Source of the DNA: Krasilnikoviella flava | GTDB taxonomy: Bacteria; Actinomycetota; Actinomycetes; Actinomycetales; Cellulomonadaceae | Direction: 5' to 3' | Assembly (NCBI RefSeq): GCF_900167525.1 | Contig: NZ_FUZQ01000001.1 | Span: 186,001 to 250,000 of the forward strand | DNA: 64,000 bases | Shown: piece by piece, positions 1 through 64,000 of the stretch | How positions within the stretch are numbered: the stretch's first letter is position 1 | How the letters are laid out: every line of letters begins with the position of its first letter | Notes under the pieces: generated by a model | What the model was told of the DNA's origin: nothing | Seen by the model: only the letters and a program-made list of their open reading frames with translations | The model's database searches: none | Made by a program: the position numbers and the translations under genes

Positions 1-3000
1 ACGTGGGCTTCGGCCTCGCGATCGACCTCGCCAAGCCGGACGGCTCGCGCCAGCTGCTGGTGCCGAGCGTCAAGAATGCCGAGGAGCTCGACTTCGCCGG
101 CTTCTGGGCGGCGTACGAGGACCTCGTCCGCAAGGCTCGCGGCGGCAAGCTCGGCATGGACGACTTCGCCGGCACCACGATCTCGCTGACCAACCCCGGC
201 GGCATCGGCACCGTGCACTCGGTCCCCCGCCTCATGTCGGGCCAGGGCACGATCATCGGCGTCGGCGCCATGGACTACCCCGCCGAGTTCGCGGGGGCGT
301 CCGAGGAGCAGCTCGCCCGCATGGGCATCTCGAAGGTCATGACGATCACGTCGACCTACGACCACCGCATCATCCAGGGCGCGCAGTCCGGTGAGTTCCT
401 CAAGGTGCTCGCCGGCAAGCTGCTCGGCCTGGACGGCTTCTACGACCGGGTCTTCGCCGCCCTCCGCGTGCCGTACGAGCCCGTGCGCTGGGTCCGGGAC
501 AACACGGTGGACGCCGACGTCGAGGCCGCGAAGCCGGCCCGCATCGCCGAGCTCGTGCACTCCTACCGCTCGCGCGGGCACCTCATGGCGGAGACCGACC
601 CGCTGGCCTACCGCCAGCGCAAGCACCCCGACCTGGACATCCAGAACCACGGCCTCACGCTGTGGGACCTGGACCGCGCCTTCCCCACGGGCGGCTTCGG
701 CGGCAAGACCAAGGACACGCTGCGCGACGTCCTCGGCCTGCTGCGCGACTCGTACTGCCGCACCATCGGCGTCGAGTACATGCACATCGCCGACCCGGCC
801 CAGCGCAAGTGGCTCCAGGAGCGGCTCGAGTCGGGCTACGCCCGCACCCCGCGCGAGGACCAGCTGCGGATCCTGCGCCGCCTGAACTCCGCCGAGGCGT
901 TCGAGACCTTCCTGCAGACCAAGTACGTCGGCCAGAAGCGTTTCTCCCTCGAGGGCGGGGAGTCCGTCATCCCGCTGCTGGACGCCATCCTGTCGAGGGC
1001 CGCCGAGGGCGGGCTCGACGAGGTCGGCATCGGCCTGGCGCACCGCGGGCGCCTCAACGTGCTGGCGAACATCGCGGGCAAGAGCTACGGCCAGATCTTC
1101 AAGGAGTTCGAGGGCCAGCTCGACCCGAAGAGCGTGCAGGGCTCGGGCGACGTCAAGTACCACCTCGGAACCGAGGGCGTCTTCACCGCCGAGACCGGCG
1201 CCACCACCAAGGTGTACTTGGCCGCGAACCCGTCGCACCTCGAGGCCGTCGACCCGGTGCTCGAGGGCATCGTGCGCGCCAAGCAGGACCGCATCGACCT
1301 GGGCGGCGACGGCTTCTCCGTGCTGCCGATCCTCATCCACGGCGACGCTGCGTTCGCCGGCCAGGGCGTGGTGCCCGAGGTGCTCAACCTCGCGCAGCTG
1401 CGCGGGTACCGCACCGGCGGCACGATCCACGTGATCATCAACAACCAGGTGGGCTTCACCACCGGGCCGTCGTCGTCGCGCTCCACGACCTATGCGACCG
1501 ACGTGGCCAAGGGCTACCAGATCCCCGTCTTCCACGTGAACGGCGACGACCCCGAAGCCTGCGTGCGCGTGGCCGAGCTCGCCTTCGCCTACCGCGAGCA
1601 GTTCGACCGCGACGTCATCATCGACATGGTCTGCTACCGCCGCCGCGGCCACAACGAGGGCGACGACCCCTCGATGACGCAGCCGCTGATGTACAACCTC
1701 ATCGAGGCCAAGCAGTCGGTGCGCAAGCTCTACACGAAGAACCTCGTGGCGCGCGGCGACATCACGGTCGAGGAGGCCGAGCAGGCGCTGCAGGACTACC
1801 AGTCGCAGCTCGAGCGGGTCTTCACCGAGACCAAGACCGCCGGCAAGGCCAGCACGCCCGACGGCGAGGACGAGATCCTCGGCCTGGAGCGCCCCGAGTC
1901 CCAGCGCGAGGGCGCCGGCGACATGGTGGGCTGGCAGACGGCCGTGCCGCACGCCGTGCTCGAGCGCGTGGGCACCGTCCAGGTGGCGGCGCCCGAGGGC
2001 TTCACGGTGCACCCGAAGCTGGCCCAGATGCTGGAGAAGCGCCAGCTCATGGCCAAGGAGGGCGGCATCGACTGGGGCTTCGGCGAGCTCGCCGCGTTCG
2101 GGTCGCTGCTCATGGAGGGCACCCCGGTGCGCCTCGCCGGGCAGGACTCCCGCCGCGGCACGTTCGTGCAGCGCCACGCCGTGCTGCACGACCGCAACAC
2201 CGGTGCCGAGTGGACCCCGCTGCTGTACCTGTCGGGCGACCAGGCGAAGTTCTGGGTGTACGACTCCTCGCTCAGCGAGTACGCCGCCCTGGGCTTCGAG
2301 TACGGCTACTCCGTGGAGCGCCCGGACGCCCTCGTGCTCTGGGAGGCGCAGTTCGGCGACTTCGTCAACGGCGCGCAGACCATCATCGACGAGTTCATCT
2401 CGTCGGCCGAGCAGAAGTGGGGCCAGAGCTCGTCGCTGGTCATGCTGCTGCCGCACGGCTACGAGGGCCAGGGGCCGGACCACTCGTCCGCCCGGATCGA
2501 GCGCTTCCTGCAGCTCGCGGCCGAGAACAACATGACGGTGGCGCAGCCGTCCACGCCGGCGTCGTACTTCCACCTGCTGCGCCAGCAGGCCTACGCCCGC
2601 CCGCGCCGTCCGCTGGTCGTCTTCACGCCGAAGCAGCTGCTGCGCCTCAAGGCCGCCGCCTCGAGCGTGGAGGACTTCACCACCGGAACCTTCGAGCCGG
2701 TGCTGGCGGACACCACGGTGGACGCGGCGCAGGTCGACCGCGTGCTGCTGTGCACCGGGCGCCTGTACTACGACCTGCTCGCCGAGCGGACCAAGCGCCA
2801 GGACACCCGGACCGCCATCGTCCGCCTGGAGCAGCTCTACCCGTTCCCGGAGGAGCAGATCCGCGCGCAGCTGTCGCAGTACCCGAACGCCGACGTCGTG
2901 TGGGTCCAGGACGAGCCGGAGAACCAGGGCGCCTGGTCCTTCCTGCACCTGGCACTGCCGGAGGACCTGCCGCGCGTGCAGGTCGTCTCCCGCCCGGCGT

Positions 3001-3083
3001 CCGCCTCCACCGCCGCCGGCACCGCCAAGCGGCATAAGGAGCAGCAGGAGATCCTGGTCACGCAGGCCTTCGACCGGGCCTGA
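1..3083 (+). CDS. kgd: Multifunctional 2-oxoglutarate decarboxylase/dehydrogenase Kgd (5' truncated)
   Basis: This is the last 1,026 or so residues of the actinobacterial fusion that joins an E2-type acyltransferase domain to a thiamine-dependent 2-oxoglutarate dehydrogenase E1 in the TCA cycle. The N-terminal ~150 visible residues are the end of the E2 domain, with the active-site region [11 protein letters not shown] at about 120-130. The rest is E1, including the thiamine/metal-binding stretch from GDAAFAGQG to INNQVGFTT. Full-length homologues have about 1,230-1,270 residues, so roughly 200-250 are missing upstream. The frame is open through the first base and the GTG at 3 is internal, so no start is seen. 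It ends in TGA 3081-3083, just before a perfect palindrome. In this family the activity is controlled by a phosphorylated FHA protein (GarA/OdhI), which is not in the window. Confidence 0.95.
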
Positions 3084-3085
3084 CG

Positions 3086-3129
3086 TGCCGAGATAGAGCG
3101 CGTGTCAAGACACGCGCTCTATCTCGGCA
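3086..3129. terminator. Perfect 21-bp inverted repeat between convergent genes
   Basis: Arms 3086-3106 and 3109-3129 are exact reverse complements separated by AA. The element starts 3 nt after the kgd stop and ends 6 nt before the stop of the minus-strand aldo/keto reductase, so it can serve as a bidirectional terminator. There is no U-tract, as is common in high-GC actinomycetes. The arm begins TGCCGAGATAG, which resembles the GCCGAGGTAG arm ends of the palindromes at 7571 and 56715. Confidence 0.8.
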
Positions 3130-3135
3130 GCACGG

Positions 3136-4131
3136 TCACCAGCGGTCGTGCACGTGCTCCTTGATCGACTCCTCGTAGATCTCACGCACCCCCGAGGTGA
3201 ACAGCGGCCCGAGCACGCCGGCCTCCCCCGCGGCGGCGTTCAGCCGCGCCTGCTCGGCGCTGCGCGCGCCCGGGATGACCGTGGAGACGCCCGGCTGCTG
3301 CCACACCCAGGCGATGGCCGCCTGCGCGGGCGTGAGGTCGTCGTTCAGGGCCGAGCCGACGAGCTCCGTGAAGCGGGCGGCCGCGTCGACGCCGACGTCG
3401 AACGGCACGCCGGCGAACGTCTCGCCGACGTCGAACGCCTTGCCCTCGCGGTTGAACGTCCGGTGGTCGTCCTCGCCGAACGTGGTGTCGTGGGTGTAGC
3501 GCCCCGACAGGAGCCCCGAGGCGAGCGGCACCCGTGCGATGACGCCGACCCCGGCACCGGACGCCGCGGGCAGCACCTTCTCCAGCGGCTTGAGCCGGAA
3601 CGCGTTGAGGATGATCTGCACGGACGCGACGCCAGGCCGGGCGATGGCGGTGAGCGCCTCGTCGACGGTCTCCACGGAGACGCCGTAGGCCGCCATGACG
3701 CCCTCGGCGACAAGCGTGTCCAATGCGTCGAACACCTCGTCGTCCGAGTACACCGCGGTCGGCGGGCAGTGCAGCTGGACGAGGTCGAGCGTGTCGACGC
3801 CGAGGTTGCGGCGCGACCGGTCCGTCCACTCGCGGAAGTTCGCCAGGACGTAGTTCTCCGGCACCTGGTCCATCCGGCGGCCCATCTTCGTGGCCACGGT
3901 GATCCCGTCGCCGCGGTGGTCCGCGAGGAACGCACCGACGGTCTGCTCGCTGCGACCGTCGCCGTAGACGTCAGCGGTGTCGAAGAAGGTCACGCCGGAC
4001 TCGAACGCGGCATCGAGCACCGACCGGGCCTGGTCGTCGTCGACCGCGCCCCAGTCCGCCCCCAGCTGCCAGGTTCCCAGGCCGACGACCGACACCAGCC
4101 GGCCGGTGCGGCCGAGCACCTGTTTCTCCAT
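3136..4131 (-). CDS. Aldo/keto reductase
   Basis: This is a 331-residue NAD(P)H-dependent oxidoreductase with a TIM barrel of the AKR superfamily, probably cytosolic. The catalytic tetrad is complete: D51 and Y56 in FDTADVYGDG, K82 in ATKMG, and H121 in VQLHCPP. The C-terminal segment contains the cofactor-binding signature VIPGARSAEQARLNAAA. A GGGGGA ribosome-binding site lies just before the ATG at 4131. The gene converges on kgd across a palindromic terminator and is divergent from the aldose epimerase gene. The substrate cannot be predicted; the closest characterised members are broad-range aldehyde or ketosugar reductases. Confidence 0.88.
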   Translation of the reverse strand: MEKQVLGRTGRLVSVVGLGTWQLGADWGAVDDDQARSVLDAAFESGVTFFDTADVYGDGRSEQTVGAFLADHRGDGITVATKMGRRMDQVPENYVLANFREWTDRSRRNLGVDTLDLVQLHCPPTAVYSDDEVFDALDTLVAEGVMAAYGVSVETVDEALTAIARPGVASVQIILNAFRLKPLEKVLPAASGAGVGVIARVPLASGLLSGRYTHDTTFGEDDHRTFNREGKAFDVGETFAGVPFDVGVDAAARFTELVGSALNDDLTPAQAAIAWVWQQPGVSTVIPGARSAEQARLNAAAGEAGVLGPLFTSGVREIYEESIKEHVHDRW

Positions 4132-4272
4132 CGTTCCCCCGTTCGATGGCGCTGCCCGTCTTCGGACGGGGCGGCGCGGACCCCTCGCGCGCGAGAGGAC
4201 GTGTTGTCATATTTCTGGTTCTCCTACGCTACGTCGCCCGCACCGATCCGGCGTGCCGACTACGGTGTGAGC

Positions 4273-5199
4273 GTGAACACCGCTGAATCCTCCGCCGTCC
4301 CCGCCCCGTCGGGCCGGCAGTTCCGCATCTCCTCCGGCGAGCACCGGGCCACCATCACCGAGGTCGGGGCGATGGTGCGCGAGTACACCGTCGCCGGCCG
4401 CGACGTGTTCGTCCCGTTCGCCGAGAACGAGCCCGCCCCCGTCTTCAACGCCGCCGTCCTGCAGCCCTGGCCGAACCGCCTGCGCGACGGCGCCTACACG
4501 GCGGACGGGGTCCGTCACCAGGTCGCGGTGAGCGAGCCCGACCGCGACACCGCGCTGCACGGCCTCGTCTGCTGGTACCGCTGGACGCCGGTCGACGTGG
4601 CCGACGACGCCGTGACGCTCGAGCTGGCGCTCCCGGCGCAGAAGGGCTGGCCGTTCCAGCTCGTGCTCCAGGCCCGGTACACGGTGTCCGACGACGGCCT
4701 CGAGGTCGTCGTGCGGGCGCGCAACGTCGGCACGGGGACCGCACCGTACGGCGTCGGGTTCCACCCCTGGCTGTCGACGGGCGGCACGCCGCTCGACGAG
4801 TGCACCGTGAGCCTGGACGCCACGACGCACGTCACCGTGGACGACCGCCTGCTGCCCACGGGCACCGAGCCCGTCGCCGGTCCGTACGACCTGCGCGCCA
4901 CACGCTCGCTCGCCGGGCTGGACCTCGATGACGCGTGGGTGGACGCCACACGCGACGACTCGGGCCTGTCCTGGGCCCGGCTCGGCCGGCCGGACGGGAC
5001 CACGGCCGCGATCTGGATGGACGGCTCCATGGACTGCTGGCAGGTCTGCTCGGCCGACCACATCGACGGCTACGAGCGCTTCGGGCTCGCGGCGGAGCCG
5101 ATGAGCTGCGTGGCCGACGCCTTCAACACCGGCGAGCGCCTGGTGCGGCTCGCCCCTGGCGACGAGCACGTCGTGCGCTGGGGCGCCACCCTGCTCTGA
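4273..5199 (+). CDS. Aldose 1-epimerase family protein
   Basis: This 308-residue protein is a mutarotase-like enzyme of the galactose mutarotase fold, interconverting alpha and beta anomers of aldoses. Visible signatures are LQPWPNRLRDGAY near the N terminus, DTALHGLV with the His expected at the active site, and GVGFHPWL with the second conserved His. I place the start at GTG 4273 because the hexamer TACGGT (4261-4266) lies 6 nt upstream, the leaderless-promoter spacing seen repeatedly in this window, and no ribosome-binding site is present. The open frame continues far upstream but has no coding character there. It is divergent from the aldo/keto reductase, suggesting a small sugar-metabolism pair. 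Confidence 0.85.
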   Translation: MNTAESSAVPAPSGRQFRISSGEHRATITEVGAMVREYTVAGRDVFVPFAENEPAPVFNAAVLQPWPNRLRDGAYTADGVRHQVAVSEPDRDTALHGLVCWYRWTPVDVADDAVTLELALPAQKGWPFQLVLQARYTVSDDGLEVVVRARNVGTGTAPYGVGFHPWLSTGGTPLDECTVSLDATTHVTVDDRLLPTGTEPVAGPYDLRATRSLAGLDLDDAWVDATRDDSGLSWARLGRPDGTTAAIWMDGSMDCWQVCSADHIDGYERFGLAAEPMSCVADAFNTGERLVRLAPGDEHVVRWGATLL

Positions 5200-5324
5200 C
5201 CCGGCCCCGGGACCGACGGTCGGCGCGCGCCGGCCCGGCTCGGCGTGGGATCCTGCCACGCGGCCGGGCCGGGGGCCAGAATGGCCGCGCAACTGCGAGA
5301 CAGGACTTGGACGGTGAAGGCTCT

Positions 5325-5927
5325 GTGACCCAGACCGAGGTGCGCATCTGCGTCGTGGGCGACGAGCTCAGCGTGGGAGTCGGGGACGCCCGTGCCCTGG
5401 GGTGGACGGGGCGCGTCATGGCCCGCACCCGGTTCGGACGGCCGGCGATGGCGTTCACGCTCGCCGTGCCCGGGGAGACCAGCTCGGCGCTCGGCGCCCG
5501 CTGGCAGGCGGAGACGGAGTCGCGTTTCGGGCCGGAGGACACGTGCGAGAACCGTCTCGTCGTCGCCCTCGGCCGGCACGACGTGGACTCGTCGCTCTCG
5601 GTGGCGCGGTCGCGGCTCAACCTGGCGAACATCCTCGACGTGGCGGAGACGAGCCGGATCCCGGCGTTCGTCGTCGGCCCCCCGCCCGGGCGGCCGGAGG
5701 ACGGGGGTCGTATCGCGGACCTGTCGGCTGCGTTCTCCGACGTCGCGAGCCGGCGCCGCGTGCCGTACGTGGACACGTACACGCCGCTGGCGCAGCACGA
5801 GCAGTGGCTGGCCGACCTCGCGACGAACGGCTCGACCTACCCTGGGCAGGCGGGCTACGGCCTCATGGCGTGGCTCGTGCTGCACACGGGATGGCACGCC
5901 TGGCTGGGGCTGCCCGCCGACGACTGA
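5325..5927 (+). CDS. SGNH/GDSL-like protein with substituted catalytic residues
   Basis: The 200-residue product aligns in overall plan with actinobacterial GDSL-type esterases: block I reads VVGDELSVGVGDARALGW near residues 11-28, and the C-terminal block reads YPGQAGYGLMAW. The nucleophile Ser of GDSL is Glu14, and the usual DxxH is NGSTY, with Asn168 and Tyr172 at the Asp and His positions. If that alignment holds, no catalytic triad residue is intact. It may be a binding or regulatory pseudoenzyme. The GTG start at 5325 follows GAAGG at 5316-5320. No signal peptide or membrane segment is visible. It converges with the DinB gene, 18 nt apart. Confidence 0.7.
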   Translation: MTQTEVRICVVGDELSVGVGDARALGWTGRVMARTRFGRPAMAFTLAVPGETSSALGARWQAETESRFGPEDTCENRLVVALGRHDVDSSLSVARSRLNLANILDVAETSRIPAFVVGPPPGRPEDGGRIADLSAAFSDVASRRRVPYVDTYTPLAQHEQWLADLATNGSTYPGQAGYGLMAWLVLHTGWHAWLGLPADD

Positions 5928-5945
5928 CCGCCCTGCGGCGAGCCG

Positions 5946-6473
5946 TCAGACGCCTGCCCGCTCGGCCAGGCCGCGGACGTACGCGGCCTGGCCGACGTGC
6001 TGCAGGTCGTCGGCTGCGACGCTGACGAGCCGCACCGCGAGGGTGACCGGAGGGTCCCAGCGCGTGTCCACCACGCGCTCCAGGTCCTCGGCCGTGACGG
6101 TCGCCAGGTACTCCGTCGTGGCGGCGTGCACGTCGTCGAGGTAGCCGCGGAGCAGCGCCGCGTCGGCGCGGACGGCCGCGACCTGCTCCGGCGTGTGGCC
6201 GTAGCCCGTGTCCGCCACGTCGAACGGGAGGGCGAACCGCTCCGCCCAGCCGCCCGCCGTCCACCGCTGCTCGGTACCGGCCACGTCCGCGACGTGGTCG
6301 TCCTGCACCCGCGTCAGGTGCCAGACGAGCCACGCCACCGTGTTCGCCTCCGGGTCGGGACGGAAGGCGAGCCGCTCCGCGGTGGCGCCGCGGAGCACGC
6401 GACGTCCCCCCTCGGCGACCCGCCCGAAGGCATCGGTCAGCAGGGCGACATGGGCTGCGGGCGTCTCGGGCAC
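5946..6473 (-). CDS. DinB/DUF664 family metal-binding protein
   Basis: This 175-residue four-helix-bundle protein belongs to the DinB superfamily, which in actinobacteria includes mycothiol-dependent enzymes. The metal-ligand pattern is visible as WHLTRVQDDH in helix 2 and DDLQHVGQ in helix 4, so three His ligands are present. I chose GTG 6473 because AAGGAA lies 5 nt upstream. A GTG further upstream at 6512 would add 13 residues but starts inside a copy of the dispersed GAGCCTGTCGA repeat word. Substrate unknown; detoxification or thiol transfer is a family-level guess. Confidence 0.8.
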   Translation of the reverse strand: MPETPAAHVALLTDAFGRVAEGGRRVLRGATAERLAFRPDPEANTVAWLVWHLTRVQDDHVADVAGTEQRWTAGGWAERFALPFDVADTGYGHTPEQVAAVRADAALLRGYLDDVHAATTEYLATVTAEDLERVVDTRWDPPVTLAVRLVSVAADDLQHVGQAAYVRGLAERAGV

Positions 6474-6537
6474 GGTGGTTCCTTCCGGTCCGGCGGGCGA
6501 GCCTGTCGACACACGCGACGGGCCCGGCCCTCGGTGG

Positions 6538-7338
6538 TCAGCGACGGTCGACGGTGACGTGCGCGGACGTCACCGTCGCGGACAGGTAGGCGGCGCTGCG
6601 GCCGTCGGCGGGCTGCTCCCCGTGGTCGACGACGAGCGTCGCGCCGGCGCTGGGCAGCACCGAGCCGTCGAGGACGACCCGGCCGGACGCGCCACGCACC
6701 TTGAGGTTCACCGGCGTGCCGGCCGGCAGGCGCAGGTCGACGGCCCCCGAGACCGTCTTGGCCGTGACCAGAGGGCTCGCCTGCGTGGCGGTCACCGTGG
6801 CGGCGCCCGACACCGTGGTGAGCGACACCCGGGCGAGGGCCCCGGAGAGCGCGATCGACCCGGCCGCGCTGTTCGCCGTCACGTCCCCCGTGTGCTCGTC
6901 GGCCGACAGCGCGCCGGACACGGTCTTGAGCGACATCGGGCCGGTCGTGCCGGTGGTCCGCACGGCACCGGTGACGGTCTTCGCGGCGACCTTGCGGCCG
7001 CCCGTGAGCTCGACGTCGGCGCCCAGCGTGCCGACGTCGACGGCCCCGTCGGCCGGGACGACGACGCGCACGACGGCCCGCTCGCTCTGGCGCGGGTTGC
7101 GCAGCTTCGCCATGACGGAGTCGAGCACGGAGGTCTCGTAGCCGACGCGCAGGCGGTCGCCGTCGCGGGTCACCTGGAGCGGCTTGGCGCCCACCTCGAG
7201 CAGCTCGATCCGCACGCCGCTCGCCGCGGGGTCGGCGACGACGTCGGCTCGCCCGTCCTGCAGACGGAGCGTCACCCCCGTGGCCTGCTCGACGTCGATG
7301 GTCTGCGGGGCGGCGACCGCCCACGACTCCGTGCTCAT
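6538..7338 (-). CDS. DUF4097-type beta-strand repeat protein
   Basis: The 266-residue protein consists of a right-handed beta-solenoid of short repeats such as AKTVTGAVRTTGTTG, LKTVSGALSADEHTG, LTTVSGAATVTATQA and AKTVSGAVDLRLPAG, typical of DUF4097 (putative adhesin) proteins. There is no signal peptide or transmembrane segment. The real start is the ATG at 7338, preceded by GGGAG; the frame stays open further upstream without coding character. It is divergent from the bL37 gene across a 155-bp promoter region. The function of cytosolic DUF4097 proteins is not established. Confidence 0.82.
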   Translation of the reverse strand: MSTESWAVAAPQTIDVEQATGVTLRLQDGRADVVADPAASGVRIELLEVGAKPLQVTRDGDRLRVGYETSVLDSVMAKLRNPRQSERAVVRVVVPADGAVDVGTLGADVELTGGRKVAAKTVTGAVRTTGTTGPMSLKTVSGALSADEHTGDVTANSAAGSIALSGALARVSLTTVSGAATVTATQASPLVTAKTVSGAVDLRLPAGTPVNLKVRGASGRVVLDGSVLPSAGATLVVDHGEQPADGRSAAYLSATVTSAHVTVDRR

Positions 7339-7493
7339 GAGGCTCCCTATGCTGCTCGGGCTGCTGGTAACGGGCACCACCCTGTCAGAGCGCACCCACG
7401 GCGCGGATCGGGGATGCCCCGGATTCCGACCCCGGGCCTCGGGTGTGGGACCATGGGCCCGACCCCTCGTCCATCCTTCGTGAGGAGACCACC

Positions 7494-7568
7494 ATGAGCA
7501 AGCGCGGTCGCAAGCGTCGTAGCCGCAAGGGCAACGGCGCCAACCACGGCAAGCGTCCCAACGCCTGA
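7494..7568 (+). CDS. Ribosomal protein bL37 (24 aa)
   Basis: A 24-codon gene reads MSKRGRKRRSRKGNGANHGK and then RPNA. It is extremely basic and closely resembles the short actinobacterial large-subunit protein bL37 described from mycobacterial ribosome structures. The ribosome-binding site GAGGAG (7482-7487) is 6 nt before the ATG, and a long palindromic terminator starts 3 nt after the stop, so it looks like a complete one-gene transcription unit. The candidate -10 sequence is GACCAT, about 35 nt upstream. Identification rests on my memory of the family sequence, especially the ANHGKRPN tail. Confidence 0.82.
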   Translation: MSKRGRKRRSRKGNGANHGKRPNA

Positions 7569-7570
7569 CA

Positions 7571-7673
7571 CGCCGAGGTAGTACGAAATTCGCCGAGGTG
7601 GTTCCGGTGGTGGCGTGGCCTGTGGCCACAGCTCCACCGGAACCACCTCGGCGAATTTCGTACTACCTCGGCG
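7571..7673. terminator. Perfect 40-bp palindrome between bL37 and rsrA
   Basis: Arms 7571-7610 and 7634-7673 are exact reverse complements. The 23-nt loop contains a second hairpin, GTGGCC at 7615-7620 pairing with GGCCAC at 7624-7629. Each arm consists of two related units, starting CGCCGAGGTAG and CGCCGAGGTGG. The element fills the gap between convergent bL37 and rsrA, so bidirectional termination is likely. The same two-unit architecture recurs at 56715-56808, indicating a dispersed element. Confidence 0.8.
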
Positions 7674-7688
7674 GGGGGCCGGGAACGG

Positions 7689-7970
7689 CTACTCGACCGT
7701 GGACATCACGGTCAGCTGTGCATGGATCCGCACCCGGAGGGTCTCCGGCGCGCGCTCCGAGCAGGAGCGCCGGACCAGCTGCTTGACGAGCTCCTCGACG
7801 CTCAGCTCGGCGAGGCACGGCGAGCAGTGCGCCACGTGCGCGCGCATCCGCTGCTCGTCCTCCGGCGTCATCTCCGAGTCGAGGAACTCGTTCAGGTGCA
7901 CGAGAGCGTGCTCGCACTCGTTCTCCCCCGCGGCCCGGTCGTGCGGGATGGGGGTGATGGGGTCGGTCAT
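7689..7970 (-). CDS. rsrA: Zinc-binding anti-sigma factor RsrA
   Basis: This 93-residue ZAS-domain protein is predicted to hold SigR inactive until thiol oxidation expels its zinc. The metal ligands are C19, H45, C49 and C52. Their spacings of 26, 4 and 3 match C11, H37, C41 and C44 of Streptomyces RsrA exactly. The ATG at 7970 overlaps the sigR stop in TCAT, so the two are translationally coupled. Expression should follow the sigR promoters, giving the familiar auto-amplifying loop with negative feedback. It converges on bL37 through the 40-bp palindrome. Confidence 0.93.
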
Positions 7971-8656
7971 GACGCTCCTCCACGAGCCGGGACCAAGCCA
8001 CGCTGGGCGGCGTAGTCGGCGAGCAGCTCGCGCAGCTGCCGGCGGCCGCGGTGCAGACGGGACATCACCGTCCCGATCGGCGTACCCATGATCTCGGCGA
8101 TCTCCTTGTAGGGGAAGCCCTCGACGTCGGCGTAGTAGACGACCATGCGCCGGTCCTCGGGCAGCTCCTGCAGCGCCCGCTTCACGTCGGAGTCCGGCAG
8201 CCGGTCGAGCGCCTCCGCCTCGGCCGACCGCAGCCCCCGCGACGTGTGCGACGCGGCACGCGCGATCTGCCAGTCCTCGACGTCCTCGGCCTGGGACTGC
8301 TGCGGCTCGCGCTGCTTCTTGCGGTACGTGTTGATGAACGTGTTCGTGAGGATCCGGTACAGCCAGGCCTTGAGGTTGGTGCCGGGCTTGTACTGGTGGA
8401 ACGCGGCGAACGCCTTGGCGAACGTCTCCTGCACCAGGTCCTCGGCGTCAGCGGGGTTGCGCGTCATGCGCAGCGCGGCCGAGTAGAGCTGGTCCAGGTA
8501 TTGCAGCGCGTCGCGCTCGAAGCGCTCGGCGCGGGCCGCGCTCGTCTCGTCCTCGGGGGCACGCTCGGTGTCCTCCGGGATCTCCTCGCTGTCCGGGACG
8601 TGCCCGGTGCTCCCGCGCGGGGCGTCGCCGCCCGCCGGGCCAAGGTCCTGGGTCAT
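7967..8656 (-). CDS. sigR: RNA polymerase sigma factor SigR (thiol-oxidative stress)
   Basis: A 229-residue group IV sigma factor. Region 2 includes [14 protein letters not shown] and the region 2.4 stretch [20 protein letters not shown]. Region 4 includes the helix-turn-helix [20 protein letters not shown]. The short form starts at ATG 8656, 8 nt after a TAGGCT hexamer (complement 8665-8670), and would be nearly leaderless. The frame stays open upstream, and a GTG at 8848 lies 9 nt after the -10 part of a SigR-type promoter, which would give a form 64 residues longer. This parallels the unstable SigR' isoform of Streptomyces coelicolor. Coupled to rsrA. Confidence 0.93.
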
Positions 8657-8845
8657 CACCGTCGAGCCTAGTCCAGCCACTGGGTGGGGTCCTCCGATCC
8701 ACGGGGTGTGCAGGTCAGTCGTGCCGCCGGACGCCGGGCCGGCCGTGCCCGCGGTCAGGGCGTCGGCCGGGACGGCGAACAGCCGCACGGACGCGGGTCC
8801 GGCTGCAGGGACGGCGGCGGGCGCCGTCGGCGAGGTGCGGGTGTT

Positions 8846-8884
8846 CACGTGGTTGGCAACCGTGGGACGGGCTCGCGCATTCCC
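8846..8884 (-). promoter_or_regulatory. SigR-dependent promoter and leaderless GTG for a long SigR isoform
   Basis: On the minus strand GGGAAT (8884-8879) is followed by exactly 18 nt and then GTT (8860-8858), an exact match to the SigR/SigH consensus GGAAT-N18/19-GTT. Nine nucleotides after GTT lies GTG 8848-8846, in frame with sigR 64 codons upstream of its ATG. The expected transcription start falls at or next to this GTG, so a SigR-driven leaderless mRNA would encode an N-terminally extended protein. Confidence 0.78.
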
Positions 8885-8922
8885 GGCCCCGACCCGACCG
8901 ACGCAGGCCGGCGCGGGCCGCG

Positions 8923-9888
8923 TCAGGAGGCCAGCGGCGCGGCGAACCTGCGCCGGTACGCGACCGGGCTGGTGCCGAGCTGCCGCGCGAAGTGGTGCCG
9001 CAGCACGGGCGCGCTGCCGAAGCCGCACAGCCGCGCGATCTCGTCGACGGGCGCCTCGGTCGACTCGAGCAGCTCCTGGGCGCGCGCCACGCGCTGGCGC
9101 GCGAGCCAGGCGCCCGGCGTCGTCCCCGTCTCCTGCCGGAAGCGGCGGGCGAAGGTGCGCTCGGACAGCGCGGCACGCCGCGCCAGCCACGGCACGGCTT
9201 GCTCGTCGGCGAGGTGCTCGCGCATCCAGGCGAGGAGCGCGGCGAGCGACTCACCCTCGCGTGGCAACGGGTCGACGACGAACTGCGCCTGCCCGCCCTC
9301 CCGCTGCGGCGGCACCACCATGCGCCGAGCGACGGCGCGCGCGGCGTCGGCGCCGACCTCCGACCGCACCAGGTACAGGGCCGCGTCGATCCCGGCCGCG
9401 GTGCCCGCGCTGGTGAGCACCCGCCCGTCCGCGACGTAGAGCGCGTCGGGGTCGACGTCGGCGGTGGGGACCTCCCGGGCCAGCCGCTCGGTGTACATCC
9501 AGTGCGTGGTGCAGCGCCGACCGTCGAGCAGTCCCGCGCGGGCGAGCGCGAACGCGCCCGAGCAGATGGCGAACAGCCACGCCCCGCGCTCGTGGGCACG
9601 CCGCAGCCCGTCGAGGTAGGCGGGCGTCAGGACGTCCTCGTCGTCCTCGTCGATGCCGTACGCGACCGCGACGACGAGGTCGGCGTCCTCCAGCGCCTCG
9701 AGGCCGTGCTCGACGACGACGGGGAACCCGCCCTTGGTCATGACCGGCCCGGGCTCGGGCGCGCAGAGGGTGAAGTCGAACGCCGGCCCACCGGTGTCGG
9801 TGCGGTCGATGCCGAACACCTCGTAGGCCACGCCGAGCTCGAACGGCGCGACGCCGGGGACGACGACGGCCGCGACCTTCCGGATCAT
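8923..9888 (-). CDS. AraC-family regulator with DJ-1/PfpI (GATase1-like) domain
   Basis: The 321-residue protein joins an N-terminal DJ-1/PfpI-like domain (about 1-190) to a C-terminal double helix-turn-helix AraC domain (about 220-321). The nucleophile-elbow region reads [17 protein letters not shown]. The AraC part shows [19 protein letters not shown] and [17 protein letters not shown]. The start ATG 9888 follows the hexamer CACCAT by 6 nt, consistent with a leaderless mRNA. A perfect 13-bp palindrome lies 58 bp upstream in the divergent promoter region and is a candidate operator. Regulators of this type often control neighbouring catabolic or stress genes; the small membrane gene opposite is the obvious candidate target. 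Confidence 0.87.
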
Positions 9889-9932
9889 GTCGCCATGGTG
9901 CCACGAACATGGCGGGAAGTCGACGCATCCTG

Positions 9933-9960
9933 GCACTTCTGCCACTCGTGGCAGAAGTGC
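9933..9960. promoter_or_regulatory. Perfect 13-2-13 palindrome, candidate operator
   Basis: GCACTTCTGCCAC (9933-9945) and its exact reverse complement (9948-9960) are separated by TC. The palindrome lies between the divergent AraC-type gene and a small membrane-protein gene, and overlaps the expected -35 position of the latter (hexamer AATGAT at 9969-9974). Its place in an intergenic promoter, not at a gene end, favours a dimeric regulator site over a terminator. Confidence 0.6.
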
Positions 9961-9981
9961 AACGCGCGAATGATTACTGCC

Positions 9982-10122
9982 ATGACCCTCCTCCTGATCC
10001 TCGCCCTCCTGCTCGTCGCCGCCTACGCCGCAACCCTCGTCCGCACGGTCCGCCGCGACGGGCTCGGCACCCGCCGGCCGCCGCGCTCCCACCCCGACTG
10101 GTGGGACCACGCGCTCACGTGA
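9982..10122 (+). CDS. Small single-pass membrane protein (46 aa)
   Basis: A 46-residue protein with one N-terminal hydrophobic segment (about 2-20, MTLLLILALLLVAAYAATLV) followed by a basic, proline-rich tail ending in HPDWWDHALT. Short proteins with a similar layout are widespread and uncharacterised in actinobacteria. ATG 9982 lies 7 nt after AATGAT (9969-9974), the leaderless spacing; an alternative ATG at 9970 would add four residues. The adjacent palindrome at 9933-9960 suggests tight control. No function can be assigned. Confidence 0.65.
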   Translation: MTLLLILALLLVAAYAATLVRTVRRDGLGTRRPPRSHPDWWDHALT

Positions 10123-10188
10123 CACCCCGTCACGGACGCGCCCGCCGGTCGCCGCGCAAGCCCGGGGCCGCTCTGCCACAGTGGGCCC

Positions 10189-10722
10189 ATGCTGTTGCGC
10201 CGTATCGCCCGCCCCCTCCTGGCCGCCCCGTTCGTCTACGACGGGATCCAGGCCGCGCTGCACCCCGCCGAGCACGTGGACGCCGCCCGCGACGGCTCCG
10301 CGCTGGTCACGGACGCCGTCGGCGCCGAGCCCCTCAGCGACCGCCAGCTCGGCCTGCTGGTCCGGGTGCACGGCGCCGCGACCGCCGTCGCCGGCCTGCT
10401 CCTCGCCGTCGGACGCACCCCGCGCACCGCGGCCCTCGCGCTGGCCGCGCTCACCGCGCCGCTCGCCGTCGCCCACCAGCCCTTCACGAGCAAGGGCGCG
10501 GAGCGCACCCTGCGCACCGCGGCCTTCGTCAAGGACCTGGGCAAGGTCGGCGCCGCGGTGATCGCGGGCGTCGACCTCGAGGGGCGGCCCGGCGTCACCT
10601 ACCGCGTGCAGCAGGCGCGCGAGCACGCTGCCCGGCTCGCGGAGTCGAAGGCCGAGACCGTGAAGTCGGCGACGAAGGCGGAGGCCGCGAAGCTGCGGGC
10701 GAAAGTCGCGGAGGCCGTGTGA
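10189..10722 (+). CDS. DoxX-like membrane protein
   Basis: The 177-residue protein has DoxX-family features: an N-terminal RRIARPLLAAPFVYDGIQA signature, about four hydrophobic segments in the first 130 residues, and a charged Ala/Lys-rich C-terminal helix (about 140-177) likely in the cytoplasm. DoxX proteins are integral membrane proteins associated with redox or respiratory functions, often poorly defined. ATG 10189 follows CACAGT (10177-10182) by 6 nt, so the mRNA may be leaderless. It ends about 70 nt before aroA, which has its own promoter. Confidence 0.72.
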   Translation: MLLRRIARPLLAAPFVYDGIQAALHPAEHVDAARDGSALVTDAVGAEPLSDRQLGLLVRVHGAATAVAGLLLAVGRTPRTAALALAALTAPLAVAHQPFTSKGAERTLRTAAFVKDLGKVGAAVIAGVDLEGRPGVTYRVQQAREHAARLAESKAETVKSATKAEAAKLRAKVAEAV

Positions 10723-10794
10723 CGCGCCCTCGCGGCCTCGACGGGTCGCGAGACGCGCCGCCCGCGCCACGGCCGGTGAACTAGCCTCGTTGCC

Positions 10795-12153
10795 ATGACC
10801 TCAGCCGTCCCGCCGCACGCCACCCCGCCCGCCCCCGACGCCGAGCGCGCCGACGGCTGGGCGGCTCCGGTCGCGACGGGGCCCCTGGACGCGACCGTCG
10901 AGGTGCCGGGCAGCAAGTCGCTGACCAACCGGCTGCTCGTGCTGGCCGCGCTCGCCGACGCCCCCGGCACGCTGCGCGGGGCGCTGCGCTCGCGCGACGC
11001 CGACCTCATGATCGGCGCCCTGCGCGCCCTCGGGGCCGGCATCGAGGAGGGCGACGACCCGAGCACCCTGCGCGTCACCCCCGCGATGCTGCGCGGGGAC
11101 GTCGACGTCGACACCGGCCTCGCGGGCACGGTGATGCGGTTCCTGCCTCCGGTGGCGGCGCTCGCCGACGGGCCGGTGCGGTTCGACGGCGACCCCGAGG
11201 CCCGCGTGCGACCGATGCTCCCGGTGCTCGCCGCGCTGCGCACCATCGGCGTGCAGGTCACGAGCCCCGACGGCGGCACCCCCACCCACCTGCCGTTCAC
11301 GGTGCACGGCAGGGGCCGCGTGGCGGGCGGCGCTGTCGACGTCGACGCGTCGGCGTCGTCCCAGTTCGTCTCCGCCCTGCTGCTCGCGGGCGCCCGCTTC
11401 GAGCGCGGCCTCACGCTGCGGCACATCGGCACCACGCTGCCGAGCCTGCCCCACATCGCCATGACGGTGGCGACCCTGCGCGACGTCGGCGTCGAGGTGG
11501 ACGACTCCCGCGACGGCATCTGGCAGGTGGCGTCCGGTCCGGTCGCGGCGCGCGACGTGCGGGTGGAGCCCGACCTGTCGAACGCCGCCCCGTTCCTCGC
11601 CGCCGCGCTCGTGGGCGGCGGCAGCGTGCGCGTCCCGGGGTGGCCCGCGCAGACCACCCAGCCGGGCGCCCTGCTCCCGGACCTGTTCTCCCGGCTCGGG
11701 GCCGAGACGCGGCTGGACGGCGACGTCCTGACCGTCACCGGCACGGGCGAGGTCCGCGGCGCGGACCTGGACCTGCACGCGGCGGGCGAGCTCGCCCCCA
11801 CGTTCGCCGTCCTCGCCGCCCTGGCCGACTCCCCCAGCCGCCTGCGCGGCATCGCGCACCTGCGGGGGCACGAGACGGACAGGCTGGCGGCGCTCGCCAC
11901 GGAGATCACCCGGCTCGGCGGCCAGGCGGAGGAGACCCGCGACGGCCTCGTCATCACGCCGCGCCCCCTGCACGGGGGCCTGTTCCGCACCTACTCCGAC
12001 CACCGCATGGCCACCTCGGCCGCCGTCCTCGGCCTGCGCGTGCCGGGCGTCCGGGTCGAGAACGTGGGCACCACCGCCAAGACCCTGCCCGGCTTCGACG
12101 CGATGTGGGAGCGGATGCTGGGCGCGGTGTCCGTCACGGCGGGCGAGGCCTGA
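10795..12153 (+). CDS. aroA: 3-phosphoshikimate 1-carboxyvinyltransferase (EPSP synthase)
   Basis: The 452-residue enzyme transfers enolpyruvyl from PEP to shikimate-3-phosphate in aromatic amino acid synthesis. Family signatures are [17 protein letters not shown] near the N terminus, [15 protein letters not shown], and the C-terminal [13 protein letters not shown]. Length is normal. ATG 10795 lies 7 nt after TAGCCT (10782-10787), a leaderless promoter. The stop overlaps the start of rsgA by one base (TGATG), giving translational coupling. The aroA-rsgA pairing also occurs in mycobacteria (Rv3227-Rv3228). Confidence 0.95.
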
Positions 12154-13196
12154 TGGTCCGCCACGCCGTCGACGAGGACGCGCAGTACGCGCGGCCCTCG
12201 AAGCGCGGCTCGCGCCCCCGCACGAAGCAGCGGCCCGAGCACGCCGACGCCGTCACGGGCATGGTCACGGGCGTCGACCGCGGCCGGTACACGCTCGTCG
12301 TCGACGACGGCACGGCCCGTCAGCGCACCGTGCTCGCGATGAAGGCGCGCGAGCTCACCCGCACCCGCGTCGTCGTGGGCGACCGCGTGGACGTCGTCGG
12401 CGACGCCTCGGGCGGCGAGGGCACCCTGGCGCGGATCGTGCGCATCCAGGACCGGACCTCGGTGCTGCGCCGCACGGCGGACGACACGGACCCGTACGAG
12501 CGGATCGTCGTCGCGAACGCCGACCAGCTCGTCGTCGTGACCGCGCTCGCCCAGCCGGAGCCGCGCACCGGCATGATCGACCGGTGCGTCGTGGCCGCCT
12601 ACGACGCCGGCATGGACGTGCTCCTGTGCCTCACCAAGGCCGACCTCGCGGACCCTTCCCCTCTGCGTGACCTGTACACGCCGATCGGCGTCGAGGTCGC
12701 GGTCACGCGGCAGGACGACCCCGCGAGCGTCGAGACCGTGCGCGAGCGCCTCACCGGCCGTACGTCCGTGCTGGTCGGGCACTCCGGCGTGGGCAAGTCG
12801 ACGCTGATCAACGCCCTCGTCCCGGAGGCCGACCGCGCCACCGGCGTCGTCAACGACGTCACCGGCCGCGGCCGCCACACGTCGACCTCCGCCGTGGCGC
12901 TGCGCCTGCCCGAGTCCCCGGAGCCGGGGGCCGAGCAAGACGGCTGGGTGGTGGACACGCCGGGCGTGCGGTCGTTCGGCCTGGCGCACGTGGAGACGGA
13001 CGACCTGCTGCAGGCGTTCGAGGACCTCGCCGAGGTCGCGGCGGACTGCCCGCGGGGCTGCACGCACCTCGCGGACGCCCCCGACTGCGCCCTCGACGAC
13101 TGGCTGGCCGCGTCGTCCGACGACGAGCGCCCCGCGCGCGAGGCCCGGGTCGCGTCGTTCCGGCGGCTCCTGACGGCACGGCACGCCGCCGACTGA
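12153..13196 (+). CDS. rsgA: Ribosome small subunit-dependent GTPase RsgA
   Basis: A 347-residue circularly permuted GTPase that assists late 30S subunit maturation. The order is an N-terminal OB fold, then G4-like TKAD, G1 GHSGVGKSTLIN, G3 DTPGVRSFGL, and a C-terminal zinc-binding region CPRGCTHLADAPDC with the C-x3-C-x-H pattern. It starts at ATG 12153 in a TGATG overlap with aroA and shares its transcript. A 9-bp inverted repeat (13209-13217 with 13244-13252) follows the gene, next to the promoter of the MarR operon. Confidence 0.95.
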   Translation: MVRHAVDEDAQYARPSKRGSRPRTKQRPEHADAVTGMVTGVDRGRYTLVVDDGTARQRTVLAMKARELTRTRVVVGDRVDVVGDASGGEGTLARIVRIQDRTSVLRRTADDTDPYERIVVANADQLVVVTALAQPEPRTGMIDRCVVAAYDAGMDVLLCLTKADLADPSPLRDLYTPIGVEVAVTRQDDPASVETVRERLTGRTSVLVGHSGVGKSTLINALVPEADRATGVVNDVTGRGRHTSTSAVALRLPESPEPGAEQDGWVVDTPGVRSFGLAHVETDDLLQAFEDLAEVAADCPRGCTHLADAPDCALDDWLAASSDDERPAREARVASFRRLLTARHAAD

Positions 13197-13253
13197 GGTC
13201 AGCGCTCCGTGTGCCTGTGACGCGGCAGACCTGCCCGCATCGTCAGGCACACC

Positions 13254-13283
13254 TTGTCAGTCTGGACTGATGAGTTCTACCGT
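13254..13283 (+). promoter_or_regulatory. Promoter with embedded palindromic operator for the MarR operon
   Basis: A TTGTCA -35 (13254-13259) and TACCGT -10 (13278-13283) are separated by 18 nt, and GTG 13290 lies 6 nt after the -10. TCAGTCTGGACTGA, a perfect 6-2-6 palindrome at 13257-13270, overlaps the -35 and spacer. A regulator bound there would block RNA polymerase, which fits negative autoregulation by the MarR-family protein encoded immediately downstream. Confidence 0.72.
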
Positions 13284-13289
13284 GGCGAG

Positions 13290-13760
13290 GTGCCCACCTC
13301 CCCCGATCCCGCCCCGGCCGCCGAGGCCGCCCGCGAGCTGCGCTCGCTCGTCGGGCGGCTGCGCCGCCGCTTCCTCGAGCTGAGCGACAACCAGGACCTG
13401 ACGCCCTCACAGACGGCGCTCCTCTCCCGGCTCGCCAAGCACGGCCCGGCGTCGCCGGGCACGCTCGCCGCCGCCGAACGGGTCCGGCCGCAGTCGGTCG
13501 GCGCGACGCTGGGTGTCCTCGTCGAGCACGGCCTCGTGCGCCGCGACCCCGACCCGGCGGACGGCCGCCGCCAGGTCATCTCCCTCAACGACGACGGGCG
13601 GGCGTTCGTCGAGGGACGGCGCGAGGTCGGTCAGGAGTGGCTGACCCGCACCCTGCACGCGCGGCTCACCCCCGAGGAGCTCACCGGCGTCACCGCCGCG
13701 CTGGCGCTCCTGGACCGGACGCTCCTCGACGACGGCCCCACCGAGGCCGCCCGCCCGTGA
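13290..13760 (+). CDS. MarR-family transcriptional regulator
   Basis: The 156-residue winged-helix protein shows the MarR core: QTALLSRLAKHGPASPGTLA, recognition helix VRPQSVGATLGVLVEHGLV, and wing DPADGRRQVISLNDDGRAF. I place the start at GTG 13290, leaderless behind TACCGT; an in-frame TTG at 13254 actually lies on the -35 element. Its stop overlaps the MFS start in GTGA, so regulator, transporter and hydrolase form one operon. MarR regulators beside MFS pumps usually respond to the transported or detoxified compound. Confidence 0.9.
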   Translation: MPTSPDPAPAAEAARELRSLVGRLRRRFLELSDNQDLTPSQTALLSRLAKHGPASPGTLAAAERVRPQSVGATLGVLVEHGLVRRDPDPADGRRQVISLNDDGRAFVEGRREVGQEWLTRTLHARLTPEELTGVTAALALLDRTLLDDGPTEAARP

Positions 13761-15064
13761 ACGTGCTCCACCGCCACCCCGCTGTCGGGCCGGCCGCCGC
13801 CTTGCGCGGGCCGGAGGGCTACGACACACAACTGACCCTGCCGCTGGCGCTGGGGTCGCTGCTCAACCCGATCAACTCCTCGATGATCGCGGTGGCCCTC
13901 GTGCCCATCGGGCTCGCGTTCGGCGCCCCGCCCACGCAGACGGTGTGGCTCGTCACCGCGCTCTACCTGGTGACGGCGGTCGCGCAGCCCGTCGTCGGCC
14001 GGGTGGTCGACCTCGTCGGTCCCCGGCGGCCCTACCTGGCGGGCACCGCCCTGGTCGGTCTCGCCGGGCTGCTCGGCGCGTTCGCGCCCACGTTCGGGGT
14101 GCTCGTGCTCGCTCGGGCGCTGCTCGGCCTCGGCACCTGTGCGGCGTACCCGGCCGCGATGTTCCTCGTGCGGCGCACGACCGACCGTTCCGGCGAGGGG
14201 CGCAGCACCGCCGCCGTGCTCACCGTCCTCGCCGTGACCAACCAGGTCGTGATGATCGTGGGGCCGACGCTCGGCGGCCTGCTCGTCGGTCTGGGCGGCT
14301 GGCGGGCCATCTTCCTCGTCAACGTCCCTCTCGCCGCGGCCTGCCTCGTGCTCGGCGGGCTGCGCCTTCCGCGCGTCCCGGGCGCGGACCTCGACGTCGG
14401 CGACGACGCCGCCGCGCACCGGTTCATCGACCTGCGGGGTCTCGCCGGCAATCGCCCGCTGCTGCTCACCTACGTCCGCGTCCTGCTCACGGCCACCGCG
14501 ACCTACGCGTTCATGTTCGGTGACGTGCAGTGGCTCGAGCAGAGCCGCGGCCTGAGCGAGGCCGGCGCCGGGATGCTCATGCTGCCCACCTCCGTCGTCG
14601 CCGTCGTCGTCGCGTCGGCCACCGGGCGACGGGCACCCGTGCGCCCGGCCCTCGTCATCGGCTCGGTGGCCCTGCTGCTCGGCGGCGCGGTCCTCGCCGT
14701 CGTGCAGCCCGACAGCCCGACCTGGGTGCTCGTGCTCGCGGGTGTCGGCATCGGTGGCATGCAGGGCCTGGCCGGCCTCGCGAACCAGAAGGCGCTCGCC
14801 CGGCAGGCGGACACCGGCTCGGTCGGCGCCGCGTCCGGGTTGCTGCGCACCTTCATGTACGTCGGGGCCCTGGTCTCCACGGCGGCGATCGCCGTCCTCT
14901 ACGCCCACGGGCCCACGACCGCGGGCCTCCACGACCTCGCCCTCGCGATGGTGGCGTGCGCCGCCCTCGTCCTCGTCCTCACCCTGGTCGACCGCTCCCT
15001 GCGCCCCCGACCGGCCACCGCCACCGTCCGACCCACCCTCACCTCCGGAGAGACCCGCTCATGA
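13757..15064 (+). CDS. MFS transporter (drug-efflux type)
   Basis: This 435-residue protein has about 12 hydrophobic segments. The loop-2 motif region reads GRVVDLVGPRRPYLAG and a motif-C-like stretch reads VMIVGPTLGGLLVGLGGWRAIF, typical of proton-driven exporters. GTG 13757 overlaps the MarR stop by four bases; its own stop overlaps the next gene in ATGA. Between the regulator and an isochorismatase-like gene it probably exports the inducer or a related aromatic compound. Substrate unknown. Confidence 0.88.
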   Translation: MNVLHRHPAVGPAAALRGPEGYDTQLTLPLALGSLLNPINSSMIAVALVPIGLAFGAPPTQTVWLVTALYLVTAVAQPVVGRVVDLVGPRRPYLAGTALVGLAGLLGAFAPTFGVLVLARALLGLGTCAAYPAAMFLVRRTTDRSGEGRSTAAVLTVLAVTNQVVMIVGPTLGGLLVGLGGWRAIFLVNVPLAAACLVLGGLRLPRVPGADLDVGDDAAAHRFIDLRGLAGNRPLLLTYVRVLLTATATYAFMFGDVQWLEQSRGLSEAGAGMLMLPTSVVAVVVASATGRRAPVRPALVIGSVALLLGGAVLAVVQPDSPTWVLVLAGVGIGGMQGLAGLANQKALARQADTGSVGAASGLLRTFMYVGALVSTAAIAVLYAHGPTTAGLHDLALAMVACAALVLVLTLVDRSLRPRPATATVRPTLTSGETRS

Positions 15065-15633
15065 CCGTGACCGCGCTCGACCCCCGCACCGCGCTCGTCG
15101 TCGTCGACCTGCAGGCCGGCATCCTCGCCGCGCCCACCGCACCACACCCCGCCGACGCCGTCCTCGCCCGCAGCGTCGACCTCGCCGACGCCTTCCGCGC
15201 CCGCGGCCTGCCCGTGGTCCTCGTGCGCGTGACCGCCGCGCCCGACGGCGCGGACGCCGTGCCCGGCCGCACCGACGCCGCCCCGGGCGCCGCACGTCCG
15301 GACGGCTGGGACGTGCTCGCGCCCGAGCTGCACACCGCGGCGTCCGACATCGTCGTGACCAAGCGCAGCTGGGGCGCGTTCTACGGCACCGACCTCGACC
15401 TGCAGCTGCGGCGCCGCGGCGTGACCCAGGTCGTACTGACGGGCATCGCGACGAGCACCGGCGTCGAGTCCACCGCCCGCGCCGCGCACGAGCACGGCTA
15501 CCACGTCTCGCTCGTCACCGACGCGATGTCGGACCGCTCCGCCCAGGACCACGAGCACAGCACCGGGCGCGTCTTCCCCCGGCTCGGCGAGTGCGGCACC
15601 ACCGCCGACCTCCTGACCCTTCTGGACGCCTGA
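15061..15633 (+). CDS. Isochorismatase-like hydrolase lacking the nucleophile cysteine
   Basis: The 190-residue protein has the isochorismatase-like alpha/beta fold. The family Asp is D16 (VVVDLQAG) and the Lys is K101 (VTKRSWGAFYGTDLD). The position normally occupied by the nucleophilic Cys in GIATNxCVE is Gly134 (GIATSTGVESTA). Amidase and nicotinamidase members need that Cys, whereas true isochorismatases such as EntB and PhzD do not, so isochorismatase-type vinyl-ether chemistry or a non-enzymatic role is more likely than amide hydrolysis. Last gene of the MarR operon; it converges with the RibD-like gene 5 nt away. Confidence 0.85.
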   Translation: MTVTALDPRTALVVVDLQAGILAAPTAPHPADAVLARSVDLADAFRARGLPVVLVRVTAAPDGADAVPGRTDAAPGAARPDGWDVLAPELHTAASDIVVTKRSWGAFYGTDLDLQLRRRGVTQVVLTGIATSTGVESTARAAHEHGYHVSLVTDAMSDRSAQDHEHSTGRVFPRLGECGTTADLLTLLDA

Positions 15634-15638
15634 CCCGG

Positions 15639-16406
15639 TCAGCCCCGGCCGACCTCGTAGCGCGTCCAGGTGCTGCCGTCCGGACCGCTCTCGGCGGACC
15701 GGACGCGCAGCCGGACGGGGGAACCGCCCGCGGCGAGCGGCGCACCGTCGACGAAGGACGGGGTGCCCAGGCCACCGACCAGGGCGGGGAAGACGACGAC
15801 GTGCAGCTCGTCCACCAGCCCCGCACGCAGCAGCGCGCCGTGCAGGCCACCGCCGCCCTCGGCCACGACGGTCCGGGCTCCGAGCACGCCCCTGAGCCTG
15901 CCCAGCGCGAGCTCGAGGTCGACCTGCTCCTCCCCCGCGACGAGATACCCGACCCCGAGCTCGCGGAGACGCCGGAGGTAGCCCGCGGGCGTCGCGCAGC
16001 AGACGAGGACGAGCAGCGCCGTCTCGTCGTCTCCTGTGAACTGCCAGTCGACGCGCCCTCGCCCGTCCACGACGACGAACCAGCGCGGTGCACCGCGCGG
16101 GAGATGGTCCCGCCAGTCGGTGTCCGCGACCTCCGCGGGCGGCGATCCCGCCCACGGCGACAGGGCGGCGGGGGCGACGAACGTACCGCTCCCCTCCAGC
16201 GTCACCGTGGGCGCGTGATGCTCCTCGATCCACCGGCGTCGCCGCTCGAGCAAGGTGGGCACGTCCGGCGGCCATACGGACTGCCACCGGGCCCGGACAT
16301 CGGGATCGAGGAGCCGCTCGCTCGGCGACGTCGTCACGCGACCGTCGACGCTCGCCGTCGTGCACAGCACGACGCGCGGTCGCCCGACGCCGTGCGGTGA
16401 TCTCAT
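15639..16406 (-). CDS. RibD C-terminal/dihydrofolate reductase-like protein
   Basis: The 255-residue protein belongs to the RibD_C/DHFR-like reductase group. It begins RPRVVLCTTASVDGRVT, the usual N-terminal strand and NADPH-binding element, and contains TVVAEGGGGLHGALLRAGLVDELHV, the characteristic glycine-rich loop and helix. No deaminase domain is present, so it is a free-standing reductase, not full RibD; the substrate is unknown. ATG 16406 follows TACGGT (complement 16413-16418) by 6 nt, a leaderless start. It shares a 101-bp divergent promoter region with hisN. Confidence 0.82.
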   Translation of the reverse strand: MRSPHGVGRPRVVLCTTASVDGRVTTSPSERLLDPDVRARWQSVWPPDVPTLLERRRRWIEEHHAPTVTLEGSGTFVAPAALSPWAGSPPAEVADTDWRDHLPRGAPRWFVVVDGRGRVDWQFTGDDETALLVLVCCATPAGYLRRLRELGVGYLVAGEEQVDLELALGRLRGVLGARTVVAEGGGGLHGALLRAGLVDELHVVVFPALVGGLGTPSFVDGAPLAAGGSPVRLRVRSAESGPDGSTWTRYEVGRG

Positions 16407-16412
16407 GCCACC

Positions 16413-16500
16413 ACCGTAGGGAGCCGCGCCGACACGATCCCCGAGACTCCGTCGTGCACCGCGCGGCGGGGTCCTGGTGGCGGTACGGGACCGCTACCGT
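16413..16500. promoter_or_regulatory. Divergent pair of leaderless promoters (RibD-like gene and hisN)
   Basis: On the minus strand TACGGT (16418-16413) precedes ATG 16406 by 6 nt. On the plus strand TACCGT (16495-16500) precedes GTG 16508 by 7 nt. Neither gene has a ribosome-binding site, so both are expected to be transcribed from the first base of their start codons. Confidence 0.65.
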
Positions 16501-16507
16501 GTGAGGC

Positions 16508-17329
16508 GTGTCGTACACCCAGCCGTCTCCCAGCCCGACCAGCGGACCCGCGCGCACGTACGAGGACGACCTGCGCCTGGCCCACGTGATCGCCGACCAG
16601 GTGGACGCCATCACGATGTCCCGCTTCAAGGCCGTGGACCTGCACGTGGAGCGCAAGCCCGACGACACCCCCGTCTCGGACGCCGACCGCTCCGCCGAGG
16701 AGTTCATCCGCGCCCAGCTGCACCGGGCACGCACCCGCGACGCGATCGTCGGGGAGGAGTACGGCTCCGCCGGTAGCGGTGCGAGGCGCTGGATCATCGA
16801 CCCGATCGACGGCACCAAGAACTTCGTGCGCGGCGTGCCGGTGTGGGCCACGCTCATCGCGCTGGCCGACGGCGAGGACGTCGTCATGGGCCTCGTGTCG
16901 GCGCCCGCGATCGGCCGCCGCTGGTGGGCCGCCAAGGGGTCCGGGGCCTGGACGGGCAAGTCGCTCGCGTCGGCGTCCCGCATGTCCGTCTCCGGGGTGA
17001 GCACGCTGTCCGACGCGTCCTTCTCCTATTCGTCGTTGTCCGGCTGGGAGTCCCACGGCAAGCTCAACGGCTTCCTCGACCTCACCCGCCAGGTGTGGCG
17101 CACCCGCGGGTACGGAGACTTCTGGTCGTACATGCTCGTCGCCGAGGGCTCCGCCGACATCGCCGCCGAGCCCGAGCTCGAGGTCTACGACATGGCCGCC
17201 CTCGTCCCTATCGTCACCGAGGCCGGCGGCCGGTTCACCGCGCTCGACGGCACCCCCGGCCCCTGGCACGGCAACGCCCTGGCCACCAACGGCCGCCTGC
17301 ACGACGAGACGCTCGTCTACCTGGGCTGA
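16508..17329 (+). CDS. hisN: Histidinol-phosphatase, inositol monophosphatase family
   Basis: A 273-residue Mg-dependent phosphatase of the IMPase family. It contains the metal ligands in VGEEYG and the family signature WIIDPIDGTKNFVRG near residues 98-112, and the C-terminal motif EVYDMAALVPIVTEAGG. The sequence fits the actinobacterial HisN group that makes histidinol in histidine biosynthesis, though a generic inositol phosphatase cannot be excluded. GTG 16508 is leaderless behind TACCGT. It converges on the DUF6912 gene. Confidence 0.85.
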   Translation: MSYTQPSPSPTSGPARTYEDDLRLAHVIADQVDAITMSRFKAVDLHVERKPDDTPVSDADRSAEEFIRAQLHRARTRDAIVGEEYGSAGSGARRWIIDPIDGTKNFVRGVPVWATLIALADGEDVVMGLVSAPAIGRRWWAAKGSGAWTGKSLASASRMSVSGVSTLSDASFSYSSLSGWESHGKLNGFLDLTRQVWRTRGYGDFWSYMLVAEGSADIAAEPELEVYDMAALVPIVTEAGGRFTALDGTPGPWHGNALATNGRLHDETLVYLG

Positions 17330-17340
17330 TCCGGGTTGCG

Positions 17341-17365
17341 GTGAGTGGGCCTAGGTCCCGCTCAC
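17341..17365. terminator. Hairpin between hisN and the DUF6912 gene
   Basis: GTGAGTGGG (17341-17349) pairs with CCCGCTCAC (17357-17365), with one G-T position and a 7-nt loop. It overlaps the stop codon of the minus-strand gene and follows the hisN stop by 11 nt, so it can serve both convergent genes. Confidence 0.6.
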
Positions 17366-17904
17366 TGTTCCTCCGGGCGCGGGACCTGGGGGATCTCGGT
17401 CGGGTCGTACCAGAGCAGGTCGCGGTCGGTGACGCGCTGCAGCGCGGCGTCCAGCGCCGCCTCTGACGTGGCGCCGACGTCCCCCGTGCGCTCGGCGTCG
17501 TTCTCCTCGTCGGCGGCGGCGAGCACCGACCGCACGTCCTCCGCGGCCTCGGGCTCGTCGACGTGGACGGCGACCACGGCCACCCCGGTCAGGGCGGCGA
17601 CGTCGACCGCGCTGGGCTCGTCGGCGCCGTCGGCGGCCGTGACCTCGGCGGCCGGCACGTCGACCGAGACCACGACGCGCAACGGCACGACGGCGCGACG
17701 TGCGGCCACCAGCGCGAGCGAGTCGTCCGCGGCCGCGAGAAAGGCCTCGTACTCCCGGCTCTCGTCGTCCTCGTCGGCGAGCTCACGCACGAGAGCCGGC
17801 GTCACGGCGTGCGCCCGGCGCGCGGGGACGTCCCACCGCGCTCCTGCGGCGGCGACGACGGCGCCCTCGAGCTCGTCCAGGGTGGCGGGAACGTAGATGC
17901 GCAT
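17362..17904 (-). CDS. DUF6912 family protein
   Basis: The 180-residue acidic protein begins MRIYVPATLDELEGAVVAA, a signature of a conserved actinobacterial family of unknown function. It is Ala/Val/Asp-rich with no signal peptide or membrane segment. ATG 17904 follows CAGACT (complement 17911-17916) by 6 nt, which favours it over the GTG two codons upstream. It stands alone between hisN (convergent) and the CpaE-like gene (same strand, 71 nt away). No role can be inferred. Confidence 0.75.
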   Translation of the reverse strand: MRIYVPATLDELEGAVVAAAGARWDVPARRAHAVTPALVRELADEDDESREYEAFLAAADDSLALVAARRAVVPLRVVVSVDVPAAEVTAADGADEPSAVDVAALTGVAVVAVHVDEPEAAEDVRSVLAAADEENDAERTGDVGATSEAALDAALQRVTDRDLLWYDPTEIPQVPRPEEQ

Positions 17905-17975
17905 GCGCACAGTCTGCCGCGTCCGCGGCGCTCAGCCCGGTTGCGACCCTTCGGCAGGCCCAGGACGACGCGGGC

Positions 17976-19340
17976 TCAACCGGCGACGGTGGCGGCGACC
18001 GCGGCCCGCACCCGCTGGGCCAGCCCTTCGAAGGCCGCGCTCGCCGGCGAGCCGGGTGCCTCCTCCGCCAGCGTGCGCCCCGCCAGGAGCGCGGCGTCGA
18101 GACCGGCGGCGTCGTCCGGGACCAGGTGCACGTCGTCGATCCCCGCGTAGCGCGCCAGCGCGTCCCGCACGGCCACCTCGGGGCGCGAGCCCACCGCCGA
18201 CGCGCGTACGCGGTTGGCGACGACGACGCGCTCGGCCGAGACCGGCACCGGCACCTCGCGCAGGTCCTCCAGCCCGCGGACGAGGCGCTGGATGCCCACC
18301 GGGTCCGCCGCACCGACGACCACGACGACGTCCGCCGCCTGCAGCGCGGCGAGCGTCGCGCCGTTGCGCTGCGGGGCGTGCGTGTCGTACATGAGCAGCT
18401 CGTCGGCCTCGAGGAGCGGGCCGCAGTCCACGACCGTCCAGTCGGCGAGCTCGCGGGCCCGCTCGACCACGACCTCGATCGCACTGGCGGGCAGCTCGGG
18501 CCATCGCGCCGCCCGGGTGATTCCCGTCAGCACGCGCAGCCGGCCCCCGACCACCGGGCTGTGCCGGGCCAGCGTCGGCAGGTCGAGCGACCCGTGCCCG
18601 GCGGCGCGGGCGACAGCGGCCAGCCCCGGCGCGTCGTCGAGCAGACCCAGGCGGGCCGCCACCGACGCGCCATACGTGTCGGCGTCCACGACCAGCGCGC
18701 TCTCGGGCGCCGGCCCCGCGACGTCGCGGCGGGCGCGGCCGTGCCGTCGCCGCCCGCGGGACAGGCCGCCCAGCGCCGCAGCGAGCTCGAGCGTCGTCGT
18801 CGTGCGGCCCGGTGCCCCGACAGGCCCCCAGACCGCGACCACGCGCCCGCGGCGCGGCGCGGCGTCGTCCGCGACGACGTCCTCGAGGCCGAACGGGTCG
18901 TCGGCGGCGAGCGGGTCGTCGACGACATCGTGTCCGCCGGGCCCCAGCACGAGATGGCCGGGCGCATGGTCCGTCGCGCCCGCGCGCACCGGGGTCGCGT
19001 CGCGGACCGCGGCGAGCAGGAGCGCCTCGTCGTACCGCTCGACCACGGCGTCGACGCCCAGGGCGTGCAGCCGGGCGGCCGGCGCGACGTCGTCGCCCAG
19101 CGCGACGACGCGGACCCCCGCGGCGTGGAGCCGGCCGACCGCCTCCCGGTCCAGGCCGGGCAGGTCCCCGGAGACGAGCGCGACGGACCCCGCGCCCGCA
19201 GCCGCCGCGGCAAGCAGCTCGGCGACGTCGCCGCAGCGCCTCGTGACGGTCGCCCCCGACCCGGGCGCCCCGAGGGCGACGACGACGTCGGTCTCCGCCG
19301 CGCCGCGCACCGCGCACAGGACGGTGACGCCGGCGGCCAT
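17976..19340 (-). CDS. CpaE/MinD-like ATPase with arginine P-loop
   Basis: The 454-residue protein has an N-terminal receiver-like region (about 1-120) and a C-terminal SIMIBI-class ATPase (about 165-454), the layout of CpaE/TadZ proteins. The P-loop reads WGPVGAPGRTTTT at 171-183, so Arg179 stands where KGGxGKS/T proteins have the catalytic Lys. A DAD motif follows in ALVVDADTYGASVAARLGLL, and VDCGPLLEADELL matches the switch region. ATG 19340 overlaps the stop of the SAF-domain gene by one base, so the two are co-translated. No secretion ATPase, TadB/C or pilin genes lie nearby; the ATPase may position an unlinked Flp-like machine or have another role. Confidence 0.78.
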   Translation of the reverse strand: MAAGVTVLCAVRGAAETDVVVALGAPGSGATVTRRCGDVAELLAAAAAGAGSVALVSGDLPGLDREAVGRLHAAGVRVVALGDDVAPAARLHALGVDAVVERYDEALLLAAVRDATPVRAGATDHAPGHLVLGPGGHDVVDDPLAADDPFGLEDVVADDAAPRRGRVVAVWGPVGAPGRTTTTLELAAALGGLSRGRRRHGRARRDVAGPAPESALVVDADTYGASVAARLGLLDDAPGLAAVARAAGHGSLDLPTLARHSPVVGGRLRVLTGITRAARWPELPASAIEVVVERARELADWTVVDCGPLLEADELLMYDTHAPQRNGATLAALQAADVVVVVGAADPVGIQRLVRGLEDLREVPVPVSAERVVVANRVRASAVGSRPEVAVRDALARYAGIDDVHLVPDDAAGLDAALLAGRTLAEEAPGSPASAAFEGLAQRVRAAVAATVAG

Positions 19341-19993
19341 CAGACGCCGGCCCCGGCCTGCGGCACCACGGTCACGCTCCCGGGCACCGCCAGCGCCTGG
19401 AGGACGGCGGGCAGATCCTCTGCGGGGACGAGCACGTGCAGCGTGGCACCGTCCGCGACGACGAGCCCCGAGCCCGCCTCGTCGACCTGCTCCACGACGA
19501 CGCCCTCCACCAGCGGTGACGGTTCGGCGGCGGGCTCGGCGCCCGCCAGGGCCTCGGGAGCGGACCAGAGGTCGACCACGGCGCCCGGCGTCACGCGGGA
19601 CGACATGGCCCGGTCCACGGGCACCGACACGGAGCGGACGTCGACGTCGGCGGCGTCGCCGAGAGCCGACCGGGCGACGAGCTCGCCGTCGTCGACCACG
19701 CGCAGCGCGACGACCTCGTCGGGCAGCTCCTGGTCGGCGCGCAGGTACAGCTCCGTCCCGGAGTCGATGCGGACGTCGACCGTGCGCAGCCGCGCCACGT
19801 CGACCGCCTCCCCCGGCGTCAGGGTGCCGTCGGCCGCGTACACGGGCACGGTGCGCCCCGCGGAGGAGACGGCCCACGAGCCGAGGGCCACGGACGCGGC
19901 GACGATGACGACGCCGACGACGAGGCGGGGGTCGCGCCAGGTGGGACGGCGCAGGCGTGCGGCCACGGGTGCCGGCAACGGGTCGGTGCTCAC
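19340..19993 (-). CDS. SAF-domain membrane protein (CpaB/RcpC-like)
   Basis: The 217-residue protein has a short basic cytoplasmic tail, one membrane segment at about 25-44 (LVVGVVIVAASVALGSWAV), and an extracytoplasmic SAF-type beta-clip domain starting near residue 55 (LTPGEAVDVARLRTVDVRI). CpaB/RcpC proteins of Flp pilus systems have this plan. GTG 19993 has GGAGG upstream. The stop overlaps the start of the CpaE-like ATPase gene, so they probably work together. Confidence 0.78.
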   Translation of the reverse strand: MSTDPLPAPVAARLRRPTWRDPRLVVGVVIVAASVALGSWAVSSAGRTVPVYAADGTLTPGEAVDVARLRTVDVRIDSGTELYLRADQELPDEVVALRVVDDGELVARSALGDAADVDVRSVSVPVDRAMSSRVTPGAVVDLWSAPEALAGAEPAAEPSPLVEGVVVEQVDEAGSGLVVADGATLHVLVPAEDLPAVLQALAVPGSVTVVPQAGAGV

Positions 19994-20125
19994 GGACGTC
20001 CTCCGGGGTGGTCAGGGGCGCGGCGTCGCGCCGGAACCTATCATCAGGCACCCCACGCGTGCTTTCGGCAACCACTGTGGACAACCCACGTCATCGTCCG
20101 TGACCGCTGTGCCAGAATTGCCCGT

Positions 20126-20335
20126 ATGGCCAGCCGGTTCCTGTCCCTCGCGGACGTGCAGGAGATGCTCAACATCTCGAGCACCCAGGCGTACTCCCTG
20201 GTGCGCTCGGGCGAGCTGCCCGCCATCCAGGTGGGCCCGAAGAAGGTCTGGCGGGTCGAGACCAGCAAGCTCGAGGAGTACATCGAGCACCAGTACGCCC
20301 GGACGCGCGAGCGGATCGCCTCGGGCGACCTCTGA
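20126..20335 (+). CDS. AlpA/excisionase-type helix-turn-helix protein (69 aa)
   Basis: A 69-residue protein with a MerR-like winged HTH: FLSLADVQEMLNISSTQAYS followed by the wing GELPAIQVGPKKVWRVE and a C-terminal helix EEYIEHQYARTRERI. This is a conserved stand-alone actinobacterial family commonly annotated as excisionase or AlpA; there is no integrase or prophage here, so a chromosomal regulator is more likely. ATG 20126 lies 7 nt after CAGAAT (20113-20118), a leaderless start. It is divergent from the SAF/CpaE pair and may regulate it. Confidence 0.83.
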   Translation: MASRFLSLADVQEMLNISSTQAYSLVRSGELPAIQVGPKKVWRVETSKLEEYIEHQYARTRERIASGDL

Positions 20336-20364
20336 CTCCTTCCCGCCAGGCTCCCCCGCCGGGC

Positions 20365-20913
20365 TCACGCCTCGCTGACCCGTAGCACGGCACCGAACGG
20401 CACCGTCCGCACGACGGGCCGCGCGCGCTCGGCCTCCTCGACGTCGAGGTGGTCGGCGCCCACCCGGCCGATCCGCCCGATGACCGATCCGCCCGCCGTG
20501 CGGACCAGCACCCGGGCGCGGTCACGCTGCAGCCCGCGCAGCACATGCCCCAGCCCGAGGCCGTCGGTGCGCGCCCGGGAGGGCGTCGCGAACCGGCCGA
20601 GGCCGACCACGGAGGCGAGCGCGGCCAACGGCACCAGGTGCTGCACCTGGCCGCGGGCGCCGCGGCCGTCGAGGAGCACCCAGGCGTGCGCGACGCGGGC
20701 CAGCCGGCCCTCGATCCCCTCCCCGTCGAGCAGCTCGAGCCGCAGCACGGCACCGGTCGCGGCCCGCATCCGGTCCGTGAGCGGGATCGACGCCTGCTCG
20801 GCACGCGTCAGCTCGGCCACCGTGCCCTCCTGCTCTGCGGCCTGCTCCGCGTCGAAGCGTGCCTCGAGGTCCGCGAAGAGCAGCTCCCACCTGGCCGGAC
20901 CCGTGCCCGTCAT
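20365..20913 (-). CDS. Conserved hypothetical protein, two small beta-barrel-like halves
   Basis: I do not recognise this 182-residue protein by name. An N-terminal helical stretch (WELLFADLEARFDAEQAAEQ) is followed by two regions rich in short beta strands, about 70-110 (VLRLELLDGEGIEGRLARV) and 135-180 (RVLVRTAGGSVIGRIGRV), resembling Sm- or SH3-like barrels. No signal peptide or catalytic motif is evident. ATG 20913 follows AGGAG by about 5 nt; the open frame continues upstream across an AT-richer promoter region. It converges on the AlpA-type gene and is divergent from the LysM gene. Confidence 0.6.
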   Translation of the reverse strand: MTGTGPARWELLFADLEARFDAEQAAEQEGTVAELTRAEQASIPLTDRMRAATGAVLRLELLDGEGIEGRLARVAHAWVLLDGRGARGQVQHLVPLAALASVVGLGRFATPSRARTDGLGLGHVLRGLQRDRARVLVRTAGGSVIGRIGRVGADHLDVEEAERARPVVRTVPFGAVLRVSEA

Positions 20914-21072
20914 GGGGCTCCTCTCGTCAAGGGTCGATGACCACAGGATGCCCGGGTAGACAGACCCGGCACCAGTCCGCTTCAATATCGACCACCAGAA
21001 CACATCAACAGCCATCAAAGCGCATCATCAAGAATGATCCGATGGCGATGGCGGTGGGACGAAGGAGACCTG

Positions 21073-21972
21073 ATGCCCGGCAGCACACGTCGTGGACGAC
21101 CTGCACCGCGAAAGCGGCGCCCCGCCGGCGCGGGCGGACCCGGTCGGCTCGCCCTCCTCACCGTCGTGGCCGGCGTCACGGGCGCGGCCCTGCTGGTGCG
21201 CACCGCCGCCCTGGCCCCGCGCACGGCCGTCGCGGCCGCCGGCCTCACCGTCGACCGGTGGGTCGAGCTCGCCGTCCTCGCCGCCGGGCTGCTCGCCGCC
21301 GCCTGGCTGGCACTGAGCGGGGCGCTCGCCCTCGCATGCGTGGCCGCGGCTCTGCTCGGCCGCCGGTGGCGCGCCGGCGAGGCTGCTGTCGAACGGCTCG
21401 CACCCGCCGCCGTCCGACGCGTCGTCCGTACCGCCGTCGGCGTGGGTGTCGGCGCGGGTCTCACGCTCGTCCCCACCGCCGCCCTGGCCGCCGACGTCTC
21501 GCCCACCTCTCCGGCCGCCGACGGCGCGCCGGTCGTCCTGGACCTCGGCTGGCAGTCCACGACCGCCGACGCCGGCCCCCGGGCAGCGGAGACGACGGCC
21601 GGCGCACCGGACCCTGCCGGGGCCATGCGCGAGGACGGTGCCGAGACCGCGGACGTCCTCGTCGAGGAGGCTCTCGCGCAGGCGACGGACGCCGGCCCCG
21701 TCGAGGAGGTCGCCGCCGCTCCCGTCGCACGCACCACGGCAGACGGCACGAGGGCCGACGACACGAGGGCCGACGAGGCGGACGACGCGACGACGCGCGT
21801 CGTGCTGCGCGGCGACACCCTGTGGGACATCGCGACCCGGTCGCTCGGCGGCACGCCCACCGACGCCGAGATCGTCCGCGAGGTGACGCGCTGGCACGAC
21901 GCGAACCGCGACGTCGTCGGCGCGGACCCCGACCGCATCCTGCCCGGCCAGATCCTGCGCGCCCCTGCCTGA
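21073..21972 (+). CDS. Multi-pass membrane protein with C-terminal LysM domain
   Basis: The 299-residue protein has a basic N terminus, three or four hydrophobic segments (about 28-48, 60-95 and 118-140), an Ala/Thr/Asp-rich linker, and a LysM domain at about 241-299 (VLRGDTLWDIATRSLGGT to ILPGQIL). It is probably membrane-anchored with LysM outside, binding peptidoglycan. GAAGGAG at 21061-21067 sits 5 nt before ATG 21073 and decides the start over an upstream ATG at 21034. The Rv3235-type gene follows 46 nt later on the same strand. Confidence 0.82.
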   Translation: MPGSTRRGRPAPRKRRPAGAGGPGRLALLTVVAGVTGAALLVRTAALAPRTAVAAAGLTVDRWVELAVLAAGLLAAAWLALSGALALACVAAALLGRRWRAGEAAVERLAPAAVRRVVRTAVGVGVGAGLTLVPTAALAADVSPTSPAADGAPVVLDLGWQSTTADAGPRAAETTAGAPDPAGAMREDGAETADVLVEEALAQATDAGPVEEVAAAPVARTTADGTRADDTRADEADDATTRVVLRGDTLWDIATRSLGGTPTDAEIVREVTRWHDANRDVVGADPDRILPGQILRAPA

Positions 21973-22018
21973 CCGCCCGGACCTCCCCACGACTCCCCGC
22001 ACCCACCCGGAGGGCATC

Positions 22019-22813
22019 ATGACTGCGACGACCACCGCGCCGACCGCCCCAGCACCGGTCGCGCCCCCGGCCGCCGGCACCCTTGCGACGGCGCCAGGGC
22101 CGGCCCCCGCGCCGACCGCGGCGAGGTCCGGCGGCTCGACGCCACCGGGCGCCGCGACGGGACACGACGGGACGCCGGCACCGGGCGGCACGGCGGCGCC
22201 GGGCCACGCGCTGCCGGCGGACGCTCCCGGTACCCCGACCGACCGGCACGAGGACGCCGCGCCCGCGCGCTCGGAGGACGACGCCACCCCGGCACGCCCC
22301 GCGCCGCGCGTGTCCGCCCCGCCGCGGCCGGCCGGCCCGGCCGGTTACCCCGAGGCGAGCACCCGTCCCGCGCCGCGGGCACGGCGCGTGCGGGTCGGCG
22401 CCCCCGGCACGCGACGCCCCCGCGTCGACGACGCGGACGTGCCGGCGCGACCGCTGCAGGAGGTCTCCCCGGCGCCGCTGCCCGACCCCACCGCGCAGTG
22501 CTGCACCGTGGTGCGCGCCGCCCTCGAGGTGCTGCGCGGGGAGCGCCCCGCGGCGCAGCTCGCCCGCTGGGTCACGCCGCAGGTGCGCGACCAGCTCGCC
22601 GAGCGCGCCCGGATCGGGCTCGCGCACGATCTCCTGCGGGACGCGGACCACCACCGGCCCGTCCAGGTGCGACGCGTCCGGCTGATCCGCGTCGGCGAGG
22701 ACGTCGCCGAGGCGACGGTGGTCCTGGACGACGACGGACGGGTGCGCGCCGCCGCCGTCCGGATGGAGGCGCGCCGCGGCGCCTGGCGGGTCGCGGTGCT
22801 GGAGATCGGCTGA
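22019..22813 (+). CDS. Rv3235-family protein
   Basis: The 264-residue protein has a Pro/Ala-rich disordered N-terminal half and a conserved C-terminal domain (about 150-264) that starts CCTVVRAALEVLRGERPAAQL and ends in short beta strands. This matches the Rv3235 family, which in actinobacteria lies beside secA, as here. GGAGG 5 nt before ATG 22019 supports the start. Function unknown. It converges with secA across a strong hairpin. Confidence 0.8.
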   Translation: MTATTTAPTAPAPVAPPAAGTLATAPGPAPAPTAARSGGSTPPGAATGHDGTPAPGGTAAPGHALPADAPGTPTDRHEDAAPARSEDDATPARPAPRVSAPPRPAGPAGYPEASTRPAPRARRVRVGAPGTRRPRVDDADVPARPLQEVSPAPLPDPTAQCCTVVRAALEVLRGERPAAQLARWVTPQVRDQLAERARIGLAHDLLRDADHHRPVQVRRVRLIRVGEDVAEATVVLDDDGRVRAAAVRMEARRGAWRVAVLEIG

Positions 22814-22830
22814 GCGCACCGGGTCGCCGA

Positions 22831-22875
22831 GACGACGAAGGGACGGACCGTCGTGCGGTCCGTCCCCTCGTCGTC
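22831..22875. terminator. 19-bp hairpin between the Rv3235-family gene and secA
   Basis: GACGACGAAGGGACGGACC (22831-22849) pairs with 22857-22875 with a single G-T mismatch and a 7-nt loop. It starts 17 nt after the stop of the plus-strand gene and ends 12 nt from the stop of minus-strand secA, so a bidirectional terminator is the natural reading. Confidence 0.8.
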
Positions 22876-22887
22876 ACAGCGTGCGCG

Positions 22888-25824
<2,937 letters not shown>

Positions 25825-25927
25825 GCAGTACTCCAGGGTCGGTGGCGCCCCGGGGATGGCCGGGACCGTGCGGCGCGACGGGCGACGACGGGCGGTCGGG
25901 ATCGCACGTCCGCGCCGTCGCCTGGGT

Positions 25928-25945
25928 CACACCCGTGCCATCCTA
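25928..25945 (-). promoter_or_regulatory. Putative secA promoter with overlapping small ORF start
   Basis: TAGGAT on the minus strand (25945-25940) is a good -10. The predicted start at about 25933 is within 3 nt of GTG 25930, which opens a 73-codon frame running out of frame into secA. The leader to the secA GTG is about 110 nt. Whether the small frame is translated is unknown. Confidence 0.45.
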
Positions 25946-26000
25946 GGCCGATCACCTGAGAGTCCGGCACGGGTTCGCGACGGACGAACGGCGCGCCGGC

Positions 26001-26050
26001 GCCCCGCGGCCGTCATGAGCGGGCGTTCCGCCCGGTTCTCGCCGCGGGGC
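26001..26050 (-). terminator. Nested hairpins after the Kef-type gene
   Basis: GCCCCGCGGC (26001-26010) pairs exactly with 26041-26050 and encloses a second stem, GGGCG (26021-26025) with CGCCC (26029-26033). It begins 11 nt downstream of the stop of the minus-strand antiporter gene and separates it from the secA promoter. Confidence 0.7.
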
Positions 26051-26061
26051 GGCCCGCCCGC

Positions 26062-27666
26062 TCACCGGGGCTCGCGGCCGGATCCCTCGCCGGGGGCGAG
26101 GTCGGCCGCGGCGCGGTCGGCCAACTCGGCGCCCGCGGCCCCGTAGAGGTGGAAGACGGCGTCCGCGCCGTGACGCCGCAGCTCTTCCGCGTCCTCGTCG
26201 TAGCGAGCGATCGCCGCCACCCGCCCGGTGAAGCCCGCGGCGCGCAGCTGGGCCAGGGCGATGAGGTTCGCCTTGTGGAACGGCATCGCCAGCACGGCGA
26301 GGCGCACCTGACCCGCCCGCTTGACCCGCGCCCAGAACTCGGCGTCGGTGGCGTCCGCCGGGACGACGGCGATCCCCTCGGCCCGCAGCGCGTCGACGCG
26401 GGTGCGGTCGTGCTCGACCCCCACGGCCGACAGCCCGTGCACGTCGCGCAGCCGGCGGTACGTCGCCGAACCCACCCGCCCGAGGCCCATCACGACGGCG
26501 TCCGCCCTGCCGATGTCGACCGGGCGGTCGTCGGGGTGCAGGCGGGCGACGTCGCGCCGCGGCAGGAGCGCGGTGAGCCGGGCCGCGAGCTCCACGCCGC
26601 GCCGGTTGACGATCGCCGAGACGACGAAGCTCGCGGCGACCGCCAAGGAGACGATGACCGTCCACTCCTCATCGAGCAGGCCCGCCGTCGCCCCGAACGC
26701 GACGACGATGATGCCGAACTCGGAGAAGTTGCCGAGCGTCAGCCCGACGAGGAACGACGTGCGCCGCCGCAGCCGCATCAGCCACAGCAGCACGGCGTAG
26801 CCGGCCGCCTGGAGCGGGAGCAGCAGGAGGAGCAACCCGGCGAGGGCCACGTCGACCGGTGCGGGCATCCCGTGCAGCCCGATCTGCAGGAAGAACGCGA
26901 CGAGGGCGAGGTCCTTGACCGTGAGGAGGGAGCGGGAGAGCTCGGTGGCCCGGGGGTGCCCGGCGAGCAGCGCGCCCATCACCAACGCCCCGAGGTCGCC
27001 CGACAGGCCGACCGCGTCGAACAGCCAGAAGCCCGGCACGAGGGCGACGAACGCGCCGAACAACGCCTGCAGCTCGCCGTGGCCGGCACGGTCCCAGACC
27101 CGCCGCAGCACCCACGCGCCAGGGATCAGCGCGACGACGCAGGGCGCCCACGGGCTCGGCGGCTCCCCCGTCGAGACGGCGAGGAACGCGACGGCGACGA
27201 TGTCCTGGACCACGAGCACGCCCACGGCGATGCGCCCGTACAGGGCCGTCGCGTCGGAGCGGTCCTCCAGCACCTTGACCACGAAGACGGTCGAGGAGAA
27301 CGACAGCGCCAGCCCCACGAGGGCCAGCGACCCGAGCGACTCGTCGGCGAGCAGCCGGACCCCGACGACGGCGAGCAGGCCGAGGAACCCCACCGCCACC
27401 GCGACGCTCAGCACCAGGTGCGCCACGGTGGTGAGCCAGATCTCCGGTCGCAGCAGCGAGCGGACGTCGAGCTTCAGCCCGATCGCGAACAGCAGCAGCG
27501 CGACGCCCAGCTCGGCGACCGTCTCCAGGCCCGGCAGCTCGGGCGCGCCCGCCGCCCCGAGTGCGAACCCGGCGGCGAGGAAGCCCACCAGCGGGGGCAG
27601 CCGCAGCAGCGTCGCCGCCAGGCCGCCCACGAGCGCCGCAGCGAGGTACAGCACTGCCGTGGCCAT
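26062..27666 (-). CDS. Kef-type cation/proton antiporter with TrkA-N domain
   Basis: The 534-residue protein has about 12 membrane segments of the CPA2 family (residues 1-370), including LALSFSSTVFVVKVLEDRSD and NFSEFGIIVVAFGA, followed by a cytoplasmic Rossmann RCK/TrkA-N domain whose nucleotide-binding start reads AVVMGLGRVGSATYRRL. It should exchange K+ or Na+ for H+, gated by NAD(H) or other ligands at the RCK domain. The gene sits directly upstream of secA on the same strand, the position of kefB (Rv3236c) in M. tuberculosis. The start ATG 27666 is preceded by GGGAG. Confidence 0.88.
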   Translation of the reverse strand: MATAVLYLAAALVGGLAATLLRLPPLVGFLAAGFALGAAGAPELPGLETVAELGVALLLFAIGLKLDVRSLLRPEIWLTTVAHLVLSVAVAVGFLGLLAVVGVRLLADESLGSLALVGLALSFSSTVFVVKVLEDRSDATALYGRIAVGVLVVQDIVAVAFLAVSTGEPPSPWAPCVVALIPGAWVLRRVWDRAGHGELQALFGAFVALVPGFWLFDAVGLSGDLGALVMGALLAGHPRATELSRSLLTVKDLALVAFFLQIGLHGMPAPVDVALAGLLLLLLPLQAAGYAVLLWLMRLRRRTSFLVGLTLGNFSEFGIIVVAFGATAGLLDEEWTVIVSLAVAASFVVSAIVNRRGVELAARLTALLPRRDVARLHPDDRPVDIGRADAVVMGLGRVGSATYRRLRDVHGLSAVGVEHDRTRVDALRAEGIAVVPADATDAEFWARVKRAGQVRLAVLAMPFHKANLIALAQLRAAGFTGRVAAIARYDEDAEELRRHGADAVFHLYGAAGAELADRAAADLAPGEGSGREPR

Positions 27667-27756
27667 CAGCGCTCCCGACCCTCTCCGGTCCCGACCGACG
27701 CGGGCGCACCCGACGTCGTGGCGCCGATCCTACGAGCGCTGCCGCCGCCCGGCCGC

Positions 27757-29004
27757 CTAAGCCGCGCGCACGACGTCGGCCAGCGCGGGCGCGAGCTCGC
27801 CGACGGGCGCGACCCCCGTGGCGCCGAGCCCGAGCCATCCCGCGAGGACGTCGAGCTCCGCGCCGAGCGCGGCGGCGGTATCCGGGCCGGCGTGCACGGT
27901 CGGGTGCACCGCCTGCACGCGCAGCACGCCCGCCTGCCGGTCGGCCTTGAGGTCGACGAACGCCGTGATCGCGTCGCCCTCGAGGAACGGGAGCACGTAG
28001 TAGCCGAGCACCCGCTGCGGGCCGGGCACGTAGATCTCGATCCGGTAGTAGACGTCGAAGAGCGCCTCGAGACGGCGCCGCTCCCACACCACCGGGTCGA
28101 ACGGGCTGAGCAGGGTCCGGGCCTCCGCCCGCCGCGGTACGCGCGCGTCCCGGTGCCGGTAGGTGCGCTCGTCCCAGCCACGCACCTCGACGGGCACCAG
28201 CACGCCCTCCTCGACCAGCTCGGCCTGGGCCCGGCGCACCGCGGGGCCCCGCAGCCGGAAGTAGTCCGCGAAGCAGCGGACCGTGCCGACGCCGTGTGCC
28301 CGCGCGCCGAGCTCCAGCAGTCGCCGCACGGCCTCGTCGTCGGGCACCGGCTCCTGCGCGCGGACGGCGGCGGGCAGCACCCGCTCGGGCAGGTCGTAGC
28401 AGCGCTCGAACGCGGGATTGCGCCGCGCCGACATCACCTCGCCCGTGAAGAACAGGAACTCCAGGCATCGCTTGGCCATCGTCCAGTTCCACCCCCACTC
28501 CTCGCGCGACCGCGGCCCGGAGCGACCCGTGGCGACCAGCTCGTCGTGGATCTCGCGCGCCGTCACCGGGCCGCGCTCGGCGACCAGCTGCCGCACCAGG
28601 TCCATCTCCGCGGCGTGCGCCAGCGGCGCCCCCGCGATGGTGCCCCAGGCCTCGTCCAGGTAGTTGCGCCGGCGCCACTCCAGCAGCGGGTACGTCGCGG
28701 CGGGCACGAACGACGCCACGTGCGCCCACGTCTCCACGATCCGGCGCGGTGACCGCCCCGACGCCCGGTCGAGCAGCCCGACGTCGTACGGCCCGAGCCG
28801 CGAGTACAGCGGCATGAGGTGCGCCCGCGCCAGCACGTTCACGGAGTCGATCTGCAGCAGGTTGAGCCGCTCCACGGTCGCCATCGCGCGGCGCATCGTC
28901 ACGCCGCCGTCGACGGAGCCGTCAGCAGAGCCGGGCCGCGGCCGGTGCAGCCCCTGGGCCCCGAGGGCGACGCGGCGGGCCTGCGCGAGCGAGAAGGATT
29001 CCAC
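27757..29004 (-). CDS. YcaQ-family DNA glycosylase (HTH_42 winged helix)
   Basis: The 415-residue protein belongs to the winged-helix HTH_42 family whose characterised members (E. coli YcaQ, Streptomyces AlkX/AlzA) excise bulky or cross-linked N7-alkylguanines. The catalytic QxD region is LLQIDSVNVLARAHLMPLYS. Later family landmarks are WGWNWTMAKRCLEFLFFTGE and LLSPFDPVVWERRRLEALF. GTG 29004 follows CAGGAT (complement 29011-29016) by 6 nt, a leaderless start. Single gene between the Kef-type antiporter and hpf. AlkZ-type members linked to natural products protect producers, but no biosynthetic cluster is visible. Confidence 0.85.
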   Translation of the reverse strand: MESFSLAQARRVALGAQGLHRPRPGSADGSVDGGVTMRRAMATVERLNLLQIDSVNVLARAHLMPLYSRLGPYDVGLLDRASGRSPRRIVETWAHVASFVPAATYPLLEWRRRNYLDEAWGTIAGAPLAHAAEMDLVRQLVAERGPVTAREIHDELVATGRSGPRSREEWGWNWTMAKRCLEFLFFTGEVMSARRNPAFERCYDLPERVLPAAVRAQEPVPDDEAVRRLLELGARAHGVGTVRCFADYFRLRGPAVRRAQAELVEEGVLVPVEVRGWDERTYRHRDARVPRRAEARTLLSPFDPVVWERRRLEALFDVYYRIEIYVPGPQRVLGYYVLPFLEGDAITAFVDLKADRQAGVLRVQAVHPTVHAGPDTAAALGAELDVLAGWLGLGATGVAPVGELAPALADVVRAA

Positions 29005-29105
29005 CCCTGCATCCTGCCCACCCCCACCGACAGCGCGCCTGCCGCCAGCGTCGAACCACAGGACGGACGACGCCGGTGGACCTGCGACGGCGAGGGGCAG
29101 ACGAG

Positions 29106-29204
29106 AGCCGGTCGAGACCTTCGTCGCGGGGACGTATCCCTCCCGAAGTGGAGGGCGCCCTGGCGCCCGTGAACGCGTCCCCGCGACGAAGGTCTCGACC
29201 GGCT
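29106..29204. terminator. Long 29-bp palindrome downstream of hpf
   Basis: Arms 29106-29134 and 29176-29204 are exact reverse complements, starting AGCCGGTCGAGACC. The 41-nt loop contains a further short stem (GGCGCC twice, 29154-29167). It lies 35 nt after the hpf stop on the minus strand and upstream of the YcaQ-type gene. The GGTCGAGAC word is shared with the repeat region at 46894-47003. Confidence 0.7.
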
Positions 29205-29238
29205 CGACCGCAAGCCCGAAAAGGGCCCGCGGATCAGA

Positions 29239-29901
29239 TCACGTCAGTTCCGTCACCGGCTCCACGCCGCCGACCGTCGAGTCGAGCTCGATCACGCCGT
29301 ACGTCCAGCCCCGGCGACGGTAGACGGCCGAGGGACGCGCGGTCTCCTTGTCGATGAAGAGGAAGAAGTCGTGACCCACCATCTCCATCTGGTAGACCGC
29401 GTCGTCGACGGTCATCGGCTCGGCGTGGTGCAGCTTGCGCCGGATCACCACCGGGGAGTCGCCGAGCTGCTGCTCGACGGCGTCGCCGGGCTCCGCGAGT
29501 GCGACCGGCGCAGTCTGGGGCGCCACGGCCTCGGCCGCGGCGACCTCGTCGTAGGGGCGGACGTCCACGGACGGGAGGACGCCGTTGCCGCGGCGGCGGT
29601 GGTCCTTGCGGCGGTCGCGCGATCGGCGCAACCTCTCGCTGAGCTTGTCCAACGCGATGTCGAGGGCACCGAACCTGTCGTCCGCCGCGGCCTCCGCGCG
29701 GATCACGGGCCCCTTGTCGTGCACGGTGAGCTCCACCCGCTCACGGACCTCGGAGAGCCGCGGGTTGTTCTCGCGCGTCACCTCCACGTCCACCCGACGG
29801 GCGGCCGGTGCGAGCTGGGTGACCTTGCTCAGCTTGTCCTCCACGTGACGGCGGAACCGGTCCGCCACCTCCGTGTGCCTGCCGACGACGACGATCTCCA
29901 T
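29239..29901 (-). CDS. hpf: Long-form ribosome hibernation promoting factor
   Basis: The 220-residue protein has an N-terminal HPF/RaiA domain (about 1-100, MEIVVVGRHTEVADRFRRHV) that occupies the decoding region of idle 30S subunits, and a C-terminal dimerisation domain (about 155-215, VVIRRKLHHAEPMTVDDAVY, HDFFLFIDKE) that joins ribosomes into 100S dimers. A basic linker with an Arg-rich stretch separates them. ATG 29901 is the only start that fits the family; the frame continues far upstream. A TAGCCT -10 (complement 30095-30100) at the end of comF implies a leader near 190 nt, rich in hairpins. Confidence 0.93.
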   Translation of the reverse strand: MEIVVVGRHTEVADRFRRHVEDKLSKVTQLAPAARRVDVEVTRENNPRLSEVRERVELTVHDKGPVIRAEAAADDRFGALDIALDKLSERLRRSRDRRKDHRRRGNGVLPSVDVRPYDEVAAAEAVAPQTAPVALAEPGDAVEQQLGDSPVVIRRKLHHAEPMTVDDAVYQMEMVGHDFFLFIDKETARPSAVYRRRGWTYGVIELDSTVGGVEPVTELT

Positions 29902-30094
29902 CGTGTTGCTCCACTTCGTCGTGAGGCCGCCCACTGCACGAGCGGCCCGAGATGTTCCTCTGGGCACCCCGGTGGGGCGCCGTGTCTGGCACCACCTCCC
30001 GGGTCGCCGGACCGTGGTCCGGACCGCTCGTGGGTCGCACGGGCGACCGTCCCGGACCGAGGTCTCGGGGGCGTCTCGCCCGCGTGGGACCCTC
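29902..30094 (-). promoter_or_regulatory. Long hpf leader region
   Basis: No gene is seen here. TAGCCT (complement 30100-30095) inside the end of comF predicts a start near 30088. The intervening ~187 nt hold several inverted repeats, for example CGGACC and GGTCCG flanking GT near 30010. It could be a regulated leader, or a second promoter nearer the gene may have been missed. Confidence 0.4.
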
Positions 30095-30941
30095 AGGCTA
30101 ACCCCCTCTCGCGCACCAGGTACACCGCTGGCCCCGGGAGATTCGTGGCGGCTCTCGTGACGGTCCCGGGAGGCGGCGTCGCGCCCACCACCAGGGCACC
30201 GACGACGTCGGCCCCGGCGTCCTCGAGAGCACGCTCGGCGGCCGCCAGCGTCGATCCGGTCGTGAGGACGTCGTCCACGAGGAGGACGGCGGGGCGGGGT
30301 CCGCCGGCACGCTCGAGCGCCCGGTCGCGCGCCGCCACGGACCCGGTGAGGTTGCGCCCGCGGGCACGCGCCCCGAGGCCCACCTGGTCGCGTCCGCGGC
30401 CCCGCCGGGTCAGTGCCGGGACGACGGTCGCGCCGGCGCCGCCGTCGCGCAGCCCGGTCGCGGCGGCACGGGCCAGCACGCGCACGTGGTCGCGCCCGCG
30501 GGCGCGCCGCGACGCGGCCGTGGAGGGGGCGCCGACGACGAGCAGCGTCCGGCCGGCGACGGCGCCGCGCACCCGGGCCGCGACGTCGCGCGCCGCGGCC
30601 CGCACGGGCGGGGCCAGGAGCCGGTCCAGGTCGACACGGCCCCGGTCCTTCCAGGCGACGACGACCTCCCGCACGGGACCCGCGTACGCCGCGAGCGCCC
30701 ACACCGGCAGGGCGGGCACGTCGTCCAGCCGGTCCAGCCGCCCGGCCGCGGTCTCGACCCGCACCGGCGGGCCGTCCAGCAGGGACCGGCAGGCGGGGCA
30801 CCAGGGGACGTCGAGGGCCCCGCACCCGGGGCAGGCCACCGGGACGACGAGTCGGGCCAGCTCGCGCAGCCAGCCGGCGACGACGCGGGGCGGTGCGGCG
30901 GTCGGCGTCGGGGTGGGCGGCGCTGCCGGGGACGTGGTCAT
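30093..30941 (-). CDS. ComF-type phosphoribosyltransferase
   Basis: The 282-residue protein starts with a zinc-ribbon-like region (CPGCGALDVPWCPACRSLL at about 38-56) and ends with a type I phosphoribosyltransferase domain carrying the PRPP loop AVLLVDDVLTTGSTLAAA. This is the ComF plan; ComF is needed for DNA uptake in competent bacteria, but actinobacterial homologues are conserved without known competence. ATG 30941 may be leaderless behind CACGCT (complement 30948-30953). It lies between lpqB and hpf, the same order as in mycobacteria (Rv3244c-Rv3242c-Rv3241c). Confidence 0.87.
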   Translation of the reverse strand: MTTSPAAPPTPTPTAAPPRVVAGWLRELARLVVPVACPGCGALDVPWCPACRSLLDGPPVRVETAAGRLDRLDDVPALPVWALAAYAGPVREVVVAWKDRGRVDLDRLLAPPVRAAARDVAARVRGAVAGRTLLVVGAPSTAASRRARGRDHVRVLARAAATGLRDGGAGATVVPALTRRGRGRDQVGLGARARGRNLTGSVAARDRALERAGGPRPAVLLVDDVLTTGSTLAAAERALEDAGADVVGALVVGATPPPGTVTRAATNLPGPAVYLVRERGLA

Positions 30942-31019
30942 GCCGTCAGCGTGTCGCGCCGGGACGGTCGCGCCGGCCCCCGACCGGCGGCCTGGGGACG
31001 GCCGCGGACTGGGGGCAGC

Positions 31020-31037
31020 GTCCCGCGCGCGCGGGAC
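31020..31037 (-). terminator. Palindrome after the mtrA-mtrB-lpqB operon
   Basis: GTCCCGCGCGCGCGGGAC is a perfect 18-bp palindrome 28 nt downstream of the lpqB stop and upstream of comF. It is the only strong hairpin between the two genes, so it probably ends or attenuates the mtrAB-lpqB transcript. Confidence 0.6.
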
Positions 31038-31065
31038 CGCCCGGCGTCCGTCAGCCGGGGAGCCG

Positions 31066-32832
31066 TCAGCCCGGGTAGGCGACGAGGTCGACGTCGTCCG
31101 ACACCATCGACCACAGCGCGGAGCTCTGCCGCGAGTACAGCGTGCCGCCCTCGTCCACGGTGAGCATGGCGCCCGTGCCGACCGACGCCGTCACCCAGCG
31201 CGGGTCGGCCACCCCGGGCTGCGCCCGGGACAGCCCGCCCTGCCCGGCGAGGCCGCCGACGCCGGCGAGGAAGACCGCGCCGTCGCCGTCCGACTCCCGG
31301 CCGATCAGTGCGAGCGCCGCCTCGTCCTGCCACACCGCCTGTGTCACCTGGCGCACGGACGCGCCGACCTGCACCGGCGCCGAGAGGCCGGTCGGGACGT
31401 TCTCCGCATCGCGGACCACGCCCGCCACGTGCACCAGGCGGCCGCTCGGTCCGGAGCTGACGATCGCCACGCGCGCGCCCTCCGGCGACACCCGCACCGA
31501 CTGGATGGTGCGCGACGAGAGCCAGTCGACGTCCAACGTTCGTACCGCCCCCGACGCGAGCGCCACCAGGAGCTCCGACCCCTGCGCGCTCCACACGGCG
31601 CCGAACCGGTCGACGGACGGCGCTACCAGCTTGGTGCCGGACAGGAGCAGGTCGGGCGCGTCGTCGCCCGTGACGCGGACGATGCGCTCCGTGCCGTCGC
31701 GCACGACGACCGGCTCGTCCCCGGGGCCGGCGGCGAGGGCCGTCGGGTCGAGGCCGGCGAGCGAGACCGGCTCGTCCGGCTCGCGCAGCTCGCGCCCGAC
31801 GACCCGCACGAGCTTGCCGCCGGTGAGCGCCAGCGCCTCCCCCGACGTCCGGGGGGCGGAGATCGCGTCGGTACCCGCGATCGTGAGCGGCGTGTTCCGG
31901 TCGGAGAGCACGACCGTGCGGCCCTCCCCCTCCGCGAGCGTCGCCTGCAGCTGTGCGGCGGCGAGCGACCGCTGCTCGGCGCTGGCCTGCGAGATCGTCG
32001 ACGTGAGGCTCACGTCGATGGTGCCGTCGTCGGTCACCGTCACCGCGTCGATGGCGAGCGACGTACCCTCCGGGATGACCGTCGTCGTCGAGTCCTGCAG
32101 CCATTCCGGCGGGCCCGCCAGGACCTCGCTGGTCGCGTCGGTGCGCCAGGTCTGGCGCGGGAACCACCGCGTGTCCGGTACCCACCAGGTGAGGTCGGGC
32201 GTCGGGAAGTAGAGGTTCGTCGGGTGGAAGGCCTGGCCGAAGAACGCCGCCGGCAGCATGAGGCCGTCCTCGAGCTGGGAGATCCGCCACTCCCCGCCCG
32301 GGCTGCGGGTCAGGCCGAAGGACACCGTGAACTCCGACGTCCTCGGCTCCTCCGTGTACATGCCCCGCTCGTCGAGCGTCGCGACCACGCGCACGGTCGC
32401 GTCGACGGTCGTCTCGGTGGCGTCCGCCGGGACGTCGTCGAGCTCGAGCTCGGGGTCCTCCTCGAGCACCAGCACGCGCGCGTACCGGTCCCACCCCTCC
32501 CAGGCCGGATCCGTCACGTACTCCTGAGCGACGGCGAAGGACGAGCTGGAGGTAGGGCCGAGCTGCGCCACGCTCAGGAAGCCCTGCACCACCTGGTCGG
32601 GGCTGGCGCCGGCCGCCGGCCCGGACGCGATGTACCCGATCTCGCTGATGTTCTCCAGCTCGGTGTCGCCGTCGCGCACCGGACCGTTCGTGGGGATGCG
32701 CGCGCACGCGACGGTCACGGCGAGCACGGCCGTGGCGGCGAGCAGCGCCGCGAGCCGGCGACGCCGGCGGCGCACGGGCCGGTTCGTCGACGCACGCTCG
32801 GAGGTGGACATGGTCACGGGCGTGGTCGTCAT
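31066..32832 (-). CDS. lpqB: Lipoprotein LpqB, MtrAB accessory
   Basis: The 588-residue lipoprotein has a basic N terminus, a hydrophobic segment and lipobox TVAC with Cys43, then a GerMN-like region (about 200-340, including IDVSLTSTISQASAEQRSLA) and a beta-propeller-like C-terminal half. In mycobacteria LpqB interacts with the sensor MtrB and modulates MtrA signalling. ATG 32832 overlaps the mtrB stop in TCAT; an in-frame ATG seven codons later is an alternative. Last gene of the operon. Confidence 0.93.
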   Translation of the reverse strand: MTTTPVTMSTSERASTNRPVRRRRRRLAALLAATAVLAVTVACARIPTNGPVRDGDTELENISEIGYIASGPAAGASPDQVVQGFLSVAQLGPTSSSSFAVAQEYVTDPAWEGWDRYARVLVLEEDPELELDDVPADATETTVDATVRVVATLDERGMYTEEPRTSEFTVSFGLTRSPGGEWRISQLEDGLMLPAAFFGQAFHPTNLYFPTPDLTWWVPDTRWFPRQTWRTDATSEVLAGPPEWLQDSTTTVIPEGTSLAIDAVTVTDDGTIDVSLTSTISQASAEQRSLAAAQLQATLAEGEGRTVVLSDRNTPLTIAGTDAISAPRTSGEALALTGGKLVRVVGRELREPDEPVSLAGLDPTALAAGPGDEPVVVRDGTERIVRVTGDDAPDLLLSGTKLVAPSVDRFGAVWSAQGSELLVALASGAVRTLDVDWLSSRTIQSVRVSPEGARVAIVSSGPSGRLVHVAGVVRDAENVPTGLSAPVQVGASVRQVTQAVWQDEAALALIGRESDGDGAVFLAGVGGLAGQGGLSRAQPGVADPRWVTASVGTGAMLTVDEGGTLYSRQSSALWSMVSDDVDLVAYPG

Positions 32833-34631
32833 CGGGCCTCCTCGTCGACGTCGGGCCGGACGGTCGGGACGTGCGCGTGGGCGATGTCCACGCCGTCGAT
32901 GTCCACGACCCCGAGCTCGGGGATGGCGGTGGGGGTGGGCCCGGTCGGCGGGTTCACCACGGGGAGCTGCCCGGTGGGCGGCGCCGTCACCCCCTTCGAC
33001 GGCCCCTCGAGGGGCAGGGGCGAGCGAGCCAGCCGGATCCCGGCGCGGCGCGGCAGCGTGAGCCGGAAGCTCGCGCCCTCCCCCGGGCGCCCCCAGGCCT
33101 CGAGCCGGCCCGCGTGCAGGCGTGCGTCCTCGAGCGAGATCGCGAGGCCCAGCCCGGTGCCGCCCGTCGTGCGGGCCCGAGCCGGGTCGGCCCGCCAGAA
33201 GCGGTGGAAGACACGGTCGATCTCGTCGGGGGCGAGCCCCACGCCGTGGTCGCGCACCACGACCGCGACGGCGTCCGCATCCACCCCGACGGTGACCTCG
33301 ACGGGCTTGCCCTCGGCGTGCTCGACGGCGTTCACGACCAGGTTGCGCACGATGCGCTCCACGCGGCGCGGGTCGACGTCCGCCGTGGCCGGCTCGTCCG
33401 GGAGGGTGACGGACAGGAAGACGTGCTTGCTCTCGGCGAGCGGCATCGACGCGTCGGCCACGGCCGCGACGACGTCGCGCAGGTCCCGCTGCTCGACGTC
33501 GAGCACCGCCGCACCGGCGTCGAACCGGCTGATCTCCAGGAGGTCCGTGAGCAGGATCTCGAAGCGGTCGAGCTGGGTGTAGAGCAGCTCGGCGGACCGG
33601 CGGGCGGCCGGGTCGAGGTCGTCGCGCGAGGCGTGGATCACCTCGCCCGCCATCCGGATCGTGGTCAGCGGGGTGCGCAGCTCGTGCGAGACGTCGGAGA
33701 CGAAGCGGCGCTGCGCGGCGGAGAGCTCCTCCATGCGCGCGATCTGGTCCTCGAGGTTGCCCGCCATCTCGTTGAACGTGCGGGTGAGCGTCGCCATCTC
33801 GTCCTGCCCCTTGGCATCGGGCAGCCGCTCGTCGAGGTGTCCGTCGGCCAGCCGCGACGCGACCGTCGCCGCCCGGCGCACGGGCGCGACGGTCTGCCGG
33901 GTCACGACCCACGTGAGCACGCCGAGCAGCGCGAGGATCGCGAGCGCGCCGATCGCGAGGGTGCGCTGCACGAACGACAGCGTCTCCTGCTCGGCCTGCA
34001 GCGAGTAGATCGCGTACAGCTCGTAGGTGCCGATCGACGGGACCTCGACCGTCGAACCGACGACGACGCCCGGTTCCGACACCTCGGAGTCCGTGTACTC
34101 GGCGGGGATCTGCACCGACTGGAGCACCTGGCCGGCGGTGGCGCGCGTGGACTCGCGCAGGTCCTCGCTGATGATGTCCTTGATCCCCGGCTGGGTGCCC
34201 GTGTCGGCGAGGCGCTGCGGCTGGTCGGGGGCGCTGAGCAGCAGGAAGTCCTGCGCGCTCGACGCGCTCGACGCGAGGGTCTGCACCATCTGGGTGAGCA
34301 GCAGCTGCAGGTCGGAGCGCGACGTCGCGGGAGAGATGGAGAACGAGGTGCGGACCTGCTCGGTCATGGACGCGTTCTCGCGCTCGATGCGGTCCACGCG
34401 CTGCTCGAAGAGCCCGTCCCGGATCGAGATCGACAGGTAGAGGCCGAGGAGGGCGACCGCGACGACGCCCAGCGCGAGCGCCGACGTCACGACCCGCAGC
34501 TGCAGCGACGACCGCCACCGCCGGACGACGTACCGCGTCCGCGAGACGGCCCATGCGCGCCACCGCCGCCACGTCCGGCGGACGCGGCGCGCGGCGGGCT
34601 CAGCGCGGGGCACCGGCCTTGTAGCCCACAC
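32829..34631 (-). CDS. mtrB: Sensor histidine kinase MtrB
   Basis: The 600-residue membrane kinase has two membrane segments (about 48-70 and 225-245) flanking an extracellular domain, a HAMP domain, the H-box FVSDVSHELRTPLTTIR and an ATPase domain with NLVVNAVEHAEGK, DHGVGLAPDE and TGGTGLGLAI. A ~90-residue Pro-rich cytoplasmic tail follows. MtrB phosphorylates MtrA to couple envelope status to cell division and wall hydrolases. The start is uncertain: GTG 34631 overlaps mtrA by 32 nt, and GTG 34613 by 14 nt would be less extreme. Confidence 0.94.
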   Translation of the reverse strand: MWATRPVPRAEPAARRVRRTWRRWRAWAVSRTRYVVRRWRSSLQLRVVTSALALGVVAVALLGLYLSISIRDGLFEQRVDRIERENASMTEQVRTSFSISPATSRSDLQLLLTQMVQTLASSASSAQDFLLLSAPDQPQRLADTGTQPGIKDIISEDLRESTRATAGQVLQSVQIPAEYTDSEVSEPGVVVGSTVEVPSIGTYELYAIYSLQAEQETLSFVQRTLAIGALAILALLGVLTWVVTRQTVAPVRRAATVASRLADGHLDERLPDAKGQDEMATLTRTFNEMAGNLEDQIARMEELSAAQRRFVSDVSHELRTPLTTIRMAGEVIHASRDDLDPAARRSAELLYTQLDRFEILLTDLLEISRFDAGAAVLDVEQRDLRDVVAAVADASMPLAESKHVFLSVTLPDEPATADVDPRRVERIVRNLVVNAVEHAEGKPVEVTVGVDADAVAVVVRDHGVGLAPDEIDRVFHRFWRADPARARTTGGTGLGLAISLEDARLHAGRLEAWGRPGEGASFRLTLPRRAGIRLARSPLPLEGPSKGVTAPPTGQLPVVNPPTGPTPTAIPELGVVDIDGVDIAHAHVPTVRPDVDEEAR

Positions 34632-35280
34632 CCCGCACGGTCAGCACGACCGTCGGGTTCTCGGGGTCGCGCTCCACCTTGGAGCGCAGGCGCTGCACGT
34701 GCACGTTGACCAGGCGGGTGTCGGCGCTGTGCCGGTACCCCCACACCTTCTCCAGCAGCACCTCGCGCGTGAAGACCTGCCAGGGCTTGCGGGCCAGGGC
34801 CACGAGCAGGTCGAACTCCAGCGGGGTGAGGCTGATGCGCTCGCCGTCGCGCACCACGTTGTGGCCGGTGACATCGATCTCGACGTCACCGATGCGCACG
34901 CGCTCGGGGCCGGGCTCGTCGGTGCGGCGCAGCCGGGTCCGGATGCGCGCGACGAGCTCCTTGGGCTTGAAGGGCTTCGTCACGTAGTCGTCGGCCCCGG
35001 ACTCGAGGCCGAGCACGACGTCGACGGTGTCCGTCTTGGCCGTGAGCATGATGATCGGCACGCCGGACTCGGCGCGGATCTCGCGGGCGACCTCGATGCC
35101 GTCCTTGCCCGGCAGCATCAGGTCGAGCAGGACGAGGTCGGGCTGCTCGTCCCGGAAGGCGACGAGGGCACCGTCGCCGTCGGCGCAGAACGTCGGTTCG
35201 AAACCTTCCGACTTCAGGACGATGCCGATCATCTCGGACAGCGCAGTGTCGTCGTCGACCACCAGGACACGGGACTTCAT
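34600..35280 (-). CDS. mtrA: Response regulator MtrA
   Basis: The 226-residue OmpR-type regulator has a receiver domain (VLVVDDD, phosphorylation site Asp in LVLLDLMLPGKDG, Lys in YVTKPF) and a winged-helix domain with LTPLEFDLLVALARKP and SADTRLVNVHVQRLRSKVE. It is essential or nearly so in many actinobacteria and controls cell wall remodelling, DNA replication and osmotic responses. ATG 35280 has no ribosome-binding site; CATCAT (complement 35287-35292) 6 nt upstream may be a weak leaderless -10. Divergent from the MoxR-cluster operon. Confidence 0.96.
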   Translation of the reverse strand: MKSRVLVVDDDTALSEMIGIVLKSEGFEPTFCADGDGALVAFRDEQPDLVLLDLMLPGKDGIEVAREIRAESGVPIIMLTAKTDTVDVVLGLESGADDYVTKPFKPKELVARIRTRLRRTDEPGPERVRIGDVEIDVTGHNVVRDGERISLTPLEFDLLVALARKPWQVFTREVLLEKVWGYRHSADTRLVNVHVQRLRSKVERDPENPTVVLTVRGVGYKAGAPR

Positions 35281-35483
35281 GGGGCCATGATGCCAGGCCT
35301 CGGGCATGTTTCCGTGGAATCGACCGGTGGAAAGCCGCGTGAGGGAGCGGCCGCGCCGTACTAGGGTCAGGACGACCGGCGTCACCACCGGCCATCAGCA
35401 CGACCCACCAGCATCTCCCACCAGCCCCGTCCGCCGACGACGCGTCGGCACGACCCGACCGCCCTGCAGCCCGGGAGGCCGCG

Positions 35484-36713
35484 ATGAGCACGCCCGACCA
35501 GCCCACACCGCCGTCCGGCTGGGGCGACGCCACCGAGCCGCCGCGGTACGGCCAGCGCGCGCCTGAGGGCACCCCGCAGCCGCCCGGGTACGGGCAGCAG
35601 GGGCAAGGCCAGTACGGGCAGGGCCAGTACGGCCAGCAGTACGGCCAGGCTCAGTACGGCCCACGGCCCCCCAGCGCTCCCGGCCCGTACGGCCCGTCCG
35701 CGACCAAGCCCGGCGTCGTGCCGCTGCGCCCGCTGTCGCTCGGCGAGATCTACGACGGCGCGTTCACCGCGATCCGACACAACCCGAAGGTGATGCTCGG
35801 CGCGGCCACCCTGGTGATCCTGGTGGCGACCGTCCTCGGCGTGCTCGTCGCGCAGCTCCTGGTGCCGGCGATCTCGTCGTCGTTCAGCTCCCTGGCGGAG
35901 ACCGACCCGGAGCTCGCCGACCTCGGCTTCGACAGCCTCATCGCCCAGACGCTCGCGTCGTCCCTCGGGATCAGCCTGACGATGCTGCTCGCCCAGCCGG
36001 TGGTGGAGGGCCTCCTCACGGTGTCGGTGAGCCAGTCGGTCATCGGGCGGAAGCTGAGCCTCGGCGAGGTCTGGGAGCGTCTGCGGGGCCGCGTCGGCCG
36101 GCTGATCGGCTGGGCCCTGCTGCGCGCGCTCGCCGGCGCCGTCCTGACGTTCGCGTGGTTCTTCCTCCTGATCCTGCTCGTCGCCCTGGTCGCCGAGCAG
36201 TCCCCGGGAGCCGCGGTGGGCCTCGGCCTCCTGCTCGGGATCGGGTACCTCGTGCTGCTCGTGTGGCTCGGCGTGCGCGTCGGCCTCGTCGCCCCGGCGC
36301 TCGCGCTCGAGGGGAGCAGGCTGGGCACCACGATCGCACGCGCCTGGCGGCTGACGCGGGGCTCCTTCTGGCGCCTGTTCGGCATCTACCTGCTCGCCGT
36401 CATCATCGTGGGCGCCGTGTCGTACATCATCACGATCCCCATCAGCCTCATCGGCGGGGTGATCGGCGGGACGGGCGGGAGCACCGAGGCGCTGACCACG
36501 GCGACGGTCGTCTCGAGCGTGGTCTCGTCGGTCATCTCCGCCGCGATCACCACGATCTTCATGGCGTCGGTGGTCGCCCTGCTGTACATCGACGTCCGGA
36601 TGCGCCGCGAGGGCCTGGACGTGCAGCTCGCAGCCGCGGCACAGGCGTCGGACGGCGGGCGGCCCGGTGAGCCCGGTCCCCGACCGGGCCCGCCGCCCGG
36701 CATGATCGCGTGA
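35484..36713 (+). CDS. Membrane protein with glycerophosphoryl-diester phosphodiesterase-type membrane domain
   Basis: The 409-residue protein begins with a Gln/Tyr/Gly/Pro-rich tail of about 85 residues with GQYGQ-type repeats, then has about six membrane segments (RPLSLGEIYDGAFTAIRHNP leads into the first). The domain resembles the membrane part of some glycerophosphodiesterases, with no catalytic domain. GGGAGG at 35473-35478 precedes ATG 35484; TAGGGT near 35362 is a candidate -10. Its stop overlaps the next start in GTGA. First gene of the MoxR cluster. Confidence 0.8.
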   Translation: MSTPDQPTPPSGWGDATEPPRYGQRAPEGTPQPPGYGQQGQGQYGQGQYGQQYGQAQYGPRPPSAPGPYGPSATKPGVVPLRPLSLGEIYDGAFTAIRHNPKVMLGAATLVILVATVLGVLVAQLLVPAISSSFSSLAETDPELADLGFDSLIAQTLASSLGISLTMLLAQPVVEGLLTVSVSQSVIGRKLSLGEVWERLRGRVGRLIGWALLRALAGAVLTFAWFFLLILLVALVAEQSPGAAVGLGLLLGIGYLVLLVWLGVRVGLVAPALALEGSRLGTTIARAWRLTRGSFWRLFGIYLLAVIIVGAVSYIITIPISLIGGVIGGTGGSTEALTTATVVSSVVSSVISAAITTIFMASVVALLYIDVRMRREGLDVQLAAAAQASDGGRPGEPGPRPGPPPGMIA

Positions 36714-37396
36714 CCGGCGCGTCGGCGGTGGTGCACGGGGCCCTGGCGGCCCTGCCCGTCGGCGTGCCCGTGGACCCCGACCGGGAGACGGCGCACCGCT
36801 GGCTCCTGGAGGAGCTGTCCCGCCCGGAGTACTCCACGGCGCCCTCCCTGCTGGAGCGCCTGCTGCAGTGGCTCGGCGACCTGTTCGACGGCCTGACGCT
36901 GGGCGAGGGCCGGTTCCCGCTGGCGTTCGTCGTCGTGGTCGTCGTGGTGCTCGTCGCCGTGATCGCCTGGTGGGTGGCCGGGCCCGTGCGGCTGACGCGC
37001 CGCCGGCGACGCTCCGTCGTCGTCCTCGGCGACGACGAGCGCACCGCGGCCGAGCTGCGGGCGTCCGCGGGCGCGGCGGCCGCCCGCGGGGACTGGTCGG
37101 CGGCGGTGCTCGACCGCTTCCGCGCCCTGGTGCGGTCCCTGGAGGAGCGCGTCGTCCTGGACGAGCGCCCGGGCCGCACGGCGCAGGAGGCCGCCCACGA
37201 CGCGGCCGTCCGGCTGCCCGGCGTCGCCGCGGAGCTGCACGGCGCCGCCGGCCTCTTCGACGACGTCTGCTACGGCACGCTCCCCGCCCGCCCCGACGAC
37301 GACCGGCGCCTGCGCGACCTCGACGAGCGGGTGCGCGACCTGCGGCCCGAACCCCGCACGGCCGACGCCCCGCCGAGCGAGGTGGGCGCACCATGA
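36710..37396 (+). CDS. DUF4129 domain protein
   Basis: The 228-residue protein has an extracytoplasmic N-terminal region (RWLLEELSRPEYSTAPSLLERLLQWLGDLF), one strong membrane segment (about 70-92) and a cytoplasmic DUF4129 domain (about 110-200, WSAAVLDRFRALVRSLEERVVLDERPGRTAQEAA). DUF4129 proteins occur in MoxR/DUF58/transglutaminase clusters and their role is unclear. It overlaps both neighbours by four bases, so translation is coupled. Confidence 0.82.
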   Translation: MTGASAVVHGALAALPVGVPVDPDRETAHRWLLEELSRPEYSTAPSLLERLLQWLGDLFDGLTLGEGRFPLAFVVVVVVVLVAVIAWWVAGPVRLTRRRRRSVVVLGDDERTAAELRASAGAAAARGDWSAAVLDRFRALVRSLEERVVLDERPGRTAQEAAHDAAVRLPGVAAELHGAAGLFDDVCYGTLPARPDDDRRLRDLDERVRDLRPEPRTADAPPSEVGAP

Positions 37397-38682
37397 CGAC
37401 GGCGACGAACACCCGGACGAGCACCGGGTCGAGCACCGGGTCGAGCACCGCGACCGTGGCGTCCGCGGCTGCGCCCGACGCCGTGACGTCGCCCGTCGTG
37501 ACGGGCGACGGCACCACGGGCCGCGGCCGCGCGGCGCGGCGCTGGCAGCGCACGCGGTGGGCGCTGCTCGTGCTGGCCGTGCTCGTGCTCGTGGTGGCGG
37601 TGCTCGCGGTGCTGCGGCCCGCCACCTCCACCACCCCGTACGCGCCCGACAACGCCCAGCCGAACGGCGCCCGCGCCGTGGCGCAGGTGCTCGGGCGGCA
37701 AGGAGTCGAGGTCGACCACGTCACCCGGGTGGCGGACGCCGTCGCCGCCGCCGGGCCGGGCACCACCCTCGTCGTGACGCCCGGCACGATGCTGCTGCCC
37801 GAGCAGGTCGACGCCCTGGCCGGCGTGGACGCGGACCTCGTGCTGCTCGGCGCCGACGACGCGCTGGTGCGCGCCGCCACCGACGGCGACGTGAGCCGCA
37901 CGCCCGGCGCCGCCGCTCCTGCGTTCGCCGTCGAGCCGGGGTGCGACCTCCCCCTCGCGGTCCGGGCCGGGGAGCTGTTGCTCACGCCGGGCCTGCAGGC
38001 CGAGCCCGGGGCCTCCGACGTGACGCTGTGCTGGCCGGTCGAGAGCTCGGCGGCGCTCGCCCGCGTCGAGCGGCCCGGACCCGACGGCACCCGGGCGGTG
38101 ACCGCCGTCGACGACCCGACCTTCGTCCGCAACGACACCGTGCTGGACAACGGCAACGCGGCGTTCGCGCTGGGGCTGCTCGGCGCGCACGAGACGCTCG
38201 TGTGGCTGGTGCCGGACCCCCTGGACACCAGCTCGACCGGCGACGGCGGCGCCCCCGCCGCCGACGGCTCGGTGCTGCCGCCGTGGGCGGGCGTCGTCGG
38301 CCTCTGGGCACTGCTCGTCGTGCTCGTCGCCGGCGTGTGGCGGGCGCGGCGGCTGGGCCCGCTGGTCGCCGAGGAGCTGCCGGTCGTGGTCCGCGCCGCC
38401 GAGACCACCCGCGGGCGCGGCCGCCTCTACCGGCGGGCCCGGTCCCGCGGCCACGCCGCCGCGGGCCTGCGCGCCGCCACCGCCGAGACCGTGGCGCGCC
38501 GCCTGGGCGTGCCCCGGTCCGCCGACCCGACGGCGCTCACCGACGCCGTCTCCCGCGCCACCGGTCGCCCCGCGCACGACGTGGCCGACCTGCTGTACGG
38601 CCCACCACCCCACGACGACGACGCGCTGACCGAGCTCGCGCGCCGGCTCGACACCCTGGAGAGCGAGGTCCACCGATCGTGA
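37393..38682 (+). CDS. DUF4350 domain membrane protein
   Basis: The 429-residue protein has a Ser/Thr-rich N-terminal tail, a membrane segment (about 58-78), an extracytoplasmic Rossmann-like DUF4350 domain (about 80-300, NGARAVAQVLGRQGVEVDHV; TLVVTPGTMLLPEQVDAL), a second membrane segment (about 300-320) and a cytoplasmic tail. It overlaps the DUF4129 and moxR genes in ATGA and GTGA, fixing ATG 37393. DUF4350 proteins are a standard member of this cluster type; no enzymatic function is known. Confidence 0.82.
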   Translation: MTTATNTRTSTGSSTGSSTATVASAAAPDAVTSPVVTGDGTTGRGRAARRWQRTRWALLVLAVLVLVVAVLAVLRPATSTTPYAPDNAQPNGARAVAQVLGRQGVEVDHVTRVADAVAAAGPGTTLVVTPGTMLLPEQVDALAGVDADLVLLGADDALVRAATDGDVSRTPGAAAPAFAVEPGCDLPLAVRAGELLLTPGLQAEPGASDVTLCWPVESSAALARVERPGPDGTRAVTAVDDPTFVRNDTVLDNGNAAFALGLLGAHETLVWLVPDPLDTSSTGDGGAPAADGSVLPPWAGVVGLWALLVVLVAGVWRARRLGPLVAEELPVVVRAAETTRGRGRLYRRARSRGHAAAGLRAATAETVARRLGVPRSADPTALTDAVSRATGRPAHDVADLLYGPPPHDDDALTELARRLDTLESEVHRS

Positions 38683-39830
38683 CGACCCCCGACGAGAACC
38701 CGCAGGGCACGCCGCACGCGGCCGCACCTGTCGAGAGCACCGCACCGCCCGCGACCGCGGCCGTCGAGACCGCGGCCCCGCCGGTCGAGATCGCGGAGCC
38801 CCCCGAGCACGCGGAGCCCGCCGGGCCCGCAGAGGCCACGGCCCGCGTTTCGCCCGGCTCGCCCGGCGTCGCCGCCCCGTCCCTCGAGCTGCGCGGCGCG
38901 CTCGCCGGCGTGCGCACCGAGGTCGGCAAGGCGGTGGTGGGCCAGGACTCGGCGGTGACGAGCCTGCTCATCGCGCTGCTCTGCTCGGGCCACGTGCTGC
39001 TCGAGGGCGTGCCCGGCGTCGCCAAGACGCTGCTGGTGCGGACCCTGGGCGCGTCGCTCGACCTGTCCACCAAGCGGGTCCAGTTCACCCCCGACCTCAT
39101 GCCCGGCGACGTGACCGGCTCCCTCGTGTACGACGCGCGCACCGCGGAGTTCTCGTTCCGCGAGGGGCCGGTCTTCACGAACCTGCTGCTCGCGGACGAG
39201 ATCAACCGCACGCCCCCGAAGACGCAGGCGTCGCTGCTCGAGGCGATGGAGGAGCGGCAGGTGTCCGTGGACGGCACGCCGCGGCCGCTGCCGGACCCGT
39301 TCGTCGTCATCGCGACGCAGAACCCGGTGGAGCACGAGGGCACGTACCCGCTGCCGGAGGCGCAGCTCGACCGCTTCCTGCTCAAGGTGGTGCTGCCCGT
39401 GCCGGACCGCGACCACGAGATCGAGGTGCTCGCCCGGCACGCCGCCGGCTTCGACCCGCGCGACCTGGCCGCCGCGGGCGTGCGCTCGGTCGCCGGCGCC
39501 GAACAGCTCGCGGCCGCGCGCGCCGAGGTGCGCCGCGTCCAGGTGGCGCCGGAGGTGCTCGGCTACGCCGTCGACCTGTGCCGCGCCACCCGACGCTCCC
39601 CCTCCCTCTCCCTCGGTGTGTCGCCCCGCGGCGCCACCGCGCTGCTCGCGACGTCCCGCGCGTGGGCCTGGCTGTCCGGGCGCTCGTACGTCACGCCCGA
39701 CGACGTCAAGGCGCTGGCGCACCCCACGCTGCGGCACCGCGTCCAGCTGCGTCCCGAGGCGGAGCTCGAGGGCGTCACCGCCGAGAGCGTGCTGACCACC
39801 GTGCTCGCCACCGTCCCCGTCCCCCGCTGA
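38679..39830 (+). CDS. moxR: MoxR-family AAA+ ATPase
   Basis: The 383-residue ATPase has a ~65-residue acidic Pro/Ala-rich extension and then a MoxR AAA+ core: Walker A GVPGVAKT at 110-117, Walker B and switch LLLADEINRTPPKTQASLLEAM, sensor 1 IATQNPVEHEGTYPLPEAQLDRF. MoxR proteins act as chaperones that assemble or activate partners, typically VWA/DUF58 proteins such as the one encoded next. GTG 38679 overlaps the DUF4350 stop. The N-terminal extension is longer than usual for the family. Confidence 0.93.
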   Translation: MTTPDENPQGTPHAAAPVESTAPPATAAVETAAPPVEIAEPPEHAEPAGPAEATARVSPGSPGVAAPSLELRGALAGVRTEVGKAVVGQDSAVTSLLIALLCSGHVLLEGVPGVAKTLLVRTLGASLDLSTKRVQFTPDLMPGDVTGSLVYDARTAEFSFREGPVFTNLLLADEINRTPPKTQASLLEAMEERQVSVDGTPRPLPDPFVVIATQNPVEHEGTYPLPEAQLDRFLLKVVLPVPDRDHEIEVLARHAAGFDPRDLAAAGVRSVAGAEQLAAARAEVRRVQVAPEVLGYAVDLCRATRRSPSLSLGVSPRGATALLATSRAWAWLSGRSYVTPDDVKALAHPTLRHRVQLRPEAELEGVTAESVLTTVLATVPVPR

Positions 39831-39912
39831 GCACGGCGGCGGGCATGGCGACAGGTATCGCGAACGGCATGGCGGCACGTGCGGCGGCCCCCGTCGACGA
39901 CGTGGTGGCGAG

Positions 39913-41325
39913 ATGGCGCTGACGTGGCGCGCCGTCGTGCTGGCGGCGCTCGGGGTGGTCCCGGTGGCGCTGTTCCCCGTGCCCGGGACGGTCGTGGTGT
40001 GGGCGCTGGTCGTCGCGGCGGTGTGCGCCGTCGACGTCGCCCTCGCCGCGTCCCCGCGCGCCGTCGCGCTGCAGCGCCGGACGCCGCGCTCGGTGCGCCT
40101 CGGCGTGACCGCTCGTTCGGAGCTGGTGGTCACCAACACGGCGCGACGCCGCTTGCGGGCCGTGGTGCGCGACGCGTGGCCGCCGTCGCTCGTGCCCGAC
40201 GCGACCGTGCGCACCGACGGCGCGGCGGCGGGCGAGCCGCTGGTGGCGCGCTCGGCCCGGCACGACGTCGACCTGCCGCCCGGCGAGTCCGCCCGCGTGC
40301 GCACGCCGCTGCAGCCGACCCGGCGCGGGGACCGTACCGCGGGCCCGGTGACGGTCCGCTCGTTCGGGCCGCTGCGGGTCGCGGCCCGCCAGGCGTCGAT
40401 CCCGGTCCCGGCCCGCCTGCGCGTGCTGCCCGAGTTCGCGAGCCGCCGGCACCTGCCGTCCCGGCTCGCGCGCCTGCGGGAGATGGACGGTCGTGCCGCG
40501 GTGCAGGTGCGCGGCGAGGGCACCGAGTTCGACTCGCTGCGCGAGTACGTGGTGGGTGACGACGTGCGCTCGATCGACTGGCGCGCCACCGCGCGGCGGG
40601 GCGACGTCGTCGTGCGCACGTGGCGGCCCGAGCGCGACCGGCGCGTCGTGGTCGTGCTCGACACCGGCCGCACGTCGGCAGCGCGGATCGGCACCACCGC
40701 TGTGGCCGACGCCCAGGGTGCGGAGGGCGACCAGGTCGACGCCGACGCGCCGAGGGCGCTGGGCGGCACCCGGCTGGAGGCGAGCATCGAGGCGGCACTG
40801 CTCCTCGGGGCGCTCGCGGACCGGGCGGGCGACCGCGTCCAGGTGCTGGCGTACGACCGCGTGCTCCGAGCCCGGGTCGCGGGGGCGTCCGGGCCGCGGC
40901 TGCTGCCCGCGCTGGCCGAGTCGCTGGCGAACGTCGAGCCCGCGCTGCTTGAGACGGACTGGCCGGGCCTGGTCGGGCAGGTGCGCCAGCGCGTGTCGCA
41001 GCGCTCGCTCGTGGTGCTGCTGACGTCCCTCGACCCGGCGGCCGTCGAGACCGGTCTGCTGCCGGTGATCGACCGGATCTCGGGCACCCACCAGGTGGTG
41101 GTGGCGGCCGTCGCCGACGCGGACGCCGCGCGGCTGCGCGCCGACCGCTCGTCGGCGGCCGCCGTCTACGACGCCGCCGCGGCCGCCCGCGCCGACCTGG
41201 AACGTGCCGCCGTCTCGACCGTGCTGCGCCAGCACGGCGCCGAGGTGGTCGAGGCGCTGCCCGACGACCTCGCGCCGCGGCTCGCGGACACCTATCTCGC
41301 GCTCAAGGCCGCCGGCCGCCTCTGA
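39913..41325 (+). CDS. DUF58 domain protein
   Basis: The 470-residue protein has two N-terminal membrane segments (about 5-45), a beta-rich domain, and the DUF58 core REYVVGDDVRSIDWRATAR followed by a VWA-like fold with VVVVLDTGRTSAARIG, where DTGRT stands for the DxSxS metal site. DUF58/MoxR pairs are widely conserved and thought to affect envelope protein maturation. The 82-nt gap from moxR contains no obvious terminator, so it is probably in the same operon. Confidence 0.88.
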   Translation: MALTWRAVVLAALGVVPVALFPVPGTVVVWALVVAAVCAVDVALAASPRAVALQRRTPRSVRLGVTARSELVVTNTARRRLRAVVRDAWPPSLVPDATVRTDGAAAGEPLVARSARHDVDLPPGESARVRTPLQPTRRGDRTAGPVTVRSFGPLRVAARQASIPVPARLRVLPEFASRRHLPSRLARLREMDGRAAVQVRGEGTEFDSLREYVVGDDVRSIDWRATARRGDVVVRTWRPERDRRVVVVLDTGRTSAARIGTTAVADAQGAEGDQVDADAPRALGGTRLEASIEAALLLGALADRAGDRVQVLAYDRVLRARVAGASGPRLLPALAESLANVEPALLETDWPGLVGQVRQRVSQRSLVVLLTSLDPAAVETGLLPVIDRISGTHQVVVAAVADADAARLRADRSSAAAVYDAAAAARADLERAAVSTVLRQHGAEVVEALPDDLAPRLADTYLALKAAGRL

Positions 41326-41344
41326 TCCTCCCGCGAGGGGGGAC

Positions 41345-42334
41345 TCAGCCGACGGTCGGCACGACCTCGCCGGCGCGGTCGGCGTCGAGGTCGCCGGAGA
41401 GCCCCGCCTGCGTGGCGCGGCGGCCCAGCACCACGACGTAGACCCAGAAGCCGGCGAGCGCGATCGCGCCGATGACGATCTTGAGCCACCACGGCAGCGC
41501 CGAGCCGGTCACATAGCCCTCGACCAGCCCGGATACCGCGAGCGCCCCCGCGAGCCCGATCGCGACGGTCACCAGCGCCCGGCCCTCCTGCGCCAGCGCG
41601 ACGGAGCGCGGCCGCGGGCCGGGCGACACCGCCGTCCAGAACAGCTTCAGCCCGGCCGCGCCGGCCACGAACACGGCCGTGAGCTCGAGCAGACCGTGCG
41701 GCGCGATGAGCTGCAGGAACAGGTCCAGCTCGCCGTAGGCGGCCATCATGCCGCCGGTGGCGCCCACGCCCACCGCGTTCTGGATCAGCACGAACGCCGG
41801 CCAGACGCCGGTGATGCCGAGGCCGACGCACTGCGCCGCGATCCACGCGTTGTTCGTCCAGACCATGGCCGCGAACGACGCGCCCGGGTCGTAGTACGAC
41901 GCGAACGCCTCGTTGACGTACGCCTCGCGCTCGGCGGGCGTGCCCATCTGCGCGAGGACGTCGGGTTCGGTGGCGACGCGGTACCCGGCGACCACCGCGA
42001 GGGCGAGACACACCACGACCACCCCGAGCGTCCACCACCGCACCCGATACAGGGCGGCCGGCACGGTCACCACGACGAACCGCACGACGTCGGCCCACGC
42101 CGGCTCGTGCGTCCCCGCCACGCGCACGCGGGCACGGCTCAACAGGTCCGACAACCGCGTGACGAGCACCGGGTCGGGGGCGGCGGACCGTACCGTCGAC
42201 AGGTGCGTGGCGACCGCCTGGTACAGGCGCACCAGCTCGTCGGCCTCGGCGCCGTCCAGCCTGCGCTTCCGGGTGAGCTGCCGCAGCCGCTCCCACTGCG
42301 GGCTGTGCACGGCGGTGAAGGCGTCGAGGTCCAC
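41345..42334 (-). CDS. Stage II sporulation protein M-like (SpoIIM/DUF95) membrane protein
   Basis: The 329-residue protein has about five to six membrane segments after a cytoplasmic N-terminal helical region (PQWERLRQLTRKRRLDGAEADELV). The SpoIIM-type core includes FASYYDPGASFAAMVWTNNAWIAAQ and APHGLLELTAVFVAGAAGLKL. In Bacillus SpoIIM helps localise peptidoglycan hydrolases; in non-sporulating actinobacteria it accompanies MoxR/DUF58 clusters. GTG 42334 lies 8 nt after GAAGGG. It converges on the DUF58 gene and is divergent from the RDD gene, the layout recalled for Rv3692-Rv3695. Confidence 0.85.
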   Translation of the reverse strand: MDLDAFTAVHSPQWERLRQLTRKRRLDGAEADELVRLYQAVATHLSTVRSAAPDPVLVTRLSDLLSRARVRVAGTHEPAWADVVRFVVVTVPAALYRVRWWTLGVVVVCLALAVVAGYRVATEPDVLAQMGTPAEREAYVNEAFASYYDPGASFAAMVWTNNAWIAAQCVGLGITGVWPAFVLIQNAVGVGATGGMMAAYGELDLFLQLIAPHGLLELTAVFVAGAAGLKLFWTAVSPGPRPRSVALAQEGRALVTVAIGLAGALAVSGLVEGYVTGSALPWWLKIVIGAIALAGFWVYVVVLGRRATQAGLSGDLDADRAGEVVPTVG

Positions 42335-42382
42335 GGTCGATACCCTTCCACACGGGAGACGTCGCACGAGCGGGAGATGCAC

Positions 42383-43201
42383 ATGCAGGACGGGATCGTC
42401 ATCGGCGAGGGCGTGGTGCTCGACGCGCGCCCGGCGTCGTTCGTCAGCCGCACGCTCGCGGCGCTGCTCGACCTCGGGGCGCTCGCGTTCGTCGGGATCG
42501 CGCTGCTCATCGTGGTCGCGGTGCAGAACGTGTCGATCGACGAGCAGTGGGCGGCCGTGCTGTCCGTCGTCGTGGCCGTGGTGGTGATGGTCGTGCTGCC
42601 GGTGACGGTCGAGACGCTGTCGCGCGGGCGGTCGCTGGGGAAGCTCGCGGTCGGCACACGCGTCGTGCGGGACGACGGCGGCCCGGTGCGCTTCCGGCAC
42701 TCGCTCGTCCGCGCGCTGGTGGGGGTGGGCGAGCTGTGGCTGACGTTCGGCAGCGTCGCGCTCGTCGCCTCGTTGTCCAACTCCCGCGGCAAACGGCTGG
42801 GCGACCTGCTGGCCGGTACCTACGTCATCCGCGTGCGGGGCGGCCGCGCGCAGACGGCGCCGCTGGGGATGCCGCCGGAGCTCGCCGCGTGGGCGCGCAC
42901 GGCCGACATCCGGCGCCTGCCCGACGGGCTGGCGCTCGCCGCCCGCCAGTTCCTCGGCCGTGCGTCGCGCCTCGCGCCGGTGTCGCGGTCCGGTCTGGCC
43001 GACGAGCTCGCCGGCCGCGTCGAGCCGTTCGTCGCCCCCGGGCCACCACCGGGCACCCCGCCCGAGGCCTTCCTGCACGCCGTCCTGCACGCGCGCCGCG
43101 ACCGCGAGCTGGAGCGCGGTCGGGTCGAGCAGGAGCGGGCCGAAGCCCGCGCGGACACCCTGCACCGCCTGCCGTACTCCATCCCCGACCCACCCCGCTG
43201 A
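42383..43201 (+). CDS. RDD-family membrane protein
   Basis: The 272-residue protein has an RDD domain with membrane segments at about 27-50, 55-78 and 105-125. The signature Arg and Asp residues are in FVSRTLAALLDLGAL and SRGKRLGDLLAGTYVIR. A long Arg-rich cytoplasmic tail follows. RDD proteins include Na+/H+ antiporters in other bacteria, but most are uncharacterised. GGGAG sits 6 nt before ATG 42383; ATG 42377 two codons upstream is possible. It belongs with the divergent SpoIIM-like gene in the MoxR neighbourhood. Confidence 0.85.
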   Translation: MQDGIVIGEGVVLDARPASFVSRTLAALLDLGALAFVGIALLIVVAVQNVSIDEQWAAVLSVVVAVVVMVVLPVTVETLSRGRSLGKLAVGTRVVRDDGGPVRFRHSLVRALVGVGELWLTFGSVALVASLSNSRGKRLGDLLAGTYVIRVRGGRAQTAPLGMPPELAAWARTADIRRLPDGLALAARQFLGRASRLAPVSRSGLADELAGRVEPFVAPGPPPGTPPEAFLHAVLHARRDRELERGRVEQERAEARADTLHRLPYSIPDPPR

Positions 43202-43225
43202 CCTCGCCCCGCTCACAGCACCACG

Positions 43226-44479
43226 TCAGGGTCGGCGGCGGTCCTCGAAGCGGCCGAAGACGCGCACCAGGCCGAGCAGCACCAGCAGGAAGGCCGCGAA
43301 CCAGATCGGTCGCGACGCCCACCAGTCCGCGCCCCACGCGGCGGGCAGCTGCTGCCCGAGACCGAGCAGGGCGACGCCGACGACGGCGAACATCGCGGTG
43401 AGGTGCCACAGGTAGACCGTCATCGACCGGCGGGCCAGGGCCCCGACCGCCTGCCGCCCGACGCCGGTCGCGGCGCGGCGCACCAGGGCGGCACGGAACA
43501 GCAGGACCAGGCAGACCTGCGCGACGGCGTGCGCGACGACGGGGGCCGTCGGCGGGCCGAGGTTCGAGATCTCGTCGCCCGGCATCCCGATGAGGCTGAG
43601 CGGGTAGGGGCCGGCCGCGACCAGCACGACCGTCGTGGCGACGGCCGTCACGGCCCCCGCGGCGAGCAGCAGCCGGGCGCCACGGCCGGCCAGCGGGCCG
43701 GCGGACGGGTCTGCGGACCGGGCGAGGGCCGGCCGCCGCGGGGCGCCCCGCTCGGCCGCGTAGGCGATCCCGGCGAGGAACGGCGCGGCCCACGCCAGGA
43801 GCACGTTGGCCCAGGCCAGCGTGCCCGTGAGCTCGCCGGGGAGCCCGAACCGCAGCGCGTCGAGGGCCAGGGGCAGGGCGACGGCGACGGCGAGGGCGCC
43901 CCACCGCCAGCGTCGCCAGGCCGCGCGGAGCAGCGGGGTCAGCGCCATGAGCACCACCCACACCGCGAGGAACCACAGCAGCTGCGGCGCCATCCGCGCC
44001 GTGCGCCACACGGCGTCGTCGGGCGCCCCGAGGGCGAGGAGCGCCCCGACCGCGAGCGCCCAGGCCCCGGCGAACGCCCCGACGGGCCGCGCCGTGGCCC
44101 GCAACCGCGCGACGATCGTGCCGCCCCAGCCGCGGCCGCCCGCGGCCCTGGCGTCGTGCTGGTAGCCGGCCGAGGCGCCCGCGGCGAAGAAGAGCAGGGC
44201 CAGCGGCTGCAGCCAGGTCGCCAGCCAGCCGGCACCGTGCCCGAGGGCGTTGCCCACCAGCAGGGTGCTCCCGTCCCATGTGGCCTCCGCCATCGACCAG
44301 TGCAGCAGCACCACCCCGAGCGTGCCGAGCGCCCGCACGACGTCGACGAACGGGTCGCGCGCCCGGCGGGGCCGGTCGACGGGTGCCGCGGACGGCCGCG
44401 CGGACGGGGCGGCGGGGCGCCGCCGGACTCCCGGTGACGCGGACGGGACTGGCGGGGCGGGGGCGTCGAGGACGGCCAC
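43226..44479 (-). CDS. Acyltransferase 3 family membrane protein
   Basis: The 417-residue integral membrane protein has about 10 hydrophobic segments and the acyltransferase-3 hallmarks: RDPFVDVVRALGTLGVVLLHW near residue 41 with the conserved Arg and His, and SMTVYLWHLTAMF near the C terminus. Such enzymes transfer acyl groups to cell-surface carbohydrates, lipids or antibiotics. The N-terminal 40 residues are Pro/Ala-rich and probably cytoplasmic. Substrate unknown; no glycan operon surrounds it. Confidence 0.85.
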   Translation of the reverse strand: MAVLDAPAPPVPSASPGVRRRPAAPSARPSAAPVDRPRRARDPFVDVVRALGTLGVVLLHWSMAEATWDGSTLLVGNALGHGAGWLATWLQPLALLFFAAGASAGYQHDARAAGGRGWGGTIVARLRATARPVGAFAGAWALAVGALLALGAPDDAVWRTARMAPQLLWFLAVWVVLMALTPLLRAAWRRWRWGALAVAVALPLALDALRFGLPGELTGTLAWANVLLAWAAPFLAGIAYAAERGAPRRPALARSADPSAGPLAGRGARLLLAAGAVTAVATTVVLVAAGPYPLSLIGMPGDEISNLGPPTAPVVAHAVAQVCLVLLFRAALVRRAATGVGRQAVGALARRSMTVYLWHLTAMFAVVGVALLGLGQQLPAAWGADWWASRPIWFAAFLLVLLGLVRVFGRFEDRRRP

Positions 44480-44584
44480 GATGGCTCCTGAGGCTGGGCG
44501 ACGAGGACGCTTCCAGCCTCGTGACCTGCGACGTCGTCCGACATGGGCCTGGCCCCCGCGGCCGCCGGCCCGCCCCCCGGGTCG

Positions 44585-44606
44585 GTGCGGGGGATCTCCC
44601 CCGCAC
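44585..44606 (-). terminator. 10-bp hairpin after the two-component system
   Basis: GTGCGGGGGA (44585-44594) and TCCCCCGCAC (44597-44606) are exact reverse complements with a 2-nt centre, beginning 13 nt downstream of the response regulator stop on the minus strand. It separates this operon from the acyltransferase gene. Confidence 0.7.
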
Positions 44607-44619
44607 CCGGCCGGTCAGG

Positions 44620-45327
44620 TCAGGCGTCGACGCCGAGGTACCGCAGGACGGCGAGCACGCGCCGGTGGTCGGCGGAGTCCTGCGGCAGGTCGAGCTTGGT
44701 GAAGATGGACGCCACGTTCTTCTCCACCGCCCCGTACGACAGGTAGAGCTGCTCGGCGATGGCGCCGTTGGACCGCCCCTGGGCCATGAGCTCGAGCACC
44801 TCGCTCTCCCGCGGCGTCAGGCTGGCCACGCCGTCCTCCTGCGAGCGGTGCGCACCCATGAGCTGGCGCACCACCTCCGGGTCGAGGACGGTCTCCCCCG
44901 CGGCCACGCGGCCCAGCGCGGCGACGAAGTCTCCGACGTCGGCCACCCGGTCCTTGAGCAGGTAGCCGACGCCGCGCGGGTCGCCCTCGAGCAGGCGGGA
45001 CGCGTACCGCGTCTCGACCCACTGCGAGAACACCAGCACGGGCAGCCCGGGGTGCGCGGCACGCAGGGCCTCGGCCGCGCGCAGCCCTTCGTCGGTGTGC
45101 GACGGGGGCATGCGGATGTCGGCGACGAGCACGTCGGGCAGGGCGTCCGCGGCGGCGAGGGTCGTGACCTCGCGGACGAGGGCGTCGCCGTCGGGCACCG
45201 CCGCGACGACGTCGTACCCCCGTCGGGACAGGAGTGCGACCAGGCCGTCGCGCAGGATGGCGGAGTCTTCGGCGACGACGACGCGCAAGCCGTGCGCGGG
45301 CGCAGGAGTCGGGGTGTCGGTCGTCAT
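44620..45327 (-). CDS. NarL/LuxR-type response regulator
   Basis: The 235-residue regulator has a receiver domain (VVVAEDSAILRDGL; phospho-acceptor Asp in VADIRMPP; Lys in GYLLKD) and a C-terminal LuxR helix-turn-helix (LTPRESEVLELMAQGRSNGA; LSYGAVEKNVASIFTKL). ATG 45327 overlaps the kinase stop in TCAT, so the pair is one operon. Unusually for a NarL receiver, a few residues (SHTDEG) follow the MPP, a pattern common to actinobacterial relatives. Targets cannot be inferred. Confidence 0.92.
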   Translation of the reverse strand: MTTDTPTPAPAHGLRVVVAEDSAILRDGLVALLSRRGYDVVAAVPDGDALVREVTTLAAADALPDVLVADIRMPPSHTDEGLRAAEALRAAHPGLPVLVFSQWVETRYASRLLEGDPRGVGYLLKDRVADVGDFVAALGRVAAGETVLDPEVVRQLMGAHRSQEDGVASLTPRESEVLELMAQGRSNGAIAEQLYLSYGAVEKNVASIFTKLDLPQDSADHRRVLAVLRYLGVDA

Positions 45328-46811
45328 CGGCGGGCGGCAGGGGCCGGCAGCGGGATGGTCACGGTGATCACCGTAGGCCCTCCCACCGGGCTGACCACTC
45401 CGAGCGTGCCGTCGACGCCCGACAGGCGGTCCGTGAGCCCGGCCAGCCCGCTCCCCCGGCCCGACGGGTCCGGGGCGCGCACCGCCGCGCCGCCCACGCC
45501 GTCGTCGTGCACGCGCAGCACCAGGGCGCGCACCGCCGCGCCGGTGGCCGCGTCGGCGACGGGCTCGACGCCCGCGACGACGTCCACGCCGCTCGCGCGG
45601 GCGTGCTTGGTCGCGTTGGCGACGAGCTCCGCGACGGCGAAGTAGGAGATCGCGGTGACGCTGGGCGGCAGGTCGGCACCCTCGAGCCCGACGGCGTGCA
45701 CCCGCACCGGCAGCGCGGCGCGGGCGGCCAGCGTCTCGAGGGCGACGGCGAGGCCCGCGTCCAGCGCGGGCGGGCGGATGCCGCGGGCGAGCTCGCGCAG
45801 CTCCGCCAACGTGTCCTTGGTGCTGGAGTGGGCCGTCTCCAGGACGGCCGCGAGCTCGGCCGTGTCCACGCCGGCGCCGGCGCCGCCGGCGCCGTCACGG
45901 AGCAGCTCGCGCGCCTCGCCGATCTGCATGGCCACGGCCACGAGGTGCGCCTGGGTGCCGTCGTGCAGGTCGCGCTCGATGCGCCGCAGGCGCTCGTCGG
46001 CATCCTCCACCGTCACCGCCCGGGCCCGCTCGGCGTACGCGACACGCAGGCTGGCCCGTGTGGGGCTGAGCAGCCCCACGGCCAGCAGGCGGAAGAGCCC
46101 GACGAACAGCGCCTGGAACTGCGGCCACAGGTAGAAGAGGATCACGCCGGCCGCCACGAGCAGGAGCTGTCGGGCCGGGGTGTCGACGAACCAGTCCGTG
46201 CCGAACGACGCCCCCCGGTGCCACGTGCCGTCGTGCGCCTGCTGCAGCGGCAGCCAGCCCGACCAGAACCAGTGCGTCATCCCGCCGAGGGCCACTGCCA
46301 GGAACACCGTGCTCACGACGAACCCCGCGATGGCCAGCGGGAACGTGACGAACATGTACAGCAGCGCCCGCCACGCCGTCGCGTCGCCGAGCATCCCGCC
46401 GAGGCGGCGCCAGAAGCCCTTGCGGGGCGTGCGCGGGGCGGGCTCGGCGATCTCCACGCCCAGGTACCGCACCGCCATCCGCCGGTACATCGAGCCCCAG
46501 CCGCGCGCCCCGAGCAGCACGCCGCCGGCGACGAACAGGCCCACCACCGTCACCGCGACACCCGCCATGAAGGACACCGTGATCAGCGAGTAGGCAAGAG
46601 CGAACGGCGCCAGCAGGAGCGCGAGCCACAGGAAGCCGTACGCCCGCCAGGTGCGGCGGTCGAACGGAGCGAGCAGGAACGGCGGCGCCCCGTCGTGAGC
46701 CGCGCGGGGGGACGCGGCCGGACGCGCCGCCGTCTGCGGGGTCGCCTGTGCGGACGACGGCGAGGGTGCGGACGACGGGACGGAGCCGTCGGTGGACGTC
46801 ATGCTGGACAT
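45324..46811 (-). CDS. Sensor histidine kinase, HisKA_3 (DesK/NarX-like)
   Basis: The 495-residue kinase has a Ser/Ala-rich N terminus, two pairs of membrane segments (about 60-115 and 160-260) with a short extracytoplasmic loop, the dimerisation-phosphoacceptor motif ERDLHDGTQAHLVAVAMQ and an HATPase_c domain ending RGSGLAGLTDRLSG. There is no PAS, HAMP or large sensor domain, so sensing is probably within the membrane. ATG 46811 follows GGAAG by 1-6 nt; a second ATG at 46802 is possible. The frame is open far upstream into ahcY but without coding character. Confidence 0.88.
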   Translation of the reverse strand: MSSMTSTDGSVPSSAPSPSSAQATPQTAARPAASPRAAHDGAPPFLLAPFDRRTWRAYGFLWLALLLAPFALAYSLITVSFMAGVAVTVVGLFVAGGVLLGARGWGSMYRRMAVRYLGVEIAEPAPRTPRKGFWRRLGGMLGDATAWRALLYMFVTFPLAIAGFVVSTVFLAVALGGMTHWFWSGWLPLQQAHDGTWHRGASFGTDWFVDTPARQLLLVAAGVILFYLWPQFQALFVGLFRLLAVGLLSPTRASLRVAYAERARAVTVEDADERLRRIERDLHDGTQAHLVAVAMQIGEARELLRDGAGGAGAGVDTAELAAVLETAHSSTKDTLAELRELARGIRPPALDAGLAVALETLAARAALPVRVHAVGLEGADLPPSVTAISYFAVAELVANATKHARASGVDVVAGVEPVADAATGAAVRALVLRVHDDGVGGAAVRAPDPSGRGSGLAGLTDRLSGVDGTLGVVSPVGGPTVITVTIPLPAPAARR

Positions 46812-46893
46812 GCTTCCAGGCTGCCGCCCGCGGCGCCGGGCCGACATCCGGCGGGCCACCCCGCGCACGGGGGCTGTCCCCCGTCTCGTCGCC

Positions 46894-47003
46894 GGTCGAG
46901 CGTGGCGAAACCCCACCGCTGGTCGAGCCTGTCGAAACCCGGTGACGTGGTCTCGACACGCTCGACCGACGGGCAGGGTCTGGACAAGCTCGACCAGCGG
47001 TGG
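46894..47003. repeat. Compound inverted repeats after ahcY with GGTCGAG words
   Basis: CCACCGCTGGTCGAGC (46913-46928) is an exact reverse complement of 46988-47003. Inside it, the 19-mer starting GGTCGAGCGTGG at 46894 is an inverted copy, with two mismatches, of 46949-46967. The word TCGAGCCTGTCGAAAC, a common dispersed actinobacterial sequence, occurs at 46923-46938. The region starts 12 nt after the ahcY stop on the minus strand and so can act as its terminator. Confidence 0.65.
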
Positions 47004-47014
47004 TGGCGTCAGTA

Positions 47015-48553
47015 TCAGTAGCGGTAGTGCTCCGCCTTGTACGGGCCCTCGACCGGCACGCCGAGGTACTCGGCCTGGTCCTTGCTCAGCTCGGTGAGCC
47101 GCACGCCGAGGGCGTCGAGGTGCAGGCGCGCGACCTTCTCGTCGAGCACCTTGGGCAGGCGGTACACCTGGCGCTCGTACTGGCGCTCCTCGGCGGGGCG
47201 GGCCATGTCGGCGAACAGCTCCATCTGCCCGATCACCTGGTTGGCGAACGAGTTGGACATGACGAACGACGGGTGGCCGGTCGCGTTGCCGAGGTTGAGC
47301 AGGCGACCCTCGGACAGCACGATGATCGACCGCTCGGCACGGCCGTCGGCGGCCGGCAGGGTCCACTCGTGGACCTGCGGCTTGATCTCGGTCCTCACGA
47401 CGCCCGGGACGGCGGCCAGCCCGGCCATGTCGATCTCGTTGTCGAAGTGCCCGATGTTGCCGACGACGGCCTTGTCCTTGAGCGCGAGCATGTGCTCGAC
47501 CCGCACGACGTCCTTGTTGCCCGTGGTGGTGATGACGAAGTCCGCCTCGCCGATGACGTCGTCGAGGCGCGCCACCTGGAAGCCGTCCATCGCCGCCTGC
47601 AGCGCGCAGATCGGGTCCACCTCGGACACGATGACGCGGGCGCCCTGGCCGCGGAACGCCTCGGCGGCGCCCTTGCCGACGTCGCCGTACCCGCACACGA
47701 ACGCGACCTTGCCGCCGATGAGGACGTCCGTGGCACGGTTGATGCCGTCCGGCAGCGAGTGGCGGATGCCGTACTTGTTGTCGAACTTCGACTTCGTCAC
47801 CGAGTCGTTGACGTTGATCGCCGGGAAGATCAGCTCCCCCGCCTCGGCGAGGTGGTAGAGCCGGTGCACGCCCGTGGTCGTCTCCTCGGTGACGCCGCCG
47901 ATGCTCTGCGCGACCGTCGTCCAGCGCAGCGGGTCGGAGTCCAGCGCCCGGCGCAGCACGCCGCGCACCACGTTCATCTCGTGCGTGTGGTCCGGCTCGC
48001 CCGGCAGCGTGTCGGGCGGCACCACGCCGGCGCGCTCGTACTGCAGGCCGAGGTGCACGAGCATCGTGGCGTCGCCGCCGTCGTCGAGGATGAGGTTCGG
48101 CCCGCCCTGGCCGTTCTCCGCGCCCGGCCACACGAGGATCCGCTCGGTGCAGTCCCAGTACTCCTCGAGGCTCTCGCCCTTCCACGCGAAGACGGGCACG
48201 CCCTGCGGGTCCTCGGGGGTGCCGTGCGGGCCGACGACGATCGCCGCCGCCGCCTCGTCCTGCGTGCTGAAGATGTTGCAGCTCGCCCAGCGCACCTCGG
48301 CGCCGAGCGCGACGAGCGTCTCGATGAGGACGGCGGTCTGCACCGTCATGTGCAGGGATCCGGCGATGCGGGCTCCCGCCAGCGGCTGCGCCTGGCCGTA
48401 CTCGGCACGCAGCGCCATGAGGCCGGGCATCTCGTGCTCGGCGAGGCGGATCTGGTGCCGCCCGGCCTCCGCCAGCGCGAGCGAGCGCACCTTGTAGCGG
48501 CCGGGAGCCTCGTCGAAGCCTGTCGTACCGGGTGCCTCAGCGGTCGTGGACAT
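47015..48553 (-). CDS. ahcY: S-adenosylhomocysteine hydrolase
   Basis: The 512-residue enzyme splits S-adenosylhomocysteine into adenosine and homocysteine, relieving inhibition of methyltransferases. Seen: [21 protein letters not shown], the NAD-binding stretch [20 protein letters not shown], and the C-terminal [22 protein letters not shown], which closes the active site. A ~25-residue N-terminal extension precedes the usual start of the family. AGGAGGG lies 5 nt before ATG 48553. A TACCCT -10 near 48640 implies a leader of about 85 nt. The neighbourhood matches sahH near mtrAB in mycobacteria. Confidence 0.95.
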
Positions 48554-48675
48554 GGTCGCCCTCCTGGGGTCTGCGGGATGAGCCGTGTGCGCTGGGGGCT
48601 CCCGTCTGCGCGCGGCCCGCCGTCGTCGGCGTGGGCCAGCACCCAGGGTAGACCGCGGCGCACCCGGGACGCAGC

Positions 48676-48704
48676 GAGGCCGGCACCATGGGGGTGCCGG
48701 CCTC
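48676..48704 (-). terminator. 12-bp hairpin after the sunset-domain gene
   Basis: GAGGCCGGCACC (48676-48687) pairs exactly with 48693-48704 around a 5-nt loop, 24 nt downstream of the stop of the minus-strand secreted-protein gene and upstream of ahcY's promoter. Confidence 0.75.
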
Positions 48705-48728
48705 GTCTCGTCGTGCTCCGGGCTGGCG

Positions 48729-49352
48729 TCAGCCGTTCTTCGACGCGCGGTAGCCCGCGTTGCGCGCGGCGGCGGCCGTGGTGAAGCACTCCTCCGGGGT
48801 GGTCACCTCGTAGTACCGCCCACCCGGCACGTGGTAGATCCCGGACTGGTTGCCCTTGACCGGGGCCCAGCTGGGGCAGTCGTCCTTGCTGACCGGCGTC
48901 GTGCGCGAGGGCTTCTTGCCCTGCTTGACGACGAGCTTCTGGGTGAGCTTCTTCGTCTTCGTGCTCGACCAGACCTTCTTCTTGGCCGACGTCAGCTTGT
49001 ACGTCTTGTAGGTGACCTTCGTGGTCACCGTGTACGTGCCGGCCTTGAGCGCGACGGACGTCTTGTTCTTCGCGAGGTGCTTGCCGCGCTGGGCGACCGT
49101 GAGCGTCTTGGACTTCACGGAGACCTTGCCCTTGGCGGTGACGCTCGGCTTGACCGTCGCCTTCTTCGTGTAGGGCGCGGTCTTCGTGCCGATCTTCTTG
49201 ATCGTCACCGACGTCGCTGTCGCGGCCGACGCCGGCGGCGCGGCCAAGGTCGCGGGGACGACGGCGAGCGGCGCCGCCAGGAGCGTCACGGCGGTGACGA
49301 GGGCGACGAGGCGGCCGGGGCGGCCGGGGCGTCGGGGCAGGCTGAACGTCAC
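48729..49352 (-). CDS. Secreted Lys/Thr-rich protein with C-terminal sunset-type domain
   Basis: The 207-residue protein has a signal peptide (about 1-42, hydrophobic core [18 protein letters not shown], cleavage near PASA), a central beta-rich region of ~100 residues with very high Lys/Thr/Val content (for example [20 protein letters not shown]), and a ~50-residue C-terminal domain. That domain starts [20 protein letters not shown] and contains [20 protein letters not shown] recognise it as the actinobacterial sunset domain, related in appearance to small Ada-like or nuclease-tail domains. GTG 49352 is preceded by GGAGA. The basic beta region suggests binding to acidic wall polymers; this is inference. 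Confidence 0.72.
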
Positions 49353-49460
49353 GGTTTCTCCGGGGGTAGGGCGGCCTCGATCCCCGAGGCCGGCGTCCGC
49401 ATGACCTCCTGCGGACGCGCCCCTCGCGGGGCCGCGCGCCGGCGTCCCTCCCAGTATGTG

Positions 49461-49485
49461 CGGGGCAACCGTTCGACCTGCCCCG
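49461..49485 (-). terminator. Weak hairpin between two secreted-protein genes
   Basis: CGGGGCA (49461-49467) pairs with TGCCCCG (49479-49485). It lies about 110 nt downstream of the Ig-repeat gene and just upstream of a possible CATACT -10 (complement 49453-49458) for the next gene. The rest of the 241-nt gap shows nothing recognisable. Confidence 0.35.
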
Positions 49486-49593
49486 TCTGACCGGTTCCTC
49501 ACCCGGGTGAAACTGTGACGTCGGCCGCCGCGCGCCGCGGTCCGTCGCCGTCCCCGGTCGGGAGGACGACGGACCACGACGGCCGGCACCGGG

Positions 49594-51867
49594 CTACCGC
49601 AGACCGCGCACCCACTGGGTGGACGAGCCGTACACGGACGCCCCGGAGCGGTCGACGACCTTCCAGACGCCGCCCTTCGCGGCGGACGCGCTGATGCCGT
49701 TCACCGTGACGATGATCTGCTCGCACCCCTCGCCGTCGCTGGCGTACGGGGAGGCGGCGACGTCGCGGTAGGTCCGCCCGTCCGAGCCCACGTAGACGAC
49801 GTCGATGTCGGACCAGACGTCGGTGGCGTACCCGCCGAGGGTGCACCCGACGAACCACGCGTCGATGGAGCGGTCGGAGTAGGCCTCCGTGTCCCACAGC
49901 GTCTGCAGCCAGAAGTTGCCGACGTACCACTTGCCGGCCGCGTAGGGGTCGGCACGGCTCGAGTCGACGTACAGCGTCACGGCCTTGGAGTAGGCGGTGC
50001 CCGCGACGTTCGACACGCGCAGCCGGACATCCATGAGCGTGTGCTGCGACCGCGCCGTGAATCCGGTCGACGACGACGTGCGGCCCGACATGTTCTCCCA
50101 CTTGCCGGACTCCGCGGTGCGCTTCTGCCACTGGTAGTGCAGCCAGCCGCCGGTGGCGGACGCCGAGAAGCGGACCCCGGTCCCGGTACGGACGTACAGG
50201 CCCTTCGGCTGGCTCGTCACCGTCGGCTTGCTCACGCCGACGGGCCAGCGCACGGTCGCCGTCCTCGCGCTCGTCCGGGCCGAGGCGTAGTACCCCGCCC
50301 GCACGCCCTTCACGGTCACGCTGATGCGCTTGCCGTGCTGGGCGGACGTCAGCGTGAACGACGAGCGGGTCGCCCCCTTGATGGCGGTGCCGTTCGCGCG
50401 CCACTGGTACCGCCACGACGACGGCTTCGGCGTCCAGGTGCCGCGACTGCTCACCTTGAGGGTGGAGCTGACCCGCACCGTGCCGGAGATCGTCGGGGCA
50501 GACGTGCGCGAGTAGACCTTCAGCACCGTGGCGGAGGCGCTCGTCACGGACTTCGTGGCGTAGCCCGAGCGGCTCCCGGTCACGGTGACGGTGAGCTTCT
50601 TGCCGGCGTGCTTCGCCGGGATCGAGTACGACGACGCCGTGGCGCCGCGGACCGCCGTGCCGTTGACGCGCCACTGGTAGCGGTAGGTGCTCGCGGACGG
50701 CGTCCACGTGCCCCGCGAGACCGAGACCTTGGCGCCCGCGCGCACGGTGCCGCTGATCTTCGGTCGCGGCGCCGACAGGACGCCCGCCGCGACCGTCGAC
50801 GCGGCGCTCGTGCGGGCGGCCGTGGCGTACCCGGTCTTGGTCCCGGTCACCCGGACGCGCAGGGTCGCGCCCCGGACCGACGACGTCGGCGTGTAGGTGG
50901 ACTTCGTCGCCCCGGAGATCGCCCGGCCGGACGCGTACCACTGGTACCTCAGCGTGGTGCCGGACGTCCACGTGCCCGGCTTCGCGGTGACCCTCGACCC
51001 GACGCGCACGGTGCCCGACAGCGCCGGGGTGGGGGCGGTGAGCACCCCGGCCCCGACCTTCGCGGTGGCGCTGGTGCGGGTCGTGGTCTCGTACCCGGTC
51101 CGCGTGCCGGTCACGGCGACGACCAGGGTCTTGTCCTTGTCCACCGCCTTCGGCGTGTACGTGGTCGCCTCGCCGACCGGTACGCCGTCCACGGTCCAGC
51201 GGAACGCGAGCGCGGTCCCCTCGGGCCACTCGCCCGGCGCCGGCGTCACCTTGCCGCCCACGCGGACCGTGCCCGGGAGCACGGGGTCGCTACCGGTGAG
51301 CGTCCCGGCGGAGACGACGCCGCCTGCCGTCACGACGACCGCGGCCGAGGTGGCGCCGTCGACGGACCCCTCCGACGCGGTGCCCGTCACCTCGACGCTG
51401 AGCCTCGTGCCGACCGTCGCGGGCGCGAGCGTCAGCGTGGCCGCGGTCTCGCCGGGCAGCTCCACGCCGTCGGCGAACCAGCGGTAGCCGAACGTCAGCC
51501 CCTCCGGCGTCCACAGCGCGGGCCGCGGGTCGACGGAGACCAGCTCGCCCACGCGCGGCGAACCCGTCAAGGTCAGCTGCTCCGGCGCGGGCGCGACCAC
51601 GTCGACGGGCACCACCGGCTCGGTCGGCTCGGTCGGCTCGGTCGGCTCGGTCTGCTCGGTCGGCTCGGTCGGCTCGGTCGGGTCGGTCGGGTCGGACACC
51701 GGGTCGACGGTCGCGTCGACGACGGACGACGCCGGGGGCGGCGCGGGGTCGGTGGCCGCGGTGGCGACGGGCGCGACGAGCAGTGGCGCCATCACCAGCG
51801 AGAGTGCGGCGACGAGCGCCGTCGTCCGCGCACGACGGCGCTCGCGACGGGACAGGACAGGTTCCAC
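49594..51867 (-). CDS. Secreted protein with Ig-like repeats and unknown C-terminal domain
   Basis: The 757-residue protein starts with a signal peptide (RRERRRARTTALVAALSLVM and AxA-type cleavage near residue 36), then a DPTEPTEPTEQ-type spacer. Five consecutive ~80-residue repeats follow, each with the pattern SGTVRVG...GTWTPS...YQW...G...GATxSxY...VTVTG...GY...TS, then a sixth Ig-like unit (FSASATGGWLHYQWQKRT). The last ~125 residues, with WYVGNFWLQTLWDTEAYSD and two Cys (in FVGCTLGG and GEGCEQI), match nothing I know. GGAGG precedes GTG 51867. There is no LPXTG or membrane anchor, so it is probably free or wall-bound. Confidence 0.8.
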   Translation of the reverse strand: MEPVLSRRERRRARTTALVAALSLVMAPLLVAPVATAATDPAPPPASSVVDATVDPVSDPTDPTEPTEPTEQTEPTEPTEPTEPVVPVDVVAPAPEQLTLTGSPRVGELVSVDPRPALWTPEGLTFGYRWFADGVELPGETAATLTLAPATVGTRLSVEVTGTASEGSVDGATSAAVVVTAGGVVSAGTLTGSDPVLPGTVRVGGKVTPAPGEWPEGTALAFRWTVDGVPVGEATTYTPKAVDKDKTLVVAVTGTRTGYETTTRTSATAKVGAGVLTAPTPALSGTVRVGSRVTAKPGTWTSGTTLRYQWYASGRAISGATKSTYTPTSSVRGATLRVRVTGTKTGYATAARTSAASTVAAGVLSAPRPKISGTVRAGAKVSVSRGTWTPSASTYRYQWRVNGTAVRGATASSYSIPAKHAGKKLTVTVTGSRSGYATKSVTSASATVLKVYSRTSAPTISGTVRVSSTLKVSSRGTWTPKPSSWRYQWRANGTAIKGATRSSFTLTSAQHGKRISVTVKGVRAGYYASARTSARTATVRWPVGVSKPTVTSQPKGLYVRTGTGVRFSASATGGWLHYQWQKRTAESGKWENMSGRTSSSTGFTARSQHTLMDVRLRVSNVAGTAYSKAVTLYVDSSRADPYAAGKWYVGNFWLQTLWDTEAYSDRSIDAWFVGCTLGGYATDVWSDIDVVYVGSDGRTYRDVAASPYASDGEGCEQIIVTVNGISASAAKGGVWKVVDRSGASVYGSSTQWVRGLR
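51612..51700. repeat. Tandem CTCGGTCGG-type 9-bp repeats
   Basis: About nine or ten copies of a 9-bp unit (with CTCGGTCTG and GTCGGTCGG variants) encode the TEP/TDP-rich spacer after the signal peptide of the Ig-repeat protein. The unit length is a multiple of three, so copy changes alter spacer length without frameshift. Confidence 0.7.
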
Positions 51868-52407
51868 GGATCCTCCGGGACTCGTGCCGACCGGGACGCC
51901 GGCCGGCATGGGGGCACGGCCGTGCGGCCACAGCGGCTCCGGTGCCGGTCGCCGCGACACGCGCGGGCGCGATCGGGGCGGTGCTGCGCCGAGTATCGGG
52001 CCCGGGTGACGGCCCGAACCCCCCGGATGCCGGGGCCGGGCACATTTCACCCGGCCCAGGACCGAACTTCACCCGCAGTCGCACCCGTCGCGGGCGCTCC
52101 GGACTCCGCCGGGACCGAGCCTCCCCCGGGGCACCGACCGAGGGCGGGAGACCGCCAGGTTGCCGATCCCTTGACGATGGCTTCATCAACGCTCGACCCC
52201 GGGTGGCGGCCGAGAGTGGCCGGGGCCACACTGAACGGGCCGCGAACGTGAGCGGCGCCACGCCGCACATCACATTCGGATAACGATCACTTCACGCTTC
52301 TGACCAGCAGAAAGCCGGTAAAGCCCCAGGACAACAAGGAATAAACGTGCAGATCCGGCACGGGGTGCCGGTTCGCCACGGCACCCGTCGACGTAGGAGG
52401 GTGCTTG
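51868..52407. promoter_or_regulatory. Long divergent intergenic region upstream of the glycine betaine operon
   Basis: No convincing gene is present. The left part is GC-rich and serves the minus-strand Ig-repeat gene. From about 52160 to 52350 the sequence is clearly richer in A/T than its surroundings and contains TTGACG (near 52170) and GATAACGAT (near 52279), reasonable promoter material for the plus-strand operon. A short inverted repeat GGGCCGG/CCGGCCC lies at about 52033-52058. Confidence 0.5.
52363..52386 (+). ncRNA. Leader hairpin upstream of the small ORF
   Basis: GGGTGCCG (52363-52370) pairs exactly with CGGCACCC (52379-52386) around an 8-nt loop, ending 8 nt before the TAGGAGG of a 14-codon ORF. 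It is probably part of the 5' leader of the transporter operon. I could not match it to a known riboswitch. Confidence 0.45.
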
Positions 52408-52452
52408 ATGCCCTTGTGCCCACCGAAGCTGCGGAAGCACGTGAACCCGTGA
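52408..52452 (+). CDS. Possible leader peptide (14 aa)
   Basis: ATG 52408 is preceded at a 7-nt distance by TAGGAGG (52394-52400), one of the strongest ribosome-binding sites in the window, and encodes MPLCPPKLRKHVNP before TGA 52450-52452. Three nucleotides later GTG 52456 opens the frame of the ABC ATPase, so termination-reinitiation could couple the two. The short frame and its position between a hairpin and the operon suggest an attenuator or coupling uORF; no characterised peptide is matched. Confidence 0.45.
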   Translation: MPLCPPKLRKHVNP

Positions 52453-52524
52453 CCGGTGCTCGACGCATCGCCCGGCGATCCGTGGGTACATCCGAACGTG
52501 ATGGAAGGTGGCGAGCCTGCCCGT

Positions 52525-53853
52525 ATGACGGGAGACAGCAGTACCACCACAACGCCCGCCGAGACGACCGCGGTGACGCCCGCGGTGTCGGTGAGAGGCG
52601 TGTACAAGGTCTTCGGCCCCAAGCCCGGCGAGGCGGTCCGCCGCCTGGAGGCCGGCGCTTCGCGCGACGAGGTGAAGAGCCTCGGGACCGCCGCAGTGAT
52701 CGACGCGACCTTCGACGTGGCCCCCGGCGAGATCTTCGTCGTCATGGGCCTGTCCGGCTCCGGCAAGTCGACCCTCATCCGCATGCTCAACGGCCTGTGG
52801 ACCCCGAGCGCGGGTGACGTCCTCCTCGGGGACGCCAACCTCGCCACGGTGGACGGCAAGCGTCTGCGCGAGCTGCGCCGTAGCCGGGTCAGCATGGTCT
52901 TCCAGCACTTCGCGCTGCTCCCGCACCGCACGGTGCTCGACAACGCCGCGTACCCGCTGGAGATCCAAGGGGTCGGCAAGGCCGAGCGCCAGGAGAAGGC
53001 GCAGCAGGCGCTCGACATGGTCGGCCTGTCCGGCTGGCAGGACTCCCTGCCGTCGCAGCTCTCCGGCGGCATGCGCCAGCGTGTGGGCCTCGCCCGCGCG
53101 CTCGCGGCCGACACCGACGTGCTGCTCATGGACGAGGCGTTCAGCGCCCTCGACCCGCTGATCCGCTCGGAGATGCAGGAGCAGCTCCTGGAGCTCCAGG
53201 AGAAGCTCGGCAAGACGATCATCTTCATCACCCACGACCTCAACGAGGCCATGCACCTCGGCGACCGCATCGCCGTCATGCGCGACGGCCGCATCGTGCA
53301 GATCGGCACCGCCGAGCAGATCCTGTCCGACCCGGCCAACTCCTACGTGGAGAAGTTCGTGGCCGACGTCGACCGTTCCCGCGTGCTCACCGCCTCGTCC
53401 GTCATGCAGCGCCCGCGCCTCACGGTGCCGGCCGGCGGCGGGCCCCGGCAGGCGGCCCGCGAGATGCGCGAGGCCGAGGTGTCCGGTGCCTTCGCCGTCG
53501 ACCGTCGCCGAGTGCTCAAGGGCCTCGTCCGCGCCGACGACGCCGTGCGCGCCACCAAGGAGGGGGTCGAGAAGCTCGAGGGCCTCATCGACGCCGACGT
53601 GACCTCGGTGCACCAGGACACGCCGATCGCCGAGCTGTTCGCGCCGGCGGCGGAGTCCGCCGTGCCGCTCGCGGTGGTCGACGACGAGGGCCGTCTGGTC
53701 GGCGTCGTGCCGCGCGTGACGCTGCTCGAGGCGATGGCCGGAGAGGCCGTCGAGAACGGCAACGTCTCCACGCCCGAGAAGACGCTGCAGGAGGCGCAGC
53801 TGCGTCCGACCGACGACGAAGCCACCGGGACGACGGAAGGAGCCACGGCATGA
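52525..53853 (+). CDS. Glycine betaine/proline-type ABC transporter ATPase with CBS domains
   Basis: The 442-residue ATPase is of the ProV/OpuAA type. It has the family N-terminal region VSVRGVYKVFGPKPGEAVRR, Walker A GLSGSGKST, signature LSGGMRQRVGLARALA, Walker B VLLMDEAFSALDPL, and ITHDLNEAMHLGDRIAVM. Two C-terminal CBS domains (about 290-410) are typical osmosensing or nucleotide-sensing modules of this group. The start is uncertain: ATG 52525, ATG 52501 and GTG 52456 are in frame, the last just after the leader-peptide stop. The stop overlaps the permease start in ATGA. Confidence 0.92.
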   Translation: MTGDSSTTTTPAETTAVTPAVSVRGVYKVFGPKPGEAVRRLEAGASRDEVKSLGTAAVIDATFDVAPGEIFVVMGLSGSGKSTLIRMLNGLWTPSAGDVLLGDANLATVDGKRLRELRRSRVSMVFQHFALLPHRTVLDNAAYPLEIQGVGKAERQEKAQQALDMVGLSGWQDSLPSQLSGGMRQRVGLARALAADTDVLLMDEAFSALDPLIRSEMQEQLLELQEKLGKTIIFITHDLNEAMHLGDRIAVMRDGRIVQIGTAEQILSDPANSYVEKFVADVDRSRVLTASSVMQRPRLTVPAGGGPRQAAREMREAEVSGAFAVDRRRVLKGLVRADDAVRATKEGVEKLEGLIDADVTSVHQDTPIAELFAPAAESAVPLAVVDDEGRLVGVVPRVTLLEAMAGEAVENGNVSTPEKTLQEAQLRPTDDEATGTTEGATA

Positions 53854-54728
53854 TCTCCGCCGCGACCGACACCCTCGTCCCCCGCGTCCCCGTCGGGGAC
53901 TGGATCGAGACCGCGATCGACTGGGTCACCGACACGTTCGACCCGCTCTTCGACGCGATCAAGACGTTCTTCGAGTCCATCTACGACAGCCTGGACTGGG
54001 TGCTCAGCACCCCGCCGTTCTTCGTCGTCGCCATCGTGCTCGCCGCGATCGCGTTCTGGGCCAAGGGCTGGAAGCTCGCCGTCGGGTCCCTGGTCGGCTT
54101 CGTGCTCATCGCCGCGATGGACCAGTGGGACAACGCCATGGACTCCCTGGCGCTCGTGCTGCTGGCCTCCGTGGTCGCGCTCCTGATCGGTATCCCGCTC
54201 GGGATCTGGTCGGCACGCAACGAGCACGTCTCCCGCATCGTGCGACCGATCCTCGACTTCATGCAGACGATGCCCGCCTTCGTCTACCTGATCCCGACGG
54301 TCGTCATCTTCCTCACCGGCCCCGTGCCCGGCATCATCGCGACCATCGTGTTCGCGCTCGCCCCCGGCGTGCGGTTCACGGAGCTGGGCATCCGCCAGGT
54401 CGACTCCGAGGTGGTCGAGGCGGGACGTGCCTTCGGCTCCACGGACCGCCGCATCCTGCGGCAGATCCAGATCCCGCTGGCGATGCCCACGATCATGGCG
54501 GGCGTCAACCAGGTGATCATGCTCGCCCTGTCGATGGTGGTCATCTCCGGCATGGTCGGCGCCGGCGGCCTCGGTGGCGACGTCGTGGGCGCGCTGTCGA
54601 GCGTCGACATCGCGCTCGGGTTCGAGGCCGGCCTCGCGGTCGTGTTCCTCGCGATCTACCTCGACCGCGTCACGTCGGCCCTCGCGGACCGCTCCCCCGT
54701 CGCGAAGGCCCTCAAGGCCGCGCGCTGA
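53850..54728 (+). CDS. Glycine betaine/proline-type ABC transporter permease
   Basis: The 292-residue permease (ProW/OpuAB type) has about seven membrane segments after an N-terminal amphipathic region. The cytoplasmic EAA loop reads EVVEAGRAFGSTDRRILRQIQIPLA, and FMQTMPAFVYLIP and VNQVIMLALSMVVISGMVGAGG are family-typical. It overlaps the ATPase gene by four bases. A strong 12-bp hairpin follows the stop before the first binding-protein gene. Confidence 0.93.
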   Translation: MISAATDTLVPRVPVGDWIETAIDWVTDTFDPLFDAIKTFFESIYDSLDWVLSTPPFFVVAIVLAAIAFWAKGWKLAVGSLVGFVLIAAMDQWDNAMDSLALVLLASVVALLIGIPLGIWSARNEHVSRIVRPILDFMQTMPAFVYLIPTVVIFLTGPVPGIIATIVFALAPGVRFTELGIRQVDSEVVEAGRAFGSTDRRILRQIQIPLAMPTIMAGVNQVIMLALSMVVISGMVGAGGLGGDVVGALSSVDIALGFEAGLAVVFLAIYLDRVTSALADRSPVAKALKAAR

Positions 54729-54741
54729 GGACTGCACTCCC

Positions 54742-54776
54742 GTCGCGCGGCGGTCGGGCTCCGGCCGCCGCGCGAC
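54742..54776 (+). terminator. Intercistronic hairpin between permease and first binding protein
   Basis: GTCGCGCGGCGG (54742-54753) pairs exactly with 54765-54776 around an 11-nt loop. It lies inside the operon, 13 nt after the permease stop and 17 nt before the first binding-protein start. It may partly terminate transcription or protect upstream or downstream mRNA from decay, which would help set different levels of membrane and binding subunits. Confidence 0.6.
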
Positions 54777-54793
54777 GCCAACGGAAGGAATAC

Positions 54794-55717
54794 ATGCTCT
54801 TCGGACGGAACCTTCGCCGTCTCGCCGCCACCGGCGGCGCACTCACCCTCGCCGTCTCCCTCGCCGCGTGCGCCTCGAGCGCCTCCGGCGACGCGGGCCC
54901 CGGCCCTGCCGGCGACCAGAAGGACCTCACCCTCGCCTACGGCTCCGGCTGGGCCGAGGCCGAGGCGGTCTCCTACCTGTGGAAGGACCTCCTCGAGAGC
55001 GAGGGTTACGACGTCACGGTGAAGTCCGGGGACATCGGGGTCGTCTACACCGCGCTCGCGGGCGGCGACTACGACCTCACCGTGGCCGCCTGGCTCCCGA
55101 ACACCCATGCCGCATACCTGGAGCAGTACGGCGACGACGTCTCCGACCAGGGCGTGTGGTACGACCAGGCCCGGATCACCATCGCCGTGAACGAGGACTC
55201 GCCGGCGAAGACCATCGGCGACCTCAAGACGTATGCCGACGACTACGGCAACAAGCTGGTCGGCATCGAGGCGGGCGCCGGACAGACCAAGATCACCAAG
55301 GACGTCGTCGTGCCGACCTACGGCCTGGACGACCTGGACTACACGATCTCCTCCACCCCGGCCATGCTCGCCGAGCTCCAGGGCGCGATCGACCAGGGCA
55401 ACGACATCGCCGTCACGCTGTGGCGCCCGCACTGGGCCTACGACGAGTTCCCCGTCCGTGACCTCGAGGACCCCGAGGGCACGCTCGGCGGCGCGGAGGA
55501 GATCCACAACTGGGGCACGAAGGACTTCTCGGAGCGCTACCCGCAGGCGTCGACCTGGTTCCAGGCGTTCGAGATGGACGACGAGCAGCTCTTCAGCCTG
55601 CAGAACCTCATGTTCAACGACCCCGAGCACACGGACGACCCCGAGGGGGCCGTCGACGCGTGGCTCGAGCAGAACCCCGACTTCTTCGACGACCTCAAGG
55701 CCGCCGCAACCGCCTGA
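54794..55717 (+). CDS. Glycine betaine-type binding lipoprotein 1
   Basis: The 307-residue lipoprotein has a signal peptide with lipobox SLAAC (Cys26) and an OpuAC-type periplasmic-binding fold. Trp residues typical of the betaine cage occur in YGSGWAEAEAVSYLW, VAAWLPNTHAAY and LWRPHWAYDEFP. GAAGGAA lies close before ATG 54794. It delivers substrate to the adjacent permease-ATPase. Similar proteins bind glycine betaine, proline betaine, choline or carnitine; which applies here is unknown. The gene downstream is a same-length paralogue. Confidence 0.9.
   Translation: MLFGRNLRRLAATGGALTLAVSLAACASSASGDAGPGPAGDQKDLTLAYGSGWAEAEAVSYLWKDLLESEGYDVTVKSGDIGVVYTALAGGDYDLTVAAWLPNTHAAYLEQYGDDVSDQGVWYDQARITIAVNEDSPAKTIGDLKTYADDYGNKLVGIEAGAGQTKITKDVVVPTYGLDDLDYTISSTPAMLAELQGAIDQGNDIAVTLWRPHWAYDEFPVRDLEDPEGTLGGAEEIHNWGTKDFSERYPQASTWFQAFEMDDEQLFSLQNLMFNDPEHTDDPEGAVDAWLEQNPDFFDDLKAAATA
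55404..55483 (+). repeat. Near-identical 80-nt block shared with 56384-56463
   Basis: Positions 55404-55483 match 56384-56463 at 79 of 80 bases, including synonymous positions, whereas the two binding-protein genes are clearly diverged elsewhere. Another almost identical patch covers 55236-55281 and 56216-56261. This is what recent gene conversion between tandem paralogues would leave. Confidence 0.75.
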
Positions 55718-55779
55718 GTCGTCCGGAGCGGACCGCACGACGGCCCGCACCGGTACAGCCAGATCCCAAGGAGGACAGC

Positions 55780-56703
55780 ATGAACACGCGTCACACCCGA
55801 CGAGTCGCCGCCGCCGGCGGCACCCTCGCACTCGCCTTCTCCCTCGCCGCCTGCGCGTCGAGCGACGACGGCGGGTCGGACACCGCCTCGGGCGACGAGA
55901 AGGAGATCACGATCGGCATCCCGTCCGGCTGGGACGAGGGCATCGCCGTGTCGAACCTCTGGGCCAAGGTGCTCGAGGAGAAGGGCTACGAGGTCGAGAC
56001 CAAGACCGCCGACATCGGCGTGGTCTTCACCGGCCTGGCCGGCGGCGACATGGACGTGCTGTTCGACACGTGGCTGCCGATCACGCACGCCGACTACGTC
56101 GACAAGTTCGGCGACGACATCTCCGACCTCGGCACCTGGTACGACGACGCCAAGCTCACCATCGCGGTGAACGAGGACTCGCCCGCCAAGACGATCGGCG
56201 ACCTCGCCACCTACGCCGACGACTACGACAACAAGCTGGTCGGCATCGAGGCGGGCGCCGGGCTCACCAAGGTGACCAAGGAGAACGCCATCCCGACCTA
56301 CGGTCTGGAGGGCCTCGACTACACGATCTCGTCGACCCCGGCGATGCTCGCCGAGCTCAAGGGCGCCGTCGACAAGGGCAACAACATCGCCGTCACGCTG
56401 TGGCGCCCGCACTGGGCCTACGACGAGTTCCCCATCCGTGACCTCGAGGACCCCGAGGGCACGATGGGCGACGCCGAGGAGATCCACACCTACGGCACCG
56501 CCGACTTCGCGGACCGCTACCCGGAGCTCTCCGGCTGGCTAAAGGACTTCACCCTCGACGACAAGCAGCTGTTCTCGCTGGAGAACCTCATGTTCAACGA
56601 CGAGGAGTACGCGGACGACCCCGAGGCCGCCGTCGACGCGTGGCTGAAGGACAACCCGGACTTCGTCGACCAGGTCACGGGCGGCGCCGCCGCCGGCAAG
56701 TGA
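55780..56703 (+). CDS. Glycine betaine-type binding lipoprotein 2 (tandem paralogue)
   Basis: This second 307-residue OpuAC-type lipoprotein has lipobox SLAAC with Cys25 and the same Trp-bearing motifs: IPSGWDEGIAVSNLW, FDTWLPITHADY and LWRPHWAYDEFP. It is co-linear with its upstream paralogue at a constant 980-nt DNA offset through the C-terminal half. AAGGAGG precedes ATG 55780. Differences around the first two Trp motifs (AAWLPN versus DTWLPI) may change substrate preference or affinity. Last gene of the operon, followed by a strong palindrome. Confidence 0.9.
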   Translation: MNTRHTRRVAAAGGTLALAFSLAACASSDDGGSDTASGDEKEITIGIPSGWDEGIAVSNLWAKVLEEKGYEVETKTADIGVVFTGLAGGDMDVLFDTWLPITHADYVDKFGDDISDLGTWYDDAKLTIAVNEDSPAKTIGDLATYADDYDNKLVGIEAGAGLTKVTKENAIPTYGLEGLDYTISSTPAMLAELKGAVDKGNNIAVTLWRPHWAYDEFPIRDLEDPEGTMGDAEEIHTYGTADFADRYPELSGWLKDFTLDDKQLFSLENLMFNDEEYADDPEAAVDAWLKDNPDFVDQVTGGAAAGK

Positions 56704-56714
56704 CGGTCCTGCCC

Positions 56715-56858
56715 AGGTAGTTCGATTCGAGCCGAGGTGGGACGTGACCCTCCGGTCACGTCCCACCTCGGCTCTTCTCGTCCATCCGCAAGGACGTGCG
56801 AACTACCTCGGCGACGTGCGAACTACCTCGGCGAGGATCGGACTACCTCGGCGCCGGT
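56715..56858. repeat. Palindromic element with triplicated right arm, after the transporter operon
   Basis: The inner arms 56729-56749 and 56754-56774 are exact reverse complements (start GAGCCGAGGTGGGACG) with a 4-nt loop. An outer arm AGGTAGTTCG (56715-56724) is matched by CGAACTACCT at 56799-56808 and again at 56819-56828. The right arm is present as three 20-bp tandem units (56799-56818, 56819-56838, 56839-56858), each containing ACTACCTCGGCG. The order of units matches the palindrome at 7571-7673. It can terminate the transporter operon and abuts the DUF1275 promoter. Confidence 0.75.
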
Positions 56859-56873
56859 CGGTACGGTGACCTG

Positions 56874-57566
56874 GTGCCCCGCTCCTTCCTCGGCCCGCTC
56901 GGTCGCGACCGCGACCGGCTGCACCTGGTCCTGATGCTCGCGCTGACCTTCTCCACGGGCATCGCCGACGCCGTGGGGTACCTCGGTCTGGACCGGGTGT
57001 TCACCGGCAACATGACGGGCAACGTCGTGATCCTCGGGATGGCGCTGGCCGGCGCCGACGACCTGCCCGTCGTCGGCCCGCTGCTCGCGCTGGGCACGTT
57101 CATGGCCGGGGCGGTGCTCGCGGGCGTGGTGCTGCGCCCGGTGCAGGTGGGCTGGACGCCCCGCACCACCGGGCTGTTCGCGACCGTGGGGCTGCTGCTG
57201 GCCGCGATCACGGTGCTGCTCGTCGTCTCCGCCGACGCCCTTCCGCACGCCGTCCAGCTCACGGTGACGGGGCTGCTCGCCCTCGCGATGGGGACGCAGG
57301 CGGCGACGGCACGACACCTGTCGGTCAAGGACGTCACGACCGTCGTCGTCACGTCGACCATCACCGGCCTGGCCGCCGACTCCCGGCTCGCGGGCGGTCA
57401 CGGCACGAACTCCGGGCGGCGCGTCGCCGCGATCGCCCTCATCTGCGCCGGCGCCGCCGCCGGCGCGCTGCTGCTGCAGGCCCACCTGGCGTGGGGCGTG
57501 GGCGTGAGCGCCGTGCTCACGCTCCTCGTCGCCGCCCTCGGACACACCACGGAGGAAGCCGCATGA
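56874..57566 (+). CDS. DUF1275 (YoaK-type) membrane protein
   Basis: The 230-residue protein has about six membrane segments. Family motifs are LTFSTGIADAVGYLGLDRVFTGNMTGNVV near the N terminus (here split as STGIADAVGYL and FTGNMTGNVVILG) and VVVTSTITGLAADSRL. DUF1275 proteins are widespread and uncharacterised. GTG 56874 follows TACGGT (56862-56867) by 6 nt, a leaderless start that sits directly after three 20-bp repeats. Its stop overlaps the gamma-glutamyltransferase start in ATGA. Confidence 0.85.
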   Translation: MPRSFLGPLGRDRDRLHLVLMLALTFSTGIADAVGYLGLDRVFTGNMTGNVVILGMALAGADDLPVVGPLLALGTFMAGAVLAGVVLRPVQVGWTPRTTGLFATVGLLLAAITVLLVVSADALPHAVQLTVTGLLALAMGTQAATARHLSVKDVTTVVVTSTITGLAADSRLAGGHGTNSGRRVAAIALICAGAAAGALLLQAHLAWGVGVSAVLTLLVAALGHTTEEAA

Positions 57567-59470
57567 CGTTCGTCCCCCCGAGCCCCCACCCCACGCGCCC
57601 CGACCTGCGCGGCACGTTCGGGATGGTCGCGTCCACGCACTGGCTGGCGAGCGCGAGCGCCCAGTCCGTGCTGGAGCGCGGCGGCAACGCGTTCGACGCC
57701 GCCGTGGCGGGGGCGTTCGTGCTGCACGTCGTCGAGCCGCACCTCAACGGCCCTGGCGGGGACATGACGGCGGTCCTCGCGACGGCGGACGCGCCCACGC
57801 GGCCGCGCGTGCTCATGGGGCAGGGGCCTGCCCCGGCGGGGGCCACGATCGCGCACTACCGCGACGGCGAGGGACTGGACCTGGTGCCCGGCTCGGGCGC
57901 GCTCGCGGCCGCCGTGCCCGGCGCCGTCGACGCGTGGCTGCTGCTGCTGCGCGACCACGGCACCTGGACCGTCGCGGACGCCCTCGCCCCGGCGCTCGGC
58001 TACGCCCGCGACGGCCACCCCGTGCTGGCGGCCGTGTGCCGCACGATCGAGGGGGTCGGCGAGCTGTTCCGGGAGCACTGGCCCACCTCGGCGGAGCGGT
58101 GGCTGCCGGGCGGGCACACCCCGCGGCCCGGCGACCTGGTCACCAACCCGGAGCTGGCGGGCGTGCTCGAGCGGCTGACGGCCGCGGAGGCCACCTCCGC
58201 TGCGGAAGGCGCCGACCGGGCTGCCGCCGTCGACGCCGCCCGCACCGCGTGGCGTGCCGTCGTCGGCGAGGCGGTCGAGGAGTTCGTGCGCACCCCGCAC
58301 CGGCACGCCGACGGCCGCGACCACGCGGGCGTCCTCACGGCGGCGGACGTCGCCGGGTTCGAGGCCTCGTTCGAGGACGCCGCGACGGTCGACTTCCGCG
58401 GGCACACCGTGGCCAAGACCCGCGCCTGGGGGCAGGGCCCCGCGCTGCTGCAGGCGCTGCGGATCCTCGACGGGTTCGACGACGCGCGGCTCGACCCCTC
58501 CACCGAGGCCGGCGCGCACACGGTGCTCGAGGCGCTCAAGCTCGCGCTCGCTGACCGCGACACCTGGTTCGGTGACGGGTCCAGCGACGGCGGCGAGCCC
58601 GTGCCCCTCGACGTCCTGCTCTCCGCGGAGTATGCGGCCGCCCGCCGCGCGCTGATCGGAGACCGCGCGTCCCACGACGTGCGCCCCGGTGACGTGCCCG
58701 GCCGCACGACGCCGCCCGCTCCCCCGCTGCGCACCTCGTACGCCACGGACGTGCCCGCCGCCGCCCTGCCGGGTGCGCCGACCGGCGGCGCGGCGGCCGG
58801 CATCGGCGAGCCGACCGTCGTCGTCGGGGCCCGAGCGCCCCTGAACGGCGACGGCCTGGAGACCGACGCGACGGGCGCGACCCGGGGGGACACGTGCCAC
58901 CTGGACGTCGTGGACCGCTGGGGGAACATGATCAGCGCGACGCCGTCGGGCGGGTGGCTCCAGTCCTCCCCCACGGTGCCCGGGCTCGGGTTCGCGCTGG
59001 GCACCCGGCTGCAGATGACATGGCTGGACGAGGCGTCGCCGTCGGCGCTGGTGCCGGGCCGGCGCCCGCGCACCACGCTCACCCCGACGCTCGTGCTGCG
59101 CGACGGCGAGCCCGTGCTGGCGTGCGGGTCGCCGGGCGGCGACCAGCAGGACCAGTGGCAGCTCGCGTTCCTGCTGCGCGTGCTGGTCGGTGGCTACACG
59201 CCGCAGGAGGCGATCGACGCGCCCGCGCTGCACACCACGTCCGCGCCGGGTTCGTTCTGGCCCCGCACGTGGACGCCCGGCGGGGCCGTCGTCGAGGACC
59301 GGCTGGGCGCCGACGTCCTCGCCGGGCTGGCCGAGCGCGGCCACGTGCTCACCCTCGCCGGGGACTGGGCGCTCGGGCGGCTCAGTGCCGTCACCCGCGA
59401 CCCGGCCACCGGCGTGCTCGGCGCGGCGGCGAACCCCCGCGGCGCGCAGGGGTACGCCGCCGGCCGGTGA
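57563..59470 (+). CDS. Gamma-glutamyltransferase family protein
   Basis: The 635-residue Ntn-hydrolase is expected to cleave itself before Thr444 in RGDTCHLDVVDRWGNM, giving large and small subunits. The N-terminal part shows VASTHWLASASAQSVLERGG and PHLNGPGGDM. The C-terminal part shows ACGSPGGDQQDQWQLAFLLR. No signal peptide is visible, so a cytosolic enzyme acting on gamma-glutamyl or related amide compounds is likely. Actinomycetes use mycothiol instead of glutathione, so glutathione breakdown is not assured. It is translationally coupled to the DUF1275 membrane protein. Confidence 0.88.
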   Translation: MTFVPPSPHPTRPDLRGTFGMVASTHWLASASAQSVLERGGNAFDAAVAGAFVLHVVEPHLNGPGGDMTAVLATADAPTRPRVLMGQGPAPAGATIAHYRDGEGLDLVPGSGALAAAVPGAVDAWLLLLRDHGTWTVADALAPALGYARDGHPVLAAVCRTIEGVGELFREHWPTSAERWLPGGHTPRPGDLVTNPELAGVLERLTAAEATSAAEGADRAAAVDAARTAWRAVVGEAVEEFVRTPHRHADGRDHAGVLTAADVAGFEASFEDAATVDFRGHTVAKTRAWGQGPALLQALRILDGFDDARLDPSTEAGAHTVLEALKLALADRDTWFGDGSSDGGEPVPLDVLLSAEYAAARRALIGDRASHDVRPGDVPGRTTPPAPPLRTSYATDVPAAALPGAPTGGAAAGIGEPTVVVGARAPLNGDGLETDATGATRGDTCHLDVVDRWGNMISATPSGGWLQSSPTVPGLGFALGTRLQMTWLDEASPSALVPGRRPRTTLTPTLVLRDGEPVLACGSPGGDQQDQWQLAFLLRVLVGGYTPQEAIDAPALHTTSAPGSFWPRTWTPGGAVVEDRLGADVLAGLAERGHVLTLAGDWALGRLSAVTRDPATGVLGAAANPRGAQGYAAGR

Positions 59471-59483
59471 CGTCCGTCCCGGC

Positions 59484-60458
59484 TCAACCGGCGGTGGCGA
59501 CGACCTCGACAGGCTCGGGGTCGGCCTGGCGGGGAGGGAGGGACGCCTTGCGCCGGAGGAACGGCGACGCGTCGAGGAGCGGCCGGTAGTCGTACTCGAT
59601 CGGGTCGCCGCTGAACGAGAGCCCGTCGCGCAGCCGCTCCCTGGTGACGGGACCGCCGGAGAGGTCGAAGGACTGCGGGTTCCGGAACTTCTCGACCGAG
59701 GCGAAGTAGTCGTAGAACTTGTAGACGCCTCCCCGCGGCGAGGCGGAGGCCAGCCAGGCGTTGGGGATGCCGTAGGCGTCCGCGACGATGAGCCCGTGCA
59801 GGGAGGACGTGACGACCCGCTTGCACGAGAGCAGCTCCCGGACCACGGCCTCCACGTCGGTCCGGGCGAAGTCGATCAGCTTCACACCGGGGCCGAACGT
59901 CGCCCGTGCCCAGCGGCGCTCGCTCCAGCGCACCACGACGCCGTACTCGTGCGTGATCGGCACCTTCGGCAGGTAGTACAGCGGGAGCAGCAGGGCCGGG
60001 TCGCCGTAGACCTCGGGCACCTCGATGCCGAAGCCCTTGGACGCGCCGAGCTTCGCCCGGGTCAGGGGGCCGCGGACCGCGGTGTACTGCGCGTCCGGGG
60101 ACACCTCGTCCCTGCCCTCGGTGCCGTAGGTGCCGCTGCCCCAGACGACGGTGCCGGCGGTGGCCTGGCTGATGATCGAGCCGATCACCATGTAGTGCGG
60201 CTTCGTCCGGTCGGCGACCACCACCTTCTTGCCCGTCATCTTCCGCACGAGCCAGGGCGAGAGGAGGTCCCCGAAGTTCGGGCGGTAGGTGAAGTAGTTG
60301 AGCGGGACCTTGCCCTCCACCTCGATGAGGTCCGCCACCTCGTAGTCGTCGAGCAGACGGCGCGAGCGCCGCGTGCCGAAGACGTCCGGGACACGGCGCC
60401 CGAGACCGGCCCTCGCCGCACGAGCGAGCCGGTCTCGGACAGGGGGATACGTCGACAT
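59484..60458 (-). CDS. Polysaccharide pyruvyl transferase family protein
   Basis: The 324-residue protein matches the pyruvyl-transferase fold: NYFTYRPNFGDLLSPWLVRKM near residues 54-73 with the conserved N-x-GD, and VTSSLHGLIVADAYGIPNAWL near 210-230 with the invariant H. Such enzymes add pyruvate ketals to capsule or wall glycans using PEP. The final residues (DPEPVEVVATAG) are encoded by a copy of the GAGCCTGTCGA repeat word. GGAG precedes ATG 60458. It stands alone between the gamma-glutamyltransferase (convergent) and the subtilisin-like gene. Confidence 0.85.
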   Translation of the reverse strand: MSTYPPVRDRLARAARAGLGRRVPDVFGTRRSRRLLDDYEVADLIEVEGKVPLNYFTYRPNFGDLLSPWLVRKMTGKKVVVADRTKPHYMVIGSIISQATAGTVVWGSGTYGTEGRDEVSPDAQYTAVRGPLTRAKLGASKGFGIEVPEVYGDPALLLPLYYLPKVPITHEYGVVVRWSERRWARATFGPGVKLIDFARTDVEAVVRELLSCKRVVTSSLHGLIVADAYGIPNAWLASASPRGGVYKFYDYFASVEKFRNPQSFDLSGGPVTRERLRDGLSFSGDPIEYDYRPLLDASPFLRRKASLPPRQADPEPVEVVATAG

Positions 60459-60589
60459 GCTCTCTGCTCCGGTGCTTCAGGTCCGCAGTGCCAGGCTGGA
60501 GAGCGGCGCAGCGGGACGTCCAGATTGTGCATTATTCCGATCAGGCTACAGGGTTTTCACGGTCGGAAGCCGCCGGGACCCGGCACGGG

Positions 60590-60626
60590 CGACGGCCCGC
60601 CGGAGGAGGACTCCGACGGGCCGTCG
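60590..60626 (-). terminator. 15-bp hairpin after the subtilisin-like gene
   Basis: CGACGGCCCGCCGGA (60590-60604) pairs with 60612-60626 with one mismatch and a 7-nt loop, 20 nt downstream of the protease stop on the minus strand. The adjoining stretch 60525-60570 is AT-richer and probably holds the promoter of the pyruvyl transferase gene. Confidence 0.75.
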
Positions 60627-60646
60627 CGATCAGCCGTGCGGGACGG

Positions 60647-62158
<1,512 letters not shown>

Positions 62159-62178
62159 GGTGACCCCTTCGTGAGGTG

Positions 62179-62197
62179 CGGCCGCCGGAAGCGGCCG
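62179..62197 (-). terminator. 7-bp hairpin between the acyltransferase and protease genes
   Basis: CGGCCGC (62179-62185) pairs with GCGGCCG (62191-62197) around CGGAA. It lies about 50 nt downstream of the acyltransferase stop, within the predicted protease leader, so either termination or leader structure is possible. Confidence 0.4.
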
Positions 62198-62247
62198 TCA
62201 AGGGTGACAGTAGAGCGCGAACCTCGTGAATGTGAGGTGAAGCACAC

Positions 62248-64000
62248 TCAGCCGGGGCGCGTGCCGAGCGCCGCCCGGACGCCCTCCGTCACCTCGGGGG
62301 TGAGCGTGCGCGCGAACGTCGCGGTGAGGTGGCCGTGGTCGAAGTACGCGACGACGCCGCCGATCACCGGGTGGCAGACCTCCTCGTCGCACATGAGGTC
62401 GGTGACCTCGCGCGCGGTCACCAGCCCGGAGGAGTCGGCGCGGGCGGCGGCGGCCAGCGGGTCCGGCTCGAGCGCCTGCGACGGCGGGGCGCCGCAGTCG
62501 TCCCAGGCGACCGGGCCGGTGGCGAGGCAGTCCGGCACGCTGTCCGGCATCGCGGGGGTGTCGCGCAGCACGAGCACGGGAAGGCCCGCGTCGGTGAACG
62601 TCGCCAGCGTGTCCGCGTACGCGTCCTGCGCGACGTCGGCCTGCTGGTCCTCCGGGACGTCCGCCAGGAGCTGGTTGGTCCGGGCCGACACGACCACGAG
62701 GTCGTACCCGCCGCCGGTGATCGAGTCGGTCGCCCAGCGGGTGGTGTCGAGGCAGCCCTGGGCGTCGGCGGCGGCCTCGTACTCCAGGAGCCGCTCGACC
62801 GGGTAGCACGACGACTGCAGGTACGTGTCGACCTGCCAGTCCCCGGCGACCTCCCCCGCCTCCAGCGCCGGCGTCCAGTGCCCGGCGTGCGAGTTGCCCA
62901 GCACGGCGATCCGCAGCGGCGCGTCGTCGGAGCCGTAGGAGCAGGAGTTCCGGGTCGTGAACGGCGGGTCGTTCCAGCAACCGTCGGCGTACACGTCGGG
63001 CTCGTCCTGCGCGGCCGCCTCCGGCGGGGTGAGCAGGCCCCGGACGTCGCAGGACGGGTCGCGCACCGCGCCGGCGCCCGCGCACTCCCCCGCCGCGGCG
63101 ACGTTCGCCGGCGCGGCGGCGATGGCCTCGCGCTCGCGGGCCTCCGCCGTCGACGCCGTGGACAGGCCCCAGACCGCGGTGACCCCGACGCACACCGCGA
63201 GCAGGCCGAACGTCGCGGCCCGGCGTCGCACCAGCAGCGGCTGGCGACGCAGCGGGTCCTCCACCCAGCGCTTGGTCGCGGCGGCCAGCAGCAGGGACGC
63301 CAGCACGACGCCGACCAGCTCGGCCGCGCCCAGCGCGCGCCCGAGCACGTACGGCACCACGACGATCAGCGGCCAGTGCCAGAGGTAGACGCTGTACGAG
63401 ACGTCGCCCAGCCACTGCACCGGGCGCAGCGCGAGCAGCCCGCCGGGGCCGCCGCGGGCGCCGTCGGCCGCCGCCGCGATCACCAGCGCCGCACCCACCG
63501 TGGGCAGCGCTGCCGCGACCCCGGGGAACGGCGTCGACCCGTCGAGGAGGACCACCGCGGCCAGCACGGCCGCGAGCCCGGCCCACGCCAGGGTCGCCCG
63601 CACGGGCGCGGACAGCCGCCAGGGGCGGACCGTCACGGCCGCCGCGACGAGCCCGCCGAGCGCGAGCTCCCACAGCCGCGTCGTCGTGACGAAGTACGCC
63701 GCGGCCGGGTTCGTCGCCGTCAGGTGCACGGACCACGCGAGGGACACGACGACGACCAGCCCCACCACCGCCGTCGGCAGCCACGTCGAGAACCCCGTGC
63801 CGCGCCGGCGCAGGCGCACCGCGAGCCATACCGTCAGCCCGACCAGCACCGGCCACACCACGTAGAACTGTTCCTCGACCGACAGCGACCAGTAGTGCTG
63901 GACCGGCGACGCCAGCTCCTCGGCGGCGAGGTAGTCCGTCGCCGACCGGGCCAGCGACCAGTTCTCCACGTACAGGGCTGCGGCGGCGACGTCCCGTGCC
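62248..64000 (-). CDS. OafA-type acyltransferase with C-terminal SGNH domain (5' truncated)
   Basis: About 584 residues are visible; the frame is open to the window edge, reading ARDVAAAALYVENWSLARSA at the edge, so the N-terminal part of the acyltransferase-3 domain (with its RxDIxGLR-type start) lies outside. Seen: HYWSLSVEEQFYVVWPVLVG, about eight membrane segments, then an extracellular SGNH domain with VLGNSHAGHW, where Asn replaces the usual Asp of GDSH, and a C-terminal DHGHLT block. OafA-type proteins O-acetylate cell-wall or surface polysaccharides. The GTG at 63969 is internal. Confidence 0.9.
   Translation of the reverse strand, partial: ARDVAAAALYVENWSLARSATDYLAAEELASPVQHYWSLSVEEQFYVVWPVLVGLTVWLAVRLRRRGTGFSTWLPTAVVGLVVVVSLAWSVHLTATNPAAAYFVTTTRLWELALGGLVAAAVTVRPWRLSAPVRATLAWAGLAAVLAAVVLLDGSTPFPGVAAALPTVGAALVIAAAADGARGGPGGLLALRPVQWLGDVSYSVYLWHWPLIVVVPYVLGRALGAAELVGVVLASLLLAAATKRWVEDPLRRQPLLVRRRAATFGLLAVCVGVTAVWGLSTASTAEAREREAIAAAPANVAAAGECAGAGAVRDPSCDVRGLLTPPEAAAQDEPDVYADGCWNDPPFTTRNSCSYGSDDAPLRIAVLGNSHAGHWTPALEAGEVAGDWQVDTYLQSSCYPVERLLEYEAAADAQGCLDTTRWATDSITGGGYDLVVVSARTNQLLADVPEDQQADVAQDAYADTLATFTDAGLPVLVLRDTPAMPDSVPDCLATGPVAWDDCGAPPSQALEPDPLAAAARADSSGLVTAREVTDLMCDEEVCHPVIGGVVAYFDHGHLTATFARTLTPEVTEGVRAALGTRPG

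Follow-up and report, generated by a model that had tools for sequence, protein, structure and literature searches.

Nested promoters that may choose between a long and a short SigR through leaderless-like starts in Krasilnikoviella flava and its family

The window, a stretch of 64,000 nt from the Krasilnikoviella flava genome (contig NZ_FUZQ01000001.1, positions 186,001 to 250,000), carries on its minus strand a SigR/RsrA system in which a SigR orthologue is followed by RsrA. Both proteins score above curated cut-offs in profile searches: sigR matches TIGR02947 at 363.8 bits (cut-off 251.55), while rsrA, downstream of it, matches TIGR03988 at 78.3 bits (cut-off 62.5). The stop of sigR and the start of rsrA are joined in an ATGA overlap (7967-7970), which is found at the same offset in 94/95 family loci. 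Read from the minus-strand sequence, sigR has a long form of 293 aa and a short form of 229 aa. The next gene upstream, also on the minus strand (8923-9900), codes for a regulator of the DJ-1/PfpI-AraC type that resembles FtrA and scored under the model cut-off. The features of the locus are listed here from upstream to downstream, with SD standing for Shine-Dalgarno.

8884-8879, minus strand: -35 element GGGAAT of p2, a SigR-type promoter (direct reading; GGGAAT or GGAAT in 18/18 genus genomes)
8860-8858, minus strand: -10 element GTT of p2, after a spacer of 18 nt (direct reading)
8848-8846, minus strand: predicted long-form start codon GTG, 9 nt past GTT and in the sigR frame (direct reading)
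8848-8657, minus strand: N-terminal extension of 64 codons, from GTG 8848 to the codon preceding ATG 8656 (start 9 nt past GTT; in relatives the frame is kept open and is, by comparison, under selection)
7967..8848, minus strand: predicted long-form SigR' coding sequence, 293 aa plus stop (the TIGR02947 match spans residues 100-288)
8768..8782, minus strand: LFAVP motif, extension residues 23-27 (from the count of [LF]F.[VLFI]P in family extensions)
8690..8695, minus strand: SD-like GGAGGA preceding GTG 8680 (CGGAGGACC followed by a GTG in the sigR frame in L001-L006)
8678..8680, minus strand: possible third start GTG, in frame and eight codons before ATG 8656, which would give 237 aa from p2 mRNA only
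8670-8665, minus strand: -10 box TAGGCT of p1, housekeeping-type, inside the extension frame (TAGGCT in 94/98 family loci and a variant of it in the other 4, at a distance of 8 nt from the ATG in all)
7967..8656, minus strand: short-form SigR coding sequence, 229 aa plus stop, with start ATG 8656-8654 (direct reading and profile match; SD-like motif in 0/97)
7689..7970, minus strand: rsrA, anti-sigma factor (TIGR03988 above cut-off; overlaps the sigR stop)

The original prediction had placed a SigR-type promoter (GGGAAT, 18 nt, GTT) upstream of sigR, a GTG 9 nt beyond its GTT from which 64 codons run in the sigR frame without a stop, and a TAGGCT hexamer before the downstream ATG; on the minus strand every one of these elements lies exactly where it was said to be. 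In the genome of 4.85 Mb, the pattern GGGAAT-N17-19-GTT has 19 occurrences and a reversed control pattern has 3, and a single promoter-like site is therefore modest evidence. The layout was compared across 98 family loci, made up of 18 of the genus and 80 hand-picked among at least 176 non-genus matches and covering 20/25 genera; 6/200 family genomes gave no sigR match. The p2 box was searched for up to 1100 nt away in these loci, five of which lay beyond 600 nt. All 18 genus genomes have the promoter box with an in-frame GTG 9 or 10 nt past GTT, and 97/98 family loci have an ATG or GTG in the sigR frame at +8 to +10 after GTT (+9 in 75, +10 in 19 and +8 in 3; GTG in 61, ATG in 36 and TTG in 0). 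At +9, ATG/GTG codons in frame outnumber those out of frame by 75 to 0 in the family and by 35 to 1 among 146 distinct loci outside it. The one exception, L165, has an ATG at +10 that is out of the sigR frame, apparently one base off relative to L164; as it has no start codon in the sigR frame at +8 to +10, it is omitted from all counts of 97. That a promoter-like string should have met an open frame by chance might draw on the three hits of the reversed control and on the other reading frames, which are free of stops in 49 to 86 of the 97 extensions, but the joint presence of box, offset and frame in 97/98 family loci, despite an extension length that ranges from 14 to 96 codons, reduces its probability to almost nothing. 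Given the family-wide comparison, the layout of p2 and in-frame start is more than chance, and the predicted two-start layout, far from being peculiar to the host genome, is what its family usually has.

For Mycobacterium tuberculosis SigH, the promoter consensus is reported as GGAAYR-N17-GTT (PMC4803200) and the promoter numbering as G-11 T-10 T-9 (PMC6411747). With GTT at -11 to -9, +1 sits 8 nt past GTT and the commonest start (+9) one base beyond, so that a 1-nt leader is as likely as no leader. In 81/97 family loci, the base immediately 5' of the long start is C. A pyrimidine-purine initiator is preferred at transcription starts, and with C before the long start such an initiator would coincide with the start codon. 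It follows that the predicted long-form mRNA would have a leader of 0 or 1 nt. An SD-like motif precedes the long start in 9/97 loci, and all nine are at or upstream of the GTT box. Leaderless translation in mycobacteria is described as beginning from ATG or GTG only (PMC4633059), and the long start resembles that of a leaderless gene, with an ATG or GTG at the expected transcription start and no SD. As far as sequence goes, the proposal of a SigR-driven, leaderless-like long form survives the comparison.

Turning to the short form, 94/98 family loci have TAGGCT upstream of the core ATG at a distance of exactly 8 nt, and the other four have TAGTCT, TACTCT or TACGCT at that distance; the start codon is ATG in 98/98. 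A -10 box is thus found for p1 in 98/98 loci, together with a -35 region without clear consensus. No SD-like motif precedes the core ATG in any of 97 family loci, whereas the same SD test finds one before rsrA in 80/95; because of this difference, both forms are probably leaderless or near-leaderless. The original prediction had reserved this property for the long form and is here amended, since the short form looks leaderless or near-leaderless as well. A pyrimidine and then G directly precede the core ATG, and the leader of the p1 mRNA may accordingly measure 0-2 nt. Read in the extension frame, the TAGGCT-like box gives a CTA or ATA codon; such codons are rare in genomes this rich in GC, and the stretch is therefore probably conserved as DNA. 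An input of WblC at p1 was considered and rejected, as the AT-rich stretch of a WblC site is absent before p1 in the 98 loci, where the longest A/T run in the 60 nt ahead of the box is 3.

The original prediction had turned in part on whether the codons of the extension are conserved in relatives. Across the family loci, the sigR frame runs through the extensions with 0 stops in 4381 codons, while the other five frames contain 82 and 18 stops (forward) and 13, 11 and 34 stops (reverse). Among 28 close pairs, pN/pS in the extension is 0.60 in frame against 1.09 and 1.29 off frame, in an alignment that was built on in-frame proteins and favours frame 0, and 0.032 in the core. In a nucleotide alignment of the extensions, the first, second and third codon positions differ 242, 199 and 303 times (34 pairs, with some loci used twice). 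The GC content at these positions is 0.735, 0.688 and 0.855 in the extension and 0.692, 0.47 and 0.96 in the core, so that the extension shows a weak coding pattern. On these comparisons the conservation that had been looked for is found at the level of the frame: the extension frame is under selection, yet most of its residues are weakly constrained or free and evolve fast. Short motifs recur within it. [LF]F.[VLFI]P is present in 23/97 family extensions (13/18 in the genus), against at most 1 in shuffles, and L[ED]RP is present at residue 5 or 6 in 12/97, which is also above shuffles; both motifs were spotted first and counted afterwards. L[ED]RP is missing from the window's own extension. 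Elsewhere it is found in 5/45 other leaderless-like loci and in 9/104 further loci under a looser start definition, two groups that include a few named members of the host family. A conserved N-terminal Cys acting as a redox degron was rejected: Cys occurs among the first six residues in 60/97 extensions, but the window is without it and A, V, T or S are found elsewhere. These data bear on the view that the long form is made with a functionless extension, the frame being open merely since translation begins at the 5' end of the mRNA. The wide range in length and the gap between 0.60 and 0.032 in pN/pS speak for this view; the motifs that beat their shuffles do not, and neither does Streptomyces, where the instability of SigR' is reported to stem from its extension (PMC5472188). 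We regard a functionless extension as rather unlikely, though an alternative of some weight.

A possible third start complicates the path from promoter to protein. In 6/18 genus members (L001-L006, comprising the window and the five relatives closest to it), CGGAGGACC precedes a GTG that is in the sigR frame and eight codons upstream of the core ATG; by the SD test, an SD-led GTG is absent from the other 12. GTG 8680 lies upstream of the transcription start of p1 and is therefore carried on p2 mRNA only, from which a near-short SigR may also be made in this subclade. Taken further, p2 mRNA might serve mainly for the near-short SigR, with the codons upstream of GTG 8680 translated little or not at all. 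GGAGGA and the in-frame GTG, confined as they are to p2 mRNA, would fit such a use in the six subclade members, but the SD-led GTG fails to extend to the remaining 12 of the genus, SD-led alternative starts number 14 among 97 family loci as compared with a +8 to +10 start in 97/98, and the extension frame shows selection. A p2 mRNA devoted mainly to the near-short form is accordingly given a low probability.

The reading that we prefer, and hold to be likely, is that two nested promoters of sigR-rsrA choose the start codon through the transcription start and so give a long and a short SigR. What the loci show is the elements with their spacing and conservation, a frame under selection and an absence of SD motifs, and from these we infer both transcription starts and both proteins. 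Freed SigR would drive p2 (GGGAAT-N18-GTT), whose mRNA would start at GTG 8848 or about one base before and would be translated without a leader into the 293-aa SigR'. Housekeeping polymerase would drive p1 (TAGGCT), with an mRNA that starts 0-2 nt from ATG 8656 and yields the 229-aa SigR. By analogy with Streptomyces, SigR' would be the amplifying, short-lived form, and in the subclade with the SD-led GTG 8680, p2 mRNA may add a near-short form. Of the original claim that two promoters yield two isoforms, the two promoter-like signals and the two in-frame starts stand; a strict mapping of promoter to isoform may fail in the subclade, since the SD-led GTG 8680 is on p2 mRNA.

Outside the family, the SD test takes the first SD-preceded ATG or GTG and is loose, which applies to all of the following SD-led counts. 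The 40 Streptomyces-named loci divide into 37 that are SD-led and 3 that are neither SD-led nor leaderless-like, with no start at +8 to +10 in any of them. Another 40 named loci, some of them of the host family, comprise 24 leaderless-like, 11 SD-led and 2 neither, with 2 lacking a site and 1 an anchor. The corresponding figures for 108 order and class loci are 29 leaderless-like, 45 SD-led, 9 neither, 10 without site and 15 without anchor. At least one leaderless-like locus was found in 21/43 other families sampled. Since leaderless-like and SD-led loci are scattered, switching between the two modes more than once is suggested. The balance tips slightly towards sigR being doubly leaderless in the family and in members of many actinobacterial families, the transcription start alone, with no ribosome-binding site, setting the N terminus there.

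The original prediction had likened the long form to SigR' of Streptomyces coelicolor, to which it does correspond. In S. coelicolor, SigR' is described as made from the p2 promoter, with a half-life near 10 min and a loss that depends on Clp, and its extension as 55 or 58 residues long in the two papers (PMC4921905, PMC5472188). The locus shares with sigRp1/sigRp2 of that organism the orthologous sigR-rsrA pair, an upstream SigR-type promoter, an in-frame extension (64 residues here) and a downstream short-form promoter. The predicted elements of the SigR/SigR' two-isoform layout, understood as an upstream SigR-type promoter with an in-frame extension, are present here. The differences concern how the starts are reached. 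In Streptomyces the long start is behind an SD and a leader, 44-98 nt past GTT, while that of the host is leaderless-like; short SigR there has a ribosome-binding site and a GTC start, in contrast to the host ATG without SD-like motif 8 nt after TAGGCT; and the AT-rich WblC site before p1 has no counterpart in the 98 host-family loci. Streptomyces infC is reported as a SigR target, and IF3 as a repressor of short SigR (PMC5472188). A corresponding IF3 feedback found no support, as control hits occur at 2/17 genus infC loci and a SigR-type box at 1/17 (GGAAC, 477 nt upstream of the match), and neither did Clp feedback via clpP1, with a SigR-type box within 700 nt upstream in 0/16 clpP1-type genus loci, a count confined to the clpP1 type among the clp genes. 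The infC of the host genome (L330, about 1500) seems to start at a non-canonical ATC behind an SD-like stretch.

Leaderless genes of actinobacteria and mycobacteria are described as lacking an SD and as having either a TANNNT some 12 bp upstream of the start or an mRNA that begins with ATG/GTG (PMC3160421, PMC4633059). Host sigR differs from these in that a single gene has two such starts, of which one would depend on an ECF sigma factor, so that promoter choice would set the N terminus. A related ECF sigma gene, M. tuberculosis sigE, is reported to have two promoters, one of which gives a leaderless mRNA; there the leaderless promoter is the downstream p1, and the account of sigE in that article makes no mention of two leaderless starts that share a frame (PMC4921905). 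Where 'leaderless' appears in two articles that deal with SigR, it concerns p1 of M. tuberculosis sigE (PMC4921905) and M. tuberculosis SigH targets (PMC4803200). In the open-access literature searched, we recognised no description of a leaderless SigR'. Kim 2009, the title of which reportedly reads 'in actinomycetes', may report the long form outside Streptomyces.

SigR' is known as a well-studied feedback isoform that is SD-led in Streptomyces. Should leaderless mRNA be its source in many other actinobacteria, the isoform would be fixed at the promoter, and the long form may go unnoticed where annotation starts at the downstream ATG. A single locus would then allow leaderless control to be set against leadered control as both occur in nature. 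Were sigR doubly leaderless, the output of a thiol-stress regulator would fall under whatever governs leaderless translation. An ATG or GTG 9 nt after GTT also makes a simple rule with which further leaderless SigR targets might be found. A long frame begins with a GTG at +9 at three of the 19 SigR-type sites in the host genome: that of sigR and those of two genes which we take to be FrnE-like and YceI-like. The latter two (L111, L120) may be leaderless SigR targets. The YceI-like gene, like sigR, also has an internal ATG. At L129, again in the host genome, a SigR-type site lies upstream of the start of a dnaK-like frame, with a leader of about 110-125 nt.
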